Assembly (NCBI GenBank): GCA_020060765.1
Contig: JAGUZQ010000099.1
Coordinates: 1-64,000, forward strand
Source of the DNA: Planctomycetota bacterium
Lineage (GTDB): Bacteria > Planctomycetota > SZUA-567
Reading direction: 5' to 3'
Length of the DNA: 64,000 nucleotides
Program-made: the position numbers and the translations under genes
Notes under the pieces: model-generated
Told to the model about the DNA's origin: nothing
Seen by the model: the letters and a program-made list of their open reading frames with translations, nothing else
The model's database searches: none
Shown: positions 1 to 64,000 of the stretch, in pieces
How positions within the stretch are numbered: position 1 is the first letter of the stretch
Layout: each line of letters starts with the position of its first letter

Positions 1-981
<981 letters not shown>

Positions 982-1079
982 CAACACTTCTTTTCTCCTG
1001 AAAAGAAGCAGGAATGTTAAACCAAGCGCGGCAACAAGCGCTGAAATGGAGAATTCAGTAATCTGCTATTCATGATATT

Positions 1080-1191
1080 TTCCTGGTGACCCTTGCGGAG
1101 GTGAAACGCCTGTTCCCATTCCGAACACAGTAGCTAAGCCCTCCAGCGCCGATGGTACTGGTAACGGGAGAGTAGGTCGTCGCCGGGATTT
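1080..1191 (+). rRNA. rrf: 5S ribosomal RNA
   Basis: A 5S rRNA of about 110 nt. It has the conserved core CCCATTCCGAACACAG (1115-1130), a GATGGTACTG segment (1151-1160) and a terminal helix formed by TCCTGGTGAC at the start and GTCGCCGGGA at the end. It lies about 100 nt after 23S rRNA and is followed at once by a strong terminator, so it closes the rRNA operon. The exact ends are estimated from helix pairing. Confidence 0.95.
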
Positions 1192-1195
1192 ATTC

Positions 1196-1228
1196 GCCCC
1201 GTCTCTTTGAGACGGGGCTTTTTTTTTT
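1196..1228 (+). terminator. Rho-independent terminator of the rRNA operon
   Basis: A perfect 10-bp stem GCCCCGTCTC / GAGACGGGGC with a 3-nt loop TTT (1206-1208) is followed by ten T residues (1219-1228). It sits directly after 5S rRNA. Confidence 0.95.
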
Positions 1229-1288
1229 GTTTCACGATAATAATAGTTTCGCATAATCTGCTTTAGGGCTATTCTCCAGGAGAAGCCG

Positions 1289-2656
1289 ATGGAATCTGAA
1301 AATAAAACCAGCAAATTCGTTTATCCGCCGGAATTTGCGAGTAATGTGATCAATGAATTGCACAACTGGCATGATAGCGATCCGCGGCATAATGAAATTC
1401 CTCCCGACGAAATGGTTTCTGATGCGATTGAAGTGGCATATCATGCCAGCATGTTGGCTGAAGAATCAAGGCCGGTACGATTTTCGTTATATCTTGCGCT
1501 CCCGAATACACCTAGAGATGTAACTAAACCGGGTTTTATAGCAACCTGCCAATTTGTAGAGTCTGTAGATTTTAAGCCGGAGAATATCAAAAAACTTGCT
1601 TTTGCGGCTGACCCGATGAAATGCTGCATTTTACTTGAGTATGATTATGGCAAGTCTCAAACAAAAATCGCCGGGATTGTGAATCATGGCGAAATAATTG
1701 GACGTTTGAATCGAGGGGAAGTGCATCAGGTAAAGAATGTGATTAGCAGAATCCTTGGAGTTAGGGTGTGCGCCTATAAACCAGGGTTTGTTTATGTATA
1801 TAATCCATTTGGCACCATTATTGGTTGCCTGAAAGGCGGAACGGAAAAGAAGGATCATAGTTTTTATTGGGACGAAAATCTCGGTGAGGCTTATAACAGT
1901 ATTTTTTCGGATGAAATAAAGGATCGTGTAAAAGATGATTCTGAATCAGATCATGATGATGTAAACAGAACGGATAGTGAAAAACAGATAATCAAAGAAA
2001 TAGCGGAAGATTTGAAAAATCTTAAGGGGAAACTTCGTTACACAAAAATAGGCCTTGTGGAAGTTCCTGTGGAAGAGTGTAAAAATTGGTTGAATTCCAT
2101 ACTGGCTAATCTTTCCGATAAGGCAACCGGAGGAACGTTGATTGTTTTGCAGTCAAAGGAACAATTGGAAAAATACAAGGATTATATTGATACGAAATAC
2201 ATGCTGGGAAACTCCTACCTTAATTCACTTTGGCTTAGAGTGCTGCATGACAGGAAAACTACAAAAAGTGCTGATCTAGAATTGCAGAAGTTTTACGAGG
2301 ACAACAGTCAGTATAGTATTCAGCAATACATAGAGATGATAGCCGACTTTGCTTCGATCGATGGCGCAACTATCATTGACAAGACATTTTCCGTACACGG
2401 CTTTGGCGTTAAATTGCATCCTGAAAAAGCATCGAAAAATAAATCGGTCAAGTTTTTAGACGGCTACACTAATGCAGAAATTAGTGAACATGTTGGCGGT
2501 ACTCGGCATCAATCAGCAATGAAATTTTGCGCTTTAGTAGAAAAATCTCTGGTGTTTGTTCTGTCGCAAGACGGCGGAGTGAAAATGTTTCACAATGACG
2601 GGGAAAAGGTGTTGGTTTTCGAAGATATCGACATCGGCAGTTTTAACGTAAAGTAA
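1289..2656 (+). CDS. Probable diadenylate cyclase (DAC domain) protein, c-di-AMP synthesis
   Basis: A 455-residue soluble protein. The C-terminal about 130 residues resemble the DisA_N/DAC domain, which condenses two ATP into cyclic di-AMP. The DGA motif is at 358-360 and the second signature appears as GGTRHQSA near 403-410, where the classical form is RHR. The first about 320 residues have no membrane segment and match nothing I can name with certainty; they may be a sensor domain of the kind found fused to DAC in other phyla. An acidic, low-complexity linker lies near 205-230. AGGAGA at 1278-1283 supports the ATG at 1289. The gene is clearly richer in A+T than most neighbours, so transfer is possible. 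It stands alone, just after the rRNA operon. The fold assignment is fairly sure; activity is inferred. Confidence 0.75.
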   Translation: MESENKTSKFVYPPEFASNVINELHNWHDSDPRHNEIPPDEMVSDAIEVAYHASMLAEESRPVRFSLYLALPNTPRDVTKPGFIATCQFVESVDFKPENIKKLAFAADPMKCCILLEYDYGKSQTKIAGIVNHGEIIGRLNRGEVHQVKNVISRILGVRVCAYKPGFVYVYNPFGTIIGCLKGGTEKKDHSFYWDENLGEAYNSIFSDEIKDRVKDDSESDHDDVNRTDSEKQIIKEIAEDLKNLKGKLRYTKIGLVEVPVEECKNWLNSILANLSDKATGGTLIVLQSKEQLEKYKDYIDTKYMLGNSYLNSLWLRVLHDRKTTKSADLELQKFYEDNSQYSIQQYIEMIADFASIDGATIIDKTFSVHGFGVKLHPEKASKNKSVKFLDGYTNAEISEHVGGTRHQSAMKFCALVEKSLVFVLSQDGGVKMFHNDGEKVLVFEDIDIGSFNVK

Positions 2657-2788
2657 CAGGTGGGCAGATCCACTACCGTAAGTTCCTCGCGAAACCATTC
2701 TCCCGGTGTATTTGGCTGGATTTTTCCTGCGTTCCTGCCGATAATATTGGAGTGTATCGCTTGGCCTTCTGGTAAGGAAAGGTTTTTC

Positions 2789-4120
2789 ATGGATTTTTAC
2801 GCAGGAAAAACGCGTATGTGCGCGAAACTACCGGCTGTAACTGGCTTATTGCTTCCCCTGATGGCATGGATAGTCCTTGTTCCCGGCACGGCGCATACCG
2901 CTACCCAGCGGGACGAGTCCCGGACTATTGAAGACAAATATCCGAACATGCTGGCTGTGGAGCATGTGACGCAGGACGCTTTGCAGGACCAGGATAAGCT
3001 AGCGCCCCAGTGGGCGGTCAACCTCAAGAGCAAGAGGGTCAGCCGTTTCTATAATCCAGATTCCCTGGCAGAGCTGGATTATGAGTATCTGCTTGTCCTG
3101 ACCAACGAGAACGAGTTGATGGCAGTCGAACGCAAGTCGGGCGAAACCAAGTGGATTACAAAACTGACCGGGCGGCCGACCGGCGAGGTTTGTTTCACGA
3201 AATTCGGCATCTATCTGGTGGAGCGCAGTTATCTGGTATATCTGGAACGACATAGCGGACAGGTGGTCTGGCGGATTCCGTTGCCGTTGGCAGCGGCGGC
3301 CGGGCCGGTGGTGCGGGAGGAGGAAAAGGGCGAGCAGGCAATCTATGTGCCGGCGCTCGACCGCAAGGTCTACTGCCTGGAGGTTTACAAGACCCAGTGG
3401 CCTGCGGCGGTGAATATCGGCGCGCTTACGCAGAATGACTTCGTGATGGACAAGTATGTTCTGCGCATCGTCTGGCGTTTTCCCGCTGAAGCCCAGATTG
3501 CGGGCGAACTGGTTTACCAGGATCAGCGACTTTTTTTAACCGACACCGAGCATAGTGTCTATTCCATTTCCACCGATGAGTTGAACATGGGTAAGCCCCA
3601 GAAAATTCTCCGCTTCCGCACGCAGGGGGCGATGGAGGCCGGTCCCGCGGTGATCGGGCCGTACTTGCTGGTTTCCTCGCGCGACCGCTCGCTGTATTGC
3701 CTGGGAAATCGCGGCATGAACGAAGTGTGGCGCTATCCCACCGGCCACCTGTTGCAGGATTCGGCTTATCCGGTGATCGATCCCAACACAAACGAGACCA
3801 CCGTGGTCATTCGTTGCGGGCTGAAGGGGCCGCTGACAGGGTTGCTGGACGTGAAGGGGACGGTGCGCTGGGAGTTGGAGGATGGGGGAGAGGTGGTCGC
3901 CCAGTTCCAGGAGCCGGAGAACGAGATCAGTCTGCGCGGCATCATGATCCTGCACAACCGGGACGATTCCCTCAGCGCCAACTATATTTCCAGCGGCAAG
4001 CAGCTCTGGCGCATTCCCGCCAAGGCGCTGGGGCCGTTCTGCCGCAATACCCGCGATCCGCTGATTTATACGGCGGCGTTGGAGGGGCAATATTTGTGCG
4101 CATTGAAAAAGGGCGACTGA
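2789..4120 (+). CDS. Exported PQQ-type beta-propeller repeat protein
   Basis: A protein of 443 residues from the chosen ATG, which follows AAGGAAAGG (2777-2785). The frame is open 43 codons further upstream, and a second ATG at 2816 is also possible. A hydrophobic signal segment (about 20-40) precedes repeated blade motifs of the PQQ/WD40-like propeller type, such as GETKWITKL, SGQVVWRIPL and NEVWRYPTG, each ending in a Trp-containing strand. No PQQ ligand residues or dehydrogenase motifs are recognisable. A scaffold or sensory role in the cell envelope is therefore more likely than an alcohol dehydrogenase; BamB-like assembly proteins share this fold. The gene has its own terminator at 4150. 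Confidence 0.75.
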   Translation: MDFYAGKTRMCAKLPAVTGLLLPLMAWIVLVPGTAHTATQRDESRTIEDKYPNMLAVEHVTQDALQDQDKLAPQWAVNLKSKRVSRFYNPDSLAELDYEYLLVLTNENELMAVERKSGETKWITKLTGRPTGEVCFTKFGIYLVERSYLVYLERHSGQVVWRIPLPLAAAAGPVVREEEKGEQAIYVPALDRKVYCLEVYKTQWPAAVNIGALTQNDFVMDKYVLRIVWRFPAEAQIAGELVYQDQRLFLTDTEHSVYSISTDELNMGKPQKILRFRTQGAMEAGPAVIGPYLLVSSRDRSLYCLGNRGMNEVWRYPTGHLLQDSAYPVIDPNTNETTVVIRCGLKGPLTGLLDVKGTVRWELEDGGEVVAQFQEPENEISLRGIMILHNRDDSLSANYISSGKQLWRIPAKALGPFCRNTRDPLIYTAALEGQYLCALKKGD

Positions 4121-4149
4121 ATGATCAGTCGGTTCGGGTGATGAGAAAA

Positions 4150-4180
4150 GGCGCGCGCCAGATCGGCGCGCGTTTTTTTT
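4150..4180 (+). terminator. Rho-independent terminator after the propeller gene
   Basis: A G+C-rich stem, CGCGCGCC / GGCGCGCG with an A-rich short loop, is followed by eight T residues (4173-4180). The end of the T-run touches the stop codon of the convergent histidine-kinase gene. Confidence 0.85.
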
Positions 4181-5345
4181 AGAAACTGTGGCGGCGGGAT
4201 TTTGCTTCCAGGCAGCGGATTCCGGCTGCTTCGCGCGAGTCGTCGGCCGGATGTGGCAGGCGGAATCCGAAGCAGGTGCCGGAGTCGGGGCCGAAGTTGT
4301 GGACGAAGACGCTACCGCCCATGAGGTCGACCAGTTTTTTTACAATCGCCAGGCCGATGAGGGTGCCGGGCTCGTAGCCTTCCAGATTTTTGTCTTCCTT
4401 GGCAGGCGCCTTATAAATAAGGGCAGTCTTGCCCGGCTCGAAACCGCCGCCGGTGCTTTCCAAGGAGAAAGCCATCTGCTCTTCGTCTTCCTGGATCATG
4501 GTTTTGATGGTTCCGTCTTCCTGGGTGACTCGGACGATGCTTTCGAACAGGGTATTGAAAATTTCCTGCACCCGTTCGGCATCGCAGAATATTTCCAGGT
4601 TTTCGGGCAGCTCGGTCTTGATGGTGATGTTTTTCTGCGCCGCCGCCGGCTTATACAGCGCCAAGGTTTCGCGCAGCAACGTGCAGACGTCGGCTTTCTG
4701 TACGCGGATGTTGATCAGCCCCGCGTCGATCTTGGTGATGTCGAGTACGTTGTCAATCAGCTTGGAGACGTTTTCCGCGCGGCGCAGGCAGACGTCCTTG
4801 ATTACGTCCTCGGAGACTATTTTCTGACCGATCAGGGAGGCGTAGATGGTGATGACGCTGATGGGGTTGCGCATTTCGTGCGCGGCGATACCCAGCAGCT
4901 CCGCCCGTTGCAGCAAAGCCTCTCGCAGTTTTACGTTGGATTCGCGCAGTTCGTCCTGGGCTTTTTTCAGACGGGCGGCGGCCTTGACGCGCGCGCCCAG
5001 TTCCGCCATCTTAAAGGGCTTGGTGACGTAATCGTCGGCGGTGGCGTTGAAGCCTTCGATCATGTCGGCGGTGCGATCCTTGGCGGTGAGCAGGATCACG
5101 TACATATCCTTGAGCGCCTCGTCCTGGCGGACGCGGGTAAGGAATTCGATGCCGTCCATCTCCGGCATCATGATGTCGCTGACGATGATGTCGGGACGCA
5201 TCTTGCGGGTGCATTCCAGCCCCTGTACGCCGTTAATGGCGACTTCCACCTCAAAGCCGCTTTTGCGCAGGTACGAGGAGGTGACCCCGCGCAGGGCGTG
5301 GTCGTCGTCTACCACCAGAACCTTGATCGCTTTAGCTGTTTCCAA
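4179..5345 (-). CDS. Receiver-histidine kinase protein with a degraded ATP-binding domain
   Basis: 388 residues. A CheY-like receiver domain is at 5-125 (acidic pocket DDD 13-15, phosphorylatable Asp57, Lys109 in TKPF). A short coiled coil leads to a HisKA dimerisation domain with His156 in the box GIAAHEMRNP, then a HATPase-like domain (about 260-370). The last domain looks damaged: the N box reads NTLFESIVRV, where the Mg-binding Asn is expected at the Glu, and the G1 box reads LESTGGGF, without the Asp that binds adenine. Phosphorylation by another kinase, or a scaffold or phosphatase role, is thus possible. The gene is transcribed away from its neighbour at 2789, and no transmembrane segment is visible, so it acts in the cytoplasm. 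Confidence 0.88.
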   Translation of the reverse strand: METAKAIKVLVVDDDHALRGVTSSYLRKSGFEVEVAINGVQGLECTRKMRPDIIVSDIMMPEMDGIEFLTRVRQDEALKDMYVILLTAKDRTADMIEGFNATADDYVTKPFKMAELGARVKAAARLKKAQDELRESNVKLREALLQRAELLGIAAHEMRNPISVITIYASLIGQKIVSEDVIKDVCLRRAENVSKLIDNVLDITKIDAGLINIRVQKADVCTLLRETLALYKPAAAQKNITIKTELPENLEIFCDAERVQEIFNTLFESIVRVTQEDGTIKTMIQEDEEQMAFSLESTGGGFEPGKTALIYKAPAKEDKNLEGYEPGTLIGLAIVKKLVDLMGGSVFVHNFGPDSGTCFGFRLPHPADDSREAAGIRCLEAKSRRHSF

Positions 5346-5451
5346 TATCCGGTTCCTTTCGTTTCGGCCGGAGCATAAATGTTATGGGATATTTATTGTT
5401 ATTTTTCTGTTTTAGTCAAGCTTAGTTTGGGTTTGCGGGAAAAAATAGCAG

Positions 5452-6294
5452 TCAATCAAACAGGCCGGGTTGCGGAGTTTTGGAAGTTTTTTTGAGTTTT
5501 TTTCCACGTTTTTTCGTGACCGGCTTGATTTCCTCAAGCAGGCGAGTCTGGGCTATCTCGCAGTACTCGGAGTCGATTTCGATGCCGATGAAGTTGCGTC
5601 CGGTCAGTTGCGCGGCTACGGCGGTGGATCCGGAGCCGAGGAAACAATCCAGCACCGTTTCGCCGGTGGCGGTGTGGGCGGCGATGATCCGCGCCAAGGC
5701 GGGAACAGGCTTGGGCGTACTGTGTTTGACCTTGATGTCCTGCCAGTTCCAGGTGGTTTCGGGGATATCGTCCCAGACATTGGTGAGGCGGTATTTGTCC
5801 GACTTGGGACGGTAGCCTTTTTTCCAGTTGGCAAAGCCGAAATTTCCACTTTTGCGGTCTTCATCGCTATACTGGGCGTCGGTATTCCATATAAAATCCT
5901 TTTTATCTTTTACGTACCAGAGGGTTTCTTCGCGGGTGTAGAGCCAGCCGCGCCGGTTGCCCATGCCGCGCTGCTTTTTCCAGGTGATCCAGTCCTTGAA
6001 GTGAAAACCGAGACTGTCCATCAACAATTTCAGGTGAATGACCGAGTCGCTTTTTTCACCGATGGAACCCCAGATGTAGATGGAGCCGCGCGGATGCAGG
6101 ACGCGCAGGCATTGCTTGAGCCAAGCCTCGCACCAGTCGAGATACGCCTGCTTGGTCTTCCACTGGTTGTCCCACTTGTCCTTGACCACACCGTAGTGGG
6201 GCGGATCGTTGATGATGAGGTTGACGCTGCCGTCCGGAAACGAGGGCAGCACGTCAAGGCAGTCGGCGTTGATGACCTGGTTCAGTTCCGTCAT
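5452..6294 (-). CDS. Beta-class DNA methyltransferase (N6-adenine or N4-cytosine), orphan
   Basis: 280 residues from the ATG at 6294, which has AGGA six bases upstream; a longer frame to 6396 lacks such support. Motif order is that of beta-class amino-methyltransferases: catalytic motif IV first (NDPPHYG, DPPH at 30-33), a variable recognition region, then SAM-binding motif I (FLGSGST, 218-224) preceded by HSTPKPV. The usual DPPY is replaced by DPPH followed by Tyr. The C-terminal tail is Lys-rich and ends QPGLFD, which resembles the QxxLF peptide that binds the DNA polymerase sliding clamp. No restriction endonuclease gene is adjacent, so the enzyme may have an epigenetic or replication-linked role. 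The target sequence cannot be read from the protein. Confidence 0.9.
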   Translation of the reverse strand: MTELNQVINADCLDVLPSFPDGSVNLIINDPPHYGVVKDKWDNQWKTKQAYLDWCEAWLKQCLRVLHPRGSIYIWGSIGEKSDSVIHLKLLMDSLGFHFKDWITWKKQRGMGNRRGWLYTREETLWYVKDKKDFIWNTDAQYSDEDRKSGNFGFANWKKGYRPKSDKYRLTNVWDDIPETTWNWQDIKVKHSTPKPVPALARIIAAHTATGETVLDCFLGSGSTAVAAQLTGRNFIGIEIDSEYCEIAQTRLLEEIKPVTKKRGKKLKKTSKTPQPGLFD

Positions 6295-6330
6295 AGGCGA
6301 TCCTGTCCTGTTTAAGGCAAGCTTCGCAAT

Positions 6331-6359
6331 TATATAGCATCTGCGGAAAAAGTCTGCAA
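6331..6359 (-). promoter_or_regulatory. Sigma-70-type promoter of the DNA methyltransferase gene
   Basis: On the minus strand, TTGCAG (6359-6354) lies 17 bp upstream of TATATA (6336-6331), and the -10 box is preceded by TGC, an extended -10. Transcription would start near 6324, giving a short leader before the ATG at 6294. Confidence 0.5.
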
Positions 6360-6674
6360 TATTTGGCGAATTCGCGGAATTCCGTTGTTTTTCCACTGCG
6401 ACCTGTTATGATGGCGTAATCGCTTTTGAATTGAGCCGGATTCCAGAGCGTCTGCGATCGTATCTGCCTGAAGCGCGGCGATCAGCAGGGGTTCAGCCGA
6501 GGCTGATCAATATCATTGCGCGACCCCATCAATTCGCCCTGTGGTATTCCCCGAATAAATTTTAATCGTACCAGAAAGAGAACGGTTTTTATCGTTCCGC
6601 TCCGGTTATTTGTTTATCCCGGCATGGGCTGGGGTATTTTTACCTGCGTCATAGCGACGCGAGAAAGTGAGTTT

Positions 6675-7958
6675 ATGAATAGTTTCAATGAATTACCGTT
6701 GTCAAGTCCCATTCTCCAAGCCGTGGAAACGACGGGTTACACAAGGCCCACGCCGATCCAGGTGCAGGCCATTCCTCCCCTGCTGCAAGGTCGCGATCTG
6801 CTGGGTTGTGCGCAGACCGGCACCGGCAAGACGGCAGCCTTTGCCCTGCCGATATTGCATCGCCTGAGCGCCTCGCCGGAACCGAGAGGCAGGCGAGCTA
6901 TCCGAGCGCTGATTCTGACACCGACGCGTGAACTGGCGGCGCAGATTGTCGAAAGCTTCCGCGTCTACGGGCGCAACCTGTCGCTCAAGGCGATGGCGGT
7001 CTACGGTGGCGTCGGCAGAAGGCCGCAGGAGTTGAAGGCCAGGGCGGGGGTTGACATTCTCGTTGCCACTCCGGGGCGGCTGCTGGATCTGATGGGAACG
7101 GGTCACGTCAATCTTAAACATCTCGAAGTTTTCGTGCTGGATGAGGCGGATCGGATGTTGGATATGGGCTTTATTCACGACGTGAAGCGCATCATCAAGG
7201 AATTGCCGGCAAAGCGGCAGACGCTGTTTTTCTCCGCGACCATGCCCAAGGCGGTGGCGCAGCTCGCGGGCGGTCTGTTGACCGATCCGGTCAGGATCGA
7301 GGTCGCGCCGCAAGCCACTCCGGTTGAGCGGATCAGTCAGTCGGTGGTTTTTGTCGATCAGGCCAGGAAAGACTTTCTGCTGGAAAAAATGCTGGAAGAC
7401 TCCCGGTTTGAGCGGGTACTGATTTTTACCCGCACCAAGCATCGCGCGGATCGGGTGGCGAAAAAGCTCTCACGCCTGGAAATCGCCGTCGACGCGATTC
7501 ACGGCAACAAGGCGCAGAATGCGCGCACCAAGGCGTTGCAGGGGTTCCGGGACGGGGAAACGCGGGTGCTGGTCGCCACCGACATCGCCGCGCGCGGAAT
7601 TGACGTCAACAACATTACCCACGTGATTAACTACGAGTTGCCCAACGAGCCGGAAAGTTACGTCCACCGCATCGGTCGCACCGCACGGGCGGGCAAGGAC
7701 GGCGCCGCCATCAGCTTTTGCTCGGGCGACGAACGCGATTACCTGAAGGATATCGAAAAGATGATAGGTTTTCCCATCAAGGTCGAGCGTTCGCATTCGT
7801 GCCATTCCGCCGAGGCGGAGCGCGGTATGGTCAACGGCCAGGCGGTAGGCACGGCAGCGAAAAAGAGCCAGCCGGTCGTCCGCCGTCCCCAACCGCAGGC
7901 AGGCAAGGTCAGCCCCCAGAACAGGCGGCGGCGGCAGGGGCAGCAGGCTGGCAGGTAA
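6675..7958 (+). CDS. rhlE: DEAD-box ATP-dependent RNA helicase, RhlE-like
   Basis: 427 residues from the ATG at 6675, which gives the usual N-terminus starting just before the Q motif (GYTRPTPIQ, 21-29). Helicase motifs run in order: AQTGTGKT (46-53), PTRELAAQ (83-90), DEAD (156-159), SAT, and in domain 2 TDIAARGID and HRIGRTARAG. The C-terminal tail is basic and rich in Gln/Arg, as in RhlE proteins, and helps RNA binding. The family remodels structured RNA in ribosome assembly and mRNA decay. The gene is single, with a terminator at 8018. The frame stays open upstream to 6516, but that part has no helicase similarity. Confidence 0.93.
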   Translation: MNSFNELPLSSPILQAVETTGYTRPTPIQVQAIPPLLQGRDLLGCAQTGTGKTAAFALPILHRLSASPEPRGRRAIRALILTPTRELAAQIVESFRVYGRNLSLKAMAVYGGVGRRPQELKARAGVDILVATPGRLLDLMGTGHVNLKHLEVFVLDEADRMLDMGFIHDVKRIIKELPAKRQTLFFSATMPKAVAQLAGGLLTDPVRIEVAPQATPVERISQSVVFVDQARKDFLLEKMLEDSRFERVLIFTRTKHRADRVAKKLSRLEIAVDAIHGNKAQNARTKALQGFRDGETRVLVATDIAARGIDVNNITHVINYELPNEPESYVHRIGRTARAGKDGAAISFCSGDERDYLKDIEKMIGFPIKVERSHSCHSAEAERGMVNGQAVGTAAKKSQPVVRRPQPQAGKVSPQNRRRRQGQQAGR

Positions 7959-8017
7959 CTGTGTTTTACCGCGTGAACAAGATTCGGTAATGTGCCTGGG
8001 CGATATGTGAACAGGCG

Positions 8018-8049
8018 AAAACCTCTTCCGGTTACGGGAGAGGTTTTTT
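8018..8049 (+). terminator. Rho-independent terminator after rhlE
   Basis: A 12-bp stem, AAACCTCTTCCG / CGGGAGAGGTTT (one G-T pair), with loop GTTA is followed by a run of T (8044-8049). Confidence 0.8.
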
Positions 8050-8181
8050 ACTTTCAACTGAAGTTGACGGTTTTATTCCGCCAGACAGGGGCAACAGGCC
8101 GATATATCCTTTAAGGACTCTCGCGTCGTAAGAGCGTGGAGTCGCGTTTGCTGCCTGCTTATGATAGCTGGAGGAGATAAA

Positions 8182-10098
8182 ATGCGGACTTATGGATGGT
8201 TTGTCGCTTTCTGCCTGGCGGTTGCCGTGTTTCTGGTCAGCCCGGGTCGGATTCTGGCTGAGGATGCGGCTGGGCCGAAAATAGAGGAGAGGGCAGACGT
8301 TATGCCTCCACCCGCGGACGCGGAACTGGATGCCATCGCGGCGGAGTTGGCGCGGGAAAGCGTGCCGGAAGGACAAGCTTCGGAAGTGTCTTCCGTCACG
8401 ATCAGCACTCCCCGGCATTCCGAGGCATCCTCGATGGAAAAGGAAAACACCAAGGCGACAGGCGACGAGGGAGCGAAAAAGCTTCCTTGGTGGCGGCTAT
8501 TAGGGCGCAAGGCTGGTGAAGCTCCAGGAGCAGCGACTGAAACAGTGACGGAGACTAAGGAATCTGTAATTGAGGAAGAACCTGTTGTTGATTCGAACAA
8601 GCCTGTTCCTGCAGAAGCTGAAGTATTTGTAGAAGAGGTGAAAGCTCCAGTGCCACCTGTCGCCGAATTTATTCCTGCAGAAACAGATGATGTTGTAACG
8701 GAAGCAGAGAAGGCGACTGGCGAACAGAAAATGTCTACCATGCAGGGCGGGGAAAAGAAACGGTTCTGGAATTTCTTCCGCAAAAAAGAGACAGCCGCAA
8801 AGGTAGCTGAAAGCGCACCGGTGGCGGAGGAAGAACAAGTGATGGAAGCTGCCGAGGCAAACATTACAGAGTCGGTTTCCTCGGAAGAAGCGGATATCAC
8901 GGCACAAAACGAACCCGCGCCGGAACAGGCGGCGGAAATAGCGGTTGTGGTGAAGCAGGCAAATGTGAAAAACAGCGGTTCGCAGCCGGTATGGAAAAAA
9001 CTGGCGTTCTGGGAGCATGATGCCAAGACTGAAAATGTCATCGCCGAGAATGGCAAGACCGATCCGGCAGAAGCCAAGGTGGAAGAAATCAAAGCCGAAC
9101 AGCAGACGGGTAAAAAGAGCTGGTTCAGAAGTTCCGGAAACAAGAATGCAGCTTCTGCCAGAAACAGCAATAACAATCAGTTGCAGGAACCGATGCCGAC
9201 GCCTGAAGAAAAGGCCAGGATAGTCGAGCTTCTCGACAAAATCGCCAATTCCACCGATTACGCCGAACAGGTGGCGGCGAGAAAAAGCCTGGGCGCGATG
9301 GGGTCAGTCGTATCCCGTGACGCGTTGGTGTTGTTGGATCATCACGACCCAATCGTGCAGGTATTGGGGGTGTTGGTGTTGCGCGAAAGCAAGGGGTCGG
9401 CTGCCTATGCCGCGTTGTGCAGACTGCTTAACTCGGACAACGCCAAGCTGCGCCACCAGGCGGGAATGGCTTTGGTGAAAATGACGGGACAGGAAATTCC
9501 TTACCATTATAACGATATCGAGGAAAACCGCCTGGTTGCCGCCCGCGCGTGGTCTGACTATCTGCTTAAGCAGGGACTGATCGGTCAGCCCGCGGTGGAA
9601 GGAGGCGCGATTGCCGCTGCCGATTCGGCTACCGCCAAGGAAAGCGTGGATTACGAAAGCAGGATAGAAAGTTGGCGGCAGATGGCGGTTCAGCCTGCGG
9701 AAAATAAAAATGGTGCAACCGGCGCCGTCTCGCAACAGCAAGAAGCCACTACCGCCGACAAGGGCGGTATCTGGGCTCCGGTCACGAAAAAGTCATCGGC
9801 AAAAACGACCAAGAAAAAAGCCGCGCTGTGGGATCTGTTGCGCGACAATGATCGCAAAAAGGGGTCGGTTTGGGACAAAATGCAGAGTAGTGAAAGCGAG
9901 AAGAAAAACGAGTCGAAGAAATCAATCTTCCGGCGCGCTTCTGAAACCAAGACTTCGATCTTTGACAATGTGAAATACTCCGCGCGTGAAATACGCGCGA
10001 AAGGCCCGCTGACAAAACGTCTTTCCTACGCCGGGCAGGGCGAGGACGGCAAGGTGAAGGTGGAGGGAGACTTCTACGACCCGTCCGAGGACTATTGA
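8182..10098 (+). CDS. Exported HEAT-repeat protein with recurrent aromatic/basic motifs
   Basis: 638 residues, starting at the ATG at 8182 after GGAGGAG (8170-8176). A clear signal peptide (1-27, ending near ILAED) is followed by a long low-complexity acidic region. Set into this region at fairly regular intervals are short Trp/Phe-plus-basic motifs: PWWRLLGRK (about 102), RFWNFFRKK (about 194), VWKKLAFWE (about 270), KSWFRSSG (about 312). After a HEAT-like helical repeat block (about 342-465) come LWDLLRD, VWDKM, SIFRRA and SIFDNV. I know no family with this layout. The motifs look like amphipathic helices or short linear binding sites spaced on a flexible chain, which would suit an envelope scaffold. 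Function is unknown. Confidence 0.7.
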   Translation: MRTYGWFVAFCLAVAVFLVSPGRILAEDAAGPKIEERADVMPPPADAELDAIAAELARESVPEGQASEVSSVTISTPRHSEASSMEKENTKATGDEGAKKLPWWRLLGRKAGEAPGAATETVTETKESVIEEEPVVDSNKPVPAEAEVFVEEVKAPVPPVAEFIPAETDDVVTEAEKATGEQKMSTMQGGEKKRFWNFFRKKETAAKVAESAPVAEEEQVMEAAEANITESVSSEEADITAQNEPAPEQAAEIAVVVKQANVKNSGSQPVWKKLAFWEHDAKTENVIAENGKTDPAEAKVEEIKAEQQTGKKSWFRSSGNKNAASARNSNNNQLQEPMPTPEEKARIVELLDKIANSTDYAEQVAARKSLGAMGSVVSRDALVLLDHHDPIVQVLGVLVLRESKGSAAYAALCRLLNSDNAKLRHQAGMALVKMTGQEIPYHYNDIEENRLVAARAWSDYLLKQGLIGQPAVEGGAIAAADSATAKESVDYESRIESWRQMAVQPAENKNGATGAVSQQQEATTADKGGIWAPVTKKSSAKTTKKKAALWDLLRDNDRKKGSVWDKMQSSESEKKNESKKSIFRRASETKTSIFDNVKYSAREIRAKGPLTKRLSYAGQGEDGKVKVEGDFYDPSEDY

Positions 10099-10229
10099 CT
10101 TTTGCGCCGAGACCGAAAGATTAGTTGCGTCAAACAATTGAAATTTCGTTCTTGACTTGTCTTGTCTTATAGGTTATTTCTACTATAGGAGGGTATAGGT
10201 TTTTGCCATAAATGTTAAAGGAATATGAC

Positions 10230-10523
10230 ATGCGCGTTACATTGGAGATAGGGAAGCAATTTCCTGAAATCACAGGCGCGGCGTCGGATTCTTTCGCGGC
10301 TGAATTGATGAAGGCCGAGGATTCCGAATTTAAAGAAGTGGTACTGGACTTCGACGGTACCGAGACTATCAGTTCGATGGCGATGGGCAGCATTTTCGCC
10401 ACTCACCAGAAAATGGCTGAACAGGGTCGACGCCTGATTGTGGTCAACGCTTCGGACAAGATCAAGCGGCTCCTGCGCATGGTAAACATGGCGCACCTGC
10501 TGGACTTCGAGGACGAGAGCTGA
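10230..10523 (+). CDS. STAS-domain protein (anti-sigma factor antagonist type)
   Basis: 97 residues from the ATG at 10230, which has AAAGGA eight bases upstream; an ATG at 10212 is in frame but its ribosome site is too distant. The whole protein is one STAS fold: a beta strand ending VVLDFDG, then the loop ETISSMAMGSI, where a Ser is the usual phosphorylation target, then a helix and the strand RRLIVVNAS. STAS proteins of this size bind anti-sigma kinases (SpoIIAA/RsbV type) and release a sigma factor when dephosphorylated. No partner kinase or phosphatase lies next to it. The intergenic region upstream has a TTGACT (10152-10157) without a convincing -10. Confidence 0.85.
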   Translation: MRVTLEIGKQFPEITGAASDSFAAELMKAEDSEFKEVVLDFDGTETISSMAMGSIFATHQKMAEQGRRLIVVNASDKIKRLLRMVNMAHLLDFEDES

Positions 10524-10546
10524 GGTTAATATTCACTGTGTGATTT

Positions 10547-10583
10547 AAAAAAAAGCCCGGACAGTGTCCGGGCTTTTTTTTTT
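10547..10583. terminator. Bidirectional terminator between the STAS gene and the convergent gene
   Basis: An 8-bp perfect stem, GCCCGGAC / GTCCGGGC with a 3-nt loop, is flanked by an A-run (10547-10554) and a T-run (10574-10583), so it can stop transcription from both sides. Confidence 0.92.
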
Positions 10584-10596
10584 GAAGATATTTCTG

Positions 10597-11055
10597 TTAT
10601 TCGGTCGAATTTTCGGTCGCGGCGGTTGCGTCGGTGGTTTCTCCGTCCAGGTTGGCGGCGGTTTCGCCTGTTTCGGCTTCGGCGGTGAAAATTTCCGCCA
10701 GGTAGGCAGGATCCTTCTTGGCCATTTCCCGGGCGCGGTTGAGGTATTGCAGGATCGACAGGGTATCGGTGCCTTCCTTCTGCAACTGTTCGGCAAACGC
10801 GCGGACGTTAGGCATGATGTCGCCAATCCCTGCGCCCTGCACGGTTTTGGAAAGAGAGTTGAGAGAGGCCGAGACGGCGGAGATGGAGCACATGTCGGAA
10901 ATGCCAGAATAGATGGATTCGCTGAACTTGGCAATGTCGGAAGTTCCCTTGACCGAATCAAGCATGGTCGACATGGAAGAACTCTTCTGCTGGGCGAGTT
11001 GCAGGCCGTAGGAGTTGTAGGTATCGAAATAGGAACTGATATCGTTGGCAGACAT
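10597..11055 (-). CDS. Hypothetical soluble protein, mostly helical
   Basis: 152 residues with no signal peptide or membrane segment. AAAGGAC lies at a normal distance before the ATG at 11055. The N-terminal two thirds are rich in Ser, Ala and Met and predicted helical; the last 30 residues are acidic with many Thr/Ala/Glu (ending TENSTE), typical of a disordered tail. I recognise no family. The N-terminal pattern (repeated small residues, MSTMLDSV) is loosely like secreted or flagellar-type helical proteins, but this is not enough for a call. The gene lies downstream of the FHA-kinase gene on the same strand and ends at a strong terminator. Confidence 0.6.
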   Translation of the reverse strand: MSANDISSYFDTYNSYGLQLAQQKSSSMSTMLDSVKGTSDIAKFSESIYSGISDMCSISAVSASLNSLSKTVQGAGIGDIMPNVRAFAEQLQKEGTDTLSILQYLNRAREMAKKDPAYLAEIFTAEAETGETAANLDGETTDATAATENSTE

Positions 11056-11184
11056 GGCAATGTCCTTTCCGCGAAAGATCGTGGCGCGAGACTACTGTTC
11101 GCGCGCGGTTACAAGCCCGCATATTTATTATCGGACGAACTTATCCCGAAGTTTAGCGGAAAAGGGAGGATTTTTATTATCTGC

Positions 11185-14091
11185 TCAAGGCGCTTCGTCG
11201 ATGCGGATGTTGCTGAAGGAAGCGGGCGTTTCGATACATTGCAGGCTAAGCTGCGCCGACCAGGTTCCGCAATCCTTGGCGGCGACGCGCGTTACGGGCT
11301 GGTTGCTGGCGAAGAGAAAGACCTGTCCTCCCAGCGATTCCAGGCGCAGGGGCTGATCTTTCCGGGAGAGTTTGCCTCGCGCCTGGGTGACTTCGCCGCT
11401 CTGGCTGACTTCCAGGATGACGCCTGTTCCGGTTATCCGGGCGGTTAGAAAATTGCTTTTATCTTTTTTCAGCGTCAACGCCACCTGACCATCGTCGGCG
11501 TTGCCGGTAATGGTAAAATACACTGCCGCGTTTTTCATGGATACGGTGCGCGAGGTCATGATGATTTGGGAATTTTCACCCCCGCTGGCAATAAGTTTGC
11601 CTTCGGCGAAACGCCAATCGCCGGACATCGTCTTCCATTTCTCCCTGGTTTTCATGTCGGCGAAATCCGCATACTCGACCACCGCCCTGCCAGAAGTCAG
11701 GGCGTCGGCGTAGGAAACCAGCGGGTAGTAGCGGCTGCCGGGCTTGACCGCGTCCAGGTAAGCTTTGGAGTAGCCCTTGTGCTGGCGCGAGGCGAAGTAC
11801 AGCCCCGCCCCCAGCGCTTCCTGCTCTTCCAGGTCTTCAGGCATCGCGACCTCTGCCGGGCTGTCCAGATCAATGTCTGTCCACTTGACGTCCTTGACTG
11901 CGCCCTTGTCGTCGGTGGCGCGGAGCTTCCAATCGGCGGAAACCGCCAGAAAGCAATAACCCATTCCGACAACAGACACTTTCGTGGTTTTAAGATCGCG
12001 CATCAGGCGTCGGCGGTAGGCGTCGGCGGCGGCGATGATATTGCGCAAGTCGCGGAAATTCTCCTCCCAGACCAACCCTCTGACCGAGCGTTCAGGGGTG
12101 TCCAGAGTTGAGCCTTCGAAAGCCATTTCCGGCAGCGTAGCGTTGAACTGGCGCCAGCATGTGAAGAAAGTAGCGCGCGCGGCGCTTTCGATGTCGACGA
12201 TCTGCGACTGCGCTTTTTCCGCCCAGTCGGAATCGGGCGCCTGCAGCACCAGTTTCATAAAAGCTTTTCTTGCCTCTGCCTTGTCGCCTTTGGCGCGCAG
12301 GGCTTCTGCTTCGGCGAAAATCCTGCCATTGGCTTCGTCGGCTTTCTGGCGAAGTTCGCCCAGGCGCGCGGTTGCCTTGGTGGCGGCTCCTGTGTTCTCG
12401 TAATTGGCGGCGAACGTTTCCAGCATGGTTGCGGCTTCGGCAAATTCACCCGCCTTGATTTGGCGTTCGATTACCGGCGATGCTTCGCTCCATGCGGCGT
12501 CGGCGCGTTTGTCGGCTTCGGTTTTAGCCGGTTGGCGTTCCACCGGAGTGTCAATTATCGGAGGATTGTCGAGGCGGGGATTTTTTTCCGGGGCGGTTAC
12601 GTCAACGGTTTTTGCGGCCAGCTTGTTTTCCAGTTCCGCCAGAAGGGTTGTCGCTGAAGCGGTTTCGGGAGAACTCTGTTTTTTAAGTTCCCGCAGAATG
12701 TCCCTGGCTTTTTCCAATTCGCCCGCGCTGGCAAGCGACTGCGCCCGCGCCAGCATTTTCTGCGTTGCCGTCGGTTCGTCCGAGCCCAGCAGGCCGAAAA
12801 CCAGCCAGGCCAGCAGCGCGGCCGCCGCCACCGTCACGGTGGCGCAGATGCCGATGGCTAGCGGACGATAGGGATTGTGCGCGGGAAGGTAATCGGTGTC
12901 TTCATGAGTCTTCTGCGCCTTGGCCGCGACAGGCGCGGGGTTCACAACTGCCCTGGGGGTCGGTTTGACCGGCGCGGCGTGCAGCGCGGTTTCCACTTGC
13001 TTAAGCTGTTCCAGCAATTCGCGGCAGTTCTGCGGTCGCCGGGCGGGATCCTTGCTCAGGCAGGTCATGATCAGATCCGCCAGCGCCGTCGATAGGTCGG
13101 GCATGAGGCGGCGGGGATCCGGCACCGGCGCGTCCATGTGCATCCGTACGATTTCCGTGGGAGTTTCCCCAACGTAGGGAGGCCTGCCGCAGACCATGTG
13201 ATAGGCGGTGGCGGCCAGCGAATAGATATCGCTCCTGGCGTCGGCGGGCAGGCGGCGCACCGTTTCCGGCGCGACGTATTGGGGCGTGCCCATCAGCGGC
13301 TTGTCGGGTTTTTTCTCCTCGCCGTACTGCATCACCTTCGCCAGCCCCAGGTCGGCGATTTTCACAATGCCGTCCTTGCGGAGAATGATATTCTGCGGCT
13401 TGATGTCTTGGTGGAGAATTCCCTGGTCGTGCGCGTGAGCCAGTCCCTCGGCAATCTGGCTGGTGATTTTGACTGCGGTCTCGGCGTCGAGAGCGCCTTC
13501 TTTCTGGATTTTACGGGAGAGAGTTTCGCCTTTGACGAATTCCATGCTGAAAAAATAGCGTCCGTCTTCCTGGCCGAAATCGTGGATTGCTATCACGTTG
13601 GGGTGCTGCAACCGTCCGGCGAGGCGCGCCTCCCGCATGAAGTCGTCGACAAAGCCTGCGCGTACGGCCATGTCCTTGCGCATGACTTTCAACGCCACGT
13701 CGCGTTCCATGGTGATCTGCCGGGCGCGGTAGACTGATCCCATTCCGCCGCGACCGATACGTTCGACTACCTGGTAATTGCCCATGCGCTGTCCGATCAG
13801 GGGATCTACTTCCGTGTCGACGAAGGTGAATTCCTGTTCCCCGATCCGGACGACATCGCCGTGGTTGAGCGACTGGCTTTCGATTTTGACGTTATTGATA
13901 TAGGTGCCGTTGGAGGAGTTGAGGTCGTCCAGGACATAAGCGTCGCCCCGGCGGATGATGCGGGCGTGTTCGCGTGAGGCTTTGCTGCCGCCGATGCGGA
14001 TGGTGTTTTTGGAACTGCGACCGAAGGTGATTTCCTTGTCCAGGCCGTATTCCTGTTTCCGTCCGTCGATAGTCGTCACCAGACGAGGCAT
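11185..14091 (-). CDS. FHA domain-Ser/Thr protein kinase-transmembrane receptor with C-terminal LamG-like domain
   Basis: 968 residues. The FHA phosphothreonine-binding domain is at 1-95 (FGRSSKN at 23-29, SREH 39-42, LNSSNGTY 57-64). The Hanks-type kinase domain is at 106-365: Gly loop GRGGMGSV, Lys135, Glu154, catalytic loop HQDIKPQN with Asp229 (Gln replaces the usual Arg before Asp), ADLG at 246-249 in place of DFG, APE motif. One membrane segment is at 411-434. Outside the cytoplasm follow two Ala/Lys-rich TPR-like helical regions (about 440-640), an unassigned middle part, and a beta-rich C-terminal domain (about 800-968) resembling concanavalin/LamG-like families. AGGAGAAGGAAT precedes the ATG. 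The protein likely reads an envelope signal and phosphorylates cytoplasmic targets that its own FHA domain can bind. Confidence 0.92.
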   Translation of the reverse strand: MPRLVTTIDGRKQEYGLDKEITFGRSSKNTIRIGGSKASREHARIIRRGDAYVLDDLNSSNGTYINNVKIESQSLNHGDVVRIGEQEFTFVDTEVDPLIGQRMGNYQVVERIGRGGMGSVYRARQITMERDVALKVMRKDMAVRAGFVDDFMREARLAGRLQHPNVIAIHDFGQEDGRYFFSMEFVKGETLSRKIQKEGALDAETAVKITSQIAEGLAHAHDQGILHQDIKPQNIILRKDGIVKIADLGLAKVMQYGEEKKPDKPLMGTPQYVAPETVRRLPADARSDIYSLAATAYHMVCGRPPYVGETPTEIVRMHMDAPVPDPRRLMPDLSTALADLIMTCLSKDPARRPQNCRELLEQLKQVETALHAAPVKPTPRAVVNPAPVAAKAQKTHEDTDYLPAHNPYRPLAIGICATVTVAAAALLAWLVFGLLGSDEPTATQKMLARAQSLASAGELEKARDILRELKKQSSPETASATTLLAELENKLAAKTVDVTAPEKNPRLDNPPIIDTPVERQPAKTEADKRADAAWSEASPVIERQIKAGEFAEAATMLETFAANYENTGAATKATARLGELRQKADEANGRIFAEAEALRAKGDKAEARKAFMKLVLQAPDSDWAEKAQSQIVDIESAARATFFTCWRQFNATLPEMAFEGSTLDTPERSVRGLVWEENFRDLRNIIAAADAYRRRLMRDLKTTKVSVVGMGYCFLAVSADWKLRATDDKGAVKDVKWTDIDLDSPAEVAMPEDLEEQEALGAGLYFASRQHKGYSKAYLDAVKPGSRYYPLVSYADALTSGRAVVEYADFADMKTREKWKTMSGDWRFAEGKLIASGGENSQIIMTSRTVSMKNAAVYFTITGNADDGQVALTLKKDKSNFLTARITGTGVILEVSQSGEVTQARGKLSRKDQPLRLESLGGQVFLFASNQPVTRVAAKDCGTWSAQLSLQCIETPASFSNIRIDEAP

Positions 14092-14374
14092 AATTCCTTC
14101 TCCTGTGATTTAATTGCAAAGATAAAATCCGCGTCCATGGGCGCAAATTGTGCCGATTATTGTGGAGGCATTCTGTTAAAGTTATGCCAGCGCCCGCGCG
14201 GTGTCAAGAAAAAACGTGTGTACGGCGGCTGACAGGCAAATCCTCGGAAAGAAAGGAACATAATCTTTTTCAGGCTTGACGGTTAAGAGCAAAAAGGTGA
14301 TGCTAAACTTGTGCCTTTGCTAATTTGCTGTAAGGATTTGGCTTTGGAATGGTGGTTATTGAGGGAGGATGAAA

Positions 14375-15865
14375 ATGAGTACAAGATTATCCTGTTGTCA
14401 AAAATGTGGTTTAGCTATTAGCGAGGAATCAAAATTTTGCATGAATTGCGGAACTCACATTAATACAAATGCTGATAGCAAAAATGCGGATTTGAATCCG
14501 GGAAATAAATTAAATCCGCATAGTACTGCTGCTGTGATTGTTTGCGCTATTGTTTTCTTTTTCGCGATAATATCTATTCCTTATCATCCATCAGAAGAGG
14601 TCAAGAATTTTTCACGAATTATTATTGAAACTAAATACAAGATTAAGAGCGGTATAAATAGGTTTGAACTCGGGGAAGCACGAGGAAAAATGGGCGCAAT
14701 ACTTTCTCATATTGCCGAACAATCTGTGCCCGAACATTTGAAAAAGGCTGCTGAGGATTGTTTGCAGGCTACGGCTGTTTTAGAAGCAAATTTTACAGAT
14801 TTTCAAACACACGCTAATTCAGTTCTCGCGGCATACGATTTTTTTTCATCTGAACTAAACCAATACCATGACAGATACGATATTGTAGGTGTCATTGCGA
14901 TGGTTATTGCAGGATTAGTAGCTATATCGAGCGTATGGGTATACGTTGAGGCTTGTAAACGGGGAATTAAAAAAGGAACAACAAAGGGATTATTAGATAT
15001 TGACCCATTGGGTTGGTTCTTTGCTTGCTTAGGCATTTGGCTGATAGCTTTTCCGCTATTTATGATAAGACGTAATTCTCTACTAAAAAGCGATAAGACA
15101 GGTGATGCTACTGTAGATATTCCCCAAAAAGATGATGGGGGCGCACTACATAATAATGTGTTTTTCGATAACAAAATACAAGATTCTCAGGAGTTCAGTA
15201 AGCAGGCATACTCCCATGCCAAAGGAGTGACCGAAAATACGATTGATGCGGTGAAAATCCTGTTCTCCGACCCTATGGGTGGGCAGGAAAAGGTGGTCGG
15301 TATGCTGGGACAGGCCAAGGCGATGTCGGCGGGGATCGTGTTTATTGCCGCGTTTGTGTTGGTCAGTCTGCTGTTTGGCAATACCGGCCCGGTGGACATG
15401 CTGGGCGGTGGCGTGATGCTGACGCAAAAAGAGATGACGCAATATACCGCTGACGCTTTCAAATCCGCTCTCTCCGGCAAGGAAGTCAAATTCAATGCGC
15501 CGAGTTTTCGTTGGCGTGCGATTTTGAGCAGCGCGTTTTTCGCGGCGGGAATAGTATTGGCGATTTACCTCATCGGTAAATTCCTGGGCAGCGGCGCGAA
15601 TCTGCCTGTCAGCATCTTCACCGGCGGCGTCGCCATCGCCCCGTTGGCGCTGGCGGTATTATTGTCCTGGATTTTTGCCAAACTGGATTTTTACACGCTG
15701 ATGGGCGGGGTCGGCTTTTTCTGTCTGGCGATTTCGATTTTGTTGGTTAACACCTCTTTGGTGAGTATTCAGAAAATCTCCACCCGCGCGGCGGTGTTGC
15801 TTACTCCCGGTACTTTTGTCGCGGCTGGGTTCGTGATGTATGTCGGTATCAGGATTTTGGGATAG
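14375..15865 (+). CDS. Zinc-ribbon multi-pass membrane protein
   Basis: 496 residues from the ATG at 14375; an in-frame ATG at 14369 lies too close to the GGGAGG ribosome site (14363-14368). The N-terminus is a zinc ribbon with CxxC pairs (CQKCG about 8-12 and CMNCG about 23-27). Membrane segments follow at about 50-70, 175-195, 215-235, 310-335 and three or four near the C-terminus. A helical, likely extracytoplasmic region lies between the first two. The first about 270 codons are A+T-rich, and from about 15200 onward codon use switches abruptly to the G+C-rich style of neighbouring genes, as if two genes were joined. I cannot assign a function. Confidence 0.75.
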   Translation: MSTRLSCCQKCGLAISEESKFCMNCGTHINTNADSKNADLNPGNKLNPHSTAAVIVCAIVFFFAIISIPYHPSEEVKNFSRIIIETKYKIKSGINRFELGEARGKMGAILSHIAEQSVPEHLKKAAEDCLQATAVLEANFTDFQTHANSVLAAYDFFSSELNQYHDRYDIVGVIAMVIAGLVAISSVWVYVEACKRGIKKGTTKGLLDIDPLGWFFACLGIWLIAFPLFMIRRNSLLKSDKTGDATVDIPQKDDGGALHNNVFFDNKIQDSQEFSKQAYSHAKGVTENTIDAVKILFSDPMGGQEKVVGMLGQAKAMSAGIVFIAAFVLVSLLFGNTGPVDMLGGGVMLTQKEMTQYTADAFKSALSGKEVKFNAPSFRWRAILSSAFFAAGIVLAIYLIGKFLGSGANLPVSIFTGGVAIAPLALAVLLSWIFAKLDFYTLMGGVGFFCLAISILLVNTSLVSIQKISTRAAVLLTPGTFVAAGFVMYVGIRILG

Positions 15866-15904
15866 ACAGACGTTTTCTTTCACAACATGCAAGAGGATTA
15901 AACC

Positions 15905-17074
15905 ATGGCCAAGGTGTTGAAGGTGGCGCAGATCGGGTGCGGGGCGTTTGCCGAGGGGCAGGACTTTCCCAATTTCGCGGAAAACCCGCGAGTGGAATGC
16001 GTCTGGTGCTGCGACATCAACGAGGCGCGCGCGCAAGAAATGGCGAAGAAATTCGGCATCGGCCAGGTGACCACGAAAATCGAAGACATCATGCGAGACC
16101 CCGAGGTCGACTTTATCAAGGTCTGCACCTCGCACGAGGCGCACCTGCCGATTATCGAGGCGGCGGCGGCGGCGGGGAAACACATTTTCTGCGAAAAGCC
16201 GATGGCGATGGAAAACGAGGAAGGCTTCAAAATTATCCGCGCCGTGCGCAAGGGCGGCGTGAAAATCTGCATCGACCTGAATCGCCGCATGTCGCCCAGC
16301 CTCCACGCCTTGCGCAAACGCTGGCTCGCCCATCGCCAGAATCCGAAAAACAACTCCTGGCGCTACACCGAAACCGACCGCCAGCCGTACCCGGAGGAAC
16401 TGGCTTCGCACTTCCTGGCGCGCGTGCAGGACGACACCGCCAGCTATCGTCTCATCCACCTCGACCCCCTGCGCGGCGGCGGCGAAATCATCGGCGAGAC
16501 CGTCCACTGGCTCGACCTCGCCTGCTGGTGGTTCGCGCCGCAGGTGCCGACCGCGATTCAGGCTTGGGGCACGACGCGCCTGTACCACGGCGTCAACCTG
16601 AAATTCTCCGGCGGCGACACCGCAACTATTCTGTTTAACACTGGCGGCACTTTCGACTATCCCAAGGAAATGTTCGAGGTGACCTGCCTGGGCGCGCTGT
16701 TCCGCAACGAATGTTTTCTTGAAAACCAGTATTACGGCATGGGCGACCCTGAGCGCGAAGTCTTCCCGCTGCAACGCGACTGCCTGCCGGAAGTGGGCAA
16801 GCAGGGTGGCTTGGATGGATACCAGGAAAAGTATTACGCCCGCGTGAAGGGTTTGGCCAATAGCAAGGAAGGGCACAACAATTTACAGATGGACAAGGGG
16901 CACCGGGGAATGCTGGAGGGGTTCGTCGACGCGATCATCAACGATAAGCCTTCGCCGTGCGACGAGGTTTCCGGTTTTCTCAGCACCTATCTTGCGCGGC
17001 GCGCGATCGAATCGATCCGCTTAAATCAGCCTCTGCCGGTGCCGCTGGATATGATTTATTTCGACGTGTTGTGA
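15905..17074 (+). CDS. Gfo/Idh/MocA-family NAD(P)-dependent oxidoreductase
   Basis: 389 residues. The N-terminal Rossmann fold opens with VAQIGCGAFAEG (nucleotide loop 11-16), and the family hallmark EKP is at 97-99 (CEKPMA). The C-terminal half is the usual beta-sheet substrate domain, including GGGEIIGETVHWLDLACWW with the conserved His of the active site. These enzymes oxidise or reduce sugars, inositols or related polyols using NAD(P). The substrate is not readable. AGAGGATT lies before the ATG, and the small gene at 17077 follows after two bases, so the two are probably cotranscribed. Confidence 0.9.
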   Translation: MAKVLKVAQIGCGAFAEGQDFPNFAENPRVECVWCCDINEARAQEMAKKFGIGQVTTKIEDIMRDPEVDFIKVCTSHEAHLPIIEAAAAAGKHIFCEKPMAMENEEGFKIIRAVRKGGVKICIDLNRRMSPSLHALRKRWLAHRQNPKNNSWRYTETDRQPYPEELASHFLARVQDDTASYRLIHLDPLRGGGEIIGETVHWLDLACWWFAPQVPTAIQAWGTTRLYHGVNLKFSGGDTATILFNTGGTFDYPKEMFEVTCLGALFRNECFLENQYYGMGDPEREVFPLQRDCLPEVGKQGGLDGYQEKYYARVKGLANSKEGHNNLQMDKGHRGMLEGFVDAIINDKPSPCDEVSGFLSTYLARRAIESIRLNQPLPVPLDMIYFDVL

Positions 17075-17076
17075 TT

Positions 17077-17565
17077 ATGATTAAGCTGAACTGGCAATGC
17101 CTAAAATCACGAAAGTTGCTGGCGGCAATCGCCGTGTTAGTATGTTTTGTTGTGTCTGGTTTTTTGTTGCCGTTAATTATCGTCAGCGAGTGGTCACAGG
17201 AAATGTGTGCGCTCTGCGGTTCCAAACGCGGAGCGCATAGTTTTCTTGGCATCAGCCATAAACCTTATTATAATGAATCTCCGGTGGAGGCGTGGAGAAA
17301 GAAAAAAGGCCGACCATGTCAGCATCAATGGGTATTCATGAGCAGGACCGGCAAAGGTATTCTGGGGAAAAGTTGTTCGTTTTCATGCGGAATAGCGCCA
17401 GACATTTATTTGCTGGCTTCTTATCCAAAACTGATGGAATGGATGGTAAACAATAAGAGCGACGATGAGATAGAAACTATATTAACAATAATGGCTGGCG
17501 GTTCTCGACAACAGGCACACGATTTTACCAATAAGCTGTTTGAGGAAATGACGGCGCAGGATTAG
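17077..17565 (+). CDS. Hypothetical membrane-anchored Cys-rich protein
   Basis: 162 residues, beginning two bases after the stop of the oxidoreductase gene. One hydrophobic segment (about 16-36) anchors it, with most of the chain after it. The rest has Cys/His groups CALCGSKRG (about 45), CQHQW (about 79) and CSFSCG (about 97), which could bind a metal or form disulphides. The end is helical and acidic (NNKSDDEIETI). The codon use is A+T-rich compared with both neighbours, suggesting a later insertion. An upstream in-frame start at 16957 would overlap the dehydrogenase gene and is not favoured. No family recognised. Confidence 0.6.
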   Translation: MIKLNWQCLKSRKLLAAIAVLVCFVVSGFLLPLIIVSEWSQEMCALCGSKRGAHSFLGISHKPYYNESPVEAWRKKKGRPCQHQWVFMSRTGKGILGKSCSFSCGIAPDIYLLASYPKLMEWMVNNKSDDEIETILTIMAGGSRQQAHDFTNKLFEEMTAQD

Positions 17566-17588
17566 TTGTAAAAAAATCCGGAGAAGTA

Positions 17589-18647
17589 ATGCAGAAAAAC
17601 AAAACCGTCCCCACGCTGGAGTGGAAAAACAACGCCGTCAGGATGATTGACCAGACCCTGCTGCCGGAGAAACTTAAGGTTATAGTTGTGGGCGACCCGG
17701 CGGAGATGTGGCGGGCGATCAAGCGGCTGGCGGTGCGCGGCGCTCCCGCCATCGGCTGCGCGGCGGCTTATGGCGTGGTTCTGGGGGCGAATAAATCGAC
17801 GGCGAAAACCGGAGCGGTTTTGCTGAAAGACATCAATAAAACCGCCGACTATCTCGCCACCAGTCGCCCCACCGCGGTCAACCTGTTCTGGGCGCTGGAG
17901 AGGATGAAGGCGGTCGCCGTGGCGGAAAAGGGTTTGCCCGTCGTCGCTCTGAAAAAACGCCTGCTCGACGAAGCGCACGCGATCCTCGCCGAAGACACCG
18001 CCATGTGCCGCGCCATCGGTGACAACGGCGCGAAGCTGGTTCCCAAACGCAAAGGCGTTTTCGGCATTCTCACCCACTGCAACGCGGGGGGGCTGGCGAC
18101 CTCCGCTTACGGCACGGCCTTGGCGGTGATCTATTCCGCCTTTGCGCAGAAGAAAAATATCCGTGTCTTCGCCGACGAAACGCGGCCGTTGTGTCAGGGT
18201 TCGCGTCTCACTTCGTGGGAGTTGATGCAGGCTGGAGTGCCGGTTACGCTGATCTGCGACAATATGTCCGCGCAGGTGATGCGCGAGGGGAAAATCGACA
18301 TGATCGTGGTCGGCGCCGACCGTATTGCCGCTAACGGCGACGCCGCCAACAAGATCGGCACCTACGGCGTGGCGGTGCTGGCCAGGCATCACGGCATCCC
18401 GGTTTACATCGCCGCGCCTTCCAGCACCTTCGATTTGTCGCTGGCTGACGGTTCGCAGATCCCGATCGAGGAGCGCGACGGCGACGAGATCCGGCGCGGC
18501 TTCGGCAAACTGACCGCCCCAAAGGATGTGGCGGTTTATAATCCCGCCTTCGACGTGACCCCCGCGAATCTCATTACCGGCATCATCACCGAACGCGGGG
18601 TGATTTCCGCGCCGACGAAGGCGAAAATAGCGCGGATGCTGAAATAG
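17589..18647 (+). CDS. mtnA: Methylthioribose-1-phosphate isomerase
   Basis: 352 residues, the full length of the family, with GGAGAAGT before the ATG. It shows the MtnA/eIF2B-alpha fold motifs [13 protein letters not shown] (50-62), the catalytic Cys164 in [10 protein letters not shown], Asp244 in [12 protein letters not shown], and [12 protein letters not shown]. The enzyme converts 5-methylthioribose-1-phosphate to methylthioribulose-1-phosphate in the methionine salvage pathway. No other salvage gene lies close by, so methylthioribose-1-phosphate probably comes from elsewhere (mtnP or the DHAP shunt). Confidence 0.95.
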
Positions 18648-18676
18648 TATTTATCGACGAAGACGGAGGGAGGAAA

Positions 18677-18814
18677 ATGAAAGACTGCCCCAACAAGGAA
18701 GAGAACAAGAAGAACTGCCCCTGCACTTACGAGCCTTGTTCGCGCAAAGGCATATGCTGCGAATGTATCGCCTACCACCGCAGAAACGGCGACAAACCTG
18801 CCTGCATGAAGTAA
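18677..18814 (+). CDS. Small Cys-rich protein, DUF6485-like
   Basis: 45 residues, with a strong ribosome site GGAGGGAGG before the ATG. Seven of the residues are Cys, arranged as [24 protein letters not shown] (shown with gaps). The pattern [15 protein letters not shown] followed by [11 protein letters not shown] matches, from memory, the DUF6485 family of tiny conserved proteins of unknown role, found mainly in anaerobes. The Cys arrangement suggests a bound metal, probably zinc or an iron-sulphur cluster; this is inference. It sits between mtnA and the FAD oxidoreductase, all on the same strand. Confidence 0.85.
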
Positions 18815-18830
18815 TCGCAAAAGAGAAGAA

Positions 18831-19955
18831 ATGGATTTTTCAGCAGCAATCATCGGCGGCGGCGCGGTCGGGTTGGCTATCGCCGCCGAACTTTCGGACA
18901 AGGTCGAAAGCCTCGCCCTGTTCGAGCGCCACGCGGAAACGGGGCGCGAAACCTCCAGCCGCAACAGCGAGGTGGTTCACGCCGGGATTTATTACCAGCC
19001 GGGAAGTCTGAAAGCGGAATTATGCGTTTCCGGCCGTCGGATAATCGAGCGGCTGGCGACGGAGGGGCTGGTCAACTATCGCAAATGCGGAAAACTGATT
19101 ATTGCCCGCAACGCCGACGAAATTACCCAACTGGAAATCCTCAAAGATATCGGCGAAAAGAACGGGGTGGAAAATCTCACGCTGCTCGGGCGCGAGGAGA
19201 CTTTGCGCATGGAGCCCCGGATCGCGGCGGTGGCGGCCTTGTATTCGCCCGAAACCGCGATTTTCTCCGCGCATAGCCTGATGGATTTTTTTTGCAAAAA
19301 AGCGGAGGACGACGGCGCGCTGGCGGTGTGCGGAGCGGAAGTCACGGGGCTGGAAAAAATCTCGGGAGGATGGCGAGTATATTATCATGACGCGGAAGGC
19401 GAAAATTCCTGCACAGCGCAAGCCGTGATAAATGCCGCCGGATTGGGCAGTCAGGCTATCATGCGGCTGGCGGGAATGGTGCCGGAGCAATGCGGCCTGC
19501 AACTGCACCTGTGCAAGGGCGAGTATTTTTCCGTGCAGGGAGCCAAGCGGAAACTGGTGAACATGCTGGTCTATCCTCCGCCGGAGAAAAACCTGAAAAG
19601 CCTCGGAATCCACACGGTGGTCGATCTCGGCGGCGGCCTGAAACTGGGACCAAGCGCGTTCTACGTCGACGAAATCGATTACGCCGTCGACGGCTCGCAC
19701 CGGAAAGAATTTTACGACGACGTGAAAAACTATCTGCCTTTCATCGTGGAGAACGACCTGTCTCCCGATATGAGCGGCATCCGCCCAAAGCTCTCCGGCT
19801 CGGGCGAGGCGGCGCGCGATTTTTATATCTGTCACGAATCCGCGCGCGGGTTGGACGGTTTTTTTAATCTGGCGGGGATTGATTCTCCCGGTTTGACCGC
19901 CAGTTCCGCGATTGGCAAATATGTCGCGGCGCTGGTCGTGGATTTTCTGCAATAG
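18831..19955 (+). CDS. FAD-dependent oxidoreductase, L-2-hydroxyglutarate oxidase (LhgO/DAO)-like
   Basis: 374 residues. The N-terminal dinucleotide fold has AAIIGGGAVGLAIA (FAD binding, 5-18). The segment ETSSRNSEVVHAGIYY (about 40-55) is the hallmark of the L-2-hydroxyglutarate dehydrogenase/oxidase branch of the DAO family. A mid-protein INAAGLGS motif contacts FAD, and the C-terminal FFNLAGIDSPGLT closes the fold. The likely reaction is oxidation of a 2-hydroxy acid to the 2-oxo acid with electrons passed to oxygen or quinone. Some relatives act on glycerol-3-phosphate, so the substrate is not certain. The gene ends 11 bases before rsmE. Confidence 0.88.
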   Translation: MDFSAAIIGGGAVGLAIAAELSDKVESLALFERHAETGRETSSRNSEVVHAGIYYQPGSLKAELCVSGRRIIERLATEGLVNYRKCGKLIIARNADEITQLEILKDIGEKNGVENLTLLGREETLRMEPRIAAVAALYSPETAIFSAHSLMDFFCKKAEDDGALAVCGAEVTGLEKISGGWRVYYHDAEGENSCTAQAVINAAGLGSQAIMRLAGMVPEQCGLQLHLCKGEYFSVQGAKRKLVNMLVYPPPEKNLKSLGIHTVVDLGGGLKLGPSAFYVDEIDYAVDGSHRKEFYDDVKNYLPFIVENDLSPDMSGIRPKLSGSGEAARDFYICHESARGLDGFFNLAGIDSPGLTASSAIGKYVAALVVDFLQ

Positions 19956-19966
19956 GAATTACAGCC

Positions 19967-20674
19967 TTGCATCACGCACACCTTTTTCATATCGAACCGG
20001 GCAATCTTCAAATCGGCCTGGTGGAACTGCCTGAGGAAGAGGCTCGCCACGCCGGGGGAGTGCTGCGCCTGCGGGAAGGAGCGGCGGTCGATCTCTTCGA
20101 CGGCGCGGGTGTGACCGCAACCGGGGTGATCGAAATCTGCGACCGAAAAAGGGTGGCGGTGAGGGTGGATGAAATTTCGCGCGCAGAAAAAGATTCCACC
20201 AGATTGATTCTCGCCACTGCTATCCCCAAGGGCAAGCGCTGGCAGTTGCTGGTGGAGAAATGTACGGAACTCGGCGTATCCGCGATTCAGCCGGTTTTGT
20301 TCGAGCGCAGCGTCTCGCGCGGCGAGGGCGACGCCGACAAGTGGCGGCGCTGGGCGCTGGAGGCGGGCAAGCAATGCCGCCGCGCGTGGCTACCGGAAAT
20401 TTTCGCGCCGGTGGCTTTCATGCAAATCTTGTCGCTTGAAATAAAAGGCTGCTGCCTGGTGGCGGCGCGGGAAGGAGAAGAGGCGATCAAGTTTGTCGCC
20501 CACGCCGCCAGCGCTCCGGAAACGCTGATTCTGATCGGCCCGGAAGGAGGGCTGACGGAAGAGGAAAGCGTCGCCTGCGCCGAGCACGGTTTCGCGCCGG
20601 TTTCGCTGGGCAGGCATATTCTGCGTATCGAAACCGCTGCAATGGCGGCTTGCGCGCTGCTGCGGATGCAGTAA
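19967..20674 (+). CDS. rsmE: 16S rRNA (uracil-1498-N3)-methyltransferase
   Basis: 235 residues from a TTG start at 19967 that has TAGGAA, overlapping the previous stop, about seven bases upstream. Typical RsmE layout: a PUA-like N-terminal RNA-binding part (HxGGVLRLREG), then the SPOUT methyltransferase domain with KCTELGV, ERSV, the knot motifs LIGPEGGLTEEE and LGRHILRIETAAMAA. It methylates U1498 of 16S rRNA on the assembled small subunit using S-adenosylmethionine. It is probably cotranscribed with the upstream oxidoreductase. Confidence 0.94.
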   Translation: MHHAHLFHIEPGNLQIGLVELPEEEARHAGGVLRLREGAAVDLFDGAGVTATGVIEICDRKRVAVRVDEISRAEKDSTRLILATAIPKGKRWQLLVEKCTELGVSAIQPVLFERSVSRGEGDADKWRRWALEAGKQCRRAWLPEIFAPVAFMQILSLEIKGCCLVAAREGEEAIKFVAHAASAPETLILIGPEGGLTEEESVACAEHGFAPVSLGRHILRIETAAMAACALLRMQ

Positions 20675-20887
20675 GTTTCGATGGAAAATAACACACCTGT
20701 AGGGAAATACCACGACTCCCGCATGAGAAAAGCCATTCATTATTTTCTTTACTCTTACATCATGGTTGAAAGAAGCGATTTGTCTTGTCTCGACTTGTCG
20801 ATGTAACATCCATGATGTCAAGTGTTTAGGTTTTTTAGCGCAAGCGGCGCTGGATGCTTTTTGTTTATCTTTGCTGAATATTGCTGA

Positions 20888-20915
20888 TTGGAATGGTGCT
20901 TGTGTTATGTATGAT
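20888..20915 (+). promoter_or_regulatory. Candidate sigma-70 promoter of the EF-hand gene
   Basis: TTGGAA (20888-20893) and TATGAT (20910-20915) are separated by 16 bp, 45 bp before the ATG at 20961. The remainder of the 286-bp gap after rsmE holds nothing else recognisable. Confidence 0.4.
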
Positions 20916-20960
20916 GAGATAAGAAACGTTTTTCAGGAAAAGATTGCGGGAGGAGATGTC

Positions 20961-21683
20961 ATGTGCAGACTTATGAAGATCATGTTGGCGGCAGTAGTGG
21001 CGATAAGCATGGGAACTGGCTGGGCAGGCGAAGGCAGGATGAAAAAAGCGCGGCAGATGGATCGCAATAACGACGGTAAAGTGACGGTGAAAGAAGTAAA
21101 ACGCTTCGAGTGCAATGACACCAATGACGACGGCAAGATTGACAAGCATGAAGTGATAGACAAGAATAACGATGGAGAAATCGGCACCAAGGAGGCGGAG
21201 CACGCCGAAAAAGTCGCGGAACGCAGACAGGTGGATACTACCCTGGAAGAACGCTTTGACAAGAACGATGACGGAAAGATCAACGCCAAAGAAGCCCATG
21301 TCATACGCCGCTTTGAGCGCAACGATACCAACAACGATGGTAAGATCGACCAACACGAGCGCATGGACAAGAATAACGATGGCGAGGTGAGCAAAAAGGA
21401 AGCCAAGCTTTATGAGCGCCGCCAGGTAGACACCGAGCGGGAACAGCGCTTCGACAAAAACGGGGACGGCTGGCTTGATCGCAAGGAGTTAATGCAGGCG
21501 CGCTTCCACAAACATTATGATCTCAACCACGACGGCAAGCTGGACGACGAGGAGAAGAAACTTGTGCGCCGCCGAATCGTGGATACGGAAGTGGAAAAGC
21601 AGTACGACGCCGACGGCGACGGAATCATCTGCCAGGAAGAAGCGAAAGCCATGAAGGCGGCCAATGTTGAAGAAGGGGAGTAG
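20961..21683 (+). CDS. Exported calcium-binding protein with nine EF-hand-type loops
   Basis: 240 residues from the ATG at 20961, which follows GGGAGGAG (20948-20955). A signal peptide (1-23, MCRLMKI... AGEG) precedes a very charged, all-repeat protein. Nine calcium-loop cores can be read, including DRNNDGKVTVKE, DTNDDGKIDKHE, DKNNDGEIGTKE, DKNDDGKINAKE, DTNNDGKIDQHE, DKNNDGEVSKKE, DKNGDGWLDRKE, DLNHDGKLDDEE and DADGDGIICQEE. Some are only 13 residues apart, too close for full helix-loop-helix units, so the fold may be dockerin-like or non-standard. A linker around RRQVDT/RRIVDT recurs three times, marking a larger repeat unit. It probably buffers or senses calcium in the periplasm or outside. 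Terminator downstream at 21720. Confidence 0.85.
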   Translation: MCRLMKIMLAAVVAISMGTGWAGEGRMKKARQMDRNNDGKVTVKEVKRFECNDTNDDGKIDKHEVIDKNNDGEIGTKEAEHAEKVAERRQVDTTLEERFDKNDDGKINAKEAHVIRRFERNDTNNDGKIDQHERMDKNNDGEVSKKEAKLYERRQVDTEREQRFDKNGDGWLDRKELMQARFHKHYDLNHDGKLDDEEKKLVRRRIVDTEVEKQYDADGDGIICQEEAKAMKAANVEEGE

Positions 21684-21719
21684 CTTGTACCGGTTCCACA
21701 TGATTCATTTATAACTATC

Positions 21720-21750
21720 CAAAGCGTCGGTTTACCGGCGCTTCTTTTTT
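21720..21750 (+). terminator. Rho-independent terminator after the EF-hand gene
   Basis: The stem AAGCGTCGG / CCGGCGCTT (one G-T pair) with loop TTTA is followed by CTTTTTT. Confidence 0.8.
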
Positions 21751-21874
21751 GGCGATAAAATACATTTTGAGATTGTGAAAATCTATTTGCGCTACTGAGG
21801 ATTTCTGGCAAGATTACCGGCGTCAGGCGGCAGGCAAGCCGCGCGAGGATTAACGATTTTATAAGAGAGCAAGC

Positions 21875-23086
21875 ATGAATAAAGATGACATTGTCGATTT
21901 GGAGGACGTAGCCGGATTCAAGGTAAGGGCGGTGAAGGCAGGGATCAAGGCCTCCGGCAAGCTTGATTACGGACTGATCCTGGCTGAAGAACCGGTCTCG
22001 GCGGGTGGGGTGTTTACTACCAGCAAGGTTTGCGCCGCGCCGGTGAAACTATGCCGCAGGCATCTCAAGGCTACGGCAGGCAAGGTGTGCGCCCTGCTGG
22101 TGAACGCGGGCAACGCCAATGCCTGCACCGGCAAGGAAGGCGAGGACAACGCCAAGGCCTGTGCGGCGAAAGTGGCGGAAACTTTCGGTTGCAAAACCGC
22201 CGAGACGTTGATCTGCTCCACCGGAGTAATTGGCCATCAGCTCAATCTGCCGGTGATGCTGGGCGGCATAGAAAAGCTGGCCGAGGCTTTTTCCGCTTCT
22301 GCCGGGAAAGGAGAATTCGCCCAGGCGATTATGACGACTGATCTGGTGAAGAAAACCGCGTCGGCTAAAATTCCGGAACTGGGCGCGGTGATTTCCGGCG
22401 TCTGCAAGGGATCTGGCATGATCGCGCCCAACATGGCGACCATGCTCGCGTTCATCCTCACCGACGCGCCGGTTTCGCCGACGGTGTTGCAGAAAACTCT
22501 GGGCGAGATCGCGGAGGAAACCTTTAACCGCGTGACGGTCGACGGCGACACTTCCACCAACGACACGCTCCTGGTTTTCGCCAGCGGAAAGGCGGGCGGG
22601 AAAATCATCGACAAGACAAGCGGCAAGCGTTACGCTGCGTTCGCGGAAGGGTTGAAGGCTGTCTGCCTGTCCTTGGCCGAGCAGGTCGCCGCCGACGGCG
22701 AGGGAGCGACCAAACTGGTGCGGGTGAATGTCACGGGAGCGAAAAACGACGCCGACGCGGTACTCGCCGCGCGGACAGTCGCCCAAAGCCCTCTGGTCAA
22801 GACCGCGCTCTTCGGCAACGACCCGAACTGGGGTCGGATCATCGCTGCCCTTGGGCGCAGCGGCGCGAAAATGGGGGAAGAGAAGACCGATATTTTTCTC
22901 TGCGGCGAGGCCATGTTCCAGCAGGGCAAGCCCTGCCGCTTCGACGCGGCGGCGCTGTCGGAACAGATGAAGGCCAAACAGATTTCTCTCGATGTCGATC
23001 TGGGGATGGGAAAAGGAAAGGCGACTGTTCTTACCTGCGACTTTTCCTACGACTACGTGAAGATCAATGCCGATTATCATACGTGA
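21875..23086 (+). CDS. argJ: Bifunctional glutamate N-acetyltransferase / amino-acid acetyltransferase
   Basis: 403 residues, full length. It has the ArgJ autoprocessing site PNMATMLAF with the nucleophile Thr189 (cleavage expected between Ala188 and Thr189), the oxyanion-hole motif STGVIG (115-120), TVDGDTSTNDT (about 223-233) and NWGRI near the C-terminus. The enzyme transfers acetyl from N-acetylornithine to glutamate in the cyclic arginine pathway; some members can also use acetyl-CoA. No other arginine gene is adjacent. Confidence 0.96.
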   Translation: MNKDDIVDLEDVAGFKVRAVKAGIKASGKLDYGLILAEEPVSAGGVFTTSKVCAAPVKLCRRHLKATAGKVCALLVNAGNANACTGKEGEDNAKACAAKVAETFGCKTAETLICSTGVIGHQLNLPVMLGGIEKLAEAFSASAGKGEFAQAIMTTDLVKKTASAKIPELGAVISGVCKGSGMIAPNMATMLAFILTDAPVSPTVLQKTLGEIAEETFNRVTVDGDTSTNDTLLVFASGKAGGKIIDKTSGKRYAAFAEGLKAVCLSLAEQVAADGEGATKLVRVNVTGAKNDADAVLAARTVAQSPLVKTALFGNDPNWGRIIAALGRSGAKMGEEKTDIFLCGEAMFQQGKPCRFDAAALSEQMKAKQISLDVDLGMGKGKATVLTCDFSYDYVKINADYHT

Positions 23087-23144
23087 TTGGGGAAGGCTAA
23101 AGCCTCCGAATGAAGCTATTGCCCGTAGCGGATAGTCGTGAATC

Positions 23145-23717
23145 ATGATTTTTTTCTGCAAATGTATTTTATTCGTCAATGTTCTGGTGCTGGCTTTCAT
23201 CGGTGTGCTATGCGTGTTCGATCTTGATGTCAGCGGCGGCAAGCCACTGGATTATCTGGCCTATGTCGCGGCTTGGTACGCGATTCTGGTAATTCCCGTA
23301 TCCTCGTTATTTGCAGGCCGCTATCTTTCTGTCAAAAAAGCGTGGCAGACCTTGCCCGGCGCCAATACCAAGGTAGGCGGCAAACATTTGCGGCTTGCGC
23401 TCTCGTGCGTTTTGTTGCTTGTGGTGGTTGGCATCCATATCGCTACGATAAAAATTGATAAAGAGGGAAAGGTGAAGGCAGATAAAGGCGAATCGCTGTT
23501 GAATGACCTTGAAAAAAAAGTTAAGGAGAGGAAAAAAGCTGGCGAGCAGATTCAGCCTGAGGAATATGAGGTTATCGGGCGGGAATGCGAAGCTCTTATC
23601 AGGCAATACCCGCCATACTATCACACTCTCAACCGAATCCGTAATTTATATGCGATTGAATTCATACTTACCTTCCTGGCGTTGGGGCTTCCCCTGGCAA
23701 AAAGCATCAAGAATTAA
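23145..23717 (+). CDS. Hypothetical four-segment membrane protein
   Basis: 190 residues. Hydrophobic segments are at about 2-24, 40-58, 83-102 and 168-184. Between the third and fourth lies a charged coiled-coil-like region rich in Lys/Glu (KKVKERKKAGEQIQPEEYE) with the sequence ALIRQYPPYYHTLNRI at its end. I know no family with this pattern. It starts 58 bases after argJ on the same strand and stops 3 bases before the convergent activator gene. No terminator separates them. Confidence 0.6.
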   Translation: MIFFCKCILFVNVLVLAFIGVLCVFDLDVSGGKPLDYLAYVAAWYAILVIPVSSLFAGRYLSVKKAWQTLPGANTKVGGKHLRLALSCVLLLVVVGIHIATIKIDKEGKVKADKGESLLNDLEKKVKERKKAGEQIQPEEYEVIGRECEALIRQYPPYYHTLNRIRNLYAIEFILTFLALGLPLAKSIKN

Positions 23718-23720
23718 TGG

Positions 23721-25109
23721 CTACTTCCCTTCGTTTCTGTGCAACTGCTGGTTCAGGGACTGGCGGGTGATGCCCAGCAGGTTCGCGGCTACCGACTGGT
23801 TGCCGCAGGCGCGGCGTAGCGCCTCGTCGATCAGGAGGTCGCGGCATTCTTTCAGCGTCGGCAGGCGCGCGCCGAACGTGAGTGACGCTTCCGGCAGTGG
23901 GAGAGACTGTTCCTGACCCAGTGCCTGCCGGAATACTTCCAGCGACATTTTGCCTGACTTGTGCTTGCTGACCGCGTCGAACACCAGCGATTGCAATTCC
24001 CTGACGTTGCCGGGAAAGGGATAGGCTCCCAGCAGGCAGTAGATTTCCTCCGGCAGTGTCGGAGCGGTTTTCCCCAGTTCCTCCGCCGCCTGCTCCAGAA
24101 AATGGTTAACCAGCAGCGGCAGGTCGTCCATCCGTTCGCGTAGCGGCGGCAGGTTGACATGGTGCGCGCGCAGGCGGTAATACAGGTCGCGGCGGAAAGC
24201 TTTCGATTCCTGTAATTCCGCCAGGTCGCGGTGGGTCGCCACCACGATCCGCGCGTCGGTCTTCAGCGCCCTGTCCGCGCCCAGCGGCTGGTATTCCCGT
24301 TCCTGGATCAGGCGCAGGAGTTTTACCTGGCTGGCAGGGGAAAGATCGCCGATTTCGTCGAGAAAGAGAGTGCCTCCAGCCGCCGATTCCAGCATTCCCC
24401 TCCGGTCGGAAGTTGCACCGGTGAACGCGCCCCGCCGGTGCCCAAACAGGGTGTCGGAAAAGAGGGTGTCGTCCACTCCCGCTACGTTTACGGCTACGAA
24501 CTCGCCTTCGCGTCGGCTCAGGTGGTGGGCGGCGCGCGCGGCCAGTTCCTTGCCTACGCCGGTCTCACCGGTGATAAGCAGCGGATGGCTGGTGCGGGAG
24601 ACCGCTTCCAGATATTGGAAGCAGGAAAGCATCTTGCGATTGCCGGTGATGATTTCAGCGAATGCCTCCGGGTGCTCGATAGAGGCTTCGCCATCGGATG
24701 TTCTCAATAGCTGGTTTTCCCGGCGCAGGTCGCGCACTTCCACTACCCGTTTGACCGTAGCCAGCAGGCGGGCGATTTCCACCGGCTTGGCGATATAGTC
24801 AAATGCGCCTTGGCGCATACATTCCACCACGGTAGAGACGTCGTCGTCGGCGGTGACCATCACGACCGGAACCTCGGGGAAATCGCGCACGATCAGACCG
24901 AGGAGCTTAAGGCCATCCAAATGCGGCATGGACAGATCCAGCAACACCATTTCCGCCGGAGAACTTTTCAGTAGGGGCATAACCTCGCGGCTGTCGCAGA
25001 CGGAAAGAGCGTTGGTGATCTGGTTGGCGCGCAGGGCGGTGACCACGCTCTTGGCGATCAGCGGCTCGTCGTCGACGACCAGGATGGGATTGTCGGGATA
25101 CTGGATCAT
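23721..25109 (-). CDS. NtrC-family sigma-54-dependent response regulator
   Basis: 462 residues in three domains. The receiver is at 7-125 (DDE 13-15, phosphorylatable Asp58, Lys108 in AKPV). The AAA+ activator domain is at 150-390, with Walker A GETGVGKE (181-188) and the sigma-54 contact loop GAFTGA (227-232). A Fis-type helix-turn-helix ends the protein (about 425-460, SVAANLLGITRQSLNQQL). It remodels sigma-54 RNA polymerase to open -24/-12 promoters. Its start codon overlaps the stop of the kinase gene by four bases (ATGA), so the two form a coupled pair. The sigma-54-like promoter before flgB is a possible target, but that link is inference. Confidence 0.95.
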   Translation of the reverse strand: MIQYPDNPILVVDDEPLIAKSVVTALRANQITNALSVCDSREVMPLLKSSPAEMVLLDLSMPHLDGLKLLGLIVRDFPEVPVVMVTADDDVSTVVECMRQGAFDYIAKPVEIARLLATVKRVVEVRDLRRENQLLRTSDGEASIEHPEAFAEIITGNRKMLSCFQYLEAVSRTSHPLLITGETGVGKELAARAAHHLSRREGEFVAVNVAGVDDTLFSDTLFGHRRGAFTGATSDRRGMLESAAGGTLFLDEIGDLSPASQVKLLRLIQEREYQPLGADRALKTDARIVVATHRDLAELQESKAFRRDLYYRLRAHHVNLPPLRERMDDLPLLVNHFLEQAAEELGKTAPTLPEEIYCLLGAYPFPGNVRELQSLVFDAVSKHKSGKMSLEVFRQALGQEQSLPLPEASLTFGARLPTLKECRDLLIDEALRRACGNQSVAANLLGITRQSLNQQLHRNEGK

Positions 25110-27112
25110 GCGCCTCTTCTTTTTGTTTCGCAGGCGGCGGGGATGGAGACTATCGCGGTCGTGCCGCGATCAGGCTCGGAGTGGAATTGCAGGGAGCCGC
25201 CAAGATTTTGCAGGATGCGGCTGGAGATGGAAAGCCCCAGGCCGGTGCCGCCGCTGCCGCGCTTGGTGGTGAAGAAGGGATCGGCCACGCGGCGGAGAGT
25301 TTCCGCATCCATGCCGCAACCCCTGTCTTCGACCAGAATCTCGAGCATATTCTTTTCCCTGTCGAAGCGGGTGGAGACGGTTACCGCCTGGGAGGAATCG
25401 GCCAGTGCTTCGCAGGCGTTCTGCATCAGGTTTATCACCACCTGTTCGATCCGCTGGGAACTGCCGCGCGCGAGAGGCAGATCTTGGCCGGGATAAACGC
25501 AGAATTTGCGGGTGTGTCTCCGGATGAAGTTGTCCAGCAGCGAAACCGCCGATTCCACCAAGCGGTTGACGTCGGCGGTTTCGTCTGCTTTTTCTGGCTG
25601 GGGCTTGGCATAGTCTTTCAGTTCGCCGACGATGCGCTTGATGCGGCGCGCGCCTTCCATGATGTCGTCCAGCATTTCCGTGACCATGAGCCGCATTTCA
25701 CCGTACGGCAAGCCGCCGACGCAGAGGTCGGCCTTGCCGTCGGCGTACTTGTCCAGGATCGGCAGCACGCTGGTCCAGGCGTCCTTGATCAGCGGCACGT
25801 TCAGCATGATGAAATTATTGGGATTGTTGATCTCGTGCCCGACGCCGGTAACGAGGGTGCCCAGCGCCGCGAGTTTGTCGGCTTGCAGCAGTTGCTCCTG
25901 CTGGAGGCGGGACTGATCCTCGGCCTCTTTCCGCCTGGTTTCCGCCTCGGTGCGCACGGCGATTTCGTCCCGCAGTTTCAGGTTGAGCGAAGTCAGTTCG
26001 GCGGTTCGCTCCCGCACGCGGATTTCGAGTTTGTCGTGCGCCGCCTGCAGGTCTGCCTCGGCTTTCCGGCGTTGGCGGCTGTTGACGATATTCTCCTCGG
26101 CGACGGTCAGGCGGATGTTGAAAATATCCATGCCGAAAGGTTTGCAGAGATAATCGTCTGCTCCGGCGGCCAGCGCCTGCGCGAGGTCTTCGGGCTGGTT
26201 TTTGCCGGTAATCATGAGGATATGGCTGTCGCGGTTAGGGGCGGAGGCGCGCGCCGCCCGGCACAGGTCGAGTCCGGAAATTTCGCCCAGTTTCCAGTCC
26301 AGCAGCAGCAGCGGGAAGGATTCCCTTTCTATGGCCTCTCGCCCGGTGATGCCGTTGGAATGAGCCTGCACGCGGTAGCCTCTTTGCGCGAGGACTTCAC
26401 ACATCACCTGTCGCATCACTTCGTTGTCCTCAACCACCAGCGCCTTGCGGATAGACTCATTTTCCCCGTCGCCGCGCCGGAGTATGTCTTTCACCAGAAG
26501 GAGAGCGGATTTCATACGGAAAGGTTTGAAAATTTCCGCCTGGATAATTTCCTCTACGCCAGCCGGTAGCTTGTCTTTAGAGTCGCGACCGCTGGCGAGG
26601 ATGATCGGGGGGGCGGAATCGCCGCAGATCTCTTTCAATCTCTGGAAAAACTCAGGAATTTCCATGTCCGGCATATTCAGGTCGGTCACGATCAAGTCCG
26701 GCTTTTGTTCGTTCAACAGGTCTATTCCCCGGGCGAAGGTTTCAGCTGTTCTGACCGAGGCTCCGGCGTGTGTGAGGTAATCGGCGAAGATAAGTCTGAC
26801 ATTATCATCGTCGTCGATAACCAGTATGTCGCTACTGGGCAGCGACAGATCCTGTTCCTGTTCCGGTTCCGTCGGGCTAGCCTGGGGTCTTGCCTGCCCG
26901 TTTTCGAGCAGGGAAATGCTGTGCAGCATGATTTCGCGCAGTTGCGCCAGTTGGGAGCGGAGCTTTTCGGGCAGGTCGCGGTTTTCCAGAATTAGTTCTG
27001 ACAGCGCCAGCGCGCCGCTGTGGAGATTGTTGAGCTTATGCCTGATCCAGGAGGCGCTTTTGCCTTCTGGGTTTGCGCCCGTATTATCGGTGGGGGGATA
27101 GGCCTCTGCCAT
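25106..27112 (-). CDS. Hybrid histidine kinase with two N-terminal receivers and an extra H-box-like segment
   Basis: 668 residues, no membrane segment. Order: a helical N-terminus with the H-box-like string IRHKLNNLHSG (His25); receiver 1 at about 93-210 (Asp144); receiver 2 at about 222-340 (DWKLG, Asp272); a coiled coil (350-412); HisKA with His426 in GVGHEINNPNNF; and a HATPase with intact N box (NLMQNACEAL) and DRGCGM/GTGLGLS motifs. The kinase part is of the type that pairs with NtrC regulators, and the downstream gene is exactly that, overlapping by four bases. Input probably comes by phosphotransfer or a cytoplasmic partner rather than an outer ligand. The two receivers could form an internal relay. 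Confidence 0.93.
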   Translation of the reverse strand: MAEAYPPTDNTGANPEGKSASWIRHKLNNLHSGALALSELILENRDLPEKLRSQLAQLREIMLHSISLLENGQARPQASPTEPEQEQDLSLPSSDILVIDDDDNVRLIFADYLTHAGASVRTAETFARGIDLLNEQKPDLIVTDLNMPDMEIPEFFQRLKEICGDSAPPIILASGRDSKDKLPAGVEEIIQAEIFKPFRMKSALLLVKDILRRGDGENESIRKALVVEDNEVMRQVMCEVLAQRGYRVQAHSNGITGREAIERESFPLLLLDWKLGEISGLDLCRAARASAPNRDSHILMITGKNQPEDLAQALAAGADDYLCKPFGMDIFNIRLTVAEENIVNSRQRRKAEADLQAAHDKLEIRVRERTAELTSLNLKLRDEIAVRTEAETRRKEAEDQSRLQQEQLLQADKLAALGTLVTGVGHEINNPNNFIMLNVPLIKDAWTSVLPILDKYADGKADLCVGGLPYGEMRLMVTEMLDDIMEGARRIKRIVGELKDYAKPQPEKADETADVNRLVESAVSLLDNFIRRHTRKFCVYPGQDLPLARGSSQRIEQVVINLMQNACEALADSSQAVTVSTRFDREKNMLEILVEDRGCGMDAETLRRVADPFFTTKRGSGGTGLGLSISSRILQNLGGSLQFHSEPDRGTTAIVSIPAACETKRRGA

Positions 27113-27197
27113 CCAATTTCTCCGACGTACAACATTCGAATTTTTCCCGACCTGTTCAGCAAAGCAGGAATTCGTCTTTTTGTCAAGAAGATATGTT

Positions 27198-27959
27198 TTA
27201 TCTCAGCAGCAGGTTTACGGCTGCCGCCGCCGCGAGGAATTTCACCAGCAGGTCGAACGCTTTCTGCGGAATCCTTTTCGCGGCGAATATTCCCAGCAGG
27301 GTTCCCGCCACGATAGCCGGAATCATCATGGCATCGAATCTCAGCGAATCGGCGTTGATGTAGCCCAGCGCATAGCTGAACGGCAGTTTGAACGTGTTCA
27401 GAATCAGGAACGTCCACGCGCCGGTGCCGAGGAATTCGTTTTTCGGCAGGCTCATTGCGATGAAGTAGACCATCCACACCGGCCCGGCGGCATTGGCTGC
27501 CATGGTGGCGAACCCGCCGATCAGCCCTAGCGTCGCGGCGAACCACCACTTTTCCGGAATGCTGAGGCCGTCGCCTTTGCGTTTTACCCACCAGCCTCCA
27601 GCCAGCACCGCCAGGACGATAGAACCTATTATGTGTTTCAGATTTTCCTCGGAGAACTGGCAATGCTTGAGAATGAAAAACCCGGCGACGATTCCTGCCG
27701 CGCCCCAGGGCAGGCAGCGCAGGACGTAAGTCCAGACCGCGTGGCGCTTGTAATATGAAACCGCGAAGATGTCACCCACCACCAGCATCGGCAGCAGGAT
27801 GCCGGTAGAGAGACCGGCCGGAAAAACCAGCGCCATCAGCGGCACCGCGAGAATGCCTACTCCCGGGATGCCGCTCTTGGCCACGCCTACGAACATGCCG
27901 CAGACCACCGCTAGCGTCCAGAAGAGATAGGGATCGGAAATGGTGGCGAACTGCGGCAT
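27198..27959 (-). CDS. TauE/SafE-family membrane permease (sulfite/organosulfonate exporter family)
   Basis: 253 residues with about eight hydrophobic segments in two similar halves. The first segment has the family pattern FVGVAKSGIPGVGILAVP and the second half GLIGGFATMAANAAGPVW. The family (formerly DUF81) moves sulfite, sulfoacetate or other small anions across the inner membrane. No sulphur-metabolism gene lies nearby, so the substrate cannot be given. It is on the same strand as, and just upstream of, the kinase-regulator pair. Confidence 0.88.
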   Translation of the reverse strand: MPQFATISDPYLFWTLAVVCGMFVGVAKSGIPGVGILAVPLMALVFPAGLSTGILLPMLVVGDIFAVSYYKRHAVWTYVLRCLPWGAAGIVAGFFILKHCQFSEENLKHIIGSIVLAVLAGGWWVKRKGDGLSIPEKWWFAATLGLIGGFATMAANAAGPVWMVYFIAMSLPKNEFLGTGAWTFLILNTFKLPFSYALGYINADSLRFDAMMIPAIVAGTLLGIFAAKRIPQKAFDLLVKFLAAAAAVNLLLR

Positions 27960-28084
27960 GGCGGTCTCCCGGAAGCGGTGTGGCGGTATTGGAGTGTATT
28001 TCCTTAGTGCCTGGTCAAAATTAACTGTTAGATATTCAACTAAAACCGGGGAAAAACTTGCATGATAACCAAAAAACGTTCGAC

Positions 28085-28165
28085 CGTCATTCCCGCGAAG
28101 GCGGGAATCCAGGAGGTGTTGCGTACGGTTTCCCCGCCTGGATTCCCGCCTTCGCGGGAATGACG
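28085..28165. repeat. 81-bp palindromic intergenic element (copy 1)
   Basis: Outer arms CGTCATTCCCGCGAAGGCGG and its exact complement form a stem of about 28 bp that continues through GAATCCAGG / CCTGGATTC, leaving a short loop of about 20 nt. A second copy is at 45990-46069, where the loop is the reverse complement of this one, so that copy lies in the opposite orientation. The CGTCATTCCCGCG...GCGGGAATCC unit is a widespread type of bacterial REP/MITE-like sequence. Confidence 0.92.
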
Positions 28166-28531
28166 AAACAAAGAAAACAGGTTAAGCGCAAATTTATTCT
28201 TGACCAAGTTCCGAATGCGAACAAAAAACATATCATCCGGTTTGCGCGCCGCAAGTCGAGATTTTTCGCCGATTTTTTTCGGCGGTCGGCTGGAAAAAGA
28301 TAAAAATAGTGAACCATTTTCCGGCGGAGGCGTTTGAGAAAGGTGGAAGCGGGGCGGAAGAAAACAACGCGGGTTGCCGGAAGCGGGTCAAGGCTGAAGG
28401 CTCGAAACGACAGTTCACTTTTGCCTCCATCCCGCCGGGTATTTTTTTTGGTTCAGGTCGAAGCGGCTTTACGGCGCGCGCGGTTTTCCGCAGACGCGCG
28501 CGGGGTCGCATTGTCTCCGGGAGGGCGCGCC
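28166..28531. other. Intergenic stretch without recognised gene
   Basis: 366 bases between the palindromic element and the toroid-protein gene. A frame open from 28334 joins the gene at 28532, but its upstream residues are Arg-rich and look non-coding. No terminator or convincing promoter pair was found; TTGACC occurs near 28199 without a matching -10. Confidence 0.5.
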
Positions 28532-30079
28532 ATGAAAGCATATGCCGAAAACGAAAAAGAGGAAGAACGCGAGGAAACCCTGGCCTCCGCGCTGGAGCGC
28601 GAATGGAAAGGCGCGCCGTGGTACGTGGGCTCCATCGGCGTGCATGGCATGCTGTTCCTGATTCTGCTGATGATCCCGGTGGAAAACAGGCCGAGGAAAC
28701 CGCGTCCGATTCCTCCGGAAATTGTGCTTGTCGATACGGTTCCTGATGATGACTCCATCGACCTTCCCCCGGATATGCCTGATAATACAAAAGTCGAAGT
28801 CGAAGTAATGGACAAGATCGAACCGACTGAAGTCAACGTCACGACCGATATCAATACCGACGCTGATCTGCCCAACGATCTTTCTGCGCCTGAAGACGAT
28901 CTTCGAGCCAACGTGGATTCCGTTTTCGATAATATAGAGGACAGTCGGCCTCCCACGATTGGCGTCATCTCCAACGGTCCTCCCCCCGGGATGGGCGGTA
29001 AGTTCAACAACAGAAGAGGCCCAGGTAAATATATTGCCGGCACCAAGGGCGGCATCAAGAAAACCGACCTTGACACGTTGGCACGCGCCCTGCGCTGGCT
29101 GGCGTTGCACCAGGAAGAAGACGGGAGTTGGAGCAACGCCAAATACGGCGGCGGCGGGCATGAGGCCACCGACGTGTCGGTGACAGCGATGGCGACTCTC
29201 GCCTTTCTCGCCGACGGTAACTCCTTCAAGTACGGCGAGTACAGAACCAATGTCAGGAAAGCGGTGCAGTGGCTGCTGACCAGGCAGGCGGAAAACGGTT
29301 CGATCGGGCCGCACAAATATGAGGCTGCCATCTCAACTATGGCCATGGCTGAAGCATATGCCATGACCGGCGAAGCAAAGTTGCTGAAGTCGGCGCAGAA
29401 AGCGGTGGACTGGGCGGTCAGCAGCCAGTGCGCGGCTGGCGGTTGGGACTATAAGCCCTCTTCCCAGCGCAACGACACTTCCGTCGCGGGCTGGTGGACG
29501 ATGGCGATCAAGTCGGCGAAGACCGCAGGGTTGCATGTGCCGTACGAAACTTTCGAAAAGGCGGCGGAATATTTCAAGCGCGCCACGGTCTGCGAATACG
29601 ACAGCGCTAAGACCATCTATGCCACGGAAAACGCTTCCAGCATCGCCGATATCGGCGGCGCTACTTCCAAGGCTCCGGCGGCAGGCAGGCTGGTGGCGGT
29701 GTCGCTGTGCTGCCTGCAGTTCCTGGGACAGCCCCGTAACGACCCGCAGGTGCGCGCCGCGCTGGGGACGACGCTGGCCAACCTTACCCCGGCCAAGGGC
29801 AACTGCGACTTTTACGGCTGGTATTACGGTACGCTGGGCGTTCTGCAGGCGGGTCGCAACTCCAACTCCTGGGATGAATGGCGCGTGCCGCTGCAGAAAT
29901 ATCTTAACGGTGCCCAGGTGCGCACCGGCTCCTGCCGCGAGAACAAGGGCTCCTGGAATCCGGAAACAGACGCCTACGGCGCGGCCTGGGGCAGGGTGGG
30001 GCAGACCGCTCTCGGCGCGCTGATGATCGAGGCGAGTTGGCGCTACGGCTATGGCGAAGGCGGGATCATGCGGCATTGA
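28532..30079 (+). CDS. Membrane-anchored alpha/alpha-toroid (prenyltransferase/squalene-cyclase-like) repeat protein
   Basis: 515 residues from the ATG at 28532, which follows GGGAGGG (28519-28525). A single hydrophobic segment (about 34-52) is followed by a Pro/Asp-rich linker (55-150) and a Gly-rich patch. The C-terminal about 340 residues contain at least four repeats with the toroid signature, such as WLALHQEEDGSW, WLLTRQAENGSIG, WAVSSQCAAGGWDY and QFLGQPRNDPQ. The DCTAE/DxDD motifs of real cyclases are not seen, so catalysis is doubtful. Similar proteins are, as far as I recall, common in Planctomycetota and relatives, with unknown role. The N-terminal segment followed by a Pro-rich linker recalls TonB/energy-coupling proteins. 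Confidence 0.8.
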   Translation: MKAYAENEKEEEREETLASALEREWKGAPWYVGSIGVHGMLFLILLMIPVENRPRKPRPIPPEIVLVDTVPDDDSIDLPPDMPDNTKVEVEVMDKIEPTEVNVTTDINTDADLPNDLSAPEDDLRANVDSVFDNIEDSRPPTIGVISNGPPPGMGGKFNNRRGPGKYIAGTKGGIKKTDLDTLARALRWLALHQEEDGSWSNAKYGGGGHEATDVSVTAMATLAFLADGNSFKYGEYRTNVRKAVQWLLTRQAENGSIGPHKYEAAISTMAMAEAYAMTGEAKLLKSAQKAVDWAVSSQCAAGGWDYKPSSQRNDTSVAGWWTMAIKSAKTAGLHVPYETFEKAAEYFKRATVCEYDSAKTIYATENASSIADIGGATSKAPAAGRLVAVSLCCLQFLGQPRNDPQVRAALGTTLANLTPAKGNCDFYGWYYGTLGVLQAGRNSNSWDEWRVPLQKYLNGAQVRTGSCRENKGSWNPETDAYGAAWGRVGQTALGALMIEASWRYGYGEGGIMRH

Positions 30080-30107
30080 CTACAAGTTGATGCAACAGGT
30101 GCGGGCT

Positions 30108-30142
30108 GAAGCCGCTTCCGTTCCGGAAGCGGCTTCTTTTTT
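30108..30142 (+). terminator. Rho-independent terminator after the toroid-protein gene
   Basis: A perfect 13-bp stem, GAAGCCGCTTCCG / CGGAAGCGGCTTC, with loop TTC is followed by six T residues. Confidence 0.93.
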
Positions 30143-30182
30143 ATCACTTGCTAAAAAAAATGCCGTAAGCTTTTCCTGTTTT

Positions 30183-30191
30183 TGTTATAAT
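30183..30191 (+). promoter_or_regulatory. Extended -10 promoter of the GNAT gene
   Basis: TG-T-TATAAT (30183-30191) is a consensus extended -10 box, 33 bases before the ATG at 30224. No good -35 is present at the normal distance, as is common for extended -10 promoters. Confidence 0.55.
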
Positions 30192-30223
30192 GCCGAGGTG
30201 TTTTATTTTGGAGACTGATAAAT

Positions 30224-30700
30224 ATGGCTGAAAAACTGACTATCGCCGCGGCGCAGCTTGGCGATCAGGGAAAACTGGGCGAACTGTTGCTGGCAATTTT
30301 CGGGGAAAGCCTGCGCGCGGAGGAAGCGCGTGAGCGGAAAGTCGGCATCGACACCGCTCCGGCGGAAGATACGCTGATGGCGGCGGACGATTTTTATTTT
30401 TCCCAGATCGACCTGATGGACTGCTGCTTCTTTGCCCGCGACGGGGAACGCATCGTCGGCGCGGCGGCGTTTAATCCCTATGTTTCGGAAGTGCAGTACG
30501 TGGCGGTGCTGCCCGAATATCGCCGTAAGGGGCTGGGGCGGGGTCTGGTCGAGGCAGCGTTCTCGCAGGCGCAGAAACGCGGACTGTCGCATTTGAAGGT
30601 AAATATTCCGGCTGATTTCCAGGCCGGGGCGGAGAATTTTTTCGCGGCGCTGGATTTTCTGGAAGTTCGCAAAAGCGTTCTGCTGGGCAGAAAGATCTGA
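30224..30700 (+). CDS. GNAT-family N-acetyltransferase
   Basis: 158 residues. The acetyl-CoA-binding motif A reads VQYVAVLPEYRRKGLGRGLV (about 87-106), preceded by the strand IVGAAAFNPYVSE. The C-terminus carries the usual FFAALDFLEV segment. The family transfers acetyl from acetyl-CoA to a primary amine on a protein or small molecule; the substrate is unknown. The glycosyltransferase gene at 30703 begins two bases after its stop, so an operon running into the glycan genes is likely. Confidence 0.88.
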   Translation: MAEKLTIAAAQLGDQGKLGELLLAIFGESLRAEEARERKVGIDTAPAEDTLMAADDFYFSQIDLMDCCFFARDGERIVGAAAFNPYVSEVQYVAVLPEYRRKGLGRGLVEAAFSQAQKRGLSHLKVNIPADFQAGAENFFAALDFLEVRKSVLLGRKI

Positions 30701-30702
30701 AA

Positions 30703-31821
30703 ATGCGCATCGTGCAGGTGGGAAAATATTACCCGCCCTATCGCGGCGGGATCGAAAGCTTTCTGCATCTTCTCTCGGAACAGCTTGCTTTTCACGGTCA
30801 TGAGGTGGAGGTGGTGGTCAGCGGCACGAAACTGGCTACTGTCCGGCGGCACGAAAACGGGGTAACCATTGTCGAGGCGGGAAGAGTCGCTTCGGTGCAT
30901 TCCCTGCCGGTAAGCCCGACCTACTGCTGGCGTGTTTACCGGTCACTGCCGGGAATCATGAACCTGCACGCGCCTAATCCTCTCGCCGACCTGGCCGGGT
31001 GGTTATCGTCGGTTCTGACAGGCGGCAAGTCTCCGCTGGTCGTAACTTATCACAGCGACGTCGTGCGCCAGAAACTCGCCGGAAGACTGCTGCAGCCGTT
31101 GCTGAAAGCCGTGCTTCGGCGCGCCGCGCGCATCGTCACCACCTGGCCGGGGCAGGAAATCGAATCAGGCGTATTGCGGGAGTTTTCCGAAAAATGCGTC
31201 AACATTCCGCTCGGCATCGACCCCGCCCCGTTCGCGGATAGAAAACCTCTGCCGGAAAAGTTACAGGCGCTGAATAGCCCTTACTTTCTCTTTGTCGGAC
31301 GGATGAGCTGGTACAAGGGGCTGGACGTACTGCTGTCGGCGCTGCGGATTCTACCGGGCGAGGCGCGTCTCGCCCTGATCGGAACCGGCGCGACCGAAAA
31401 CGAAACCAGGGCTATCGCCGCGGAAATGGGCGTCGAAAAAAAATGCGTCTGGCTGGGAAATTGTTCGGAGGAGGAGAAGATCGGCGCATTGCAGGGATGC
31501 CGGTCGCTGGTGCTGCCGTCGATTGCTCCGGCAGAGGTTTTCGGCGTGGTGCAGCTTGAGGCGATGGCGGCGGGCAAGCCGGTTATTAACACCAGCCTGC
31601 GCAGCGGCGTGCCCTGGGTCGCCCGCGACGGAAAAGAGGCGCTGACAGTCGCGCCTGGTTCTGCCGACGAACTGGCTGAAGCTTGCAGAAAAATACTTGA
31701 GGACGATGATCTTGCCAATCGCCTGGGGGAAGCCGGGCGCGAGCGGCTACGGGAAGAGTTCACCGCGGAAAAGATGGCGTCTAGATATATTGAATTATAC
31801 CGGGAGATTTGGCCGACATGA
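30703..31821 (+). CDS. Glycosyltransferase, family 4 (GT-B fold)
   Basis: 372 residues. The N-terminus has the GT4 acceptor-side glycine loop PYRGGIESFLHLLSEQL (about 9-25). The C-terminal half has the donor-binding part: FVGRMSWYKGLDVLLSAL (about 193), the ligand loop near LPSIAPAEVFGVVQLEAMAAGKP, and an E-x7-E type pattern. It uses a nucleotide sugar to extend a lipid-linked or surface glycan in the cytoplasm. It belongs to a small cluster with the WecA-like gene and a second GT4. Confidence 0.92.
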   Translation: MRIVQVGKYYPPYRGGIESFLHLLSEQLAFHGHEVEVVVSGTKLATVRRHENGVTIVEAGRVASVHSLPVSPTYCWRVYRSLPGIMNLHAPNPLADLAGWLSSVLTGGKSPLVVTYHSDVVRQKLAGRLLQPLLKAVLRRAARIVTTWPGQEIESGVLREFSEKCVNIPLGIDPAPFADRKPLPEKLQALNSPYFLFVGRMSWYKGLDVLLSALRILPGEARLALIGTGATENETRAIAAEMGVEKKCVWLGNCSEEEKIGALQGCRSLVLPSIAPAEVFGVVQLEAMAAGKPVINTSLRSGVPWVARDGKEALTVAPGSADELAEACRKILEDDDLANRLGEAGRERLREEFTAEKMASRYIELYREIWPT

Positions 31822-31894
31822 TCGCGGCATAGTTCTGGACAAAAAAAGACGGCGGATTATAATGACGGCGCATCATTGCCGACGGAGGTGAGAA

Positions 31895-33328
31895 ATGAGC
31901 CAGGCGATCCCTGTAGTGTTATATTTTATTATCGTATCCAGCGCGGTGTCCTGGCTGTCGGTCAGGCTGTCAATTTCGCTTGCGCGCAGATGGGACGTGC
32001 TCGACCATCCCGTCGGCGGTCGCCAGCACGCGCACGCGATGCCGTTGCTGGGCGGAGCGGCGATGTTTTGCGCGCTGTTGTTGGTGGTGGCAGGGCATGT
32101 CCTGGTGCTGCTTTATGGCAGGGAACTCCTGCCCGGGTCGCTGCGCAATTATCTTCCTGAGCCCAGCCCGCAAGCCTTGCGGGGGTTATTGTCTCTCGGC
32201 GGCACTTGCCTGCTGATCGTGGCGCTTGGAGTGTATGACGACATTCGCCAGGCCAGCGTCTCCTTCCGCATCGGCGGCGAATTATTCTGCGCGGTAGTGC
32301 TGGTATTGATGGGAGTCTGCCCTTCGATGGGCGCGCTGCCGGTGCTGATCGTGTTTGCCGTCAGCGTGGTCTGGATCGTGGGCATTACCAACGCTTTCAA
32401 TCTGCTGGATGGGTTGGACGGGCTGGCGGGGGGCGTGGCTGCGGTCGCTTCTGGAATCCTGCTGATTTTCATGATGGTAACTGGGCAGGAAGTGGTGGCG
32501 GTTCTGCTGGCGGCGATACTGGGTGTGATATTGGGCTATCTGCCGCACAACTGGCATCCGGCCAAGACCTACATGGGCAGCGGCGGCAGCCTGTTTCTTG
32601 GTTTTCTTCTCGCTTCGGTGCCGTTTGTCAGCGATTTCATGCAGAAAGACAACGCCAGTCTCGCCCCGTTGATAATGCCGTTGTTGGTGCTGAGCGTGCC
32701 GCTGTATGATACCGCCAGCGTCATTTTCCTGCGCTTGCGCAACACTCGCAGTCCCTTCGCCTCCGATCACAACCATCTGGCTCATCGCCTGCGTCGTCTC
32801 GGGCTGAGCGTGAACCAGACGGTCGCGGTTATCTGCCTGCTGGGAACCGCCACTGGCTTCGCCGCACTGCTGTTACGCAAGGCCGACAACATTGACGCGG
32901 CGTTCGTGTTGCTGGCGGTGGGCGCGCTGTTCGCCATTTTTGTCGTTATCGAGCGGGTGCACCTGGCGCACTACGATTCGCACCGCGTCGTGGAGGTGAA
33001 TGCGCGTTGCTTTTTTCGCAACAAGGAGGAGGAGACGGTTTACGAAGGAATGGTGCGGGTGCTTACTCCCCGGCGGATTGAATTCTCCGCCAGCGCCTCT
33101 TCGACCGCCTTTTTCGCCAGTTGCATGGCGGAGGGGAAAAACGCCACGATTGAAATCATGGGCAAGCCCGCCGACCCCCCGCTGGTTTTGATGTGTTCCA
33201 TCCGCAGCGTCTGGCACGGCAACGAGAACGAGTGCTACCTGGGGCTGATGCCGCTGTATCCCGATGAAGGCGAACAGGATTACGCCTCCCGCTGGATGGA
33301 AAAGGCGGCGTATCCCGCCCGGGGGTAG
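31895..33328 (+). CDS. WecA/MraY-family polyprenyl-phosphate sugar-phosphate transferase with C-terminal extension
   Basis: 477 residues; GGAGGTGAG precedes the ATG. The first about 350 residues form the ten-to-eleven-segment membrane enzyme: catalytic DD in GVYDDIRQAS, NAFNLLDGLDGLAGG, the loop HNWHPAKTYMGSGG and the His-rich SDHNHLAHRLRR. Such enzymes move HexNAc-1-phosphate from UDP-sugar to undecaprenyl phosphate, the first step of O-antigen, enterobacterial common antigen or wall polymer synthesis. About 120 more residues follow (from about 358), soluble, beta-rich and ending in an acidic patch. That tail recalls a PilZ-type barrel, but I do not see the RxxxR and DxSxxG c-di-GMP motifs. 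Confidence 0.9.
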   Translation: MSQAIPVVLYFIIVSSAVSWLSVRLSISLARRWDVLDHPVGGRQHAHAMPLLGGAAMFCALLLVVAGHVLVLLYGRELLPGSLRNYLPEPSPQALRGLLSLGGTCLLIVALGVYDDIRQASVSFRIGGELFCAVVLVLMGVCPSMGALPVLIVFAVSVVWIVGITNAFNLLDGLDGLAGGVAAVASGILLIFMMVTGQEVVAVLLAAILGVILGYLPHNWHPAKTYMGSGGSLFLGFLLASVPFVSDFMQKDNASLAPLIMPLLVLSVPLYDTASVIFLRLRNTRSPFASDHNHLAHRLRRLGLSVNQTVAVICLLGTATGFAALLLRKADNIDAAFVLLAVGALFAIFVVIERVHLAHYDSHRVVEVNARCFFRNKEEETVYEGMVRVLTPRRIEFSASASSTAFFASCMAEGKNATIEIMGKPADPPLVLMCSIRSVWHGNENECYLGLMPLYPDEGEQDYASRWMEKAAYPARG

Positions 33329-33331
33329 CCT

Positions 33332-34543
33332 GTGCCGGAAGAAACCAGCGTGCCAATCGAGAAGCCAATCAGGGTTTTGTTTGCCGACATCACCGCCATC
33401 CTGGGCGGGGCGGAGCGGAGCCTGCTCGACATTCTGGGCAGTCTCGACCGGCGGGAAGTGACGCCTGAAGTCCTGCTGTTCGAGCAGGGGCCGCTGGCAA
33501 ACGAAATAGAAAAACTCGGCGTGCCGCTCCATTTTATCGAATTGGGAGGCACACGCGCAATCAGCCGCGCGGGGGGCGGGGGAGTGTCGGGGCTGATCCG
33601 CGCGTTTGCCGATGCGCTGCGTTGCGCGCGCGAGATGGCGCGAATAATCAAGCGGAAAGAAATCGCGCTGGTTCATTCCAACACCTACAAAACCCATTAC
33701 CTCTGCGTTTTGCTGAAATTGTTTGCGCGTGTCCCTTTCGTCTGGCATCTGCGTGATCTGACGAGGCCGACGCGGGAAGGAAAAATCTTTTCCTGGCTGG
33801 CCGGAGCCGTGCCGGATGCGCTGATCGCGAATTCGCGCGGGATGCGGGACAGTCTCCGCTCGGAGAAAGCCCGGCGATGCGCGGTCATAATTCCCAATGC
33901 CATTCGCGTTGGGGAATACGAAAACGGAAAGCGGGAACCGAGGAGAAAGGAATGGGGGCTGGCGGAAAGCGACCTCGTGATCTTGCACGCAGGCATGTTT
34001 TGTCCGCTGAAAAACCAAGTGGCGGCAGTCGAGATTCTCGCCGTCGCGGCGAAGAAAAATCCGGGCGCAAAACTGGTGTTGGTGGGCGACGAAATCTATG
34101 CCACTGCCGACCCGGATCTAAAAAATTACAAAACGCTGGTAAGGGAGAAAGCCGTAGCGCTCGGAGTGGCGGATAAAGTGATATATGCCGGCTTGATCGA
34201 CGACATGGCCGACGTGTACGCCGCTGGTGATCTGCTGGTGAGTTGCTCCAATCCGCCGGAATCTTTCGGGCGTTGTCTGGTCGAGGCGATGGCGGCGGGG
34301 CTGCCGGTGGTGGCGTTCGATGCGGGTGGACCTTCCGAAATAATCGTCGACGGAGAAACCGGCATCCTCGTCAGGCACGGCGACGTCGAAGCTATGGCCG
34401 AAGCGGTGGCGCAGTTGCTGGGCGAACCGGAGCGCGGAAAAGCGATGGGGCAGGCCGGGTGCGCGCGTGCCAAGGAGTTGTACGACAGCCGCCGTCTGGG
34501 CAGCCAATGCGCGGAAATCTACCGGAAGATTCTGCAAGCATGA
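33332..34543 (+). CDS. Glycosyltransferase, family 4 (GT-B fold)
   Basis: 403 residues from a GTG start three bases after the WecA-like gene. It has the typical GGAERSLLDIL acceptor loop (about 27-37) and VHSNTYKTHYLCVLLK, then HAGMFCPLKNQ in the donor domain, CSNPPESFGRCLVEAMAAGLPVVA (shown as two pieces: CSNPPESFGRC, LVEAMAAG) and the GGPSEII loop with E at the usual place. It likely acts on the same lipid-linked glycan as the first GT4. The stop overlaps the start of hrpA (ATGA), so the helicase is coupled to the glycan operon. Confidence 0.92.
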   Translation: MPEETSVPIEKPIRVLFADITAILGGAERSLLDILGSLDRREVTPEVLLFEQGPLANEIEKLGVPLHFIELGGTRAISRAGGGGVSGLIRAFADALRCAREMARIIKRKEIALVHSNTYKTHYLCVLLKLFARVPFVWHLRDLTRPTREGKIFSWLAGAVPDALIANSRGMRDSLRSEKARRCAVIIPNAIRVGEYENGKREPRRKEWGLAESDLVILHAGMFCPLKNQVAAVEILAVAAKKNPGAKLVLVGDEIYATADPDLKNYKTLVREKAVALGVADKVIYAGLIDDMADVYAAGDLLVSCSNPPESFGRCLVEAMAAGLPVVAFDAGGPSEIIVDGETGILVRHGDVEAMAEAVAQLLGEPERGKAMGQAGCARAKELYDSRRLGSQCAEIYRKILQA

Positions 34544-37500
34544 GCGAAACGAAACATATTCCCTCGCCAGAGGAGTTGGAAAAATTCTCCGCCGGGATCA
34601 AGTCGGCCATGCCTGCGGAGAGGCCGGGTTTGCGACGCGGCTTGAAAATCCTGCGCCAGCGGCTGGCCGCCGGTCAGCCTTCCGACCGGATCTGGAAAGA
34701 GATGCAAGGCCGCTACGCGGAATCGCGGGAACTTTTCGCGTGGCGGCGGAAAAACCTGCCCCGGCCGAAATTCCCCGACGATCTGCCGGTGGCGGTGCTG
34801 CGCGAGGATATCAAGGCAGTCCTGGAAAAATCGCAGATAACGATTATCGCGGGCGAAACCGGTTCCGGCAAGACCACGCAACTGCCGAAAATCTGCCTGG
34901 CAATGGGGCGCGGAGTCGGCGGCGCTATCGGCTGCACTCAGCCCCGCCGCATCGCCGCCATCAGCATGGCCGAGCGCGTGGCCGAGGAATTGGGCGGCGA
35001 AACCGGCGGCGACGTCGGCTATCAGATCAGGTTTGATTCGCGGGTCTCGCCGAAAACCTTTGTTAAATTCATGACTGACGGCATCCTGCTGGCAGAAACC
35101 CAGGGAGATAAATTTCTCTCCGCCTACGATACTATAATTATCGACGAGGCGCACGAACGCTCGCTCAATATCGATTTCCTGCTAGGCTATCTGAAAAACA
35201 TTCTTCCGGCGCGCCGGGATTTGAAAATCATTGTCAGTTCCGCGACTCTGGACGTGGAGCGATTCAGCGAATTTTTCGAGGGCGCGCCGATCGTGCGGGT
35301 GGAGGGGCGGACATATCCGGTCAGGGTGCGTTACCGCCCCGCCGCCGGCGAAGACACCGACCTCTCCGCGCAGGTGGCGGAAGTGGCTGCGTCCCTGGTG
35401 TTGAAGGAAGAGCCGGGCGACATTCTCGTCTTTCTCAGCGGCGAGCAGGATATCTGCGAAACCGTCGACGCGCTGGAACGGAAAGCACTTCCTGAAACCG
35501 AGGTGCTGCCGCTGTACGGCAGGCTGACTCCCGCCGAGCAGCGTAAAGTTTTTCATCCCGGCGTGAAGCGCCGAATCATAGTCTCCACCAACGTGGCCGA
35601 GACTTCCGTGACGGTGCCGCGCATCCGTTACGTGATCGATTCGGGGGTGGCGCGCATCAAGCGGTTCGATTACCGCACGCAGGTGGAGCGGCTGCTGATC
35701 GAGCCGATTTCGCAAGCCAGCGCCGAGCAGCGCAAGGGTCGGTGCGGCCGCTTGGGGTCGGGCGTGTGCGTGCGGCTGTACCCGGAAGACGATTTCTTCG
35801 CGCGACCGGAATACACTGATCCGGAAATCAGGCGCAGTTCGCTGGCAAGCGTGATCCTGCAGATGATGAGCAGCGGCTTGGGCGCGGTGGAGGAGTTTCC
35901 CTTTATCGAGCCGCCGACTTCCGCCATGATCCGCGCGGGTTACGACGAATTGCTGGAACTGGGCGCTATCACCGAGGACAGGCAGCTTACCGAAACCGGC
36001 AGGCAGATGTCGCGCTTTCCGCTGGAGCCGCGGTTTTCGCGGATGCTGCTGGCGGCGGCGAAAAACCAGGCGCTGGAGGAAGTGTCGATCATAGTCGCGG
36101 CGCTGTCGATCCAGGATCCGCGCGCGCGCCCGGTCGAGAAACAGGGCGAGGCCGACGCGGCGCACAAACGCTTCCTGACCCCGGAATCGGACTTTCTGGG
36201 GTGGCTGAAACTGTGGGAGTTTTTCCAGGATGCGCAGAAATCCGCCGACAGCAACAGCAAACTGCGGCGAGTCTGCACTCAGCATTTCCTGTCTTACCAG
36301 CGGATGCGGGAATGGGTCAACACTGTCCGGCAACTGCGGGAACTGGCGAAAACAAATAACCTGTCAGCCAACCGCGCCAAGGCTTTACCGGAAGCGGTTC
36401 ACCAATCCCTGTTGGCGGGTCTTCTCAGCCGCGTGGGGCGGTACGACAAGGAAAGCAAGGATTACGCAGGCACGCGCGGCACGCGATTCCATATTTTCCC
36501 CGGATCAGGCTTATTCAACACCGCGCCCGTTTGGGTGATGTGCGCGGAACTGGTCACTACCAGTCGCCTGTTCGCACGCTCAGTCGCCACGGTCAAGCCG
36601 GAATGGATCGAACTGCAGGCAGGCGATCTGCTGAAGCGCTCCTACAGCAACCCGCAGTGGGACGCGCCGACTGGGTTCGTGCGCGCGGCGGAACAGGCGA
36701 CGTTGCTGGGGCTGACCATCGTCGACGGGCGGCGGCGCGACTACAGTATGATAGACCCCGTCGAGGCGCGCCGGATTTTCATCGAGGACGCGCTGGTAAA
36801 ACGGCAACTGCAAAGCTCGCGCGATTTCTACCGCCACAACCGCAAGCTGGTGGAAGGAATCGAGGAAACGCAACACCGTCTGCGCCGTACTGATTTACTG
36901 GTGGACGACGCGGCGATTTATGATTTCTACGACCGGCACCTGCCGCCGGAAGTGTGCAGTCGGGTGTCGCTGGAAAAATGGCTCGACCGCGCCGAAAAGA
37001 AACATCCGCGCCTTCTTTTTCTGCGGCGGGAAGACGTGGAGATGGTTTCTTCCGGCGGGTTGGACGGCAGGAATTTTCCCAAGAAAATCGCGGCGGGGGA
37101 AATGTTGTTCAAGGCGTCTTACGCCTTCAATCCCGGCGCCGACGACGACGGGGTGACCTGCGCGGTGCCGGTGGGAGTTCTGCCGCATCTGGAAAAATGG
37201 CGTTTCGACTGGCTGGTGCCAGGGCTGCTGGCGGAAAAGGTGGCGCTGCTGCTGCGGGGCTTGCCGCGGGGACTGCGCAAGGAACTGGTGCCGATTCCGG
37301 AGACCTGCGGAGAATGCCTGAAACTCCTGAAGCATTGCGAAAAGCCGCTGGAGGAGGCGCTGACCGCCGCGCTGATAAAAATCCGTAAAATCAGAATAGT
37401 GCCGGGCGATTTCCGGTTGGATGATTTGCCGGAATTTCTGAAAATGCGTTTCCGCGTCATCGACGCCAATGGCAACGAACTATGCGCCGGTCGCGACCTG

Positions 37501-38469
37501 GAAAAACTACGCGGTGAGTTGTCGGTCGCCGCGCGTGAAACGCGGGTGGAGATTTCCCGCGAAAAATACGAACAGACGGAAATCACGGACTGGGTTTTCG
37601 GCGAGTGGCGCGAGCAGATCGAAATGGAAGGAACTGGCGGCAAGTGCGTCGGCTTTCCCGCGCTGGTCGACGAGGGCAAATCCGTGGCATTGCGGATTCG
37701 CGACTCGCGCGCGGAAGCGGCCTGCCTGACGCGCTTCGGCCTGCGGCGGCTGTTTGCGCTGCAACTGGACTCGCAGTTACGTAACATCAGGAAAAGTCTG
37801 GCGCTGGGCGACAGGGCGAAATCCGTTTACGCCTCTTTCGGCGGAAAAATAGAGGAATTGAAAAACGACATTCTCGGCGCGACCCTGGACGAAGCGTTTG
37901 ACCTGGTCGAAAATCCGGGAATAAAAGATGGGGAGGATTTTTCCCGCCGGTTGGAGCAGGGCAGGGGAGAGGTGTTCGGGCTGGCCTATCGTTTCGGCGA
38001 AGCTTGCGACGCTTTTCTGCCCGAAGCGGGGAAAATCGCTGTGGAGATTTTCCCGGCGGCTAAAGGTCAGGCTGTCGCCGCCGCGCGGGGAGAAATGATC
38101 GAGCAGTTGCAGGCGCTGATCTTTTCCGGATTTCTGCGGGAGATGAAACTGGCCGACGTCGAGGCGATGCCGCGTTACCTGGAGGCGCTGCGGCTGCGGT
38201 GGGAAAAGCTTCGCGTCAAGCCCACGCGGGATCGGGCCAAGGCGGAGGAATTCAATCCGTTCTGGCAGAACTACCAGGCGCAGCGCCGACGCGAACTCGA
38301 CGCGACCGGTTTTATCGGCGAGGAGCTGCGCCAGTTCCGCTGGATGCTGGAGGAATTCAGGGTTTCCCTGTTCGCGCAGGAAATCAAGACCGCGTATCCG
38401 GTTTCGCCCAAGCGGTTGCGGGAAAAATGGGAGCTGGTTTTGCGTGCGGCGCAGAAAATGTGGCAATAA
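34540..38469 (+). CDS. hrpA: ATP-dependent RNA helicase HrpA
   Basis: 1309 residues, matching the length of E. coli HrpA (1300). The start at 34540 overlaps the previous stop by four bases; a longer frame upstream reads glycosyltransferase DNA out of frame. Motifs: Walker A GETGSGKT (105-112), TQPRRIAA (133-140), DEAH (202-205), SSATL, then domain-2 STNVAETSVTVP and QRKGRCGR, the helicase-associated domain and the long HrpA C-terminal (DUF3418) region. The family resolves stalled ribosomes and structured RNA (disome rescue in E. coli). Very G+C-rich with no internal break. Confidence 0.95.
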   Translation: MSETKHIPSPEELEKFSAGIKSAMPAERPGLRRGLKILRQRLAAGQPSDRIWKEMQGRYAESRELFAWRRKNLPRPKFPDDLPVAVLREDIKAVLEKSQITIIAGETGSGKTTQLPKICLAMGRGVGGAIGCTQPRRIAAISMAERVAEELGGETGGDVGYQIRFDSRVSPKTFVKFMTDGILLAETQGDKFLSAYDTIIIDEAHERSLNIDFLLGYLKNILPARRDLKIIVSSATLDVERFSEFFEGAPIVRVEGRTYPVRVRYRPAAGEDTDLSAQVAEVAASLVLKEEPGDILVFLSGEQDICETVDALERKALPETEVLPLYGRLTPAEQRKVFHPGVKRRIIVSTNVAETSVTVPRIRYVIDSGVARIKRFDYRTQVERLLIEPISQASAEQRKGRCGRLGSGVCVRLYPEDDFFARPEYTDPEIRRSSLASVILQMMSSGLGAVEEFPFIEPPTSAMIRAGYDELLELGAITEDRQLTETGRQMSRFPLEPRFSRMLLAAAKNQALEEVSIIVAALSIQDPRARPVEKQGEADAAHKRFLTPESDFLGWLKLWEFFQDAQKSADSNSKLRRVCTQHFLSYQRMREWVNTVRQLRELAKTNNLSANRAKALPEAVHQSLLAGLLSRVGRYDKESKDYAGTRGTRFHIFPGSGLFNTAPVWVMCAELVTTSRLFARSVATVKPEWIELQAGDLLKRSYSNPQWDAPTGFVRAAEQATLLGLTIVDGRRRDYSMIDPVEARRIFIEDALVKRQLQSSRDFYRHNRKLVEGIEETQHRLRRTDLLVDDAAIYDFYDRHLPPEVCSRVSLEKWLDRAEKKHPRLLFLRREDVEMVSSGGLDGRNFPKKIAAGEMLFKASYAFNPGADDDGVTCAVPVGVLPHLEKWRFDWLVPGLLAEKVALLLRGLPRGLRKELVPIPETCGECLKLLKHCEKPLEEALTAALIKIRKIRIVPGDFRLDDLPEFLKMRFRVIDANGNELCAGRDLEKLRGELSVAARETRVEISREKYEQTEITDWVFGEWREQIEMEGTGGKCVGFPALVDEGKSVALRIRDSRAEAACLTRFGLRRLFALQLDSQLRNIRKSLALGDRAKSVYASFGGKIEELKNDILGATLDEAFDLVENPGIKDGEDFSRRLEQGRGEVFGLAYRFGEACDAFLPEAGKIAVEIFPAAKGQAVAAARGEMIEQLQALIFSGFLREMKLADVEAMPRYLEALRLRWEKLRVKPTRDRAKAEEFNPFWQNYQAQRRRELDATGFIGEELRQFRWMLEEFRVSLFAQEIKTAYPVSPKRLREKWELVLRAAQKMWQ

Positions 38470-38514
38470 GTCAAGCGCGCGCGCAAGATACTTTACAGCT
38501 TGTTGTGAAAATCC

Positions 38515-38567
38515 TTGACAGCTTGCCGATAAATTAACACTATCTACAGTTGTAGTTGTAATATAAT
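38515..38567 (+). promoter_or_regulatory. Candidate promoter region of the HDOD gene
   Basis: A consensus TTGACA (38515-38520) is followed after 17 bp by a weak CACTAT (38538-38543), and a perfect TATAAT lies further down (38562-38567) within an A+T-rich tract before the ATG at 38601. The pairing of the two boxes is uncertain. Confidence 0.35.
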
Positions 38568-38600
38568 AATATTCTTTCTCGCAAATTTTACGAGGCGTCT

Positions 38601-39458
38601 ATGTCACGGCCGGATTTGAAAAATATTGTCGACCGCATTGTCGATTTGCCTACCCTGCCTCAGGTTGTTACCACCATCATGACGCTGTTGGAGGATCCGC
38701 AAAGTTCCGCCAAGGATATCAACGATGTCATGCGTAACGACCCGGCGCTGGCGGCGAAAATCCTGAAGCTGGTCAATTCCGCTTTTTATGGCCTTCCCAA
38801 CAGCGTAAGTTCTATCCAGCAGGCGATTGCGATTCTTGGATTCAACACGATCAAGAGTCTCGCCATCAGCGCATCGGTGTTCGACCTGTTCGGCGACGGA
38901 GAAGGGGATTTTTCCTACGAGGATTTCTGGGCTCACTCGGTCGGCACCGCGACTGTTTCAAATTTTCTGGCCAAGCGCGAGCCAGGCGTCAATCCCGACA
39001 CCGCATTCGTTATCGGCCTGCTGCACGGGATGGGAAAGCTGGTGTTGGATCAGTACACCCCGTCCGAGTTCCAGAAAATTATCGCCACCGCCAAGGAAAA
39101 CCAGTTATCCTTCGCCCAGGCCGAGGAAGAGTTACTGGACACCAGTTTCTCCGAACTGGGCTACTGGCTGGGTAACAAGTGGAAACTCGCCGTCACCGTG
39201 CAGGAAGCGCTGCGCTTTCAGGGAAACCTGGCGGAATGTCCGGAAAGAAGCCGGGTTTACGCCGCTATCCTGAATTTCTCCAGCTATATCTGCCGCCTGA
39301 AAAAATACGGCGCCAACGGCGATTTCAACAAGCCTTCCCTGCCGCGCGATGCTTGGGACTGCCTGCATATCGACCGCGACGAACTGCCGGAAATGATAGA
39401 AAAAATCAACATCGAACTGGAAAACGCCAACAGCTTCCTGCAGGTCATTCAGTCGTAA
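38601..39458 (+). CDS. HDOD-domain signalling protein
   Basis: 285 residues, one HDOD domain. It opens with the typical DLPTLPQVVTTIMTLLEDP (about 15-33), then NDPALAAKILKLVNSAFYG and AIAILGFNTIKSLAIS, then GLLHGMGKLVLDQ, the position where true HD phosphodiesterases have HD. HDOD proteins have lost the metal-binding His-Asp and act as partners in signalling, often in motility and c-di-GMP networks. It stands just before the flagellar cluster on the same strand, separated by 246 bases that hold the sigma-54 promoter, so it is probably transcribed separately. Confidence 0.93.
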   Translation: MSRPDLKNIVDRIVDLPTLPQVVTTIMTLLEDPQSSAKDINDVMRNDPALAAKILKLVNSAFYGLPNSVSSIQQAIAILGFNTIKSLAISASVFDLFGDGEGDFSYEDFWAHSVGTATVSNFLAKREPGVNPDTAFVIGLLHGMGKLVLDQYTPSEFQKIIATAKENQLSFAQAEEELLDTSFSELGYWLGNKWKLAVTVQEALRFQGNLAECPERSRVYAAILNFSSYICRLKKYGANGDFNKPSLPRDAWDCLHIDRDELPEMIEKINIELENANSFLQVIQS

Positions 39459-39649
39459 TTCTTTAAGCCAAATATGTCCACGCGCGGCGGATTTTGCCTG
39501 CTCAGGGAAAAATCTGCCGGAGAAATTGCCGCAAAAAAAAAGCGCATTCCCGCAAATATCCCCTTGCACAACTTTTACCGTATTCGTAACATATTATCAG
39601 GCCATGAGTTTATGGTAATTGTTTTCAATATGTCGCCAGCTTCTGATTC

Positions 39650-39665
39650 TGGCACGCTTATTGGA
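39650..39665 (+). promoter_or_regulatory. Sigma-54 (RpoN) -24/-12 promoter of the flagellar cluster
   Basis: TGGCACG (39650-39656), four bases, then TTGGA (39661-39665) matches the consensus TGGCACG-N4-TTGCW at every fixed position but one (G for C in the -12 element). A transcript would start near 39677, 28 bases before the flgB ATG. An NtrC-type sigma-54 activator is encoded at 23721 in this window, and flagellar genes are often sigma-54 controlled. Confidence 0.7.
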
Positions 39666-39704
39666 ATACATAGGGCGACGTGAAACCGTTTAACAGGAAA
39701 AATC

Positions 39705-40148
39705 ATGGGTACCTGGATTGACAGTCTTTTTCAGCGCGAAACTTTGCCCCTGATGGATGCGTCGCTGGGTTTTTCCTACCAGAAACAACTGGCGATCATG
39801 AACAATATCGCTAATGTCGAGACGCCGTATTACAAGCGCAAGGTCATGCCTGAGCAGGAGTTTACCCAAACCCTGTCCGAGGCGATCGAGGCGCGGCGCG
39901 ATAGTCACCCCTCGTATTTCGAGATCGGCGACACGCCGTCGATCGATTTCGCGGGCGGACATTATCCCTTTGCCCGCGCTGACGCCGGGCAGGAGTGGGG
40001 GCCAGAGCGTCACGACGAAAATTCGGTGGTGATTGAAAAGGAAATGTCTGAGCTGGCAAAGAACGGCATGATGGTTGAAACTTTGCAGAAAGCTTACAAG
40101 AAGAAGCTGGACTCTTACCGCGACGCGTTGCGCGACCGGGTGGTCTGA
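39705..40148 (+). CDS. flgB: Flagellar basal-body rod protein FlgB
   Basis: 147 residues, full length for FlgB. AACAGGAAAA lies before the ATG. The N-terminal rod motif NNIANVETPYYKRK (about 31-44) and the C-terminal helix MSELAKNGMMVETLQKAYKKK are both present. It is part of the proximal rod, outside the inner membrane, exported by the flagellar type III system. First gene of the cluster, downstream of the sigma-54 promoter. Confidence 0.97.
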   Translation: MGTWIDSLFQRETLPLMDASLGFSYQKQLAIMNNIANVETPYYKRKVMPEQEFTQTLSEAIEARRDSHPSYFEIGDTPSIDFAGGHYPFARADAGQEWGPERHDENSVVIEKEMSELAKNGMMVETLQKAYKKKLDSYRDALRDRVV

Positions 40149-40162
40149 TTAGGAGATGGGTA

Positions 40163-40477
40163 ATGAAAACAGGTGTCTGTAAGGAACGTGCGAAATTCGC
40201 CTGCGAGGCTATCGGGAATCTTGCCCGACAGGTGCGGCGCTACTGCCTGTCGTATCCCACCAACATCCAGGCGATGCGCGGGCGCAAGCGGGTGGCGGAG
40301 TTGAAAAAATTCATCGCTAACGCCAACTCCCTGCTGATGCAACTGGAGCGGATGCTGAAACTCGCACGGGATATCGAGGCGATGGATATGCTCAACCACG
40401 AGCAGATCGAGGCGGAAGCGGAACTCGTGCGCGAAACAGTGGGAAAACTCGCCTGCGAACTGGCGGAAGTCAACTAA
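40163..40477 (+). CDS. Hypothetical small helical protein between flgB and flgC
   Basis: 104 residues; AGGAGATGGGTA precedes the ATG. It has no signal peptide or membrane segment and is predicted helical throughout: basic in the first half (RGRKRVAELKKF), acidic in the second (EQIEAEAELVRETVG). Two Cys are near the N-terminus (4, 12), one in the middle (31) and one near the end. flgB and flgC are normally adjacent, so a gene between them is unusual; it could be a dedicated chaperone or regulator of rod export, by position only. No family recognised. Confidence 0.65.
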   Translation: MKTGVCKERAKFACEAIGNLARQVRRYCLSYPTNIQAMRGRKRVAELKKFIANANSLLMQLERMLKLARDIEAMDMLNHEQIEAEAELVRETVGKLACELAEVN

Positions 40478-40555
40478 ACGTACGCGGAAAGGTTTTTCCG
40501 AAGTTTTGCATTCTGAAACATTACGGTAACCGAAAATAAAAGGCGGACGAAAAAG

Positions 40556-40993
40556 ATGGTAGGCGGCGTTTTCACCATGATGGATATCAGCGCCAGCGCA
40601 CTCCGGGCGGAACGCGCGCGGATGAACATGCACGCCAACAATCTGGCAAACGTGAACACCACCCGCGACGCCGACGGCAACCCCAACCCCTACCGGCGCA
40701 AGGTGATCCATTTCAAGTCCGGCAACGTGGACATGACCGGCTCGGAAAAGCTGGGGGTCTCGGTTGACAAGATCGAGGACGACACCCGCACCGACCTGAT
40801 CTACAAGTACCAGCCCGGTCATCCGGACGCGATTACCGAAGGCGAGAAAAAGGGTTTTGTCGCTTATCCCAACGTGCAGGTGCCGCTGGAGATGGTGGAT
40901 ATGATGATGGCGGTGCGCGCTTTTGAAGCAAACCTGACGGCGATGGAATCGGCCAAGCAGGTGTTGCGCGGGGCGTTGCAGATTATCGCCTAG
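40556..40993 (+). CDS. flgC: Flagellar basal-body rod protein FlgC
   Basis: 145 residues. The rod motif is complete: MMDISASALRAERARMNMHANNLANVNTTRD at the N-terminus (shown in parts: ISASALRAERARMNMHA, NNLANVNT) and VEMVDMMMAVRAFEANLTA at the C-terminus. It forms the proximal rod with FlgB and FlgF. An ATG at 40556 starts it, with a second ATG at 40577 just before the conserved part; either may be used. Confidence 0.97.
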   Translation: MVGGVFTMMDISASALRAERARMNMHANNLANVNTTRDADGNPNPYRRKVIHFKSGNVDMTGSEKLGVSVDKIEDDTRTDLIYKYQPGHPDAITEGEKKGFVAYPNVQVPLEMVDMMMAVRAFEANLTAMESAKQVLRGALQIIA

Positions 40994-41013
40994 AAGTTTA
41001 CGGTTAGTGTTGA

Positions 41014-41041
41014 TAAACTTTTTTGACTGGACGACCGATAA
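41014..41041 (+). promoter_or_regulatory. Sigma-28 (FliA)-like promoter upstream of fliE
   Basis: TAAACTTT (41014-41021) and ACCGATAA (41034-41041) are separated by 12 bases. The E. coli consensus is TAAAGTTT-N11-GCCGATAA, so each box differs at one position and the spacer is one base longer. The site lies directly after flgC and before fliE, inside the flagellar cluster. Confidence 0.55.
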
Positions 41042-41070
41042 TACTTGTGGATTGTGTGCTGACGGAATTA

Positions 41071-41100
41071 TTGGTTACAGGGGCGCGAGCGGAGTATAAT
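41071..41100 (+). promoter_or_regulatory. Candidate sigma-70 promoter of fliE
   Basis: TTGGTT (41071-41076) and a consensus TATAAT (41095-41100) are 18 bp apart, 39 bp before the fliE ATG. It may act beside or instead of the sigma-28-like site. Confidence 0.4.
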
Positions 41101-41138
41101 AAAAGGAAGGCGTTGTTGGCCTGACCTGGAGAAAGATA

Positions 41139-41450
41139 ATGGCGTTGGATCCTGTCAACATCGGCACTATCGGCGGCGCGGGCGCCACCGGCGACAGTCG
41201 CAAACTCGGGGCGACCGATACTGCCAATGGCGCTGATTTCAAGAAATTCCTGCTGGACAACCTGAACAAGGTCAACGAAATGCAGCAGGACGCCGACCGC
41301 GCGGTGGAAGGCCTCATGACCGGATCGGAAACCGACATCACCAAGGTGATGGGCGCGGTGGAAAAAGCCGACGTTGCTTTCCAGACCTTGATGGCGGTTC
41401 GAAATAAACTGGTTGATTCCTACCAGGAAATATTGAGAATGAAGATATGA
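41139..41450 (+). CDS. fliE: Flagellar hook-basal body complex protein FliE
   Basis: 103 residues; TGGAGAAAG precedes the ATG. The FliE signature is at the C-terminus (VEKADVAFQTLMAVRNKLVD and YQEILRMKI), and the middle has the usual helix FKKFLLDNLNKVNEMQQDAD. It joins the MS ring to the rod and is needed early for export of rod proteins. Confidence 0.96.
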   Translation: MALDPVNIGTIGGAGATGDSRKLGATDTANGADFKKFLLDNLNKVNEMQQDADRAVEGLMTGSETDITKVMGAVEKADVAFQTLMAVRNKLVDSYQEILRMKI

Positions 41451-41456
41451 TATAAT
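41448..41456 (+). promoter_or_regulatory. Extended -10 promoter-like sequence at the end of fliE
   Basis: TG-A-TATAAT (41448-41456) overlaps the fliE stop codon and could drive fliF with a leader of about 360 bases. No -35 at normal distance. Confidence 0.35.
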
Positions 41457-41579
41457 AGACGGAGGAAACAGAGACGCGAATATCCTTTCAGGCAACAACC
41501 CCGGGCGCGATGCGTCATGGGGTTTCAGGCGTTTTAGGGATATTTTTTTTGCCGCAGGTTTCAATTTCAATCGGAAATA

Positions 41580-41734
41580 GTTGCTGAGTTGCTCGCGTTT
41601 TCTTCGAAAACGCTCACATAAAGAACTCCCTCTCCCCTTACAAGGGGAGAGGGTCGGGGTGAGGGGATTGGACAAAAGGTGCGCGAAAGTAATGTGGCAA
41701 GGCGAAGCCTTGCCACTCAGTAACTCAGTAACTT
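41580..41734 (+). repeat. 155-bp element with terminal inverted repeats (copy 1) between fliE and fliF
   Basis: Ends GTTGCTGAGTTGCT and, in complement, GTTACTGAGTTACT form inexact terminal inverted repeats. Inside are hairpins built on CCCTCTCCCCTTACAAGGGG and GGCAAGGCGAAGCCTTGCC. The left 87 bp and right about 65 bp match the ends of the element at 63146-63427. The remaining 41451-41579 and 41735-41822 hold no gene. Confidence 0.85.
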
Positions 41735-41822
41735 AACACAGACGAATGCCGCGTAAAAGGGGGCCGCGTCTTGACAGGCGGGGAAAAGAACGGAGGCGCG
41801 GCGCATTCCGGGGGGAACGGGG

Positions 41823-43508
41823 ATGGAAATTATCAAACAGTTGATGAACGAGGCGCGGTCGGTTCTGCAGGAAATGACCAGCACCCAGAAAGCCAGCGTG
41901 ATGACGCTGGTGCTCACCGTTGCGGTGTCGCTGGCGATGGTGATGTGGGTGGGCAGCGGTACCGACGAAAAAGGCATGGTGCCGCTGCCGCGCAAGATCG
42001 ATCCGGGGCAGGCCAAGGAATTCAAGGATAGGCTCGAGGCCAACGGCATTACCCCGGTCGAGTTCCGCGACGACTATAAACTCTGGGTGCCGATGGATCT
42101 CTCCCGCAAGGCGGTTCTCTTTCTGGCGCAGGAAAATCTGTTGCCAAAAGACGAGGGCGACGGCTTTCAGGAAACCATCAGAGCCTGGCACTTCGCCGAC
42201 ACGCGCGAGAAATCGCAGGAAGCCATGCGCGCCGCGCGGGCGGTGGAGATGAAACTGCTTATCGAAAGCATCGACGACGTCAAGGACGCGAAAGTCGTCT
42301 ACAGCGACGAAGGCGCTAACAGCCTCTTCCGCCCGCAGATGCGGCCCAGCGCCTCGGTGCGGGTGGTGATGAAGCTAGGCAAGTCGCTCAATCCCGAAAT
42401 GGCCAACACCATTATCGCCCTGGTCGCCGCCTCCAAGGCGGGGCTGGAGGAAAAATACGTGGTCGTGACCGACCAGAGCGGCAAGCAATTCAGCGCCCGC
42501 GCCCCTGACGACATGAATTACGTCGCCGCGAAAAAGTGGGAGATGGAGCGCAAGCTCAACGACGATCTCAAGGACAAACTGGAAAACCTGCTGCTGTCGA
42601 GCGTGCCCAATATCGAGTTCGGCGGCGGGGTCGACGCCTTCGTCTTCCACACCGTCGACTTTGACAAGGTGGAGGTGGAGACTCTCGACTTCCGCGAGGG
42701 ACAGATTACCCGTGAACGTACCGAGAAGCGCGAAATGAGTAATACCAAGCATCCCGGCAATCAGGTGGGCACCGGCCCCAACGTCGACCGCGCCGCTAAC
42801 GTGAACGCCGCGGGCGGCGGCACGGTGGAGGAGACGAAGGAAAGCCGCAAACTCGCCGAGCGGAGTTTCCAGCCCGGCCACCGCAAGGAACTCCGCACTG
42901 TCGCGCCGACAGTCATCGACAAGAGCGTCAGCGCCCTGATCCATCTTCCCTACCAGTACCAGCGCGACGCTGACGGCAAGATCATTCCCGAAAAAACCGC
43001 CGACGGCAAGGAAGTCATCGACCCCGTCACCGGCCAGGTCAAGGGCATCAGGGAATCGACGCAGGCTTTCTCCGCCGCCGAGCAGGACAAGCTGAAAACC
43101 CTGATCGCGCGCGCGGCCGGAATCAAGACCGCCGACATCGCCGACAAGATCGACCTGAGCTTCGTCCCCTGGCAGCCGCGCACCGAGCCCGACCCGCTCC
43201 CGCCTCCGGCCAGCACCAAACTGTTCAACATGATCAACGAGAAATTTGTGCCCATCATCATGGCGGTCGTGCTGTTCGGTGCGGTGTATTTCATCTATGC
43301 CCAGGCCAAGCGCTCCATCGCCTCGGAGGAGATTGTGATTCCCGGCGAGGAAGACCTTTCCGCCTCCTTGCTGCCCAGCGTGAGCGAGGCCGACCAGAAC
43401 CAGGCGTCATTCGAGGCCGTACGCAATAAGATTTCCGACGCCGTCGCCGAGGATCCGCGCAAGGCCGCCAACCTGGTGCGCCGCTGGATGAGCCGGGAGA
43501 GCTACTGA
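41823..43508 (+). CDS. fliF: Flagellar MS-ring protein FliF
   Basis: 561 residues with two membrane segments, about 20-42 and 475-495. The periplasmic part between them has the YscJ-like ring domain (EANGITPVEFRDDYKLWVP, ARAVEMKLLIESI) and the FliF C-ring-side domain. The short cytoplasmic tail (AEDPRKAANLVRRWMSRESY) is the FliG-binding motif. It forms the ring in the inner membrane that houses the export gate. GGGGAACGGGG precedes the ATG. Its stop overlaps the fliG start by one base. Confidence 0.97.
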   Translation: MEIIKQLMNEARSVLQEMTSTQKASVMTLVLTVAVSLAMVMWVGSGTDEKGMVPLPRKIDPGQAKEFKDRLEANGITPVEFRDDYKLWVPMDLSRKAVLFLAQENLLPKDEGDGFQETIRAWHFADTREKSQEAMRAARAVEMKLLIESIDDVKDAKVVYSDEGANSLFRPQMRPSASVRVVMKLGKSLNPEMANTIIALVAASKAGLEEKYVVVTDQSGKQFSARAPDDMNYVAAKKWEMERKLNDDLKDKLENLLLSSVPNIEFGGGVDAFVFHTVDFDKVEVETLDFREGQITRERTEKREMSNTKHPGNQVGTGPNVDRAANVNAAGGGTVEETKESRKLAERSFQPGHRKELRTVAPTVIDKSVSALIHLPYQYQRDADGKIIPEKTADGKEVIDPVTGQVKGIRESTQAFSAAEQDKLKTLIARAAGIKTADIADKIDLSFVPWQPRTEPDPLPPPASTKLFNMINEKFVPIIMAVVLFGAVYFIYAQAKRSIASEEIVIPGEEDLSASLLPSVSEADQNQASFEAVRNKISDAVAEDPRKAANLVRRWMSRESY

Positions 43509-44539
43509 TGCCAGCGCAGAAAAAAGTCTCTGACGGAGTCACCACCGGCCTGCGCAAGGCCGCCATCCTGATGATTTCCGTCGACACCGAAACCGCCTCC
43601 AAGATCATGGGCAATCTCAACACCGACGAGATTGAAAAACTGTCGATGGAGATCGCGCGCCTCAGCGATGACATCCTGCCGGAATTGCGCGACTCGGTCG
43701 TCAAGGAATTCTACCAGTTGCAACTGGCGAGCAAATATGTCGAAAGTGGCGGCTTCGACTACGCGCGCACCCTGCTGGAAAAAAGCCTCTCGCCCGAGGA
43801 AGCCGCGGCGATTCTGGAAGGGCTGGAGCAGTCGATTCAGGAAACGCCTTTCCACTTCCTGAAACAAGCCGCCACCGACAACCTCCTCACTTTCATTTCC
43901 GAGGAGCACCCGCAGACCATCTCGCTCATCCTCGCGCACCTGCACCCGAAACAGTCGGCGGAAGTGCTGGCCGGGCTGACGCCCAAGAAACAGCTTGAAG
44001 TCGTCAAGCGTATCGCGCATATGGAACAGACCACTCCCGAGGCGATTCGCATGGTCGAGCAGGGGCTGGAATCGCGCTTCGACGGCATCGTCAACCAGGA
44101 TCTGGAGCGAGCGGGCGGCGTGGAGAACATAGCCGAAATCCTGAACCTCGTCGACCGTACCACGGAAAAAGGCATTCTGGAAAATCTGGAAGAGGAAGAC
44201 CCGGACATGGTCGAGCAGATCCGCCGTCTGATGTTCGTCTTCGAGGACGTGATCCTGGTCAACGACAAGGGTATCCAGTCGGTGCTGAAAGAGGTCGAGC
44301 ACGACGAACTCGCCCTCGCCCTCAAGACCGCGTCCGAGGAACTGCAGGCCAAGATTTTCAAAAACATGTCGGAGCGCGCCAGCCAGCTTATCAAGGAAGA
44401 CATGGAATTCATGGGGCCGGTGCGCCTGTCCGACGTGGAAGGCGCCCAGCAGCGCATCGTCGACATCGTCCGCCGCCTGGAGGAAGCAGGCGAAGTAATC
44501 ATCCAGGGCCGCGGCGGCGACGAAGATATCGTGGTGTGA
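43508..44539 (+). CDS. fliG: Flagellar motor switch protein FliG
   Basis: 343 residues, normal length. The N-terminal domain (GLRKAAILMISVDTETASKI) binds FliF; the middle domain carries the EHPQ motif (EEHPQTISLILAHLHPKQSA); the C-terminal torque domain reads MFVFEDVILVNDKGIQSVLK and continues through KEVEHDELALALKTASEEL. It couples ion flow in the MotA/MotB stator to rotation and switching. A stand-alone partial copy of the C-terminal domain follows at 44573. Confidence 0.98.
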   Translation: MPAQKKVSDGVTTGLRKAAILMISVDTETASKIMGNLNTDEIEKLSMEIARLSDDILPELRDSVVKEFYQLQLASKYVESGGFDYARTLLEKSLSPEEAAAILEGLEQSIQETPFHFLKQAATDNLLTFISEEHPQTISLILAHLHPKQSAEVLAGLTPKKQLEVVKRIAHMEQTTPEAIRMVEQGLESRFDGIVNQDLERAGGVENIAEILNLVDRTTEKGILENLEEEDPDMVEQIRRLMFVFEDVILVNDKGIQSVLKEVEHDELALALKTASEELQAKIFKNMSERASQLIKEDMEFMGPVRLSDVEGAQQRIVDIVRRLEEAGEVIIQGRGGDEDIVV

Positions 44540-44572
44540 TCGCGGGTGGTGGGCTGACAGGGTGACGGGTTA

Positions 44573-44968
44573 ATGTCCAAGAAATACGAACCTGAGGATG
44601 AAGAACTTCGGCATTTGCAGGAGGACGATCCGGAACTCTATGCCGAATTGTTGCGCAGGATGTGCGTCTTTGAAGACATCTATCTGCTTTCCGACGATTC
44701 GCTGACAACTCTATTGCCGCAGATCGAACTGGGAGAATTGGCGTTGGCGTGCAAGACGGCTTCCGATGTACTGCTGGCGAAGTTGTGCCGTGCGTTGGGA
44801 AAAACTGAAGGCGATAGGTTGAAAGATGCAATCGACGCTATCGGCATTGCGAAACTTGCCGACATCGAAGCGGCGCAGGAAAGGATTATAGATATCGCCA
44901 AAAGGCTCGACAATAAAGGGGGAAAATCGACCCCCCTCCCGTTGAGTGATGGGAGAAATTACCGCTAA
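44573..44968 (+). CDS. Stand-alone FliG C-terminal-domain paralogue
   Basis: 131 residues. From about residue 18 it aligns end to end with the last third of FliG encoded just upstream: MCVFEDIYLLSDDSLTTLL against MFVFEDVILVNDKGIQSVL, and GELALACKTASDVLLAKLC, DIEAAQERIIDIAKRL. The N-terminal and middle domains are missing. In the helix that in FliG faces the stator, FliG has KEVEHDEL but this protein has PQIELGEL, so most charges are gone. It may cap, brake or dilute FliG in the C ring, or be a decaying duplicate; the intact frame favours a functional protein. It is translated from an ATG that follows fliG closely (33 bases). Confidence 0.85.
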   Translation: MSKKYEPEDEELRHLQEDDPELYAELLRRMCVFEDIYLLSDDSLTTLLPQIELGELALACKTASDVLLAKLCRALGKTEGDRLKDAIDAIGIAKLADIEAAQERIIDIAKRLDNKGGKSTPLPLSDGRNYR

Positions 44969-44972
44969 AAAA

Positions 44973-45007
44973 CTTAGTCCCCTAGTCCCTTAGTCTCTTA
45001 GTCCCCC
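44973..45007 (+). repeat. Octamer-repeat element upstream of fliH (right arm only)
   Basis: CTTAGTCCCCTAGTCCCTTA and following bases match the right arm of the elements at 52312, 57570 and 59215. The left GGGACTAA arm is absent here. It ends 10 bases before the fliH ATG and begins just after the fliG-paralogue stop. Confidence 0.88.
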
Positions 45008-45017
45008 AGGTAACCGC

Positions 45018-45932
45018 ATGACCGACATTCACCAGAACCTCATCAAAGACGAAGACGCCGCCGGTCTCCGGCCGGTGCCGTTCCAGTTCGAGGACGTCAG
45101 GATGATGGCGGCCAAGATATTGAAACGCGCTGCGGAACAGGCAAAGCACAAACTGGACGCCGCCGGGGTGCAGGCGGTAGATATCGAAAAATCCGCCTAC
45201 GATGACGGCTATAAAAAAGGCTACGACGAGGGCTTCCCCAAGGCAGAAAAAGACGGCTATGCCGCCGGGGAAAAAGCCGCGCGCGAGGCGTTTGAGCAAA
45301 AGACCAAAACCCTGGCTCCGGCGCTGGCGGGGCTGCTGAACCTGCTGGAGGAAAACAAGCTGCGCCTGCAGGCCGAGGCCGAGGCTGATTTGCTGAACCT
45401 GTCACTGGCGGTAGCCCGGCGGCTGGTGCGGCGCGAGCTGTCGGCGAATCCGGACATAATCAGGTCAACGCTGCGGGAAGCGATTGCGCTGGCGACCGAC
45501 CGCACCGACCTGGTGGTGTGCGCCCATCCCGAGGACGTGGCGGTGATGGAGGAGGAACTGCCGCAAATCCGCCGCGCCTTCACCGACCTGGGCAAGGTCA
45601 ACCTCGTGCCGGATGAAACGCTTGCGCGGGGCGGGCTGCTGATCCGGGGGCGGGAAAACGAAGTCGACATGCGGCTGGAAAAACAACTGGAGGCAATCGA
45701 AAGCGCGCTGCTGGCGGGTGAACGGAGAGGCGAAGCGTTTCCGGAAACGGCAATCGCGCCCGGCGAAATGCCGGAGGTTCCCGCCTCTCCCGCGCCGAAG
45801 CCTGAGCCGCGCCCCGCCGCGCCCGAGCCACCGCCTGCGGGAAAGGCCAAGCCGCTCCCCGCCAGCGACATCCCCCCGCCGCCAAGAAAACCGTCGGGAC
45901 TGGACGGCCTGACCAATCCGCCGCCGGGGTAG
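45018..45932 (+). CDS. fliH: Flagellar assembly protein FliH
   Basis: 304 residues. The Gly/Tyr-spaced helix motif (DDGYKKGYDEGFPKAEKDG, about 59-77) typical of FliH/YscL is followed by the stalk and the C-terminal FliI-binding domain (LSLAVARRLVRRELSANPD and the conserved strand LGKVNLVPDETLARGG). The last about 60 residues are Pro-rich and disordered (PPPPRKPSGLDGL...), longer than usual. It is the peripheral stalk and regulator of the FliI ATPase. Confidence 0.95.
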   Translation: MTDIHQNLIKDEDAAGLRPVPFQFEDVRMMAAKILKRAAEQAKHKLDAAGVQAVDIEKSAYDDGYKKGYDEGFPKAEKDGYAAGEKAAREAFEQKTKTLAPALAGLLNLLEENKLRLQAEAEADLLNLSLAVARRLVRRELSANPDIIRSTLREAIALATDRTDLVVCAHPEDVAVMEEELPQIRRAFTDLGKVNLVPDETLARGGLLIRGRENEVDMRLEKQLEAIESALLAGERRGEAFPETAIAPGEMPEVPASPAPKPEPRPAAPEPPPAGKAKPLPASDIPPPPRKPSGLDGLTNPPPG

Positions 45933-45989
45933 GATCAATACGATTTAGTTAAGGAAATATCGTTCTATTGGATAGTAAAATTTACGGAT

Positions 45990-46069
45990 CGTCATTCCCG
46001 CGGAGGCGGGAATCCAGTGGGGAAATCTTACGCAACACCGCCTGGATTCCCGCCTTCGCGGGAATGACG
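45990..46069. repeat. 80-bp palindromic intergenic element (copy 2)
   Basis: Second copy of the element at 28085-28165. The arms CGTCATTCCCGCGGAGGCGG and complement pair as there, and the loop (CTTACGCAACACC) is the reverse complement of the first loop, so this copy lies in the opposite orientation. It marks the start of the three-gene insertion between fliH and fliI. Confidence 0.92.
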
Positions 46070-46122
46070 ACGCAAAATTATTTCCCTAGTTAATCCGTCG
46101 CAATATTGAAATAGGGACGGAC

Positions 46123-46860
46123 ATGAAAAAAATCGCATTCGCAGCCATGGCAATAATGTTACTCGCGACGGCGGTTGTCTTTTTCGCGTTGCAGCGTGCG
46201 TCGATTCGGCAGGCGTTGGGGAACAACCCGCTTAAGGAAACGCTGGGAAAAGCCAAGTGGATCAAAATAATCGACCACGCGGCGAAGAAGTCGATAATCG
46301 CTACCGACGCCGCCGAGATCGAACAGACGCTGGCGTATTTTAACGAATGGACAGACGCGCGCGAGGTCGACGAAGACGAGATACCGGAACTGGGCATTGC
46401 GACAGTCATATATTGCCTCAGTCCGCAGGGCGAGTTTCCCAGCATCCTGGTAAATATAATGCCCGACGACGAGGTGATGATCGTTCGGTCGCTGATCAGG
46501 ACTGAAATATACAAGATGCCTGACTACTGCGACGCCGTGCGGAGGCTATGCAAAAACAGGGGGCTGGAACTGAGCGAAACCGGTGCGCCGCCATTTTTCC
46601 CTGAGCTTAACACTGAAGAGACGCTGAAGGAAGGGGCGGCGGAGAGTCAGTCGACAAGCGTTTGGCAGCGATGTGTAAACGCCTGCGCCACCTGCGCAAT
46701 CAAGGAGAGCTATGAAAATCCATGTGCTGATTTTTGCAATATGCCTGATTTCATGCGGGTGTCAAAGATCGACCGGGTATCTGCCGGATTTTGCGGAGAT
46801 GAAAACGCTTGCGGGAAAAGCCGAGGGAATAGGCGACAATACGGACGAAGTCAGAAATGA
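46123..46860 (+). CDS. Hypothetical exported protein; C-terminal end uncertain (possible frameshift)
   Basis: 245 residues as read. A signal-like hydrophobic N-terminus (4-25) is followed by a mixed alpha/beta region (KWIKIIDHAAKKSIIATDA). The last about 50 codons overlap the lipoprotein gene at 46712 in another frame by 149 bases, which is unusual. In the third frame a TGA at 46713-46715 overlaps the lipoprotein ATG (ATGA), the pattern expected for coupled genes. An indel somewhere in about 46560-46700 would give a protein ending there. So either the overlap is real or the C-terminus shown is out of frame. No family recognised. Confidence 0.55.
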   Translation: MKKIAFAAMAIMLLATAVVFFALQRASIRQALGNNPLKETLGKAKWIKIIDHAAKKSIIATDAAEIEQTLAYFNEWTDAREVDEDEIPELGIATVIYCLSPQGEFPSILVNIMPDDEVMIVRSLIRTEIYKMPDYCDAVRRLCKNRGLELSETGAPPFFPELNTEETLKEGAAESQSTSVWQRCVNACATCAIKESYENPCADFCNMPDFMRVSKIDRVSAGFCGDENACGKSRGNRRQYGRSQK

Positions 46861-47392
46861 TTTGTTTTCGATTCTTTACTTTTGGAAAAAATTTGGCCTG
46901 AGGGAAAAAGCTCTGGCCAGATTGAACGGTTTCCTCCCGTCCGAATCCGGCAATTCGATTTTCCTTGAATGGGGCAGCGAAGATTGCGCGGATTACAATC
47001 TTGCCGTACTGTTCCGCAATGAGGCGGGGCGGGCGGAAATCCGTTATTTGCGGGAAGTCTTTGATTTCACAAGCGGGTCGTTTTCCCTGCAATCGGCTAT
47101 TGCGGATTCCGAATTCGACAGACTTTGCCAGGAGTTGGGCGAAGCCAATTTTGAATCGATACGCTCTTATTCCGGCGACGACGCGCCATGTTTTTTCCTG
47201 ACGGCGAAATTGACCGGCAAAGTAAAACATCTGTGTCTGGCGGATTGTGTCGAAATAGAAGAAGACCCCGGAGTCAAGGATGAGGAAATTGAAAACATGA
47301 CCAGGGACGAGATAAAGACCAATCGGGCGATTTATTTTATTTTAGCAAAGACGTACGCGATGAGTAAAAAGCGTAACGCGGAATGTAAATAA
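46712..47392 (+). CDS. Hypothetical lipoprotein
   Basis: 226 residues; AAGGAGAG lies just before the ATG. The N-terminus is a lipoprotein signal with lipobox LISC (Cys15) after a short hydrophobic stretch. The mature part is acidic alpha/beta with no recognised motif; FLEWGSEDCADYNLAVL and the helical end NRAIYFILAKTYAMSK are its clearest features. It lies in the insertion between fliH and fliI, is A+T-richer than the flagellar genes, and is probably cotranscribed with the gene at 46123. Confidence 0.6.
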   Translation: MKIHVLIFAICLISCGCQRSTGYLPDFAEMKTLAGKAEGIGDNTDEVRNDLFSILYFWKKFGLREKALARLNGFLPSESGNSIFLEWGSEDCADYNLAVLFRNEAGRAEIRYLREVFDFTSGSFSLQSAIADSEFDRLCQELGEANFESIRSYSGDDAPCFFLTAKLTGKVKHLCLADCVEIEEDPGVKDEEIENMTRDEIKTNRAIYFILAKTYAMSKKRNAECK

Positions 47393-47503
47393 GCGATGGC
47401 GAAGTGTAAGTCTCCGGCAGGCGTTGGCGCGCCGAAACTTGCCCCGCTCCGCGCCCGGATAGAAATCTTATAGGCTACCCGATGGATAACGGCAAAGGCA
47501 CAT

Positions 47504-47911
47504 ATGTGGGCAGTTATTGAAATAATCGCATACTTTTTAGGCGACCTTGCTTTTGAGGTAATATTTCAATTGCTGGCAAATTTTGTCGCGGAAATTATCG
47601 GGCGGAGTTTCCTCTGGGGTTTTCGCGATTTCAACCAGCGAAGTTCCGCGTTTTATATTGGTTGTTACTGCTTGTGCGGCCTGGCTATCGGACTGGTAAG
47701 TGTTTGGCTGTTCCCGGCGCTGTTCATAAAAGCGCAGTGGCTGCGGATGGTCAATCTGCTGTTTTCCCCGGTTGCGGCGGGAGGCGTGCTGTCGTACATC
47801 GGCCGACGGCGCAGGCGACATGACCGTTCCACCATCCGGCTGGAGACATTTTTTTACGGTTACCTGTTTTCGTTTTCATTTGTCCTTGTCAGGTTCGTTT
47901 TCGGGCGGTGA
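47504..47911 (+). CDS. Hypothetical membrane protein
   Basis: 135 residues. Hydrophobic segments are at about 3-33, 50-72, 80-98 and 115-132, so three or four crossings, with a basic loop (RRRRRHDR, about 100-107) between the last two. No family recognised. It is the last gene of the insertion between fliH and fliI; the 201 bases after it hold the candidate fliI promoter. Confidence 0.55.
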   Translation: MWAVIEIIAYFLGDLAFEVIFQLLANFVAEIIGRSFLWGFRDFNQRSSAFYIGCYCLCGLAIGLVSVWLFPALFIKAQWLRMVNLLFSPVAAGGVLSYIGRRRRRHDRSTIRLETFFYGYLFSFSFVLVRFVFGR

Positions 47912-48068
47912 ATCACGAACAGCAGTGTTTAGCACAAAATATAACCATATTTGCGGAAATGCGCCGACGGCGCAGGCGCAAACTCATGCGGTATCCGCTG
48001 AAGTGAATCCAGTAAGTAATTGAAAATAAATAATTTATGCTTTTTACAAAAAAATATGAAAAAAGTTA

Positions 48069-48098
48069 TTGACTTTTACAACACGATACCCCTAATAT
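48069..48098 (+). promoter_or_regulatory. Candidate sigma-70 promoter of fliI
   Basis: TTGACT (48069-48074) and TAATAT (48093-48098) are 18 bp apart, 15 bases before the fliI ATG. A new promoter here would restore fliI expression behind the three inserted genes. Confidence 0.5.
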
Positions 48099-48112
48099 AA
48101 CGGTGTCGAGCA

Positions 48113-49534
48113 ATGGCGGAATCCATTTTTCAGCAGAAACTGGCGGAACTGCCGCAGATTCTTCCGGCGCGGGTTTCCGCGCGCGTGCGGCGCGTGGTGG
48201 GTCTGGTCGTGGAGACTTCCGCCCTGCCGGTGCCGGTCGGGAGCTTGTGCGAAATTCACGCCCGTCTCAGCGGCGCGAAGGTCGAGGCCGAGGTGGTCGG
48301 CTTCAACCAGGAAGTCGGTATCAGCCAGCTTATGCCGCTGGGCGAAATGCGCGGCATCGGCCCGGGCGACTTCGTGCAGTGCGTGGCGACCCAGCAGGTG
48401 GTCTCGGTCGGGCCGCAACTGCTGGGGCGGGTGCTGGACGGCATGGGTCGGCCGATGGACGACAAGGGGCCGCTCTTCGCCGCGGCTACCAGGCCAATCT
48501 ATTCCAATCCGCCCGACCCGGTCAAGCGCCCCCGCATTAAAGAGGTTCTGCCCACCGGCGTCCGTTCGATTGACGGGTTTCTGACTATCGGGCGCGGCCA
48601 GCGTATCGGCATCTTTGCCGGCACCGGTGTGGGCAAATCCGTGCTGATGGGGATGATTTCCCGCTTCACTTCGGCGGAGGTTTCCGTCATCGCGCTGGTG
48701 GGCGAACGCGGCCGCGAGGTGCGAGATTTTCTCGAACGCGACCTGGGGCCGGAAGGCCTCAAGAGAAGCGTAGTCGTTATCGCCACCAGCGACCAGCCCG
48801 CGCCGGTGCGGGTGCGGGCGCCGTTCGTGGCGACGGCGATTGCCGAATATTTCCGCGACCAGGGTTCCGACGTCGCCCTGCTGATGGACTCGGTCACGCG
48901 CATGGCGATGGCGCAGCGCGACATCGGCGGCTCGGTCGGCGAAGTCGCGGCGGCGAAAGGCTATACCCCCAGCGTTTTTGCGATGCTGCCGCGGCTGATG
49001 GAACGTTCCGGCGCGAGCGAGCGCGGGTCGATCACCGGCCTGTACACGGTGCTGGTCGAAGGCGACGACATGAACGAGCCGATCAGCGACGCCACGCGCG
49101 GAATTCTCGACGGGCATATCGCCCTTTCGCGCAAACTCGCCCAGCGCGGCCATTTCCCGGCGGTCGACGTGATGCAGAGTATTTCGCGCCTGCAAACCGA
49201 GATTGTCTCGAAAGAAGAAGTCGCCGCCTCGCGCGATTTGCGGCGGATGCTGTCTGCCTATGCCGACGCGGAGGACTTGATCAACATCGGCGCCTACGCT
49301 CCGGGCGCGAATCCGGAAATCGACCAGGCGCGCGCCATCATGCCGGGGTTGAACGATTTTCTGCGGCAGGACATGAACGAACGGGCGGACTATCAGGAAA
49401 CGGTGAAGCAATTGCTGCAACTGGGCGAACAGTGCCGCCGCCCCGCGACGACCGCCCCCGCGCGCCCTGCTCCCACTCCGCCGCCGCAGAGGGGAACAGT
49501 GCCCCGCCCCAGTCCGCGCGGGGGGAGGAGGTAG
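48113..49534 (+). CDS. fliI: Flagellum-specific ATPase FliI
   Basis: 473 residues, F1-beta-like. Walker A AGTGVGKS (169-176), Walker B DVALLMDSVTRMA, and the family strand GERGREVRDFLERDLG are present. The Pro-rich tail after about 450 is longer than usual. FliI hydrolyses ATP to help feed substrates to the flagellar export gate and forms a ring with FliJ as its shaft. Confidence 0.98.
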   Translation: MAESIFQQKLAELPQILPARVSARVRRVVGLVVETSALPVPVGSLCEIHARLSGAKVEAEVVGFNQEVGISQLMPLGEMRGIGPGDFVQCVATQQVVSVGPQLLGRVLDGMGRPMDDKGPLFAAATRPIYSNPPDPVKRPRIKEVLPTGVRSIDGFLTIGRGQRIGIFAGTGVGKSVLMGMISRFTSAEVSVIALVGERGREVRDFLERDLGPEGLKRSVVVIATSDQPAPVRVRAPFVATAIAEYFRDQGSDVALLMDSVTRMAMAQRDIGGSVGEVAAAKGYTPSVFAMLPRLMERSGASERGSITGLYTVLVEGDDMNEPISDATRGILDGHIALSRKLAQRGHFPAVDVMQSISRLQTEIVSKEEVAASRDLRRMLSAYADAEDLINIGAYAPGANPEIDQARAIMPGLNDFLRQDMNERADYQETVKQLLQLGEQCRRPATTAPARPAPTPPPQRGTVPRPSPRGGRR

Positions 49535-49567
49535 CGGATATGGGAATTGGCGGCTGACAGGTGATTC

Positions 49568-49933
49568 ATGAGATGTGTGCCTTTTGTTTTATGCGCTGTT
49601 TATCTGATATCGGTTAATGTTGTGGCCGCAGTGTTATTTTTTTACAAAAGGCGCTTATGCAGGCAGATGTCTTTGATAAAGACGCCCCTTCCTATTGCAA
49701 AAGGAATGCCTGCATGTATGTTGGCAACTTTGGCAATGCTGTCGGGATTGTGTTTTTGGATGTTTCTGCCGTCGATATTTCTGCCGATAATATTGGGAAA
49801 TATGGCGCTGGAAAGGATGCGGGATCATAGCGATCTGTTGCATATAAATAAAGCGATCATAGGCTTGAGTCTGAGTTACGGCTTTTTGCTTTTCATGTTT
49901 TTTATAATTGTCTATGCCTATTGGCGAGGTTGA
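49568..49933 (+). CDS. Hypothetical membrane protein between fliI and fliJ
   Basis: 121 residues with three hydrophobic segments (about 5-26, 48-78, 94-118). A basic patch YKRRLCRQ follows the first. Its codon use is A+T-rich beside the G+C-rich flagellar genes, and its stop is three bases before the fliJ ATG. fliI and fliJ are normally adjacent, so this is an inserted gene. No family recognised. Confidence 0.55.
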   Translation: MRCVPFVLCAVYLISVNVVAAVLFFYKRRLCRQMSLIKTPLPIAKGMPACMLATLAMLSGLCFWMFLPSIFLPIILGNMALERMRDHSDLLHINKAIIGLSLSYGFLLFMFFIIVYAYWRG

Positions 49934-49936
49934 CTA

Positions 49937-50395
49937 ATGGCCAAGAAATTCAATTTCCGTCTCGCGCCGGTGTTGAAGTATCGCGAGATTATCGAGACCC
50001 AGAAGAAAAAGGATTTCGCCGTTGCCAACCGCGCGGTCGATGAAGAGAAGATGCGCCGTGAAAGCATGCAGGCCGAGCGCGGTGGCACCCAGGACGATAT
50101 TCGCGAACTCTACCAGGGCAAGGCTGAATTCAACGATGTGGTCGAAACCTATCGCTACATGAATACGCTGGAATTGCGGCTGGCGCAGAACGCGAAAAAA
50201 CTGGCGCAACTGGAGGCGGTGCGCGAAACCAAGCGGCTGGCGCTGGTGGGTGCGCAGCGTGATCGCAAGGCGCTGGAAATTCTGGAGGAAAAGCGCAAGG
50301 CCGAACACGACGCTGCTGCCGCCCACGAGGAACAGAGCGCACTGGACGAACTCGCCATCCGCGCGCGGCGGCGCAGGCTGGAAGAGGAAAAATAA
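49937..50395 (+). CDS. fliJ: Flagellar export protein FliJ
   Basis: 152 residues, a long antiparallel coiled coil: FRLAPVLKYREIIETQKKKD at the start and KRKAEHDAAAAHEEQ-type helix at the end. FliJ is the central stalk of the FliH-FliI ATPase complex and a chaperone-escort factor. Its place right after fliI (with one gene between) supports the call, since the sequence itself is poorly conserved. Confidence 0.88.
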   Translation: MAKKFNFRLAPVLKYREIIETQKKKDFAVANRAVDEEKMRRESMQAERGGTQDDIRELYQGKAEFNDVVETYRYMNTLELRLAQNAKKLAQLEAVRETKRLALVGAQRDRKALEILEEKRKAEHDAAAAHEEQSALDELAIRARRRRLEEEK

Positions 50396-50412
50396 ACTTG
50401 GAGGACTGACCC

Positions 50413-51294
50413 ATGGCGAAAAAGCAATCGCTGGCGTCGACGGCATTTTACATCTTTCTGTCGGTCATGGCGCTGAATTACATCAGCCTGCTGATGTTGA
50501 TCGGCTGGCAGTATTACAACAAGCAGATTGGCGGCAAGGATCTGCTGGAAATGGCGCAGGTGCTGGTGGGCAACCGGAAATACACCATGCCTAATAAAGA
50601 CTACCAGCGCTATCAGGAATTTCTCGCCGACGAGCAGAAATTCATGGACAAGCTCAACCTGGAAAAAGGCAAGCCCTCTATCCGCGTGCCTGCCGCCGAG
50701 GCCGCGCGCGAGGCGGAAAAAATCCAGCAGGAAAACGCCGAGACCCTGCGTCGCCTGCTGGAGGCCGAGCAGAAACGTCTCGCCGAATTGCGCGACGAGG
50801 TGGAAGGCAAGAAGAAACAGCTTGAGCTGCTGGACTCGCTGATCGTTACCCGTAAAACCGAAAACGCCAAGACCGAACTGGACGCCGACCGCGAGAATCT
50901 GAAAAAGGCCATTGCCGGCATGGACGCCGCAGATCTGGCGAATTTCCTCCAGGCGCATATTCAGCGCAGCGGCAAGGAAGAAGTCGCCCGTTACATGCGC
51001 CAGCTCATGAAACCGCGTCAGATTACCGAGGTGCTGACCGAAATGGATCCCGGCACCCGCCAGCAGATTTTGCCGATCCTGGAAAACAAATATGCCGGTT
51101 GGTCTCCCGAAGCACTGGTGCGGGAATGGACTAATCCCAAGTCAAAGAACTTTTTAACTCCTTCGGAAATCGCCTTGTATCTGGCGCAAATGCCTGCTCC
51201 TAAAGCATTTGCGGTGTACAGTCAGCTCAATCCCATCATTCAGGCAAAAGTAATTCCACTTCTGGCGCGCGACTTGCAATCCACCTCTCGGTGA
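50413..51294 (+). CDS. MotE-like protein: membrane segment, coiled coil, MgtE-N-type helical domain
   Basis: 293 residues; GGAGGACTGACCC precedes the ATG. One membrane segment (12-36), a long coiled coil (about 75-160, ENAETLRRLLEAEQKRLAEL) and a C-terminal helical domain built of MgtE-N-like repeats (KEEVARYMRQLMKPRQITEV, TRQQILPILENKYAG). Proteins like this occur between fliJ and fliK in many bacteria, where MotE helps the stator or directs export of hook proteins. By order alone it fits; the exact role is unproven. Confidence 0.75.
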   Translation: MAKKQSLASTAFYIFLSVMALNYISLLMLIGWQYYNKQIGGKDLLEMAQVLVGNRKYTMPNKDYQRYQEFLADEQKFMDKLNLEKGKPSIRVPAAEAAREAEKIQQENAETLRRLLEAEQKRLAELRDEVEGKKKQLELLDSLIVTRKTENAKTELDADRENLKKAIAGMDAADLANFLQAHIQRSGKEEVARYMRQLMKPRQITEVLTEMDPGTRQQILPILENKYAGWSPEALVREWTNPKSKNFLTPSEIALYLAQMPAPKAFAVYSQLNPIIQAKVIPLLARDLQSTSR

Positions 51295-52205
51295 AAAACC
51301 TATTTCTACGTGAGGCTGGTCCGCAGGGATGTCCGGACTCCTCTTCCCACAGACAAGGATGTCTGATCGGGGCGGTTGTGCCCCTGGCGGCTGGCGCGGG
51401 ATGCCGTATGGCTCTGTGCGCCTGGTTGCTTCTGACCGCTGGCGTCTGCCAGGCGGAGGATCGCGACTGGCGTCAGAAAGCTCCGATCGAAAACATTGAA
51501 ACCCCGACCGGCGTCACTGAAAAGGAAGTAAAAGTCAGGGAGCTGGCGCGGGTGAAGGAAGTGTCTGGCCTGGTGAATGTGCGCCGGAACGAGGCGGGAG
51601 GACGGGAAATGGTACGCAGAGTTCAGCCCGGCGACGCCGCTTACGTAGGCGACCAGTTCGAGGTGGGGATGAATTCCTCGCTGGAATTGATTTTCGGCAT
51701 GAATTCGCGGCTGAAAATCGGCGCGGATTCAATTCTACGGATGGTGCAGAAAAACGTGGAGAAAAAAAGCGAGGCCGTGACCGTGAGCCAGAGCGATCTG
51801 GAATTGAAAAAAGGCAGCGCGCGTGTGCGGGTCAGGAAAAATACCCGTACTCCGTCGCCCATGCTGATTGTTGCAGGTACTGCGCGGCTGACGCTGAACC
51901 AGACCGACGCGGCATTGTTCCGCGAGGAGGCGGCTTCAAGCCGCGTAGTGGTGCTCAGTGGCAAGGCCGACGTGGTTTACAGTCAAACCGACCCGCAGGG
52001 CAAGTTGACGGAAAACGTGGTGGAGGTTAAGGAGCGGCGGGCGCTGGAAGTGCCGGACAAAGCAGACGGAAAAGCTTCCGTCCCGGAAATTATGGAAGAG
52101 GAAGAACTGCGGAGAATCGCGGCGCAACTGGTGTTTTCCATCGATCGCGAGCGCGAAGCCCTGCCTCCGGCTCCGCCCCGCAACCGCGAACTGGACGGAC
52201 CGTAG
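51291..52205 (+). CDS. FecR-domain exported protein in the flagellar cluster
   Basis: 304 residues from a GTG that overlaps the previous stop (GTGA). An ATG at 51408 would give a cleaner signal peptide (MALCAWLLLTAGVCQAED) and may be the true start. The mature part has a FecR-type beta domain: VSGLVNVRR, VQPGDAAYVGDQFEVG, SSLELIFGMNSRLKIGADS, KKGSARVRVRKN. The C-terminus is acidic (PEIMEEEELRR). FecR domains usually sense or bind envelope components. Its steady position between a motE-like gene and fliK suggests a flagellar envelope role, but that is inference. Confidence 0.78.
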   Translation: MKNLFLREAGPQGCPDSSSHRQGCLIGAVVPLAAGAGCRMALCAWLLLTAGVCQAEDRDWRQKAPIENIETPTGVTEKEVKVRELARVKEVSGLVNVRRNEAGGREMVRRVQPGDAAYVGDQFEVGMNSSLELIFGMNSRLKIGADSILRMVQKNVEKKSEAVTVSQSDLELKKGSARVRVRKNTRTPSPMLIVAGTARLTLNQTDAALFREEAASSRVVVLSGKADVVYSQTDPQGKLTENVVEVKERRALEVPDKADGKASVPEIMEEEELRRIAAQLVFSIDREREALPPAPPRNRELDGP

Positions 52206-52206
52206 A

Positions 52207-52344
52207 GGGACTAAGGGACTAAGTGCAGCGTCCCGTAAATACGTGAACAAACCACGAATCGACAATATTCTCCCCTGGCAGGGGAGGAACTATGCCGATG
52301 CGGCAGCAATACTTAGTCCCCTAGTCCCTTAGAGTCTTAGTCCC
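52207..52344 (+). repeat. Octamer-repeat palindromic element upstream of fliK
   Basis: The left arm GGGACTAAGGGACTAAG (52207-52223) faces the right arm 52312-52344 (CTTAGTCCCCTAGTCCCTTA...), with about 88 bases between. The arms pair over about 17 bases. It ends just upstream of the fliK ribosome site. Confidence 0.93.
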
Positions 52345-52365
52345 TGAAAAAAGCAGGAGAAGACA

Positions 52366-54060
52366 GTGCAACAATCTAGCGTGATATCACTGCTGACGAC
52401 GCTCAATACCGGCGGCAAGTCGGAATCTTCCGGCGGAAAAGACGCGGGCGGAACCGATTTCCTGGACATGGTGCGATCTTTCCTCACTGGCGGCCTGGAG
52501 GCGCAGGGCGCGGATAACACGTCGACGCAGTTTGAGAAGATAGAGATAAGCCCGCGCCAGCAGGAAATCCTGGGACGGATCAGGGAACTGGTGGATCGGG
52601 GCGATCTCGACCGTTCCCAGGTGGAAAGCATGGATTCCGACGAGTTTGCCGAAGTGGAGGAATGGGCGGCGGCGGGTGCGGGCGGTGTTTTCCAGCCTCT
52701 GCCGCAGGATAATACTGTCGCGGAGGAAGACGCAGTCGCCGGGGTTGACGGCGTCGAGCCGGTTGATCTGCTGGAAATGTTGAAAGCCATGCTGGCGGCT
52801 GAAGAAGAAAATGCGACTCAGGTTTCTGCAGCGCCTGTCTCTGATATGATGAAAAATCTGGCCGCGAGTCTGGCGCAACTGGCGGGAGTGGAAAACATTA
52901 CCGCCGGGGATCTGGAAAAACTTGCTTCTGTCCTGACGGAAAAGCTGGCGGGGCTGCAGGCTGGCGGGGGAATGACCGCAAATTTGCCGCTTGCGGAAGA
53001 CTTGGTGCCGGAGGCGGTGACGAAAATATTTGAAATGCCTGCCGCGGAATTGGCCGGTGTTGTGGCCGAGGCTTTGGACGAAGCCGGAATAGCGCCGGAA
53101 GGTATATCCCTGGAAGAGATTCCCGCCCCGATTCTGCGCACGTTGGCGGTGAAGGTGGTGGCGGTTTCCGCCGGAGAGGAAATGCCCGACGCGTCTCTTT
53201 GGCAGAAACTTGCTGGCGACGGCGCGCTCAAGGAGCAGTTAGTTGCAGCGCAACCGGTTGCTGAACTTGCGAATGATATGGTGGCGGTTTCTGGCAAGAC
53301 GGAAATAGAACCAGTCGCCACTGGAGAGAAAACCGCGGTTGTCGAAGAGTTTGCGGCTGAAATGCCAGTAACGATAATCGAGCAGGAATCCGGTGTTGAA
53401 AAGCAAGTCAAGCCGCAGGTCGTCAAGGAAGAGGAAAAGGATTCGGAACATGACAGCGTTTCCGGCAACGAGCTGGCGGTTGATGCGGAACTTGGCGGGG
53501 AAATGAAAATCGGTGAACGCGCGCCGGTCGAAGCAATTGGCGGCGACGACGCGGATTTGAATATCGCCGCCACAGCCAAGGCCGAAAGCCGCCCCGAGGC
53601 GTCGCAGAACGCGCAGGCTCAATACAACAACGAAGCCAGGGCGGCAGTGATGAACGAAAACATCGAGCGTATCAGCCAGATGATGAGCGCCTCCCGCTCT
53701 AACGGCCTGAAACAGATTACCGTGCAACTGTCCCCGCCGGAACTGGGCAACGTGACCGTGCGGATGGAAGTCAGGAACGGTTCGGTCAGCGCGGTGCTGC
53801 ATACCCAGAACATCGAGGCGCGCGACATTCTCTCCAGCGGTTTGGAACATCTGCGGCAGACTTTGCAGGTGCAGGGCGTGGAACTGCGCGGCTTCGACGT
53901 CTCGCTGGGAGCGGGGGACGCTTCCCAAAACGGCACGGGACAGGGCAAGCGCAAACATCGTAACCCCGCCAGCCAGGGCGAGACCCAGGCGATCGGTGCG
54001 GCGGTCGAAGAGGAAAACGCGGCTTACCGGGGCAACGGCGCGCTTAACGTGATTGTGTAA
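52366..54060 (+). CDS. fliK: Flagellar hook-length control protein FliK
   Basis: 564 residues from a GTG with AGGAGA upstream. The N-terminal part is long, acidic and low-complexity (Glu/Ala/Val repeats), the flexible ruler. The C-terminal 120 residues form the Flg_hook domain: LKQITVQLSPPELGNVTVRM, then VSAVLHTQNIEARDIL and QVQGVELRGFDVSLG. FliK is secreted during hook growth and switches the export gate from hook to filament proteins. Confidence 0.93.
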   Translation: MQQSSVISLLTTLNTGGKSESSGGKDAGGTDFLDMVRSFLTGGLEAQGADNTSTQFEKIEISPRQQEILGRIRELVDRGDLDRSQVESMDSDEFAEVEEWAAAGAGGVFQPLPQDNTVAEEDAVAGVDGVEPVDLLEMLKAMLAAEEENATQVSAAPVSDMMKNLAASLAQLAGVENITAGDLEKLASVLTEKLAGLQAGGGMTANLPLAEDLVPEAVTKIFEMPAAELAGVVAEALDEAGIAPEGISLEEIPAPILRTLAVKVVAVSAGEEMPDASLWQKLAGDGALKEQLVAAQPVAELANDMVAVSGKTEIEPVATGEKTAVVEEFAAEMPVTIIEQESGVEKQVKPQVVKEEEKDSEHDSVSGNELAVDAELGGEMKIGERAPVEAIGGDDADLNIAATAKAESRPEASQNAQAQYNNEARAAVMNENIERISQMMSASRSNGLKQITVQLSPPELGNVTVRMEVRNGSVSAVLHTQNIEARDILSSGLEHLRQTLQVQGVELRGFDVSLGAGDASQNGTGQGKRKHRNPASQGETQAIGAAVEEENAAYRGNGALNVIV

Positions 54061-54074
54061 TTGGAGGAATGACC

Positions 54075-54773
54075 ATGACTGCGGCTGTCAGCAATACCGA
54101 AAACTATTATACTTCGAGCGCGTCGGAAGCGGCGAGTACCGCCAGCTCCTCGGATAATAGCTATGTCAAGCACGACGAGTTCCTGAAGCTGCTGACCACG
54201 CAGTTGACCAACCAGGATCCGCTCAACCCCATGGACAATACCGCGTTCCTGTCGCAGATGGCGCAGTTGCAGGCGCTGGACGAGCAGATCGACACCAACA
54301 ACAATCTCGCCCAGTTGAGCCAGGACAGCCAGATGCAGGGCGCGGCCAACCTGGTGGGCAAGAAGATCACCGGCGAGGACGACTACGGCAGCGAAGCCAG
54401 CGGCACCGTCATCAACGCCATGCTCAAGGATGACACGGTCTACATCCAGCTTGACAATCTGCAGAAACTGAAATACGAAAACGTGACCAATGTGGAAAAT
54501 ATAGAAGCCACCACCAACGACGCGACGATGGAATCGCTCCTGCGCTGGCTCACTTACGACAATCGTTTGGGCGCGGCCAGCGGCATGATCGGCAACTATG
54601 TCTTCGGCGAGGACACCAATGGCAATGACGTCGAGGGACTGGTGCTTAATGCAAGCGTGCAGAACGGCAACGTCCTGTTGCAACTGCCTGACGAAGTTTA
54701 TGTGCCGTTCGAAAAGGTCACCGACGTGACTGTGGCCTTCTCGTCTGACGCCGAAACTACAGAAGCCGAATGA
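54075..54773 (+). CDS. flgD: Flagellar hook-capping protein FlgD
   Basis: 232 residues from the ATG at 54075, spaced seven bases from GGAGGA; the ATG at 54069 lies too close. The N-terminus has the export and cap motif FLKLLTTQLTNQDPLNPMDN and TAFLSQMAQLQALDEQIDTN. The beta-rich C-terminal half contains two Tudor/Fn3-like cores. FlgD caps the growing hook and is lost on completion. Confidence 0.96.
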   Translation: MTAAVSNTENYYTSSASEAASTASSSDNSYVKHDEFLKLLTTQLTNQDPLNPMDNTAFLSQMAQLQALDEQIDTNNNLAQLSQDSQMQGAANLVGKKITGEDDYGSEASGTVINAMLKDDTVYIQLDNLQKLKYENVTNVENIEATTNDATMESLLRWLTYDNRLGAASGMIGNYVFGEDTNGNDVEGLVLNASVQNGNVLLQLPDEVYVPFEKVTDVTVAFSSDAETTEAE

Positions 54774-54782
54774 CGAACTGTA

Positions 54783-54796
54783 AGATAAATTTATCT
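54783..54796. repeat. 14-bp perfect palindrome after flgD
   Basis: AGATAAATTTATCT is fully self-complementary and lies 10 bases after the flgD stop. It is A+T-rich, so a stable terminator is unlikely; an operator site is possible. Confidence 0.5.
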
Positions 54797-54890
54797 GAAA
54801 AGTAAAAAAATATTATTTTTTGATGGGAATAGCGCAGGAAACCTCTTTGTAAAAACGTATAAACCTGTGCGGCAAGTGAGGAGATGCAAA

Positions 54891-57062
54891 ATGGGACTCA
54901 GTCAGGCATTGTACAGCGCGATCAGCGGTTTGACCAACCACCAGCGCGCAATGGACAACATCGGTAACAATCTGGCCAACGTGAACACGGTCGCGTTCAA
55001 AAAAGGCGTGTTCCAGTTCCGCACCTTGCTGGAGCGGACTCTCCAGGGAGGCACCGCCGCCGACGCGCAGACCGGTCGCGGCGCGATCAACCCCATCATG
55101 CTGGGCGTAGGCACCCAGACCGGCAGCATCAACAAGGATTTCTCGGCCGGTTCGCCCGACATCACCGGCAACCAGCGCGATATGATGATCGACGGCAACG
55201 GCTATTTCGTCCTGCGCAACGGCAACAGCAACGTCTTTACCCGCGACGGCTCCTTCTACCTCGGCACCGACGGCAGCCTGCTGGGCGGTAACGGTTTGCA
55301 GGTGCAGGGCGTGATGGCGGTCAACGGCCAGATTCCCGCCGCAGGCAGCGTGCAAGACCTGATCATTCCCATCGGCAAGACCGGCGCGGCGCAAGAAACC
55401 ACCCAGGCCTCCTACAGCGGCAACCTGAACTCCGACCAGGAAATCTCCACCGGCCTGAAACTGGTCGGCGACAGCGGCGGCGGCAATCCGCTTCTGCCCA
55501 CCGACGGCGTCCCCGCCGTGGGCGACACCTATGCGGGCACGCGCGCGTGGCTGGGCGACACCAACGTGGATACCAGTTGGACAGTGCTTACCGCCGCCGG
55601 GGGCAACGTGGCTGGCAACGAACGCATGATTAACGGCGGCTCGGTGCAGACGACCGCTCCGCTGTCCATTGATGCGGGCGGCGGCACCTATGCGGCGGCT
55701 TCGATGGCCACCGACCTGGCGGACGTGTATTATCTTTCCGGCAACAGTTGGCTAAAGCCCTTCGACGGCATTGCCAACGGTGACGAGATTACCATAAACT
55801 TCGCCAAAGGCGGGCGCAGCCACGCTGCCACTTTCGTGTACAACGATACGGCTACGAATCCCGCCAACACTTTCGCGCATTTCATGCGCTTCCTCACCGG
55901 CGGCACAGACCAGTTTGCCGATGTCTCCAGCGTGGATGACATTGAAGCCGACACCACTCGCCTGCAGGGCGGCGTGATGGGAACGGTCAAGATCACCGGC
56001 AACGTCAGCGGCGCCTATACCGACCTCACCGGCGGCGGCGTCACCACCGAAGCGGGCGAGGAACCCTACGATTCGCCGGTAGAGACCGCCGGTTCCTTCA
56101 CCCGCAGCTACATTAACGACGTCGACTACGACGGCGACAACGTCAACGACGGCGACTCCTTCAATCTCTCGGTCGTCAGCAACCTCGGTTCGGAAAACGC
56201 CATCACCGACATCGAAATCGTCTACAACAACGTCAAGTATACCGACATCTTCCAGAACGACCGCGACTACAGCGCCATCCAGGGCGGCAGCTCGATCACC
56301 AACATGGTGTTGTATGATTCGCTGGGCAACCCCAAGGAAGTGACGATGCAGCTCAGTCTGGTCGATCGCGACAGCAACTTCAGCACCTGGCGCTGGGTAG
56401 CCGATTCCGATGACGACACCGACGCCGATTTCCAGTTCGCCAATAACCAGATCACCACCAGTTCCAACGTCGGCACCGGCCTGATCCGCTTTGACTCGGA
56501 AGGCCGCTTTGTCAAGGGCGCGGAGCTTTCCGAAAGCGGCGGCATAGAACTCAGCCTCGATGACCAGGGCGTGAACTTCCCCCTCACCATAGCTCTGCAG
56601 GAAGGGCTGGCCACCAGTGCCACGCAGGATCTGGATTTCAGCGCCATGACCTCCGTCGCTTCGGAAAGCGACTTCAACCTGAAGGAACAGGACGGTTCCC
56701 CTCCCGGCACGCTCGACAGCTTCAGCGTCACCCAGGACGGCGTGATCCAGGGCGTCTACTCCAACGGCGTGATCGATTCGATCGGGCGGATTTCGGTGGC
56801 GCTGATCGCCAACGAATCCGGGCTGATCGCGGCGGGAGACAACCTCTTCTACGAAGGCCCCAGTTCCGGCTCGGCGCAGGTCGGGTTCGCCGGGGTGGGC
56901 GGTCGCGGCGGGGTGCGCTCGGGCGCGCTTGAAACCTCTAACGTCGATCTGTCGGAGGAATTCACCAAGCTGATCACGATCCAGCGCGGCTTCCAGGCTA
57001 ACTCCCGGGTTATCACCACTTCTGACGAAATGCTGACGGAACTGGTCAACCTGAAGCGGTAA
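54891..57062 (+). CDS. flgE: Flagellar hook protein FlgE
   Basis: 723 residues from the ATG at 54891, with GAGGAG seven bases upstream; an upstream GTG-type frame adds eight residues without homology. The N-terminal hook/rod motif SGLTNHQRAMDNIGNNLANV and the C-terminal VDLSEEFTKLITIQRGFQAN are complete, as needed for coiled-coil D0 assembly. The middle is long: FlgE in E. coli has 402 residues, so the hook has large extra surface domains, rich in Asp/Gly/Thr. Surface-exposed domain growth is usual in this phylum-level group but unproven here. Confidence 0.95.
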   Translation: MGLSQALYSAISGLTNHQRAMDNIGNNLANVNTVAFKKGVFQFRTLLERTLQGGTAADAQTGRGAINPIMLGVGTQTGSINKDFSAGSPDITGNQRDMMIDGNGYFVLRNGNSNVFTRDGSFYLGTDGSLLGGNGLQVQGVMAVNGQIPAAGSVQDLIIPIGKTGAAQETTQASYSGNLNSDQEISTGLKLVGDSGGGNPLLPTDGVPAVGDTYAGTRAWLGDTNVDTSWTVLTAAGGNVAGNERMINGGSVQTTAPLSIDAGGGTYAAASMATDLADVYYLSGNSWLKPFDGIANGDEITINFAKGGRSHAATFVYNDTATNPANTFAHFMRFLTGGTDQFADVSSVDDIEADTTRLQGGVMGTVKITGNVSGAYTDLTGGGVTTEAGEEPYDSPVETAGSFTRSYINDVDYDGDNVNDGDSFNLSVVSNLGSENAITDIEIVYNNVKYTDIFQNDRDYSAIQGGSSITNMVLYDSLGNPKEVTMQLSLVDRDSNFSTWRWVADSDDDTDADFQFANNQITTSSNVGTGLIRFDSEGRFVKGAELSESGGIELSLDDQGVNFPLTIALQEGLATSATQDLDFSAMTSVASESDFNLKEQDGSPPGTLDSFSVTQDGVIQGVYSNGVIDSIGRISVALIANESGLIAAGDNLFYEGPSSGSAQVGFAGVGGRGGVRSGALETSNVDLSEEFTKLITIQRGFQANSRVITTSDEMLTELVNLKR

Positions 57063-57089
57063 ACGCGCCGGTAGCAGGGGTTTGAATAA

Positions 57090-57134
57090 ACGGGGACGGG
57101 AGCCTTAAACGGCTGCTGTCTCCGTTATTTTGCG
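57090..57134 (+). terminator. Hairpin between flgE and flbD, terminator- or attenuator-like
   Basis: AACGGGGACGGGAGCC and CGGCTGCTGTCTCCGTT pair over about 16 bp with G-T pairs and one mismatch, loop TTAAA, then ATTTTG. It could lower expression downstream of flgE rather than stop it. Confidence 0.45.
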
Positions 57135-57236
57135 GAATGGCGCAATCAGCGTCAAGCCGGGCGCGGGAATGGCCGATAAACCGGTAGGTATTCTTTTCTG
57201 GTTACTCGGTCGCAGGCGCGGCCTGGAGTGGAGCTA

Positions 57237-57437
57237 ATGATACGCGTGACGCGGCTGAACGGCTTGCCGCTGGTGGTCAACGCCGGGCTGGTGAAATTTG
57301 TCGAGGAGACGCCAGATACTATTATCACACTGCGCGATGGCGAAAAAATCCTTGTGCAGGAATCGATCGACACGGTGATCGAACGGGCGGTGGAATATGT
57401 CCGTTCTACCCGTTTTCCGCCGGGAATGGATTTGTGA
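57237..57437 (+). CDS. flbD: Flagellar protein FlbD
   Basis: 66 residues from the ATG at 57237; a GTG at 57228 in the same frame is possible. The small FlbD family pattern is complete: MIRVTRLNGLPLVVNAGLVK, then ETPDTIITLRDGEKILVQES and IERAVEYV. FlbD of this type (not the Caulobacter regulator of the same name) is a conserved flagellar cluster protein of unclear role, almost always just before motA, as here. Confidence 0.95.
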   Translation: MIRVTRLNGLPLVVNAGLVKFVEETPDTIITLRDGEKILVQESIDTVIERAVEYVRSTRFPPGMDL

Positions 57438-57442
57438 AATTT

Positions 57443-57603
57443 GGGACTAAGGGACTAAGGGACTAAGGGACTAGGGGACTAAGGGACAAGAAAATCTGTT
57501 TCAGGCACGGTATCGATAACTTCTGATTGCAAAAAACTTACGGCAAGCAGGGAAATCTTTGACCAGTGCCTTAGTCTCCTAGTCCCTCAGAGCCTTAGTT
57601 CCC
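57443..57603 (+). repeat. Octamer-repeat palindromic element upstream of motA
   Basis: The left arm is the clearest of the family: GGGACTAA three times in tandem, then GGGACTAG, GGGACTAA and a final GGGACAAG (57443-57490), all in 8-bp steps. The right arm is 57570-57603 (CTTAGTCTCCTAGTCCCTCA...), with about 79 bases between. The arms could form a stem of about 30 bp with a few mismatches. Confidence 0.95.
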
Positions 57604-57639
57604 AAGAGGTGTTTTCAAGGACGATAGCCTGGAGCTGGC

Positions 57640-58410
57640 ATGGATCTGGCAACCGTAATCGGTTACGTGACAGGCGTGGTTTGCGTGGTGTTTATCGGCA
57701 TCGGCATTCCCAACCTGCCGGTGTTTTACGACACCGCCAGTTTCTTCATCGTGCTGGGCGGTGGCTTGGCAGCGACCATGATCAGTTGCCCGCTGGAAAT
57801 GGTGACTGCGGCTCTGGGGATATCGAAACACGTCTTTTTCCACAAGGCCGACAGCCCCATGGATCTGATCAAGCGCATGGTGGAATTCGCCGAAATCGCG
57901 CGCCGCGACGGCATTCTGGCGCTGGAAAACGTGACCGACACTATTCAGGATCCGTTCCTGGTCAAGGGTATCCAACTCGCCGTCGACGGCACCGACCCGG
58001 AACTGATCGAGCAGATCATGAATACGGAACTGGAGAATATCGAGTCGCGGCACGGCAAAGGCCGCAAGCCCTACGAGCTGTTCACCAAGTACGCCCCGGC
58101 GTGGGGCATGATCGGGACGCTGATCGGTCTGATCAATATGCTTTCGGGCGGCATGGACGATCCGGCCAAGCTCTCCAGCGGCATGGCGGTGGCGCTTATC
58201 ACCACCATGTACGGCGCGGTGGTCGCCAACTATGCGTGCGGTCCCATCGCCGACAAACTGATTTTGCGCAACCAGGAGGAGATGCTGCTGAAGGAAATCG
58301 TCCTGCGCGGGGTCATGAGCATCCAGTCCGGAGATAACCCGCGCATCGTGGAGCAGAAGCTGAAGATTTTCCTGCCGCCGAAGATGCGCGATTTTGGCAA
58401 GGATAGCTGA
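57640..58410 (+). CDS. motA: Flagellar motor stator protein MotA
   Basis: 256 residues with four membrane segments (about 4-24, 32-52, 150-172, 183-205). The cytoplasmic loop contains the charged helix HGKGRKPYELFTKYAPAWGM and the channel motif GMIGTLIGLINMLSGG with its conserved Pro/Gly. MotA conducts ions with MotB and pushes FliG. Its stop overlaps the motB start by one base. Confidence 0.97.
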   Translation: MDLATVIGYVTGVVCVVFIGIGIPNLPVFYDTASFFIVLGGGLAATMISCPLEMVTAALGISKHVFFHKADSPMDLIKRMVEFAEIARRDGILALENVTDTIQDPFLVKGIQLAVDGTDPELIEQIMNTELENIESRHGKGRKPYELFTKYAPAWGMIGTLIGLINMLSGGMDDPAKLSSGMAVALITTMYGAVVANYACGPIADKLILRNQEEMLLKEIVLRGVMSIQSGDNPRIVEQKLKIFLPPKMRDFGKDS

Positions 58411-59108
58411 TGCCGAAAAAAGAGGAAAAGGCTCCCGAAGGCGCGCCGGAATGGATGCTGACCTACGGCGACATGGTGACTCTGCTGCTGTGCTTTTTCG
58501 TGCTGCTGTTCACCATGTCGGAGATCAAGAAGGACAAGCTGTCCAAAACCATGCGCGCGTTCCAGAAGCAGTTCGGCGTGTTGCCGAAATACAAGGCGAC
58601 GGTGCAGGTTTTCGTGCAGGCCCAGCGGATGACCGAAACCGAAAGCAACGTCCTCAGGCGGGGGCCGCCGGGAAAGCACACGGCGGTGCAGACCATCGTC
58701 GAGGACGAAAAAATGAAAGTAATTGTCGGCGGCAAGTCGCTGTTCGAGGCCGACTCGGCGGTGCTGCTGCCGGAAGGCAGGCAGTTGCTGCTGACCCAGG
58801 TCGCGCCGGATCTGCGCGGGTTCAAGAACCGGATCGAGGTGCGCGGACACACCGCTTCGACGGGGCGGGTCGACCGCGACTTGTGGTATCTGGGTTACGA
58901 GCGTGCCTTCGCGGTGATGCGCTTTCTGGCCGACCCGAACTACGGCGGCATCGACCCGAGGCGCTTCCGGGTGGTGAGCTGCTCCGACAATGAGCCGCGC
59001 GCCACCAACCTCACCGACGTCGGTCGCGAGGAAAACCGGCGAGTGGAGATTATCATGACCGAGGAGTTCATCAAGGAAATAGACTCCGTCGATCAGAAAA
59101 AGCAGTGA
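58410..59108 (+). CDS. motB: Flagellar motor stator protein MotB
   Basis: 232 residues. The N-terminal plug and channel helix reads PEWMLTYGDMVTLLLCFFVLL with the ion-binding Asp21, and the C-terminal OmpA-like domain binds peptidoglycan (RIEVRGHTASTG, GYERAFAVMRFL, NRRVEIIM). Tyr rather than the Na-type pattern at the neighbour position gives no firm hint of proton or sodium use. It anchors the stator to the wall. Confidence 0.97.
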   Translation: MPKKEEKAPEGAPEWMLTYGDMVTLLLCFFVLLFTMSEIKKDKLSKTMRAFQKQFGVLPKYKATVQVFVQAQRMTETESNVLRRGPPGKHTAVQTIVEDEKMKVIVGGKSLFEADSAVLLPEGRQLLLTQVAPDLRGFKNRIEVRGHTASTGRVDRDLWYLGYERAFAVMRFLADPNYGGIDPRRFRVVSCSDNEPRATNLTDVGREENRRVEIIMTEEFIKEIDSVDQKKQ

Positions 59109-59114
59109 TTTTTC

Positions 59115-59249
59115 GGGACTAGGGGACTAAGGGACTAAGATTTTGCTCTATCGCGCAACGTTTGCCGCGGTTGCATAAGGCAGACGGAAACAGCATAAGC
59201 TTTCGCCGGGAAATCTTAGTCCCCTAGTCCCATAGAGTCTTAGTCCCCC
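59115..59249 (+). repeat. Octamer-repeat palindromic element upstream of fliL
   Basis: The left arm is GGGACTAGGGGACTAAGGGACTAAG read in two pieces (59115-59139). The right arm is 59215-59249 (CTTAGTCCCCTAGTCCCATA...), with about 75 bases between. It ends 20 bases before the fliL GTG. Confidence 0.94.
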
Positions 59250-59269
59250 TGGAATAACAGGAGAAAGCC

Positions 59270-59881
59270 GTGCCTGAAGACGAAGCGCAAGACAGTGCGA
59301 AAAAGGAAGAATCCGGCGGCGGCGGCGGATTCCTGGGCGGCGCCAAGGGATGGATTGTGGTTATCGCGGTGGTGGTGATCGAAGCCGCGTTTTTCCTGGT
59401 GGTGCTCAAGATACAGTCCGCCAGCGGCATCAAAAGCAGCGAGGAGGAAAAGAAAGTCACCCTGCAGGATATAAAGGTCTACAACGCCCACACTGTGGTG
59501 ATAGACGACCTCAACTACAGCATTCCCATGCCGACGGGAACCACCGCCACGCTGGCCATGTCGCTGACAGTCAACCTGGGACTGACCGAGGACGAACTCA
59601 CCAAAGGCTCCGATTTCACTATCGCCGACGAGGACTGGAACAAGTTCAAGGAAGCGGTGCAGAGAATGGAACCGCTGATCCGCGACCGCCTGATGCAGTA
59701 TATAAGCCAGCAGACCTACGCGCAACTCTCCAGCGCCAGCGGCAAGGAGAAAATCAAGGTCAGGGTCAAGCAGATGATCAACGACGAACTCGCCCAGATC
59801 AAGCTGGATCTGATAGAACCCAAGCTGGATCCCAAGCGGGTTACGGAAGTATTTTTGCCGACGTTCTATTTGCAGCAGTAA
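59270..59881 (+). CDS. fliL: Flagellar basal-body-associated protein FliL
   Basis: 203 residues from a GTG with AGGAGA upstream. After a short acidic and Gly-rich cytoplasmic start comes one membrane segment (about 27-50, GWIVVIAVVVIEAAFFLVVL), then the periplasmic SPFH-like domain (VYNAHTVVIDDL, TLAMSLTVNLGL). The C-terminus ends with the conserved KRVTEVFLPTFYLQQ. FliL forms rings around the stator and raises motor torque. In most operons fliM follows; here fliN follows directly. Confidence 0.92.
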   Translation: MPEDEAQDSAKKEESGGGGGFLGGAKGWIVVIAVVVIEAAFFLVVLKIQSASGIKSSEEEKKVTLQDIKVYNAHTVVIDDLNYSIPMPTGTTATLAMSLTVNLGLTEDELTKGSDFTIADEDWNKFKEAVQRMEPLIRDRLMQYISQQTYAQLSSASGKEKIKVRVKQMINDELAQIKLDLIEPKLDPKRVTEVFLPTFYLQQ

Positions 59882-59923
59882 AAAAACAGCCCTGGTGGCG
59901 GAATTTTGCAGGAGACTCGCGAC

Positions 59924-60352
59924 ATGCCGGAAGAACTGAGCCAGGAAGATATCGACGCCCTGTTGGCGGGCGGGGGGGATGACGGCGGTGGCGATCTCGG
60001 GGGAGACCTCGGGGCGCTGCTGGGCGCGGCTGAACCGATGGATCTGCCTGATTTCAGCAGTGACGGTGGCTTCAGTGAATTTTCTGGCGAGGCAGCCAGC
60101 ATCGATATGTTGTACGATGTCGACCTCGACGTCAAGATTGAACTCGGTCGTACCCACATGACGGTCGAGGACGTGCTGCGCGTGCGCGAAGGCTCGGTGG
60201 TGCAGCTGGACAAGGACGCGGGCGCGCCGGTGGATATTCTGATCAACGGGCGCCTGGTAGCTTTTGGCGAGGTTCTGGTGCTGAACGATTATTTCTGCGT
60301 GCGAGTTACCGAAATCCTCTCCAACCGGGAGCGCTCCATCCTGAAGCGATAA
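59924..60352 (+). CDS. fliN: Flagellar motor switch protein FliN
   Basis: 142 residues from the ATG at 59924, with AGGAGA nine bases upstream; a TTG at 59906 is also in frame. The C-terminal half is the SpoA/FliN core (YDVDLDVKIELGRTHMTVED, INGRLVAFGEVLVLND). The N-terminus carries LSQEDIDALLAGGG, a segment that resembles the start of FliM (LSQEEIDALL), followed by a Gly/Asp linker. Only one SpoA domain is present and the FliM middle domain is absent, so it is FliN, not FliM. Confidence 0.94.
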   Translation: MPEELSQEDIDALLAGGGDDGGGDLGGDLGALLGAAEPMDLPDFSSDGGFSEFSGEAASIDMLYDVDLDVKIELGRTHMTVEDVLRVREGSVVQLDKDAGAPVDILINGRLVAFGEVLVLNDYFCVRVTEILSNRERSILKR

Positions 60353-60459
60353 TTTTTCTTAAACTCCAATTTATTCCGGGTTTATGGTTGAATTCCTGCC
60401 CCCGAATCCGGATTATTGCATTAATGTAAAGTAATCCCGTTTCACGGAGGGGGGATAGT

Positions 60460-61173
60460 TTGTCAATACTGCCCGTCAGTCCGGAATTCAACTTTTTCCG
60501 GACGCATTGCTGCTTGTTAATATTGGGGTTAGCCGCGCTTTTCCCGCGTCTTGTTTCCGCCGGGGAGGAGAGGGCGGTCGAACCGGAAAAAATAGAGCCT
60601 GCCAGAAACGCGCCTCCTCGCGACCAGGTACTTCTGCAGGAGGAAAAAAAGCTGATCGGTGCCGCGCCAACCGGTGCCACATCAGCCGCGAAGGAAAAGT
60701 CTGCGCCCGGCATCAGCCCCTGGATCGCTTTTGCGAAGCTGGTGGGTTATCTGTTCGTATTGAGCCTGATCTTATGGGGTGGGCTGTACGGGATGAAAAA
60801 GTATATGCCTGGCGGCAAGCAACTGTTTGCCTGTCCGGGGATGGAATTGCTGGGGCGCACGCATCTGGATCAGCGGCGCTATCTGGCCTTGGTCAAGGTC
60901 GGCGCGCGGGTGCTGGTGGTGGGGGTTTCTCCCGATTCGCTTTCGCCGCTGGCCGAGATTGCCGACGGCGAGGAAGTGAAACGGATAACGGAGGAATGCG
61001 CTTCGCGGAAAATGGTCGCGGCAAATAATCTGTTCCAGCGGCTGTTTACTCGCGAGGCGGATAAACAGGAAAACGCTGCTAACGCGGTGGAAATGGAAAA
61101 GGCTGGCGAGGAACTGGCGACGGAACTGCACGATCTGCGCCAGCGGGTGAAAAGCCTGCGCGCCAGTGAGTAA
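60460..61173 (+). CDS. fliO: Flagellar biosynthetic protein FliO
   Basis: 237 residues from a TTG with a very strong ribosome site (GGAGGGGGG, 60446-60454). A signal-like segment (about 15-32), a membrane segment (about 85-107, VGYLFVLSLILWGGLYGMKK) and the FliO core strand ELLGRTHLDQRRYLALVKVG and ARVLVVGVSPDSLSPLAE are present. A charged helical tail follows. FliO stabilises FliP during gate assembly. Confidence 0.88.
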   Translation: MSILPVSPEFNFFRTHCCLLILGLAALFPRLVSAGEERAVEPEKIEPARNAPPRDQVLLQEEKKLIGAAPTGATSAAKEKSAPGISPWIAFAKLVGYLFVLSLILWGGLYGMKKYMPGGKQLFACPGMELLGRTHLDQRRYLALVKVGARVLVVGVSPDSLSPLAEIADGEEVKRITEECASRKMVAANNLFQRLFTREADKQENAANAVEMEKAGEELATELHDLRQRVKSLRASE

Positions 61174-61200
61174 CGCCTCGCGGGGATTAAGGGGGAAAGG

Positions 61201-62055
61201 TTGAGAAACACGCGGGCGGGGATATTTTTTTTCCTCGCGGTTTCAATTTTACTCGGAAATATTCTCACCTCCGGTTCCGCGCGAGCGGCCGATGACGCGG
61301 TCGGGTATTATCTGCCCACGGTCGAGAACGGCGGACTGGCGGAGGCGAAGACTCCCCAACAGGTAGCCACTGTCCTGAAGACGATGGCGCTCCTGACCTT
61401 CCTGACGCTGGCTCCGAGTATTCTTCTCCTGACCACCAGTTTCACCCGCATAGTGATTGTGCTGAGTTTTCTGCGCCGGGCGCTGGGTACCAATACCCTG
61501 CCGCCCGACCAGGTGATGGTGGGGCTGGCGTTGTTTCTGACCATGTTCATCATGGCTCCGACCTGGGAGGTGGCCTGGAACAACGGCCTGCGTCCGTATC
61601 TGGACGGCGATCTGGTGGAAGGCAGGCCGATGACGCAGGAGGAGATGTTCGAGCGGGTGATGGCTCCGCACCGGGCGTTCATGTTCGGCTGCATGGAAAA
61701 CAACCGGGGCGAGGAAATCCAGTTTTTCATGGGAATGTACGGCAAGCCGGTGGCAGACGAGGCGTCCTTCACCCGTGAGCAGGTGCCGACGCACGTGTTG
61801 CTGCCGGCGTTTGTCACCTCGGAGTTGAAGCGGTCTTTCTGGATGGGATTTCTGCTGTACCTGCCGTTCCTGATCCTGGATATGGTGATTGCGTCGATCC
61901 TGATGAGCATGGGCATGATGATGCTGCCGCCGGTGATGATCAGCCTGCCGTTCAAGATCATCCTGTTCGTGATGGTCGACGGCTGGCGGCTGACGATGGA
62001 GGGGATCGTGACCAGTTTCCCCGCGGATATCGTGCCGCAACTGGCGGGAGGATAG
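61201..62055 (+). CDS. fliP: Flagellar export gate protein FliP
   Basis: 284 residues from a TTG with GGGGGAAAGG upstream. It has a cleavable signal (IFFFLAVSILLGNILTS) and the core membrane helices with conserved strings SFTRIVIVLSFLRRALG, PPDQVMVGLALFLTMFIM, and KRSFWMGFLLYLPFLILDMV. Five FliP, four FliQ and one FliR form the core of the export gate. The signal-peptide DNA resembles a stretch at 41537-41579. Confidence 0.96.
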   Translation: MRNTRAGIFFFLAVSILLGNILTSGSARAADDAVGYYLPTVENGGLAEAKTPQQVATVLKTMALLTFLTLAPSILLLTTSFTRIVIVLSFLRRALGTNTLPPDQVMVGLALFLTMFIMAPTWEVAWNNGLRPYLDGDLVEGRPMTQEEMFERVMAPHRAFMFGCMENNRGEEIQFFMGMYGKPVADEASFTREQVPTHVLLPAFVTSELKRSFWMGFLLYLPFLILDMVIASILMSMGMMMLPPVMISLPFKIILFVMVDGWRLTMEGIVTSFPADIVPQLAGG

Positions 62056-62058
62056 CGA

Positions 62059-62328
62059 GTGGCTCCCGGAATGCAGGACGTGATGGACATCGCCAACCAG
62101 ATGCTGTGGGTAACGGTGTTGCTGTCGGCGCCGGTGCTGCTGACGGCGCTGGTGGTGGGCGTAGTTATCAGTCTGGTGCAGACCGTGACCGGCGTGCAGG
62201 AGATGACCATCACCTTTGTGCCGAAAATGCTGGCGGTGCTGGTGGCGCTGGCGGCGGCGCTGCCGTGGATGAGCAGCGTGATGATCGAGTATACGGAAAG
62301 CGTGATGGCGCTGATGTCCGGCCAGTAG
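62059..62328 (+). CDS. fliQ: Flagellar export gate protein FliQ
   Basis: 89 residues from a GTG with GGGAGGA upstream, two membrane segments (about 15-35, 53-73) and the family strings GVVISLVQTVTGVQEMTITF and VPKMLAVLVAL. It starts three bases after fliP. Confidence 0.96.
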   Translation: MAPGMQDVMDIANQMLWVTVLLSAPVLLTALVVGVVISLVQTVTGVQEMTITFVPKMLAVLVALAAALPWMSSVMIEYTESVMALMSGQ

Positions 62329-62338
62329 GGGAAAACGG

Positions 62339-63142
62339 TTGGTCACGATTGACGGCATGTTGGCTTCGTACCTGTTTTTCGGCATTGTACTGGTGCGGTG
62401 TTCGGGGCTGGCGGTGTATGCGCCGTTTTTCGGTTCCGAGTATTTTCCTCTGCGTGCGCGCATCGGGCTGGTGGTGTTTTTCGCGTTGCTGATGTTTCCC
62501 TTCGCGCGGCAGACGGCGGTGGTGCCGACCACGCTGGGGGCGACGGAACTGGGGTTGCTGGTGTTGCAGGAACTGACGGTCGGCCTGTCGCTGGGGTTCC
62601 TGAGTTCCCTGGTTTTCATGGGGGCGCAACTCGGCGGCCAACTGATCGGCCAGCAGGTGGGGTTTGCCATGGCCAACGTGATCGACCCGACGACCGACGA
62701 ACAGGTTTCGCTGATCGGTTTTTTGCAGATGAATCTCGCGCTGCTGGTGTTCCTGGTGGCTGGCCTGCATCTGGCGGTTGTCAATGTTTTGAAGTTCAGC
62801 TACGAACAGGTTGGAATCGGCACGCTGGTGTACGACCGGTTCGCGATGGAGATCAATCACCAGGCTACCTGTCACATGAACAGCATGTTCCTGGTTTCGT
62901 TACGGCTGGCGATGCCGGTGTTGCTGGTGATGCTGCTGAACAGCGTGGTGGAGGGGTTCATTACCCGCACCATGCCGCAGATGAACATCATGGTGTTGGG
63001 TCTGCCCCTCCGGGTGGCTCTGGGAATGACGGCGCTGATGTGCATGATGCCCGCGATGCTGGCGGCTTTGGAAGACGCGCTGCGGGACATGGCGAAGGAT
63101 TTGGAGAGTACGGTTTATTCGCTGCACCATGCGATGAGTTGA
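62339..63142 (+). CDS. fliR: Flagellar export gate protein FliR
   Basis: 267 residues from a TTG with AGGGGAAAA at good distance; an ATG at 62357 is in frame but has no ribosome site. Six or so membrane segments; conserved LVRCSGLAVYAPFFGS, ELTVGLSLGFLSSLVFMGAQ, and QMNIMVLGLPLRVALGM. FliR closes the export gate together with FliP and FliQ. Then 309 bases, mostly a repeat element, separate it from flhB. Confidence 0.96.
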   Translation: MVTIDGMLASYLFFGIVLVRCSGLAVYAPFFGSEYFPLRARIGLVVFFALLMFPFARQTAVVPTTLGATELGLLVLQELTVGLSLGFLSSLVFMGAQLGGQLIGQQVGFAMANVIDPTTDEQVSLIGFLQMNLALLVFLVAGLHLAVVNVLKFSYEQVGIGTLVYDRFAMEINHQATCHMNSMFLVSLRLAMPVLLVMLLNSVVEGFITRTMPQMNIMVLGLPLRVALGMTALMCMMPAMLAALEDALRDMAKDLESTVYSLHHAMS

Positions 63143-63145
63143 ACT

Positions 63146-63427
63146 GTTGCTGAGTTGCTCGCGTTTTCTTCGAAAGCGCTCGCATAAAAAACTCCCTCGC
63201 CCCTTACAAGGGGAGAGGGTCGGGGTGAGGGGTTTCCTGATTCGCTGCGCGAACTGGGAAATCATTCGAGGATTTTTCGCCTGTTCGCAACGTTTGTATA
63301 AAGCGGCGATGGCTGGCGCCCCCCTCACCCTAGCCCTCTCCCCCTCAGGGGGAGAGGGGACTGGATAGGAGATGCGCGGAAGTTTAATGGCAAGGCGAAG
63401 CCCTGCCGTTCAGCAACTCAGTAACTT
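63146..63427 (+). repeat. 282-bp element with terminal inverted repeats (copy 2) between fliR and flhB
   Basis: Left end GTTGCTGAGTTGCT and right end AGCAACTCAGTAAC (complement GTTACTGAGTTGCT) form terminal inverted repeats of 14 bp with one mismatch. The outer about 85 and 65 bp match the element at 41580-41734. An extra about 125 bp in the middle carries a second CCCTCTCCCCCTCAGGGGGA palindrome. Confidence 0.88.
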
Positions 63428-63451
63428 GACAGTTACCCGGGAGAATAACAG

Positions 63452-64000
63452 ATGCCTGCCGATGAATCCGCGGGCGACCGGACAGAAGACGCGACCGAGC
63501 GCCGCAAGCAGCGCGAGCGCGAGCAGGGCAAGGTCGCCAAGAGCCGCGACCTCGCGGCGGCGGCGGTGCTGCTGGGGTCGATGCTGATGCTGAAGTACGG
63601 CGGCCATACGATTTTTCGCTGGATGCACGCGTGTATGCAGCGGTTTCTGCAGCAGGATCTGGGCAACGTTCTTCCGCCCGACGATCTGGAACAGATACCG
63701 ATGGCGTACGAGTGGTTGATGTGGACGGTTTACGCGATGGCGCCTTTTCTGCTGACAGTGTTCCTGCTGGCCTGGATCGGCAACGTGATGCAGTTCGGTT
63801 TTGTATTTTCGTGGGATCCGCTGACGCCGGATCTGAACAAGATTAACCCGATCAACGGGCTGAAGCGGATTTTCAGCCTGCGCGGGCTGATGACGCTGGT
63901 GATGAATCTGCTGAAACTGGGGGTGGTGATTACGGTGGCGTACCTGACGCTGCGGGTGGAGATACCGGCGGCGGTGGCGCTGACGCAGATGGAGCCGGGG
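63452..64000 (+). CDS. flhB: Flagellar export gate protein FlhB, 5' part (cut by window end)
   Basis: The first 183 codons are present, with no stop before the window ends. CCGGGAGAATAACAG precedes the ATG at 63452. It reads DRTEDATERRKQREREQGKV followed by AKSRDL, the standard FlhB start, then membrane segments and WDPLTPDLNKINPINGLKRI, the first cytoplasmic loop. The autocleavage site NPTH lies outside the window. FlhB is the substrate-specificity switch of the export gate, operated by FliK. Confidence 0.96.
   Translation, partial: MPADESAGDRTEDATERRKQREREQGKVAKSRDLAAAAVLLGSMLMLKYGGHTIFRWMHACMQRFLQQDLGNVLPPDDLEQIPMAYEWLMWTVYAMAPFLLTVFLLAWIGNVMQFGFVFSWDPLTPDLNKINPINGLKRIFSLRGLMTLVMNLLKLGVVITVAYLTLRVEIPAAVALTQMEPG

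Follow-up and report, generated by a model that had tools for sequence, protein, structure and literature searches.

A dispersed palindromic element family with octamer-array ends, probably mobile, in a Planctomycetota genome

The genome of a Planctomycetota bacterium contains a family of short palindromes with ends built from tandem GGGACTAR octamers, which we interpret as a lineage-specific, non-autonomous dispersed mobile element of MITE- or REPIN-like type, a reading to which we assign a probability of roughly 0.7. We count in its support the more than 80 dispersed copies, their sharp ends at octamer boundaries, the occurrence of near-identical copies at unrelated loci and the absence of the family from relatives, together with the lack of a target-site duplication, the placement of copies at stop codons, and the stop codons that the arms contain in every one of the six frames.

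The family was encountered in a window of 64,000 nucleotides, by which we mean that whole stretch of DNA. Direct reading of the sequence bears out an earlier, sequence-only reading in which three palindromes and one lone right arm were described, all composed of 8-bp GGGACTAR units and all at the positions claimed; in the intervals 52207-52344, 57443-57603 and 59115-59249 the octamer arms face inward. The octamer GGGACTAA has 14 exact matches in the window, where about one is expected, and all of them fall inside these four places. The component parts are as follows.

44974..45005, minus strand: lone right arm, TTAGTCCC CTAGTCCC TTAGTCTC TTAGTCCC, found by sequence reading and octamer search, with a weak covariance-model match
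52207..52222, plus strand: left arm of the fliK copy, 2 octamers, beginning 1 nt past the upstream stop codon
52223..52312, no strand assigned: spacer of the fliK copy, consisting of two other dispersed repeats (the GTACAGCGCCCC family and a CTCCCCT..AGGGGAG family), not core A
52313..52344, minus strand: right arm of the fliK copy, 4 octamers, 21 nt ahead of fliK
57443..57490, plus strand: left arm of the motA copy, 6 octamers, beginning 5 nt past the stop codon of a small ORF
57491..57570, plus strand: core A, the conserved spacer (about 80 bp) of the motA copy, which about 45 genomic copies have
57571..57603, minus strand: right arm of the motA copy, 4 units, preceding motA
59115..59138, plus strand: left arm of the fliL copy, 3 octamers, 6 nt past the motB stop codon
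59139..59215, no strand assigned: spacer of the fliL copy, with no close match elsewhere except for AAATCTT adjoining the right arm
59216..59249, minus strand: right arm of the fliL copy, 4 units, preceding fliL

These elements lie between a fliG-C-like ORF and fliH, an ORF of unknown role and fliK, the small ORF and motA, and motB and fliL, respectively. The lone right arm is of the right-arm type only, with no left arm found, and is separated by 5 nt from the stop codon of the fliG-C-like ORF and by 12 nt from fliH. Pfam searches confirm fliF, fliG, a second short FliG C-terminal ORF, fliH, a fliI-type ATPase gene, fliK, flgE, motA, motB, fliL, fliO, fliP, fliR, flhB and flhA as neighbors. 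The short FliG C-terminal ORF (131 aa, window 44573-44968) follows the full-length fliG, contains the C-terminal domain only, and is a possible partial duplicate. A further flagellar copy, the fifth, is located by the covariance model 560 bp beyond the window end (contig C15, 64560-64682), in the gap that separates flhB from flhA.

It had been noted that no element was seen in the 39 kb outside the flagellar cluster, which holds for the window but not for the genome. Across the genome as a whole (4.78 Mb, 130 contigs) there are 142 exact matches to the pattern GGGACTARGGGACTA, as against none for the reversed control, and the exact-match loci, all of which were fetched, collapse to 77 clusters. 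Together with the covariance model, which was built from 33 copies and used to score the best 150 candidates, so that the copy count is a lower bound, these give at least 83 element loci. The whole element spans about 130-160 bp, with the core, about 80 bp long, between an octamer-array arm and its inverted counterpart. In the oriented alignment core A has the consensus AAAAATCTTTTGCAGGCGCGGTGCCGATAACTCCTGATTGCGAAAAACTTACGGCAAGCAGGGAAATCTTCGACCAGAGC; to its left stand GGGACTAR units, variable in number, and to its right CTTAGTCCCCTAGTCCCTTAGAGCCTTAGTCCC. Median pairwise identity among the 33 aligned copies is 77%, and the best pairs, which sit at unrelated loci, are 96-98% identical across 122-130 columns; several near-identical copies lie at contig ends, as recent repeats would give. 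We found no paper containing the exact octamer strings, no gathering-level Rfam match in the element region (the best sub-threshold matches fall within genes), and no match to the element in the phages, plasmids and viral contigs searched.

The spacers, at first thought to be mostly unconserved, are of several kinds. That of the motA copy is a clear member of the dispersed core A, and the arms of the fliK copy enclose pieces of two other dispersed palindromes, the GTACAGCGCCCC family and the CTCCCCCTTCCAGGGGGAG family; the fliL spacer has no close relatives, and is possibly a decayed core A. Some octamer elements lie within the GTACAGCGCCCC palindrome, giving palindromes nested in palindromes. 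Core A shows no established orientation with respect to transcription, with 22 copies in the same direction and 12 in the opposite one (p = 0.12).

The dispersed palindrome families other than the octamer elements (AGTACAGCGCCCC... and CTCCCCCTTCCAGGGGGAG...), seen at loci L276-L292 and in the window at 52223-52311, are nested at each other's centers and inside octamer elements. A separate palindrome, GTCATTCCCGCGAAGGCGGGAATCCAG, which we take to resemble the Neisseria dRS3 sequence, occurs within or beside octamer elements at L080 (2860-3300), L085 (2860-3290) and L072 (2600-2900).

Among the explanations suggested by the window is that these are flagellar regulatory elements, either mRNA hairpins or protein-binding sites, that control the flagellar genes as a set. 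The five copies within 20 kb of flagellar genes do constitute the densest 20-kb stretch in the genome and the predicted hairpins are strong, but uniform scatter reaches five copies in about 4% of trials. Scatter of the elements through the genome had been named beforehand as evidence against such a role, and the genome-wide search finds copies spread beside genes of all kinds, among them ilvC, ilvN, leuA, gcvT, pheS, pheT, uvrC, rlmN and many more. The 50 downstream proteins at other loci include functions in amino-acid biosynthesis and DNA repair, tRNA synthetases, glycosidases, transporters, kinases and others, with one FapA and one PilM as the only motility-like matches. A flagella-specific regulatory role is therefore not supported; moreover, the five nearest relatives lack the elements and yet preserve the order of the flagellar genes. 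We regard control of the flagellar genes as extremely unlikely, and any effect of the elements on flagellar expression would be incidental. Of the earlier interpretation it is the suggestion of a mobile element with octamer expansion that the evidence favors, and a tempting but wrong story, that of a palindrome-marked flagellar regulon, is replaced by a defined repeat family.

The location of the elements relative to genes was analyzed using gene calls from a simple codon-usage script, in which start codons are approximate and stop codons reliable. Elements occupy 59 co-directional, nine divergent and one convergent gap (n = 69), compared with 219, 26 and 31 control gaps at the same loci (n = 276). 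Convergent gaps are depleted (1/69 versus 31/276; Fisher p = 0.03 for gaps of at least 15 nt); the corresponding values for divergent gaps are 9/69 and 26/276. Within co-directional gaps, 38 of 58 elements lie no more than 8 nt from the upstream stop codon or overlap it, whereas 24 would be expected with uniform placement, and none of the uniform-placement simulations attained 38. No excess was found near start codons in gaps of at least 50 nt (12 versus 11.9 expected), and targeting of start codons was rejected, there being no bias beyond gap length. The proximity to flagellar start codons is thus real but is not targeting, the bias being toward the upstream stop codon, and the spacing of 10-37 bases before a start is a by-product of the shortness of the gaps. 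The octamer arms contain a stop codon in each of the six frames, which suggests a simple reason why the octamer sequence can live at gene ends.

Placement of this kind is also what would be expected of post-transcriptional sites of the REP kind distributed genome-wide, with hairpins 0-15 nt from the stop codon stalling ribosomes or blocking 3′ exonucleases in operons. The elements are tight against stop codons between co-directional genes, and ribosome stalling and reduced translation have been reported for REPs no more than 15 nt from a stop codon, in work cited in the RepRanger paper (PMC12306157). Folding of the three window elements predicts the large hairpins that had been anticipated, with minimum free energies of -71.4, -57.6 and -59.8 kcal/mol and z-scores of -6.95, -6.27 and -5.55, although any long inverted repeat must fold strongly. 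The paired arm columns are nearly invariant and show none of the covariation that would indicate selection on the RNA structure, compensatory change not exceeding that in shuffles. No intrinsic terminator was scored within the elements. That the arms are conserved as sequence would seem to favor recognition of their DNA over selection on the shape of the RNA. The spacers are, in addition, replaceable by other repeats, and the elements are not shared with relatives. We therefore consider REP-kind control unlikely as the explanation for the family, and an effect of this type may have arisen as a by-product of the spread and not have driven it. A translational side effect on the upstream gene is nonetheless plausible by analogy for copies no more than 15 nt after a stop codon, because of the ribosome stalling cited for REPs in that source.

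The evidence for mobility comes from the element ends and from comparison with other genomes. The ends are sharp and coincide with octamer boundaries; the base adjoining the outermost octamer is T at 97 of 153 ends, and the sequence further out is near random. We found no target-site duplication, since direct repeats of 5 bp or more flank none of 64 copies and 3-4 bp repeats occur at chance level. A search for the arm in 60 relatives yielded a single match, in one distant genome, with none in any same-family genome, and 14 genomes drawn from the family, order and class of this bacterium (G001-G011, G016-G018) contain no covariance-model match. The gap between the small ORF and motA measures 52, 89, 107, 71 and 31 nt in the five nearest relatives, where it contains no octamer; in the present genome it extends over about 200 nt and includes the 161-bp element. 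This sequence comparison supports a probable insertion in the present lineage, with the qualification that the relatives belong to other genera and the exact empty site is not alignable.

No transposase bounded by octamer arms, and no autonomous transposon with the same ends, was seen in the loci fetched from this draft genome of 130 contigs. A lone Y1-type transposase gene (Y1_Tnp) is present (C61:4991-5338; locus L094, 4991-5338), and no octamers occur near it in the 12 kb read. This bears on whether the elements are REPINs moved by a RAYT transposase. REPINs have inverted conserved ends, and RAYT genes have REPs adjoining them (Bertels and Rainey 2011, PMC3116915). Inverted conserved ends, hairpin, extragenic location, high copy number and absent target duplication would all agree with this origin; however, the single Y1_Tnp gene has no octamers beside it, the RAYT link is thus unsupported, and we judge it improbable. 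Other short palindromes do lie close to the Y1_Tnp gene. Elsewhere in the genome, a reverse transcriptase domain (RVT_1, E = 9.9e-39) was seen in a 618-aa open frame (G000 C22:24916-25608, L296).

Under the mobile-element reading, the unit would have a core some 80 bp long, which is core A in about 45 copies and consists of other palindromic repeats in some others, between an arm of GGGACTAR repeats and an octamer arm in inverted orientation; a putative trans-acting enzyme would recognize the arms and move the unit. Copies would survive where they are least harmful, between co-directional genes, where the arms could replace a lost stop codon and would leave the ribosome-binding region of the next gene intact. 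Several observations count against this reading. No transposase bounded by the arms was found and the Y1-type gene has no octamers nearby; DDE-driven MITEs typically have a target-site duplication, and none is seen here; at least two unrelated types of core are found between the same arms, and a simple MITE of single ancestry does not account for this; and inward octamer arrays with no shared core are present in other phyla.

The last of these observations derives from a scan of genome contigs with GGGACTARGGGACTARGGGAC, which recovered at least 109 stretches in Acidobacteriota, Bacteroidota, Deltaproteobacteria, Opitutaceae, Cyanobacteria and others, GGGACTAR-like arrays recurring in Acidobacteriota, Bacteroidota, Deltaproteobacteria, Verrucomicrobia and Cyanobacteria. 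In 18 array-carrying genomes, chosen because they carry an array, a shorter pattern occurs up to 70 times, with one control match in total. Where both neighboring genes were called (n = 77), the G-rich strand is sense after the upstream gene in 53 arrays and antisense in 24. Of the 53 sense arrays, 32 are within 20 nt of the stop codon or overlap it; inward-facing pairs occur in these genomes too. These arrays at gene edges in at least five phyla, most of them directed outward from the gene and many in inward-facing pairs, could conceivably be written by a putative enzyme that adds templated octamers to DNA ends, telomere-like and on each side of a break, or by one that mobilizes units with array caps, the caps having become mobile-palindrome ends in the present genome. 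The orientation of the arrays, the variation in unit number, the mixture of cores and the absence of target duplication are all compatible with this scenario, which we nevertheless hold to be a long shot. That unrelated phyla have this octamer in common makes the origin of the arrays testable.

A genome of the same class, G019, has a parallel family composed of GGCACTRA units. At its loci L256-L267 there are inward GGCACTRA pairs, and at several of these the downstream arm, when read in frame, can supply the hydrophobic portion of a signal peptide (CLSALVPQCLLL), a start codon lies in the spacer, and the other arm encodes the final residues, EALRD or TEGLRH, of the upstream genes. In Acidobacteriota and Bacteroidota (L116, L122, L140, L170 and L174) there are arrays of 10 to more than 20 octamers with mixed units such as GGGACTGA and GGGACGAA.

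The closest published counterparts in placement are the G-rich heptamer arrays (GGGNATC and GGGGA(C/T)T) described in intergenic regions of Xanthomonas and Nostoc, with function unknown, which include about 70 inverted pairs in Xanthomonas and have neighbors with no functional bias (Rehm et al. 2015, PMC4692102). Both are tandem G-rich units between aligned ORFs with inverted pairs and no functional bias of neighbors, and the published placement rule, sense within 50 bp after a stop codon and antisense within 50 bp before the next ORF, is followed here too. These shared properties, and the fit of (GGGACTAA)4 to a G3N5 pattern, raise the possibility that the family belongs to these repeats and is kept because the arms form G-quadruplexes. 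Four GGG runs in quadruplex spacing, which the published repeats prefer, are nonetheless rare here, occurring in only 18 of 128 arms, for which reason we reject G-quadruplex formation as a conserved feature; the commonest right arm contains a GGCTCTAA unit that breaks the run; and the published class has no dispersed core, none having been described there, in contrast to core A. We think membership in that class very improbable. The unit differs as well, being an octamer here and a heptamer there, and the heptamers lack the six-frame stops of the octamers. The published repeats are also under-represented between divergent ORFs, which the present elements are not, convergent gaps being depleted instead.

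Like REPINs, the elements have two inverted conserved ends around a spacer of about 70 bp, form a hairpin, and are extragenic and dispersed; unlike REPINs, they end in arrays whose number of octamers varies, no RAYT flanked by matching repeats was found here, and the core is conserved in sequence with no compensatory change. With MITEs and ERIC-type sequences they share being short, non-coding, palindromic, intergenic, lineage-specific and present in high copy, and like MITEs they have terminal inverted repeats; they differ in having no target-site duplication (0/64 copies), no matching autonomous element found, and octamer arrays as termini. The TAACTGA heptamer arrays of the Beggiatoaceae (MacGregor 2015, PMC4679880) are likewise short tandem intergenic units that recur across unrelated phyla, but those repeats are direct and lie just upstream of start codons, whereas here there are inverted pairs with a core and a bias to the stop codon. 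The family joins two literatures that have until now been separate, that of G-rich tandem repeats hugging stop codons and that of mobile palindromes, and it adds a variant to the known kinds of repeat, with a regulatory role that is only putative.
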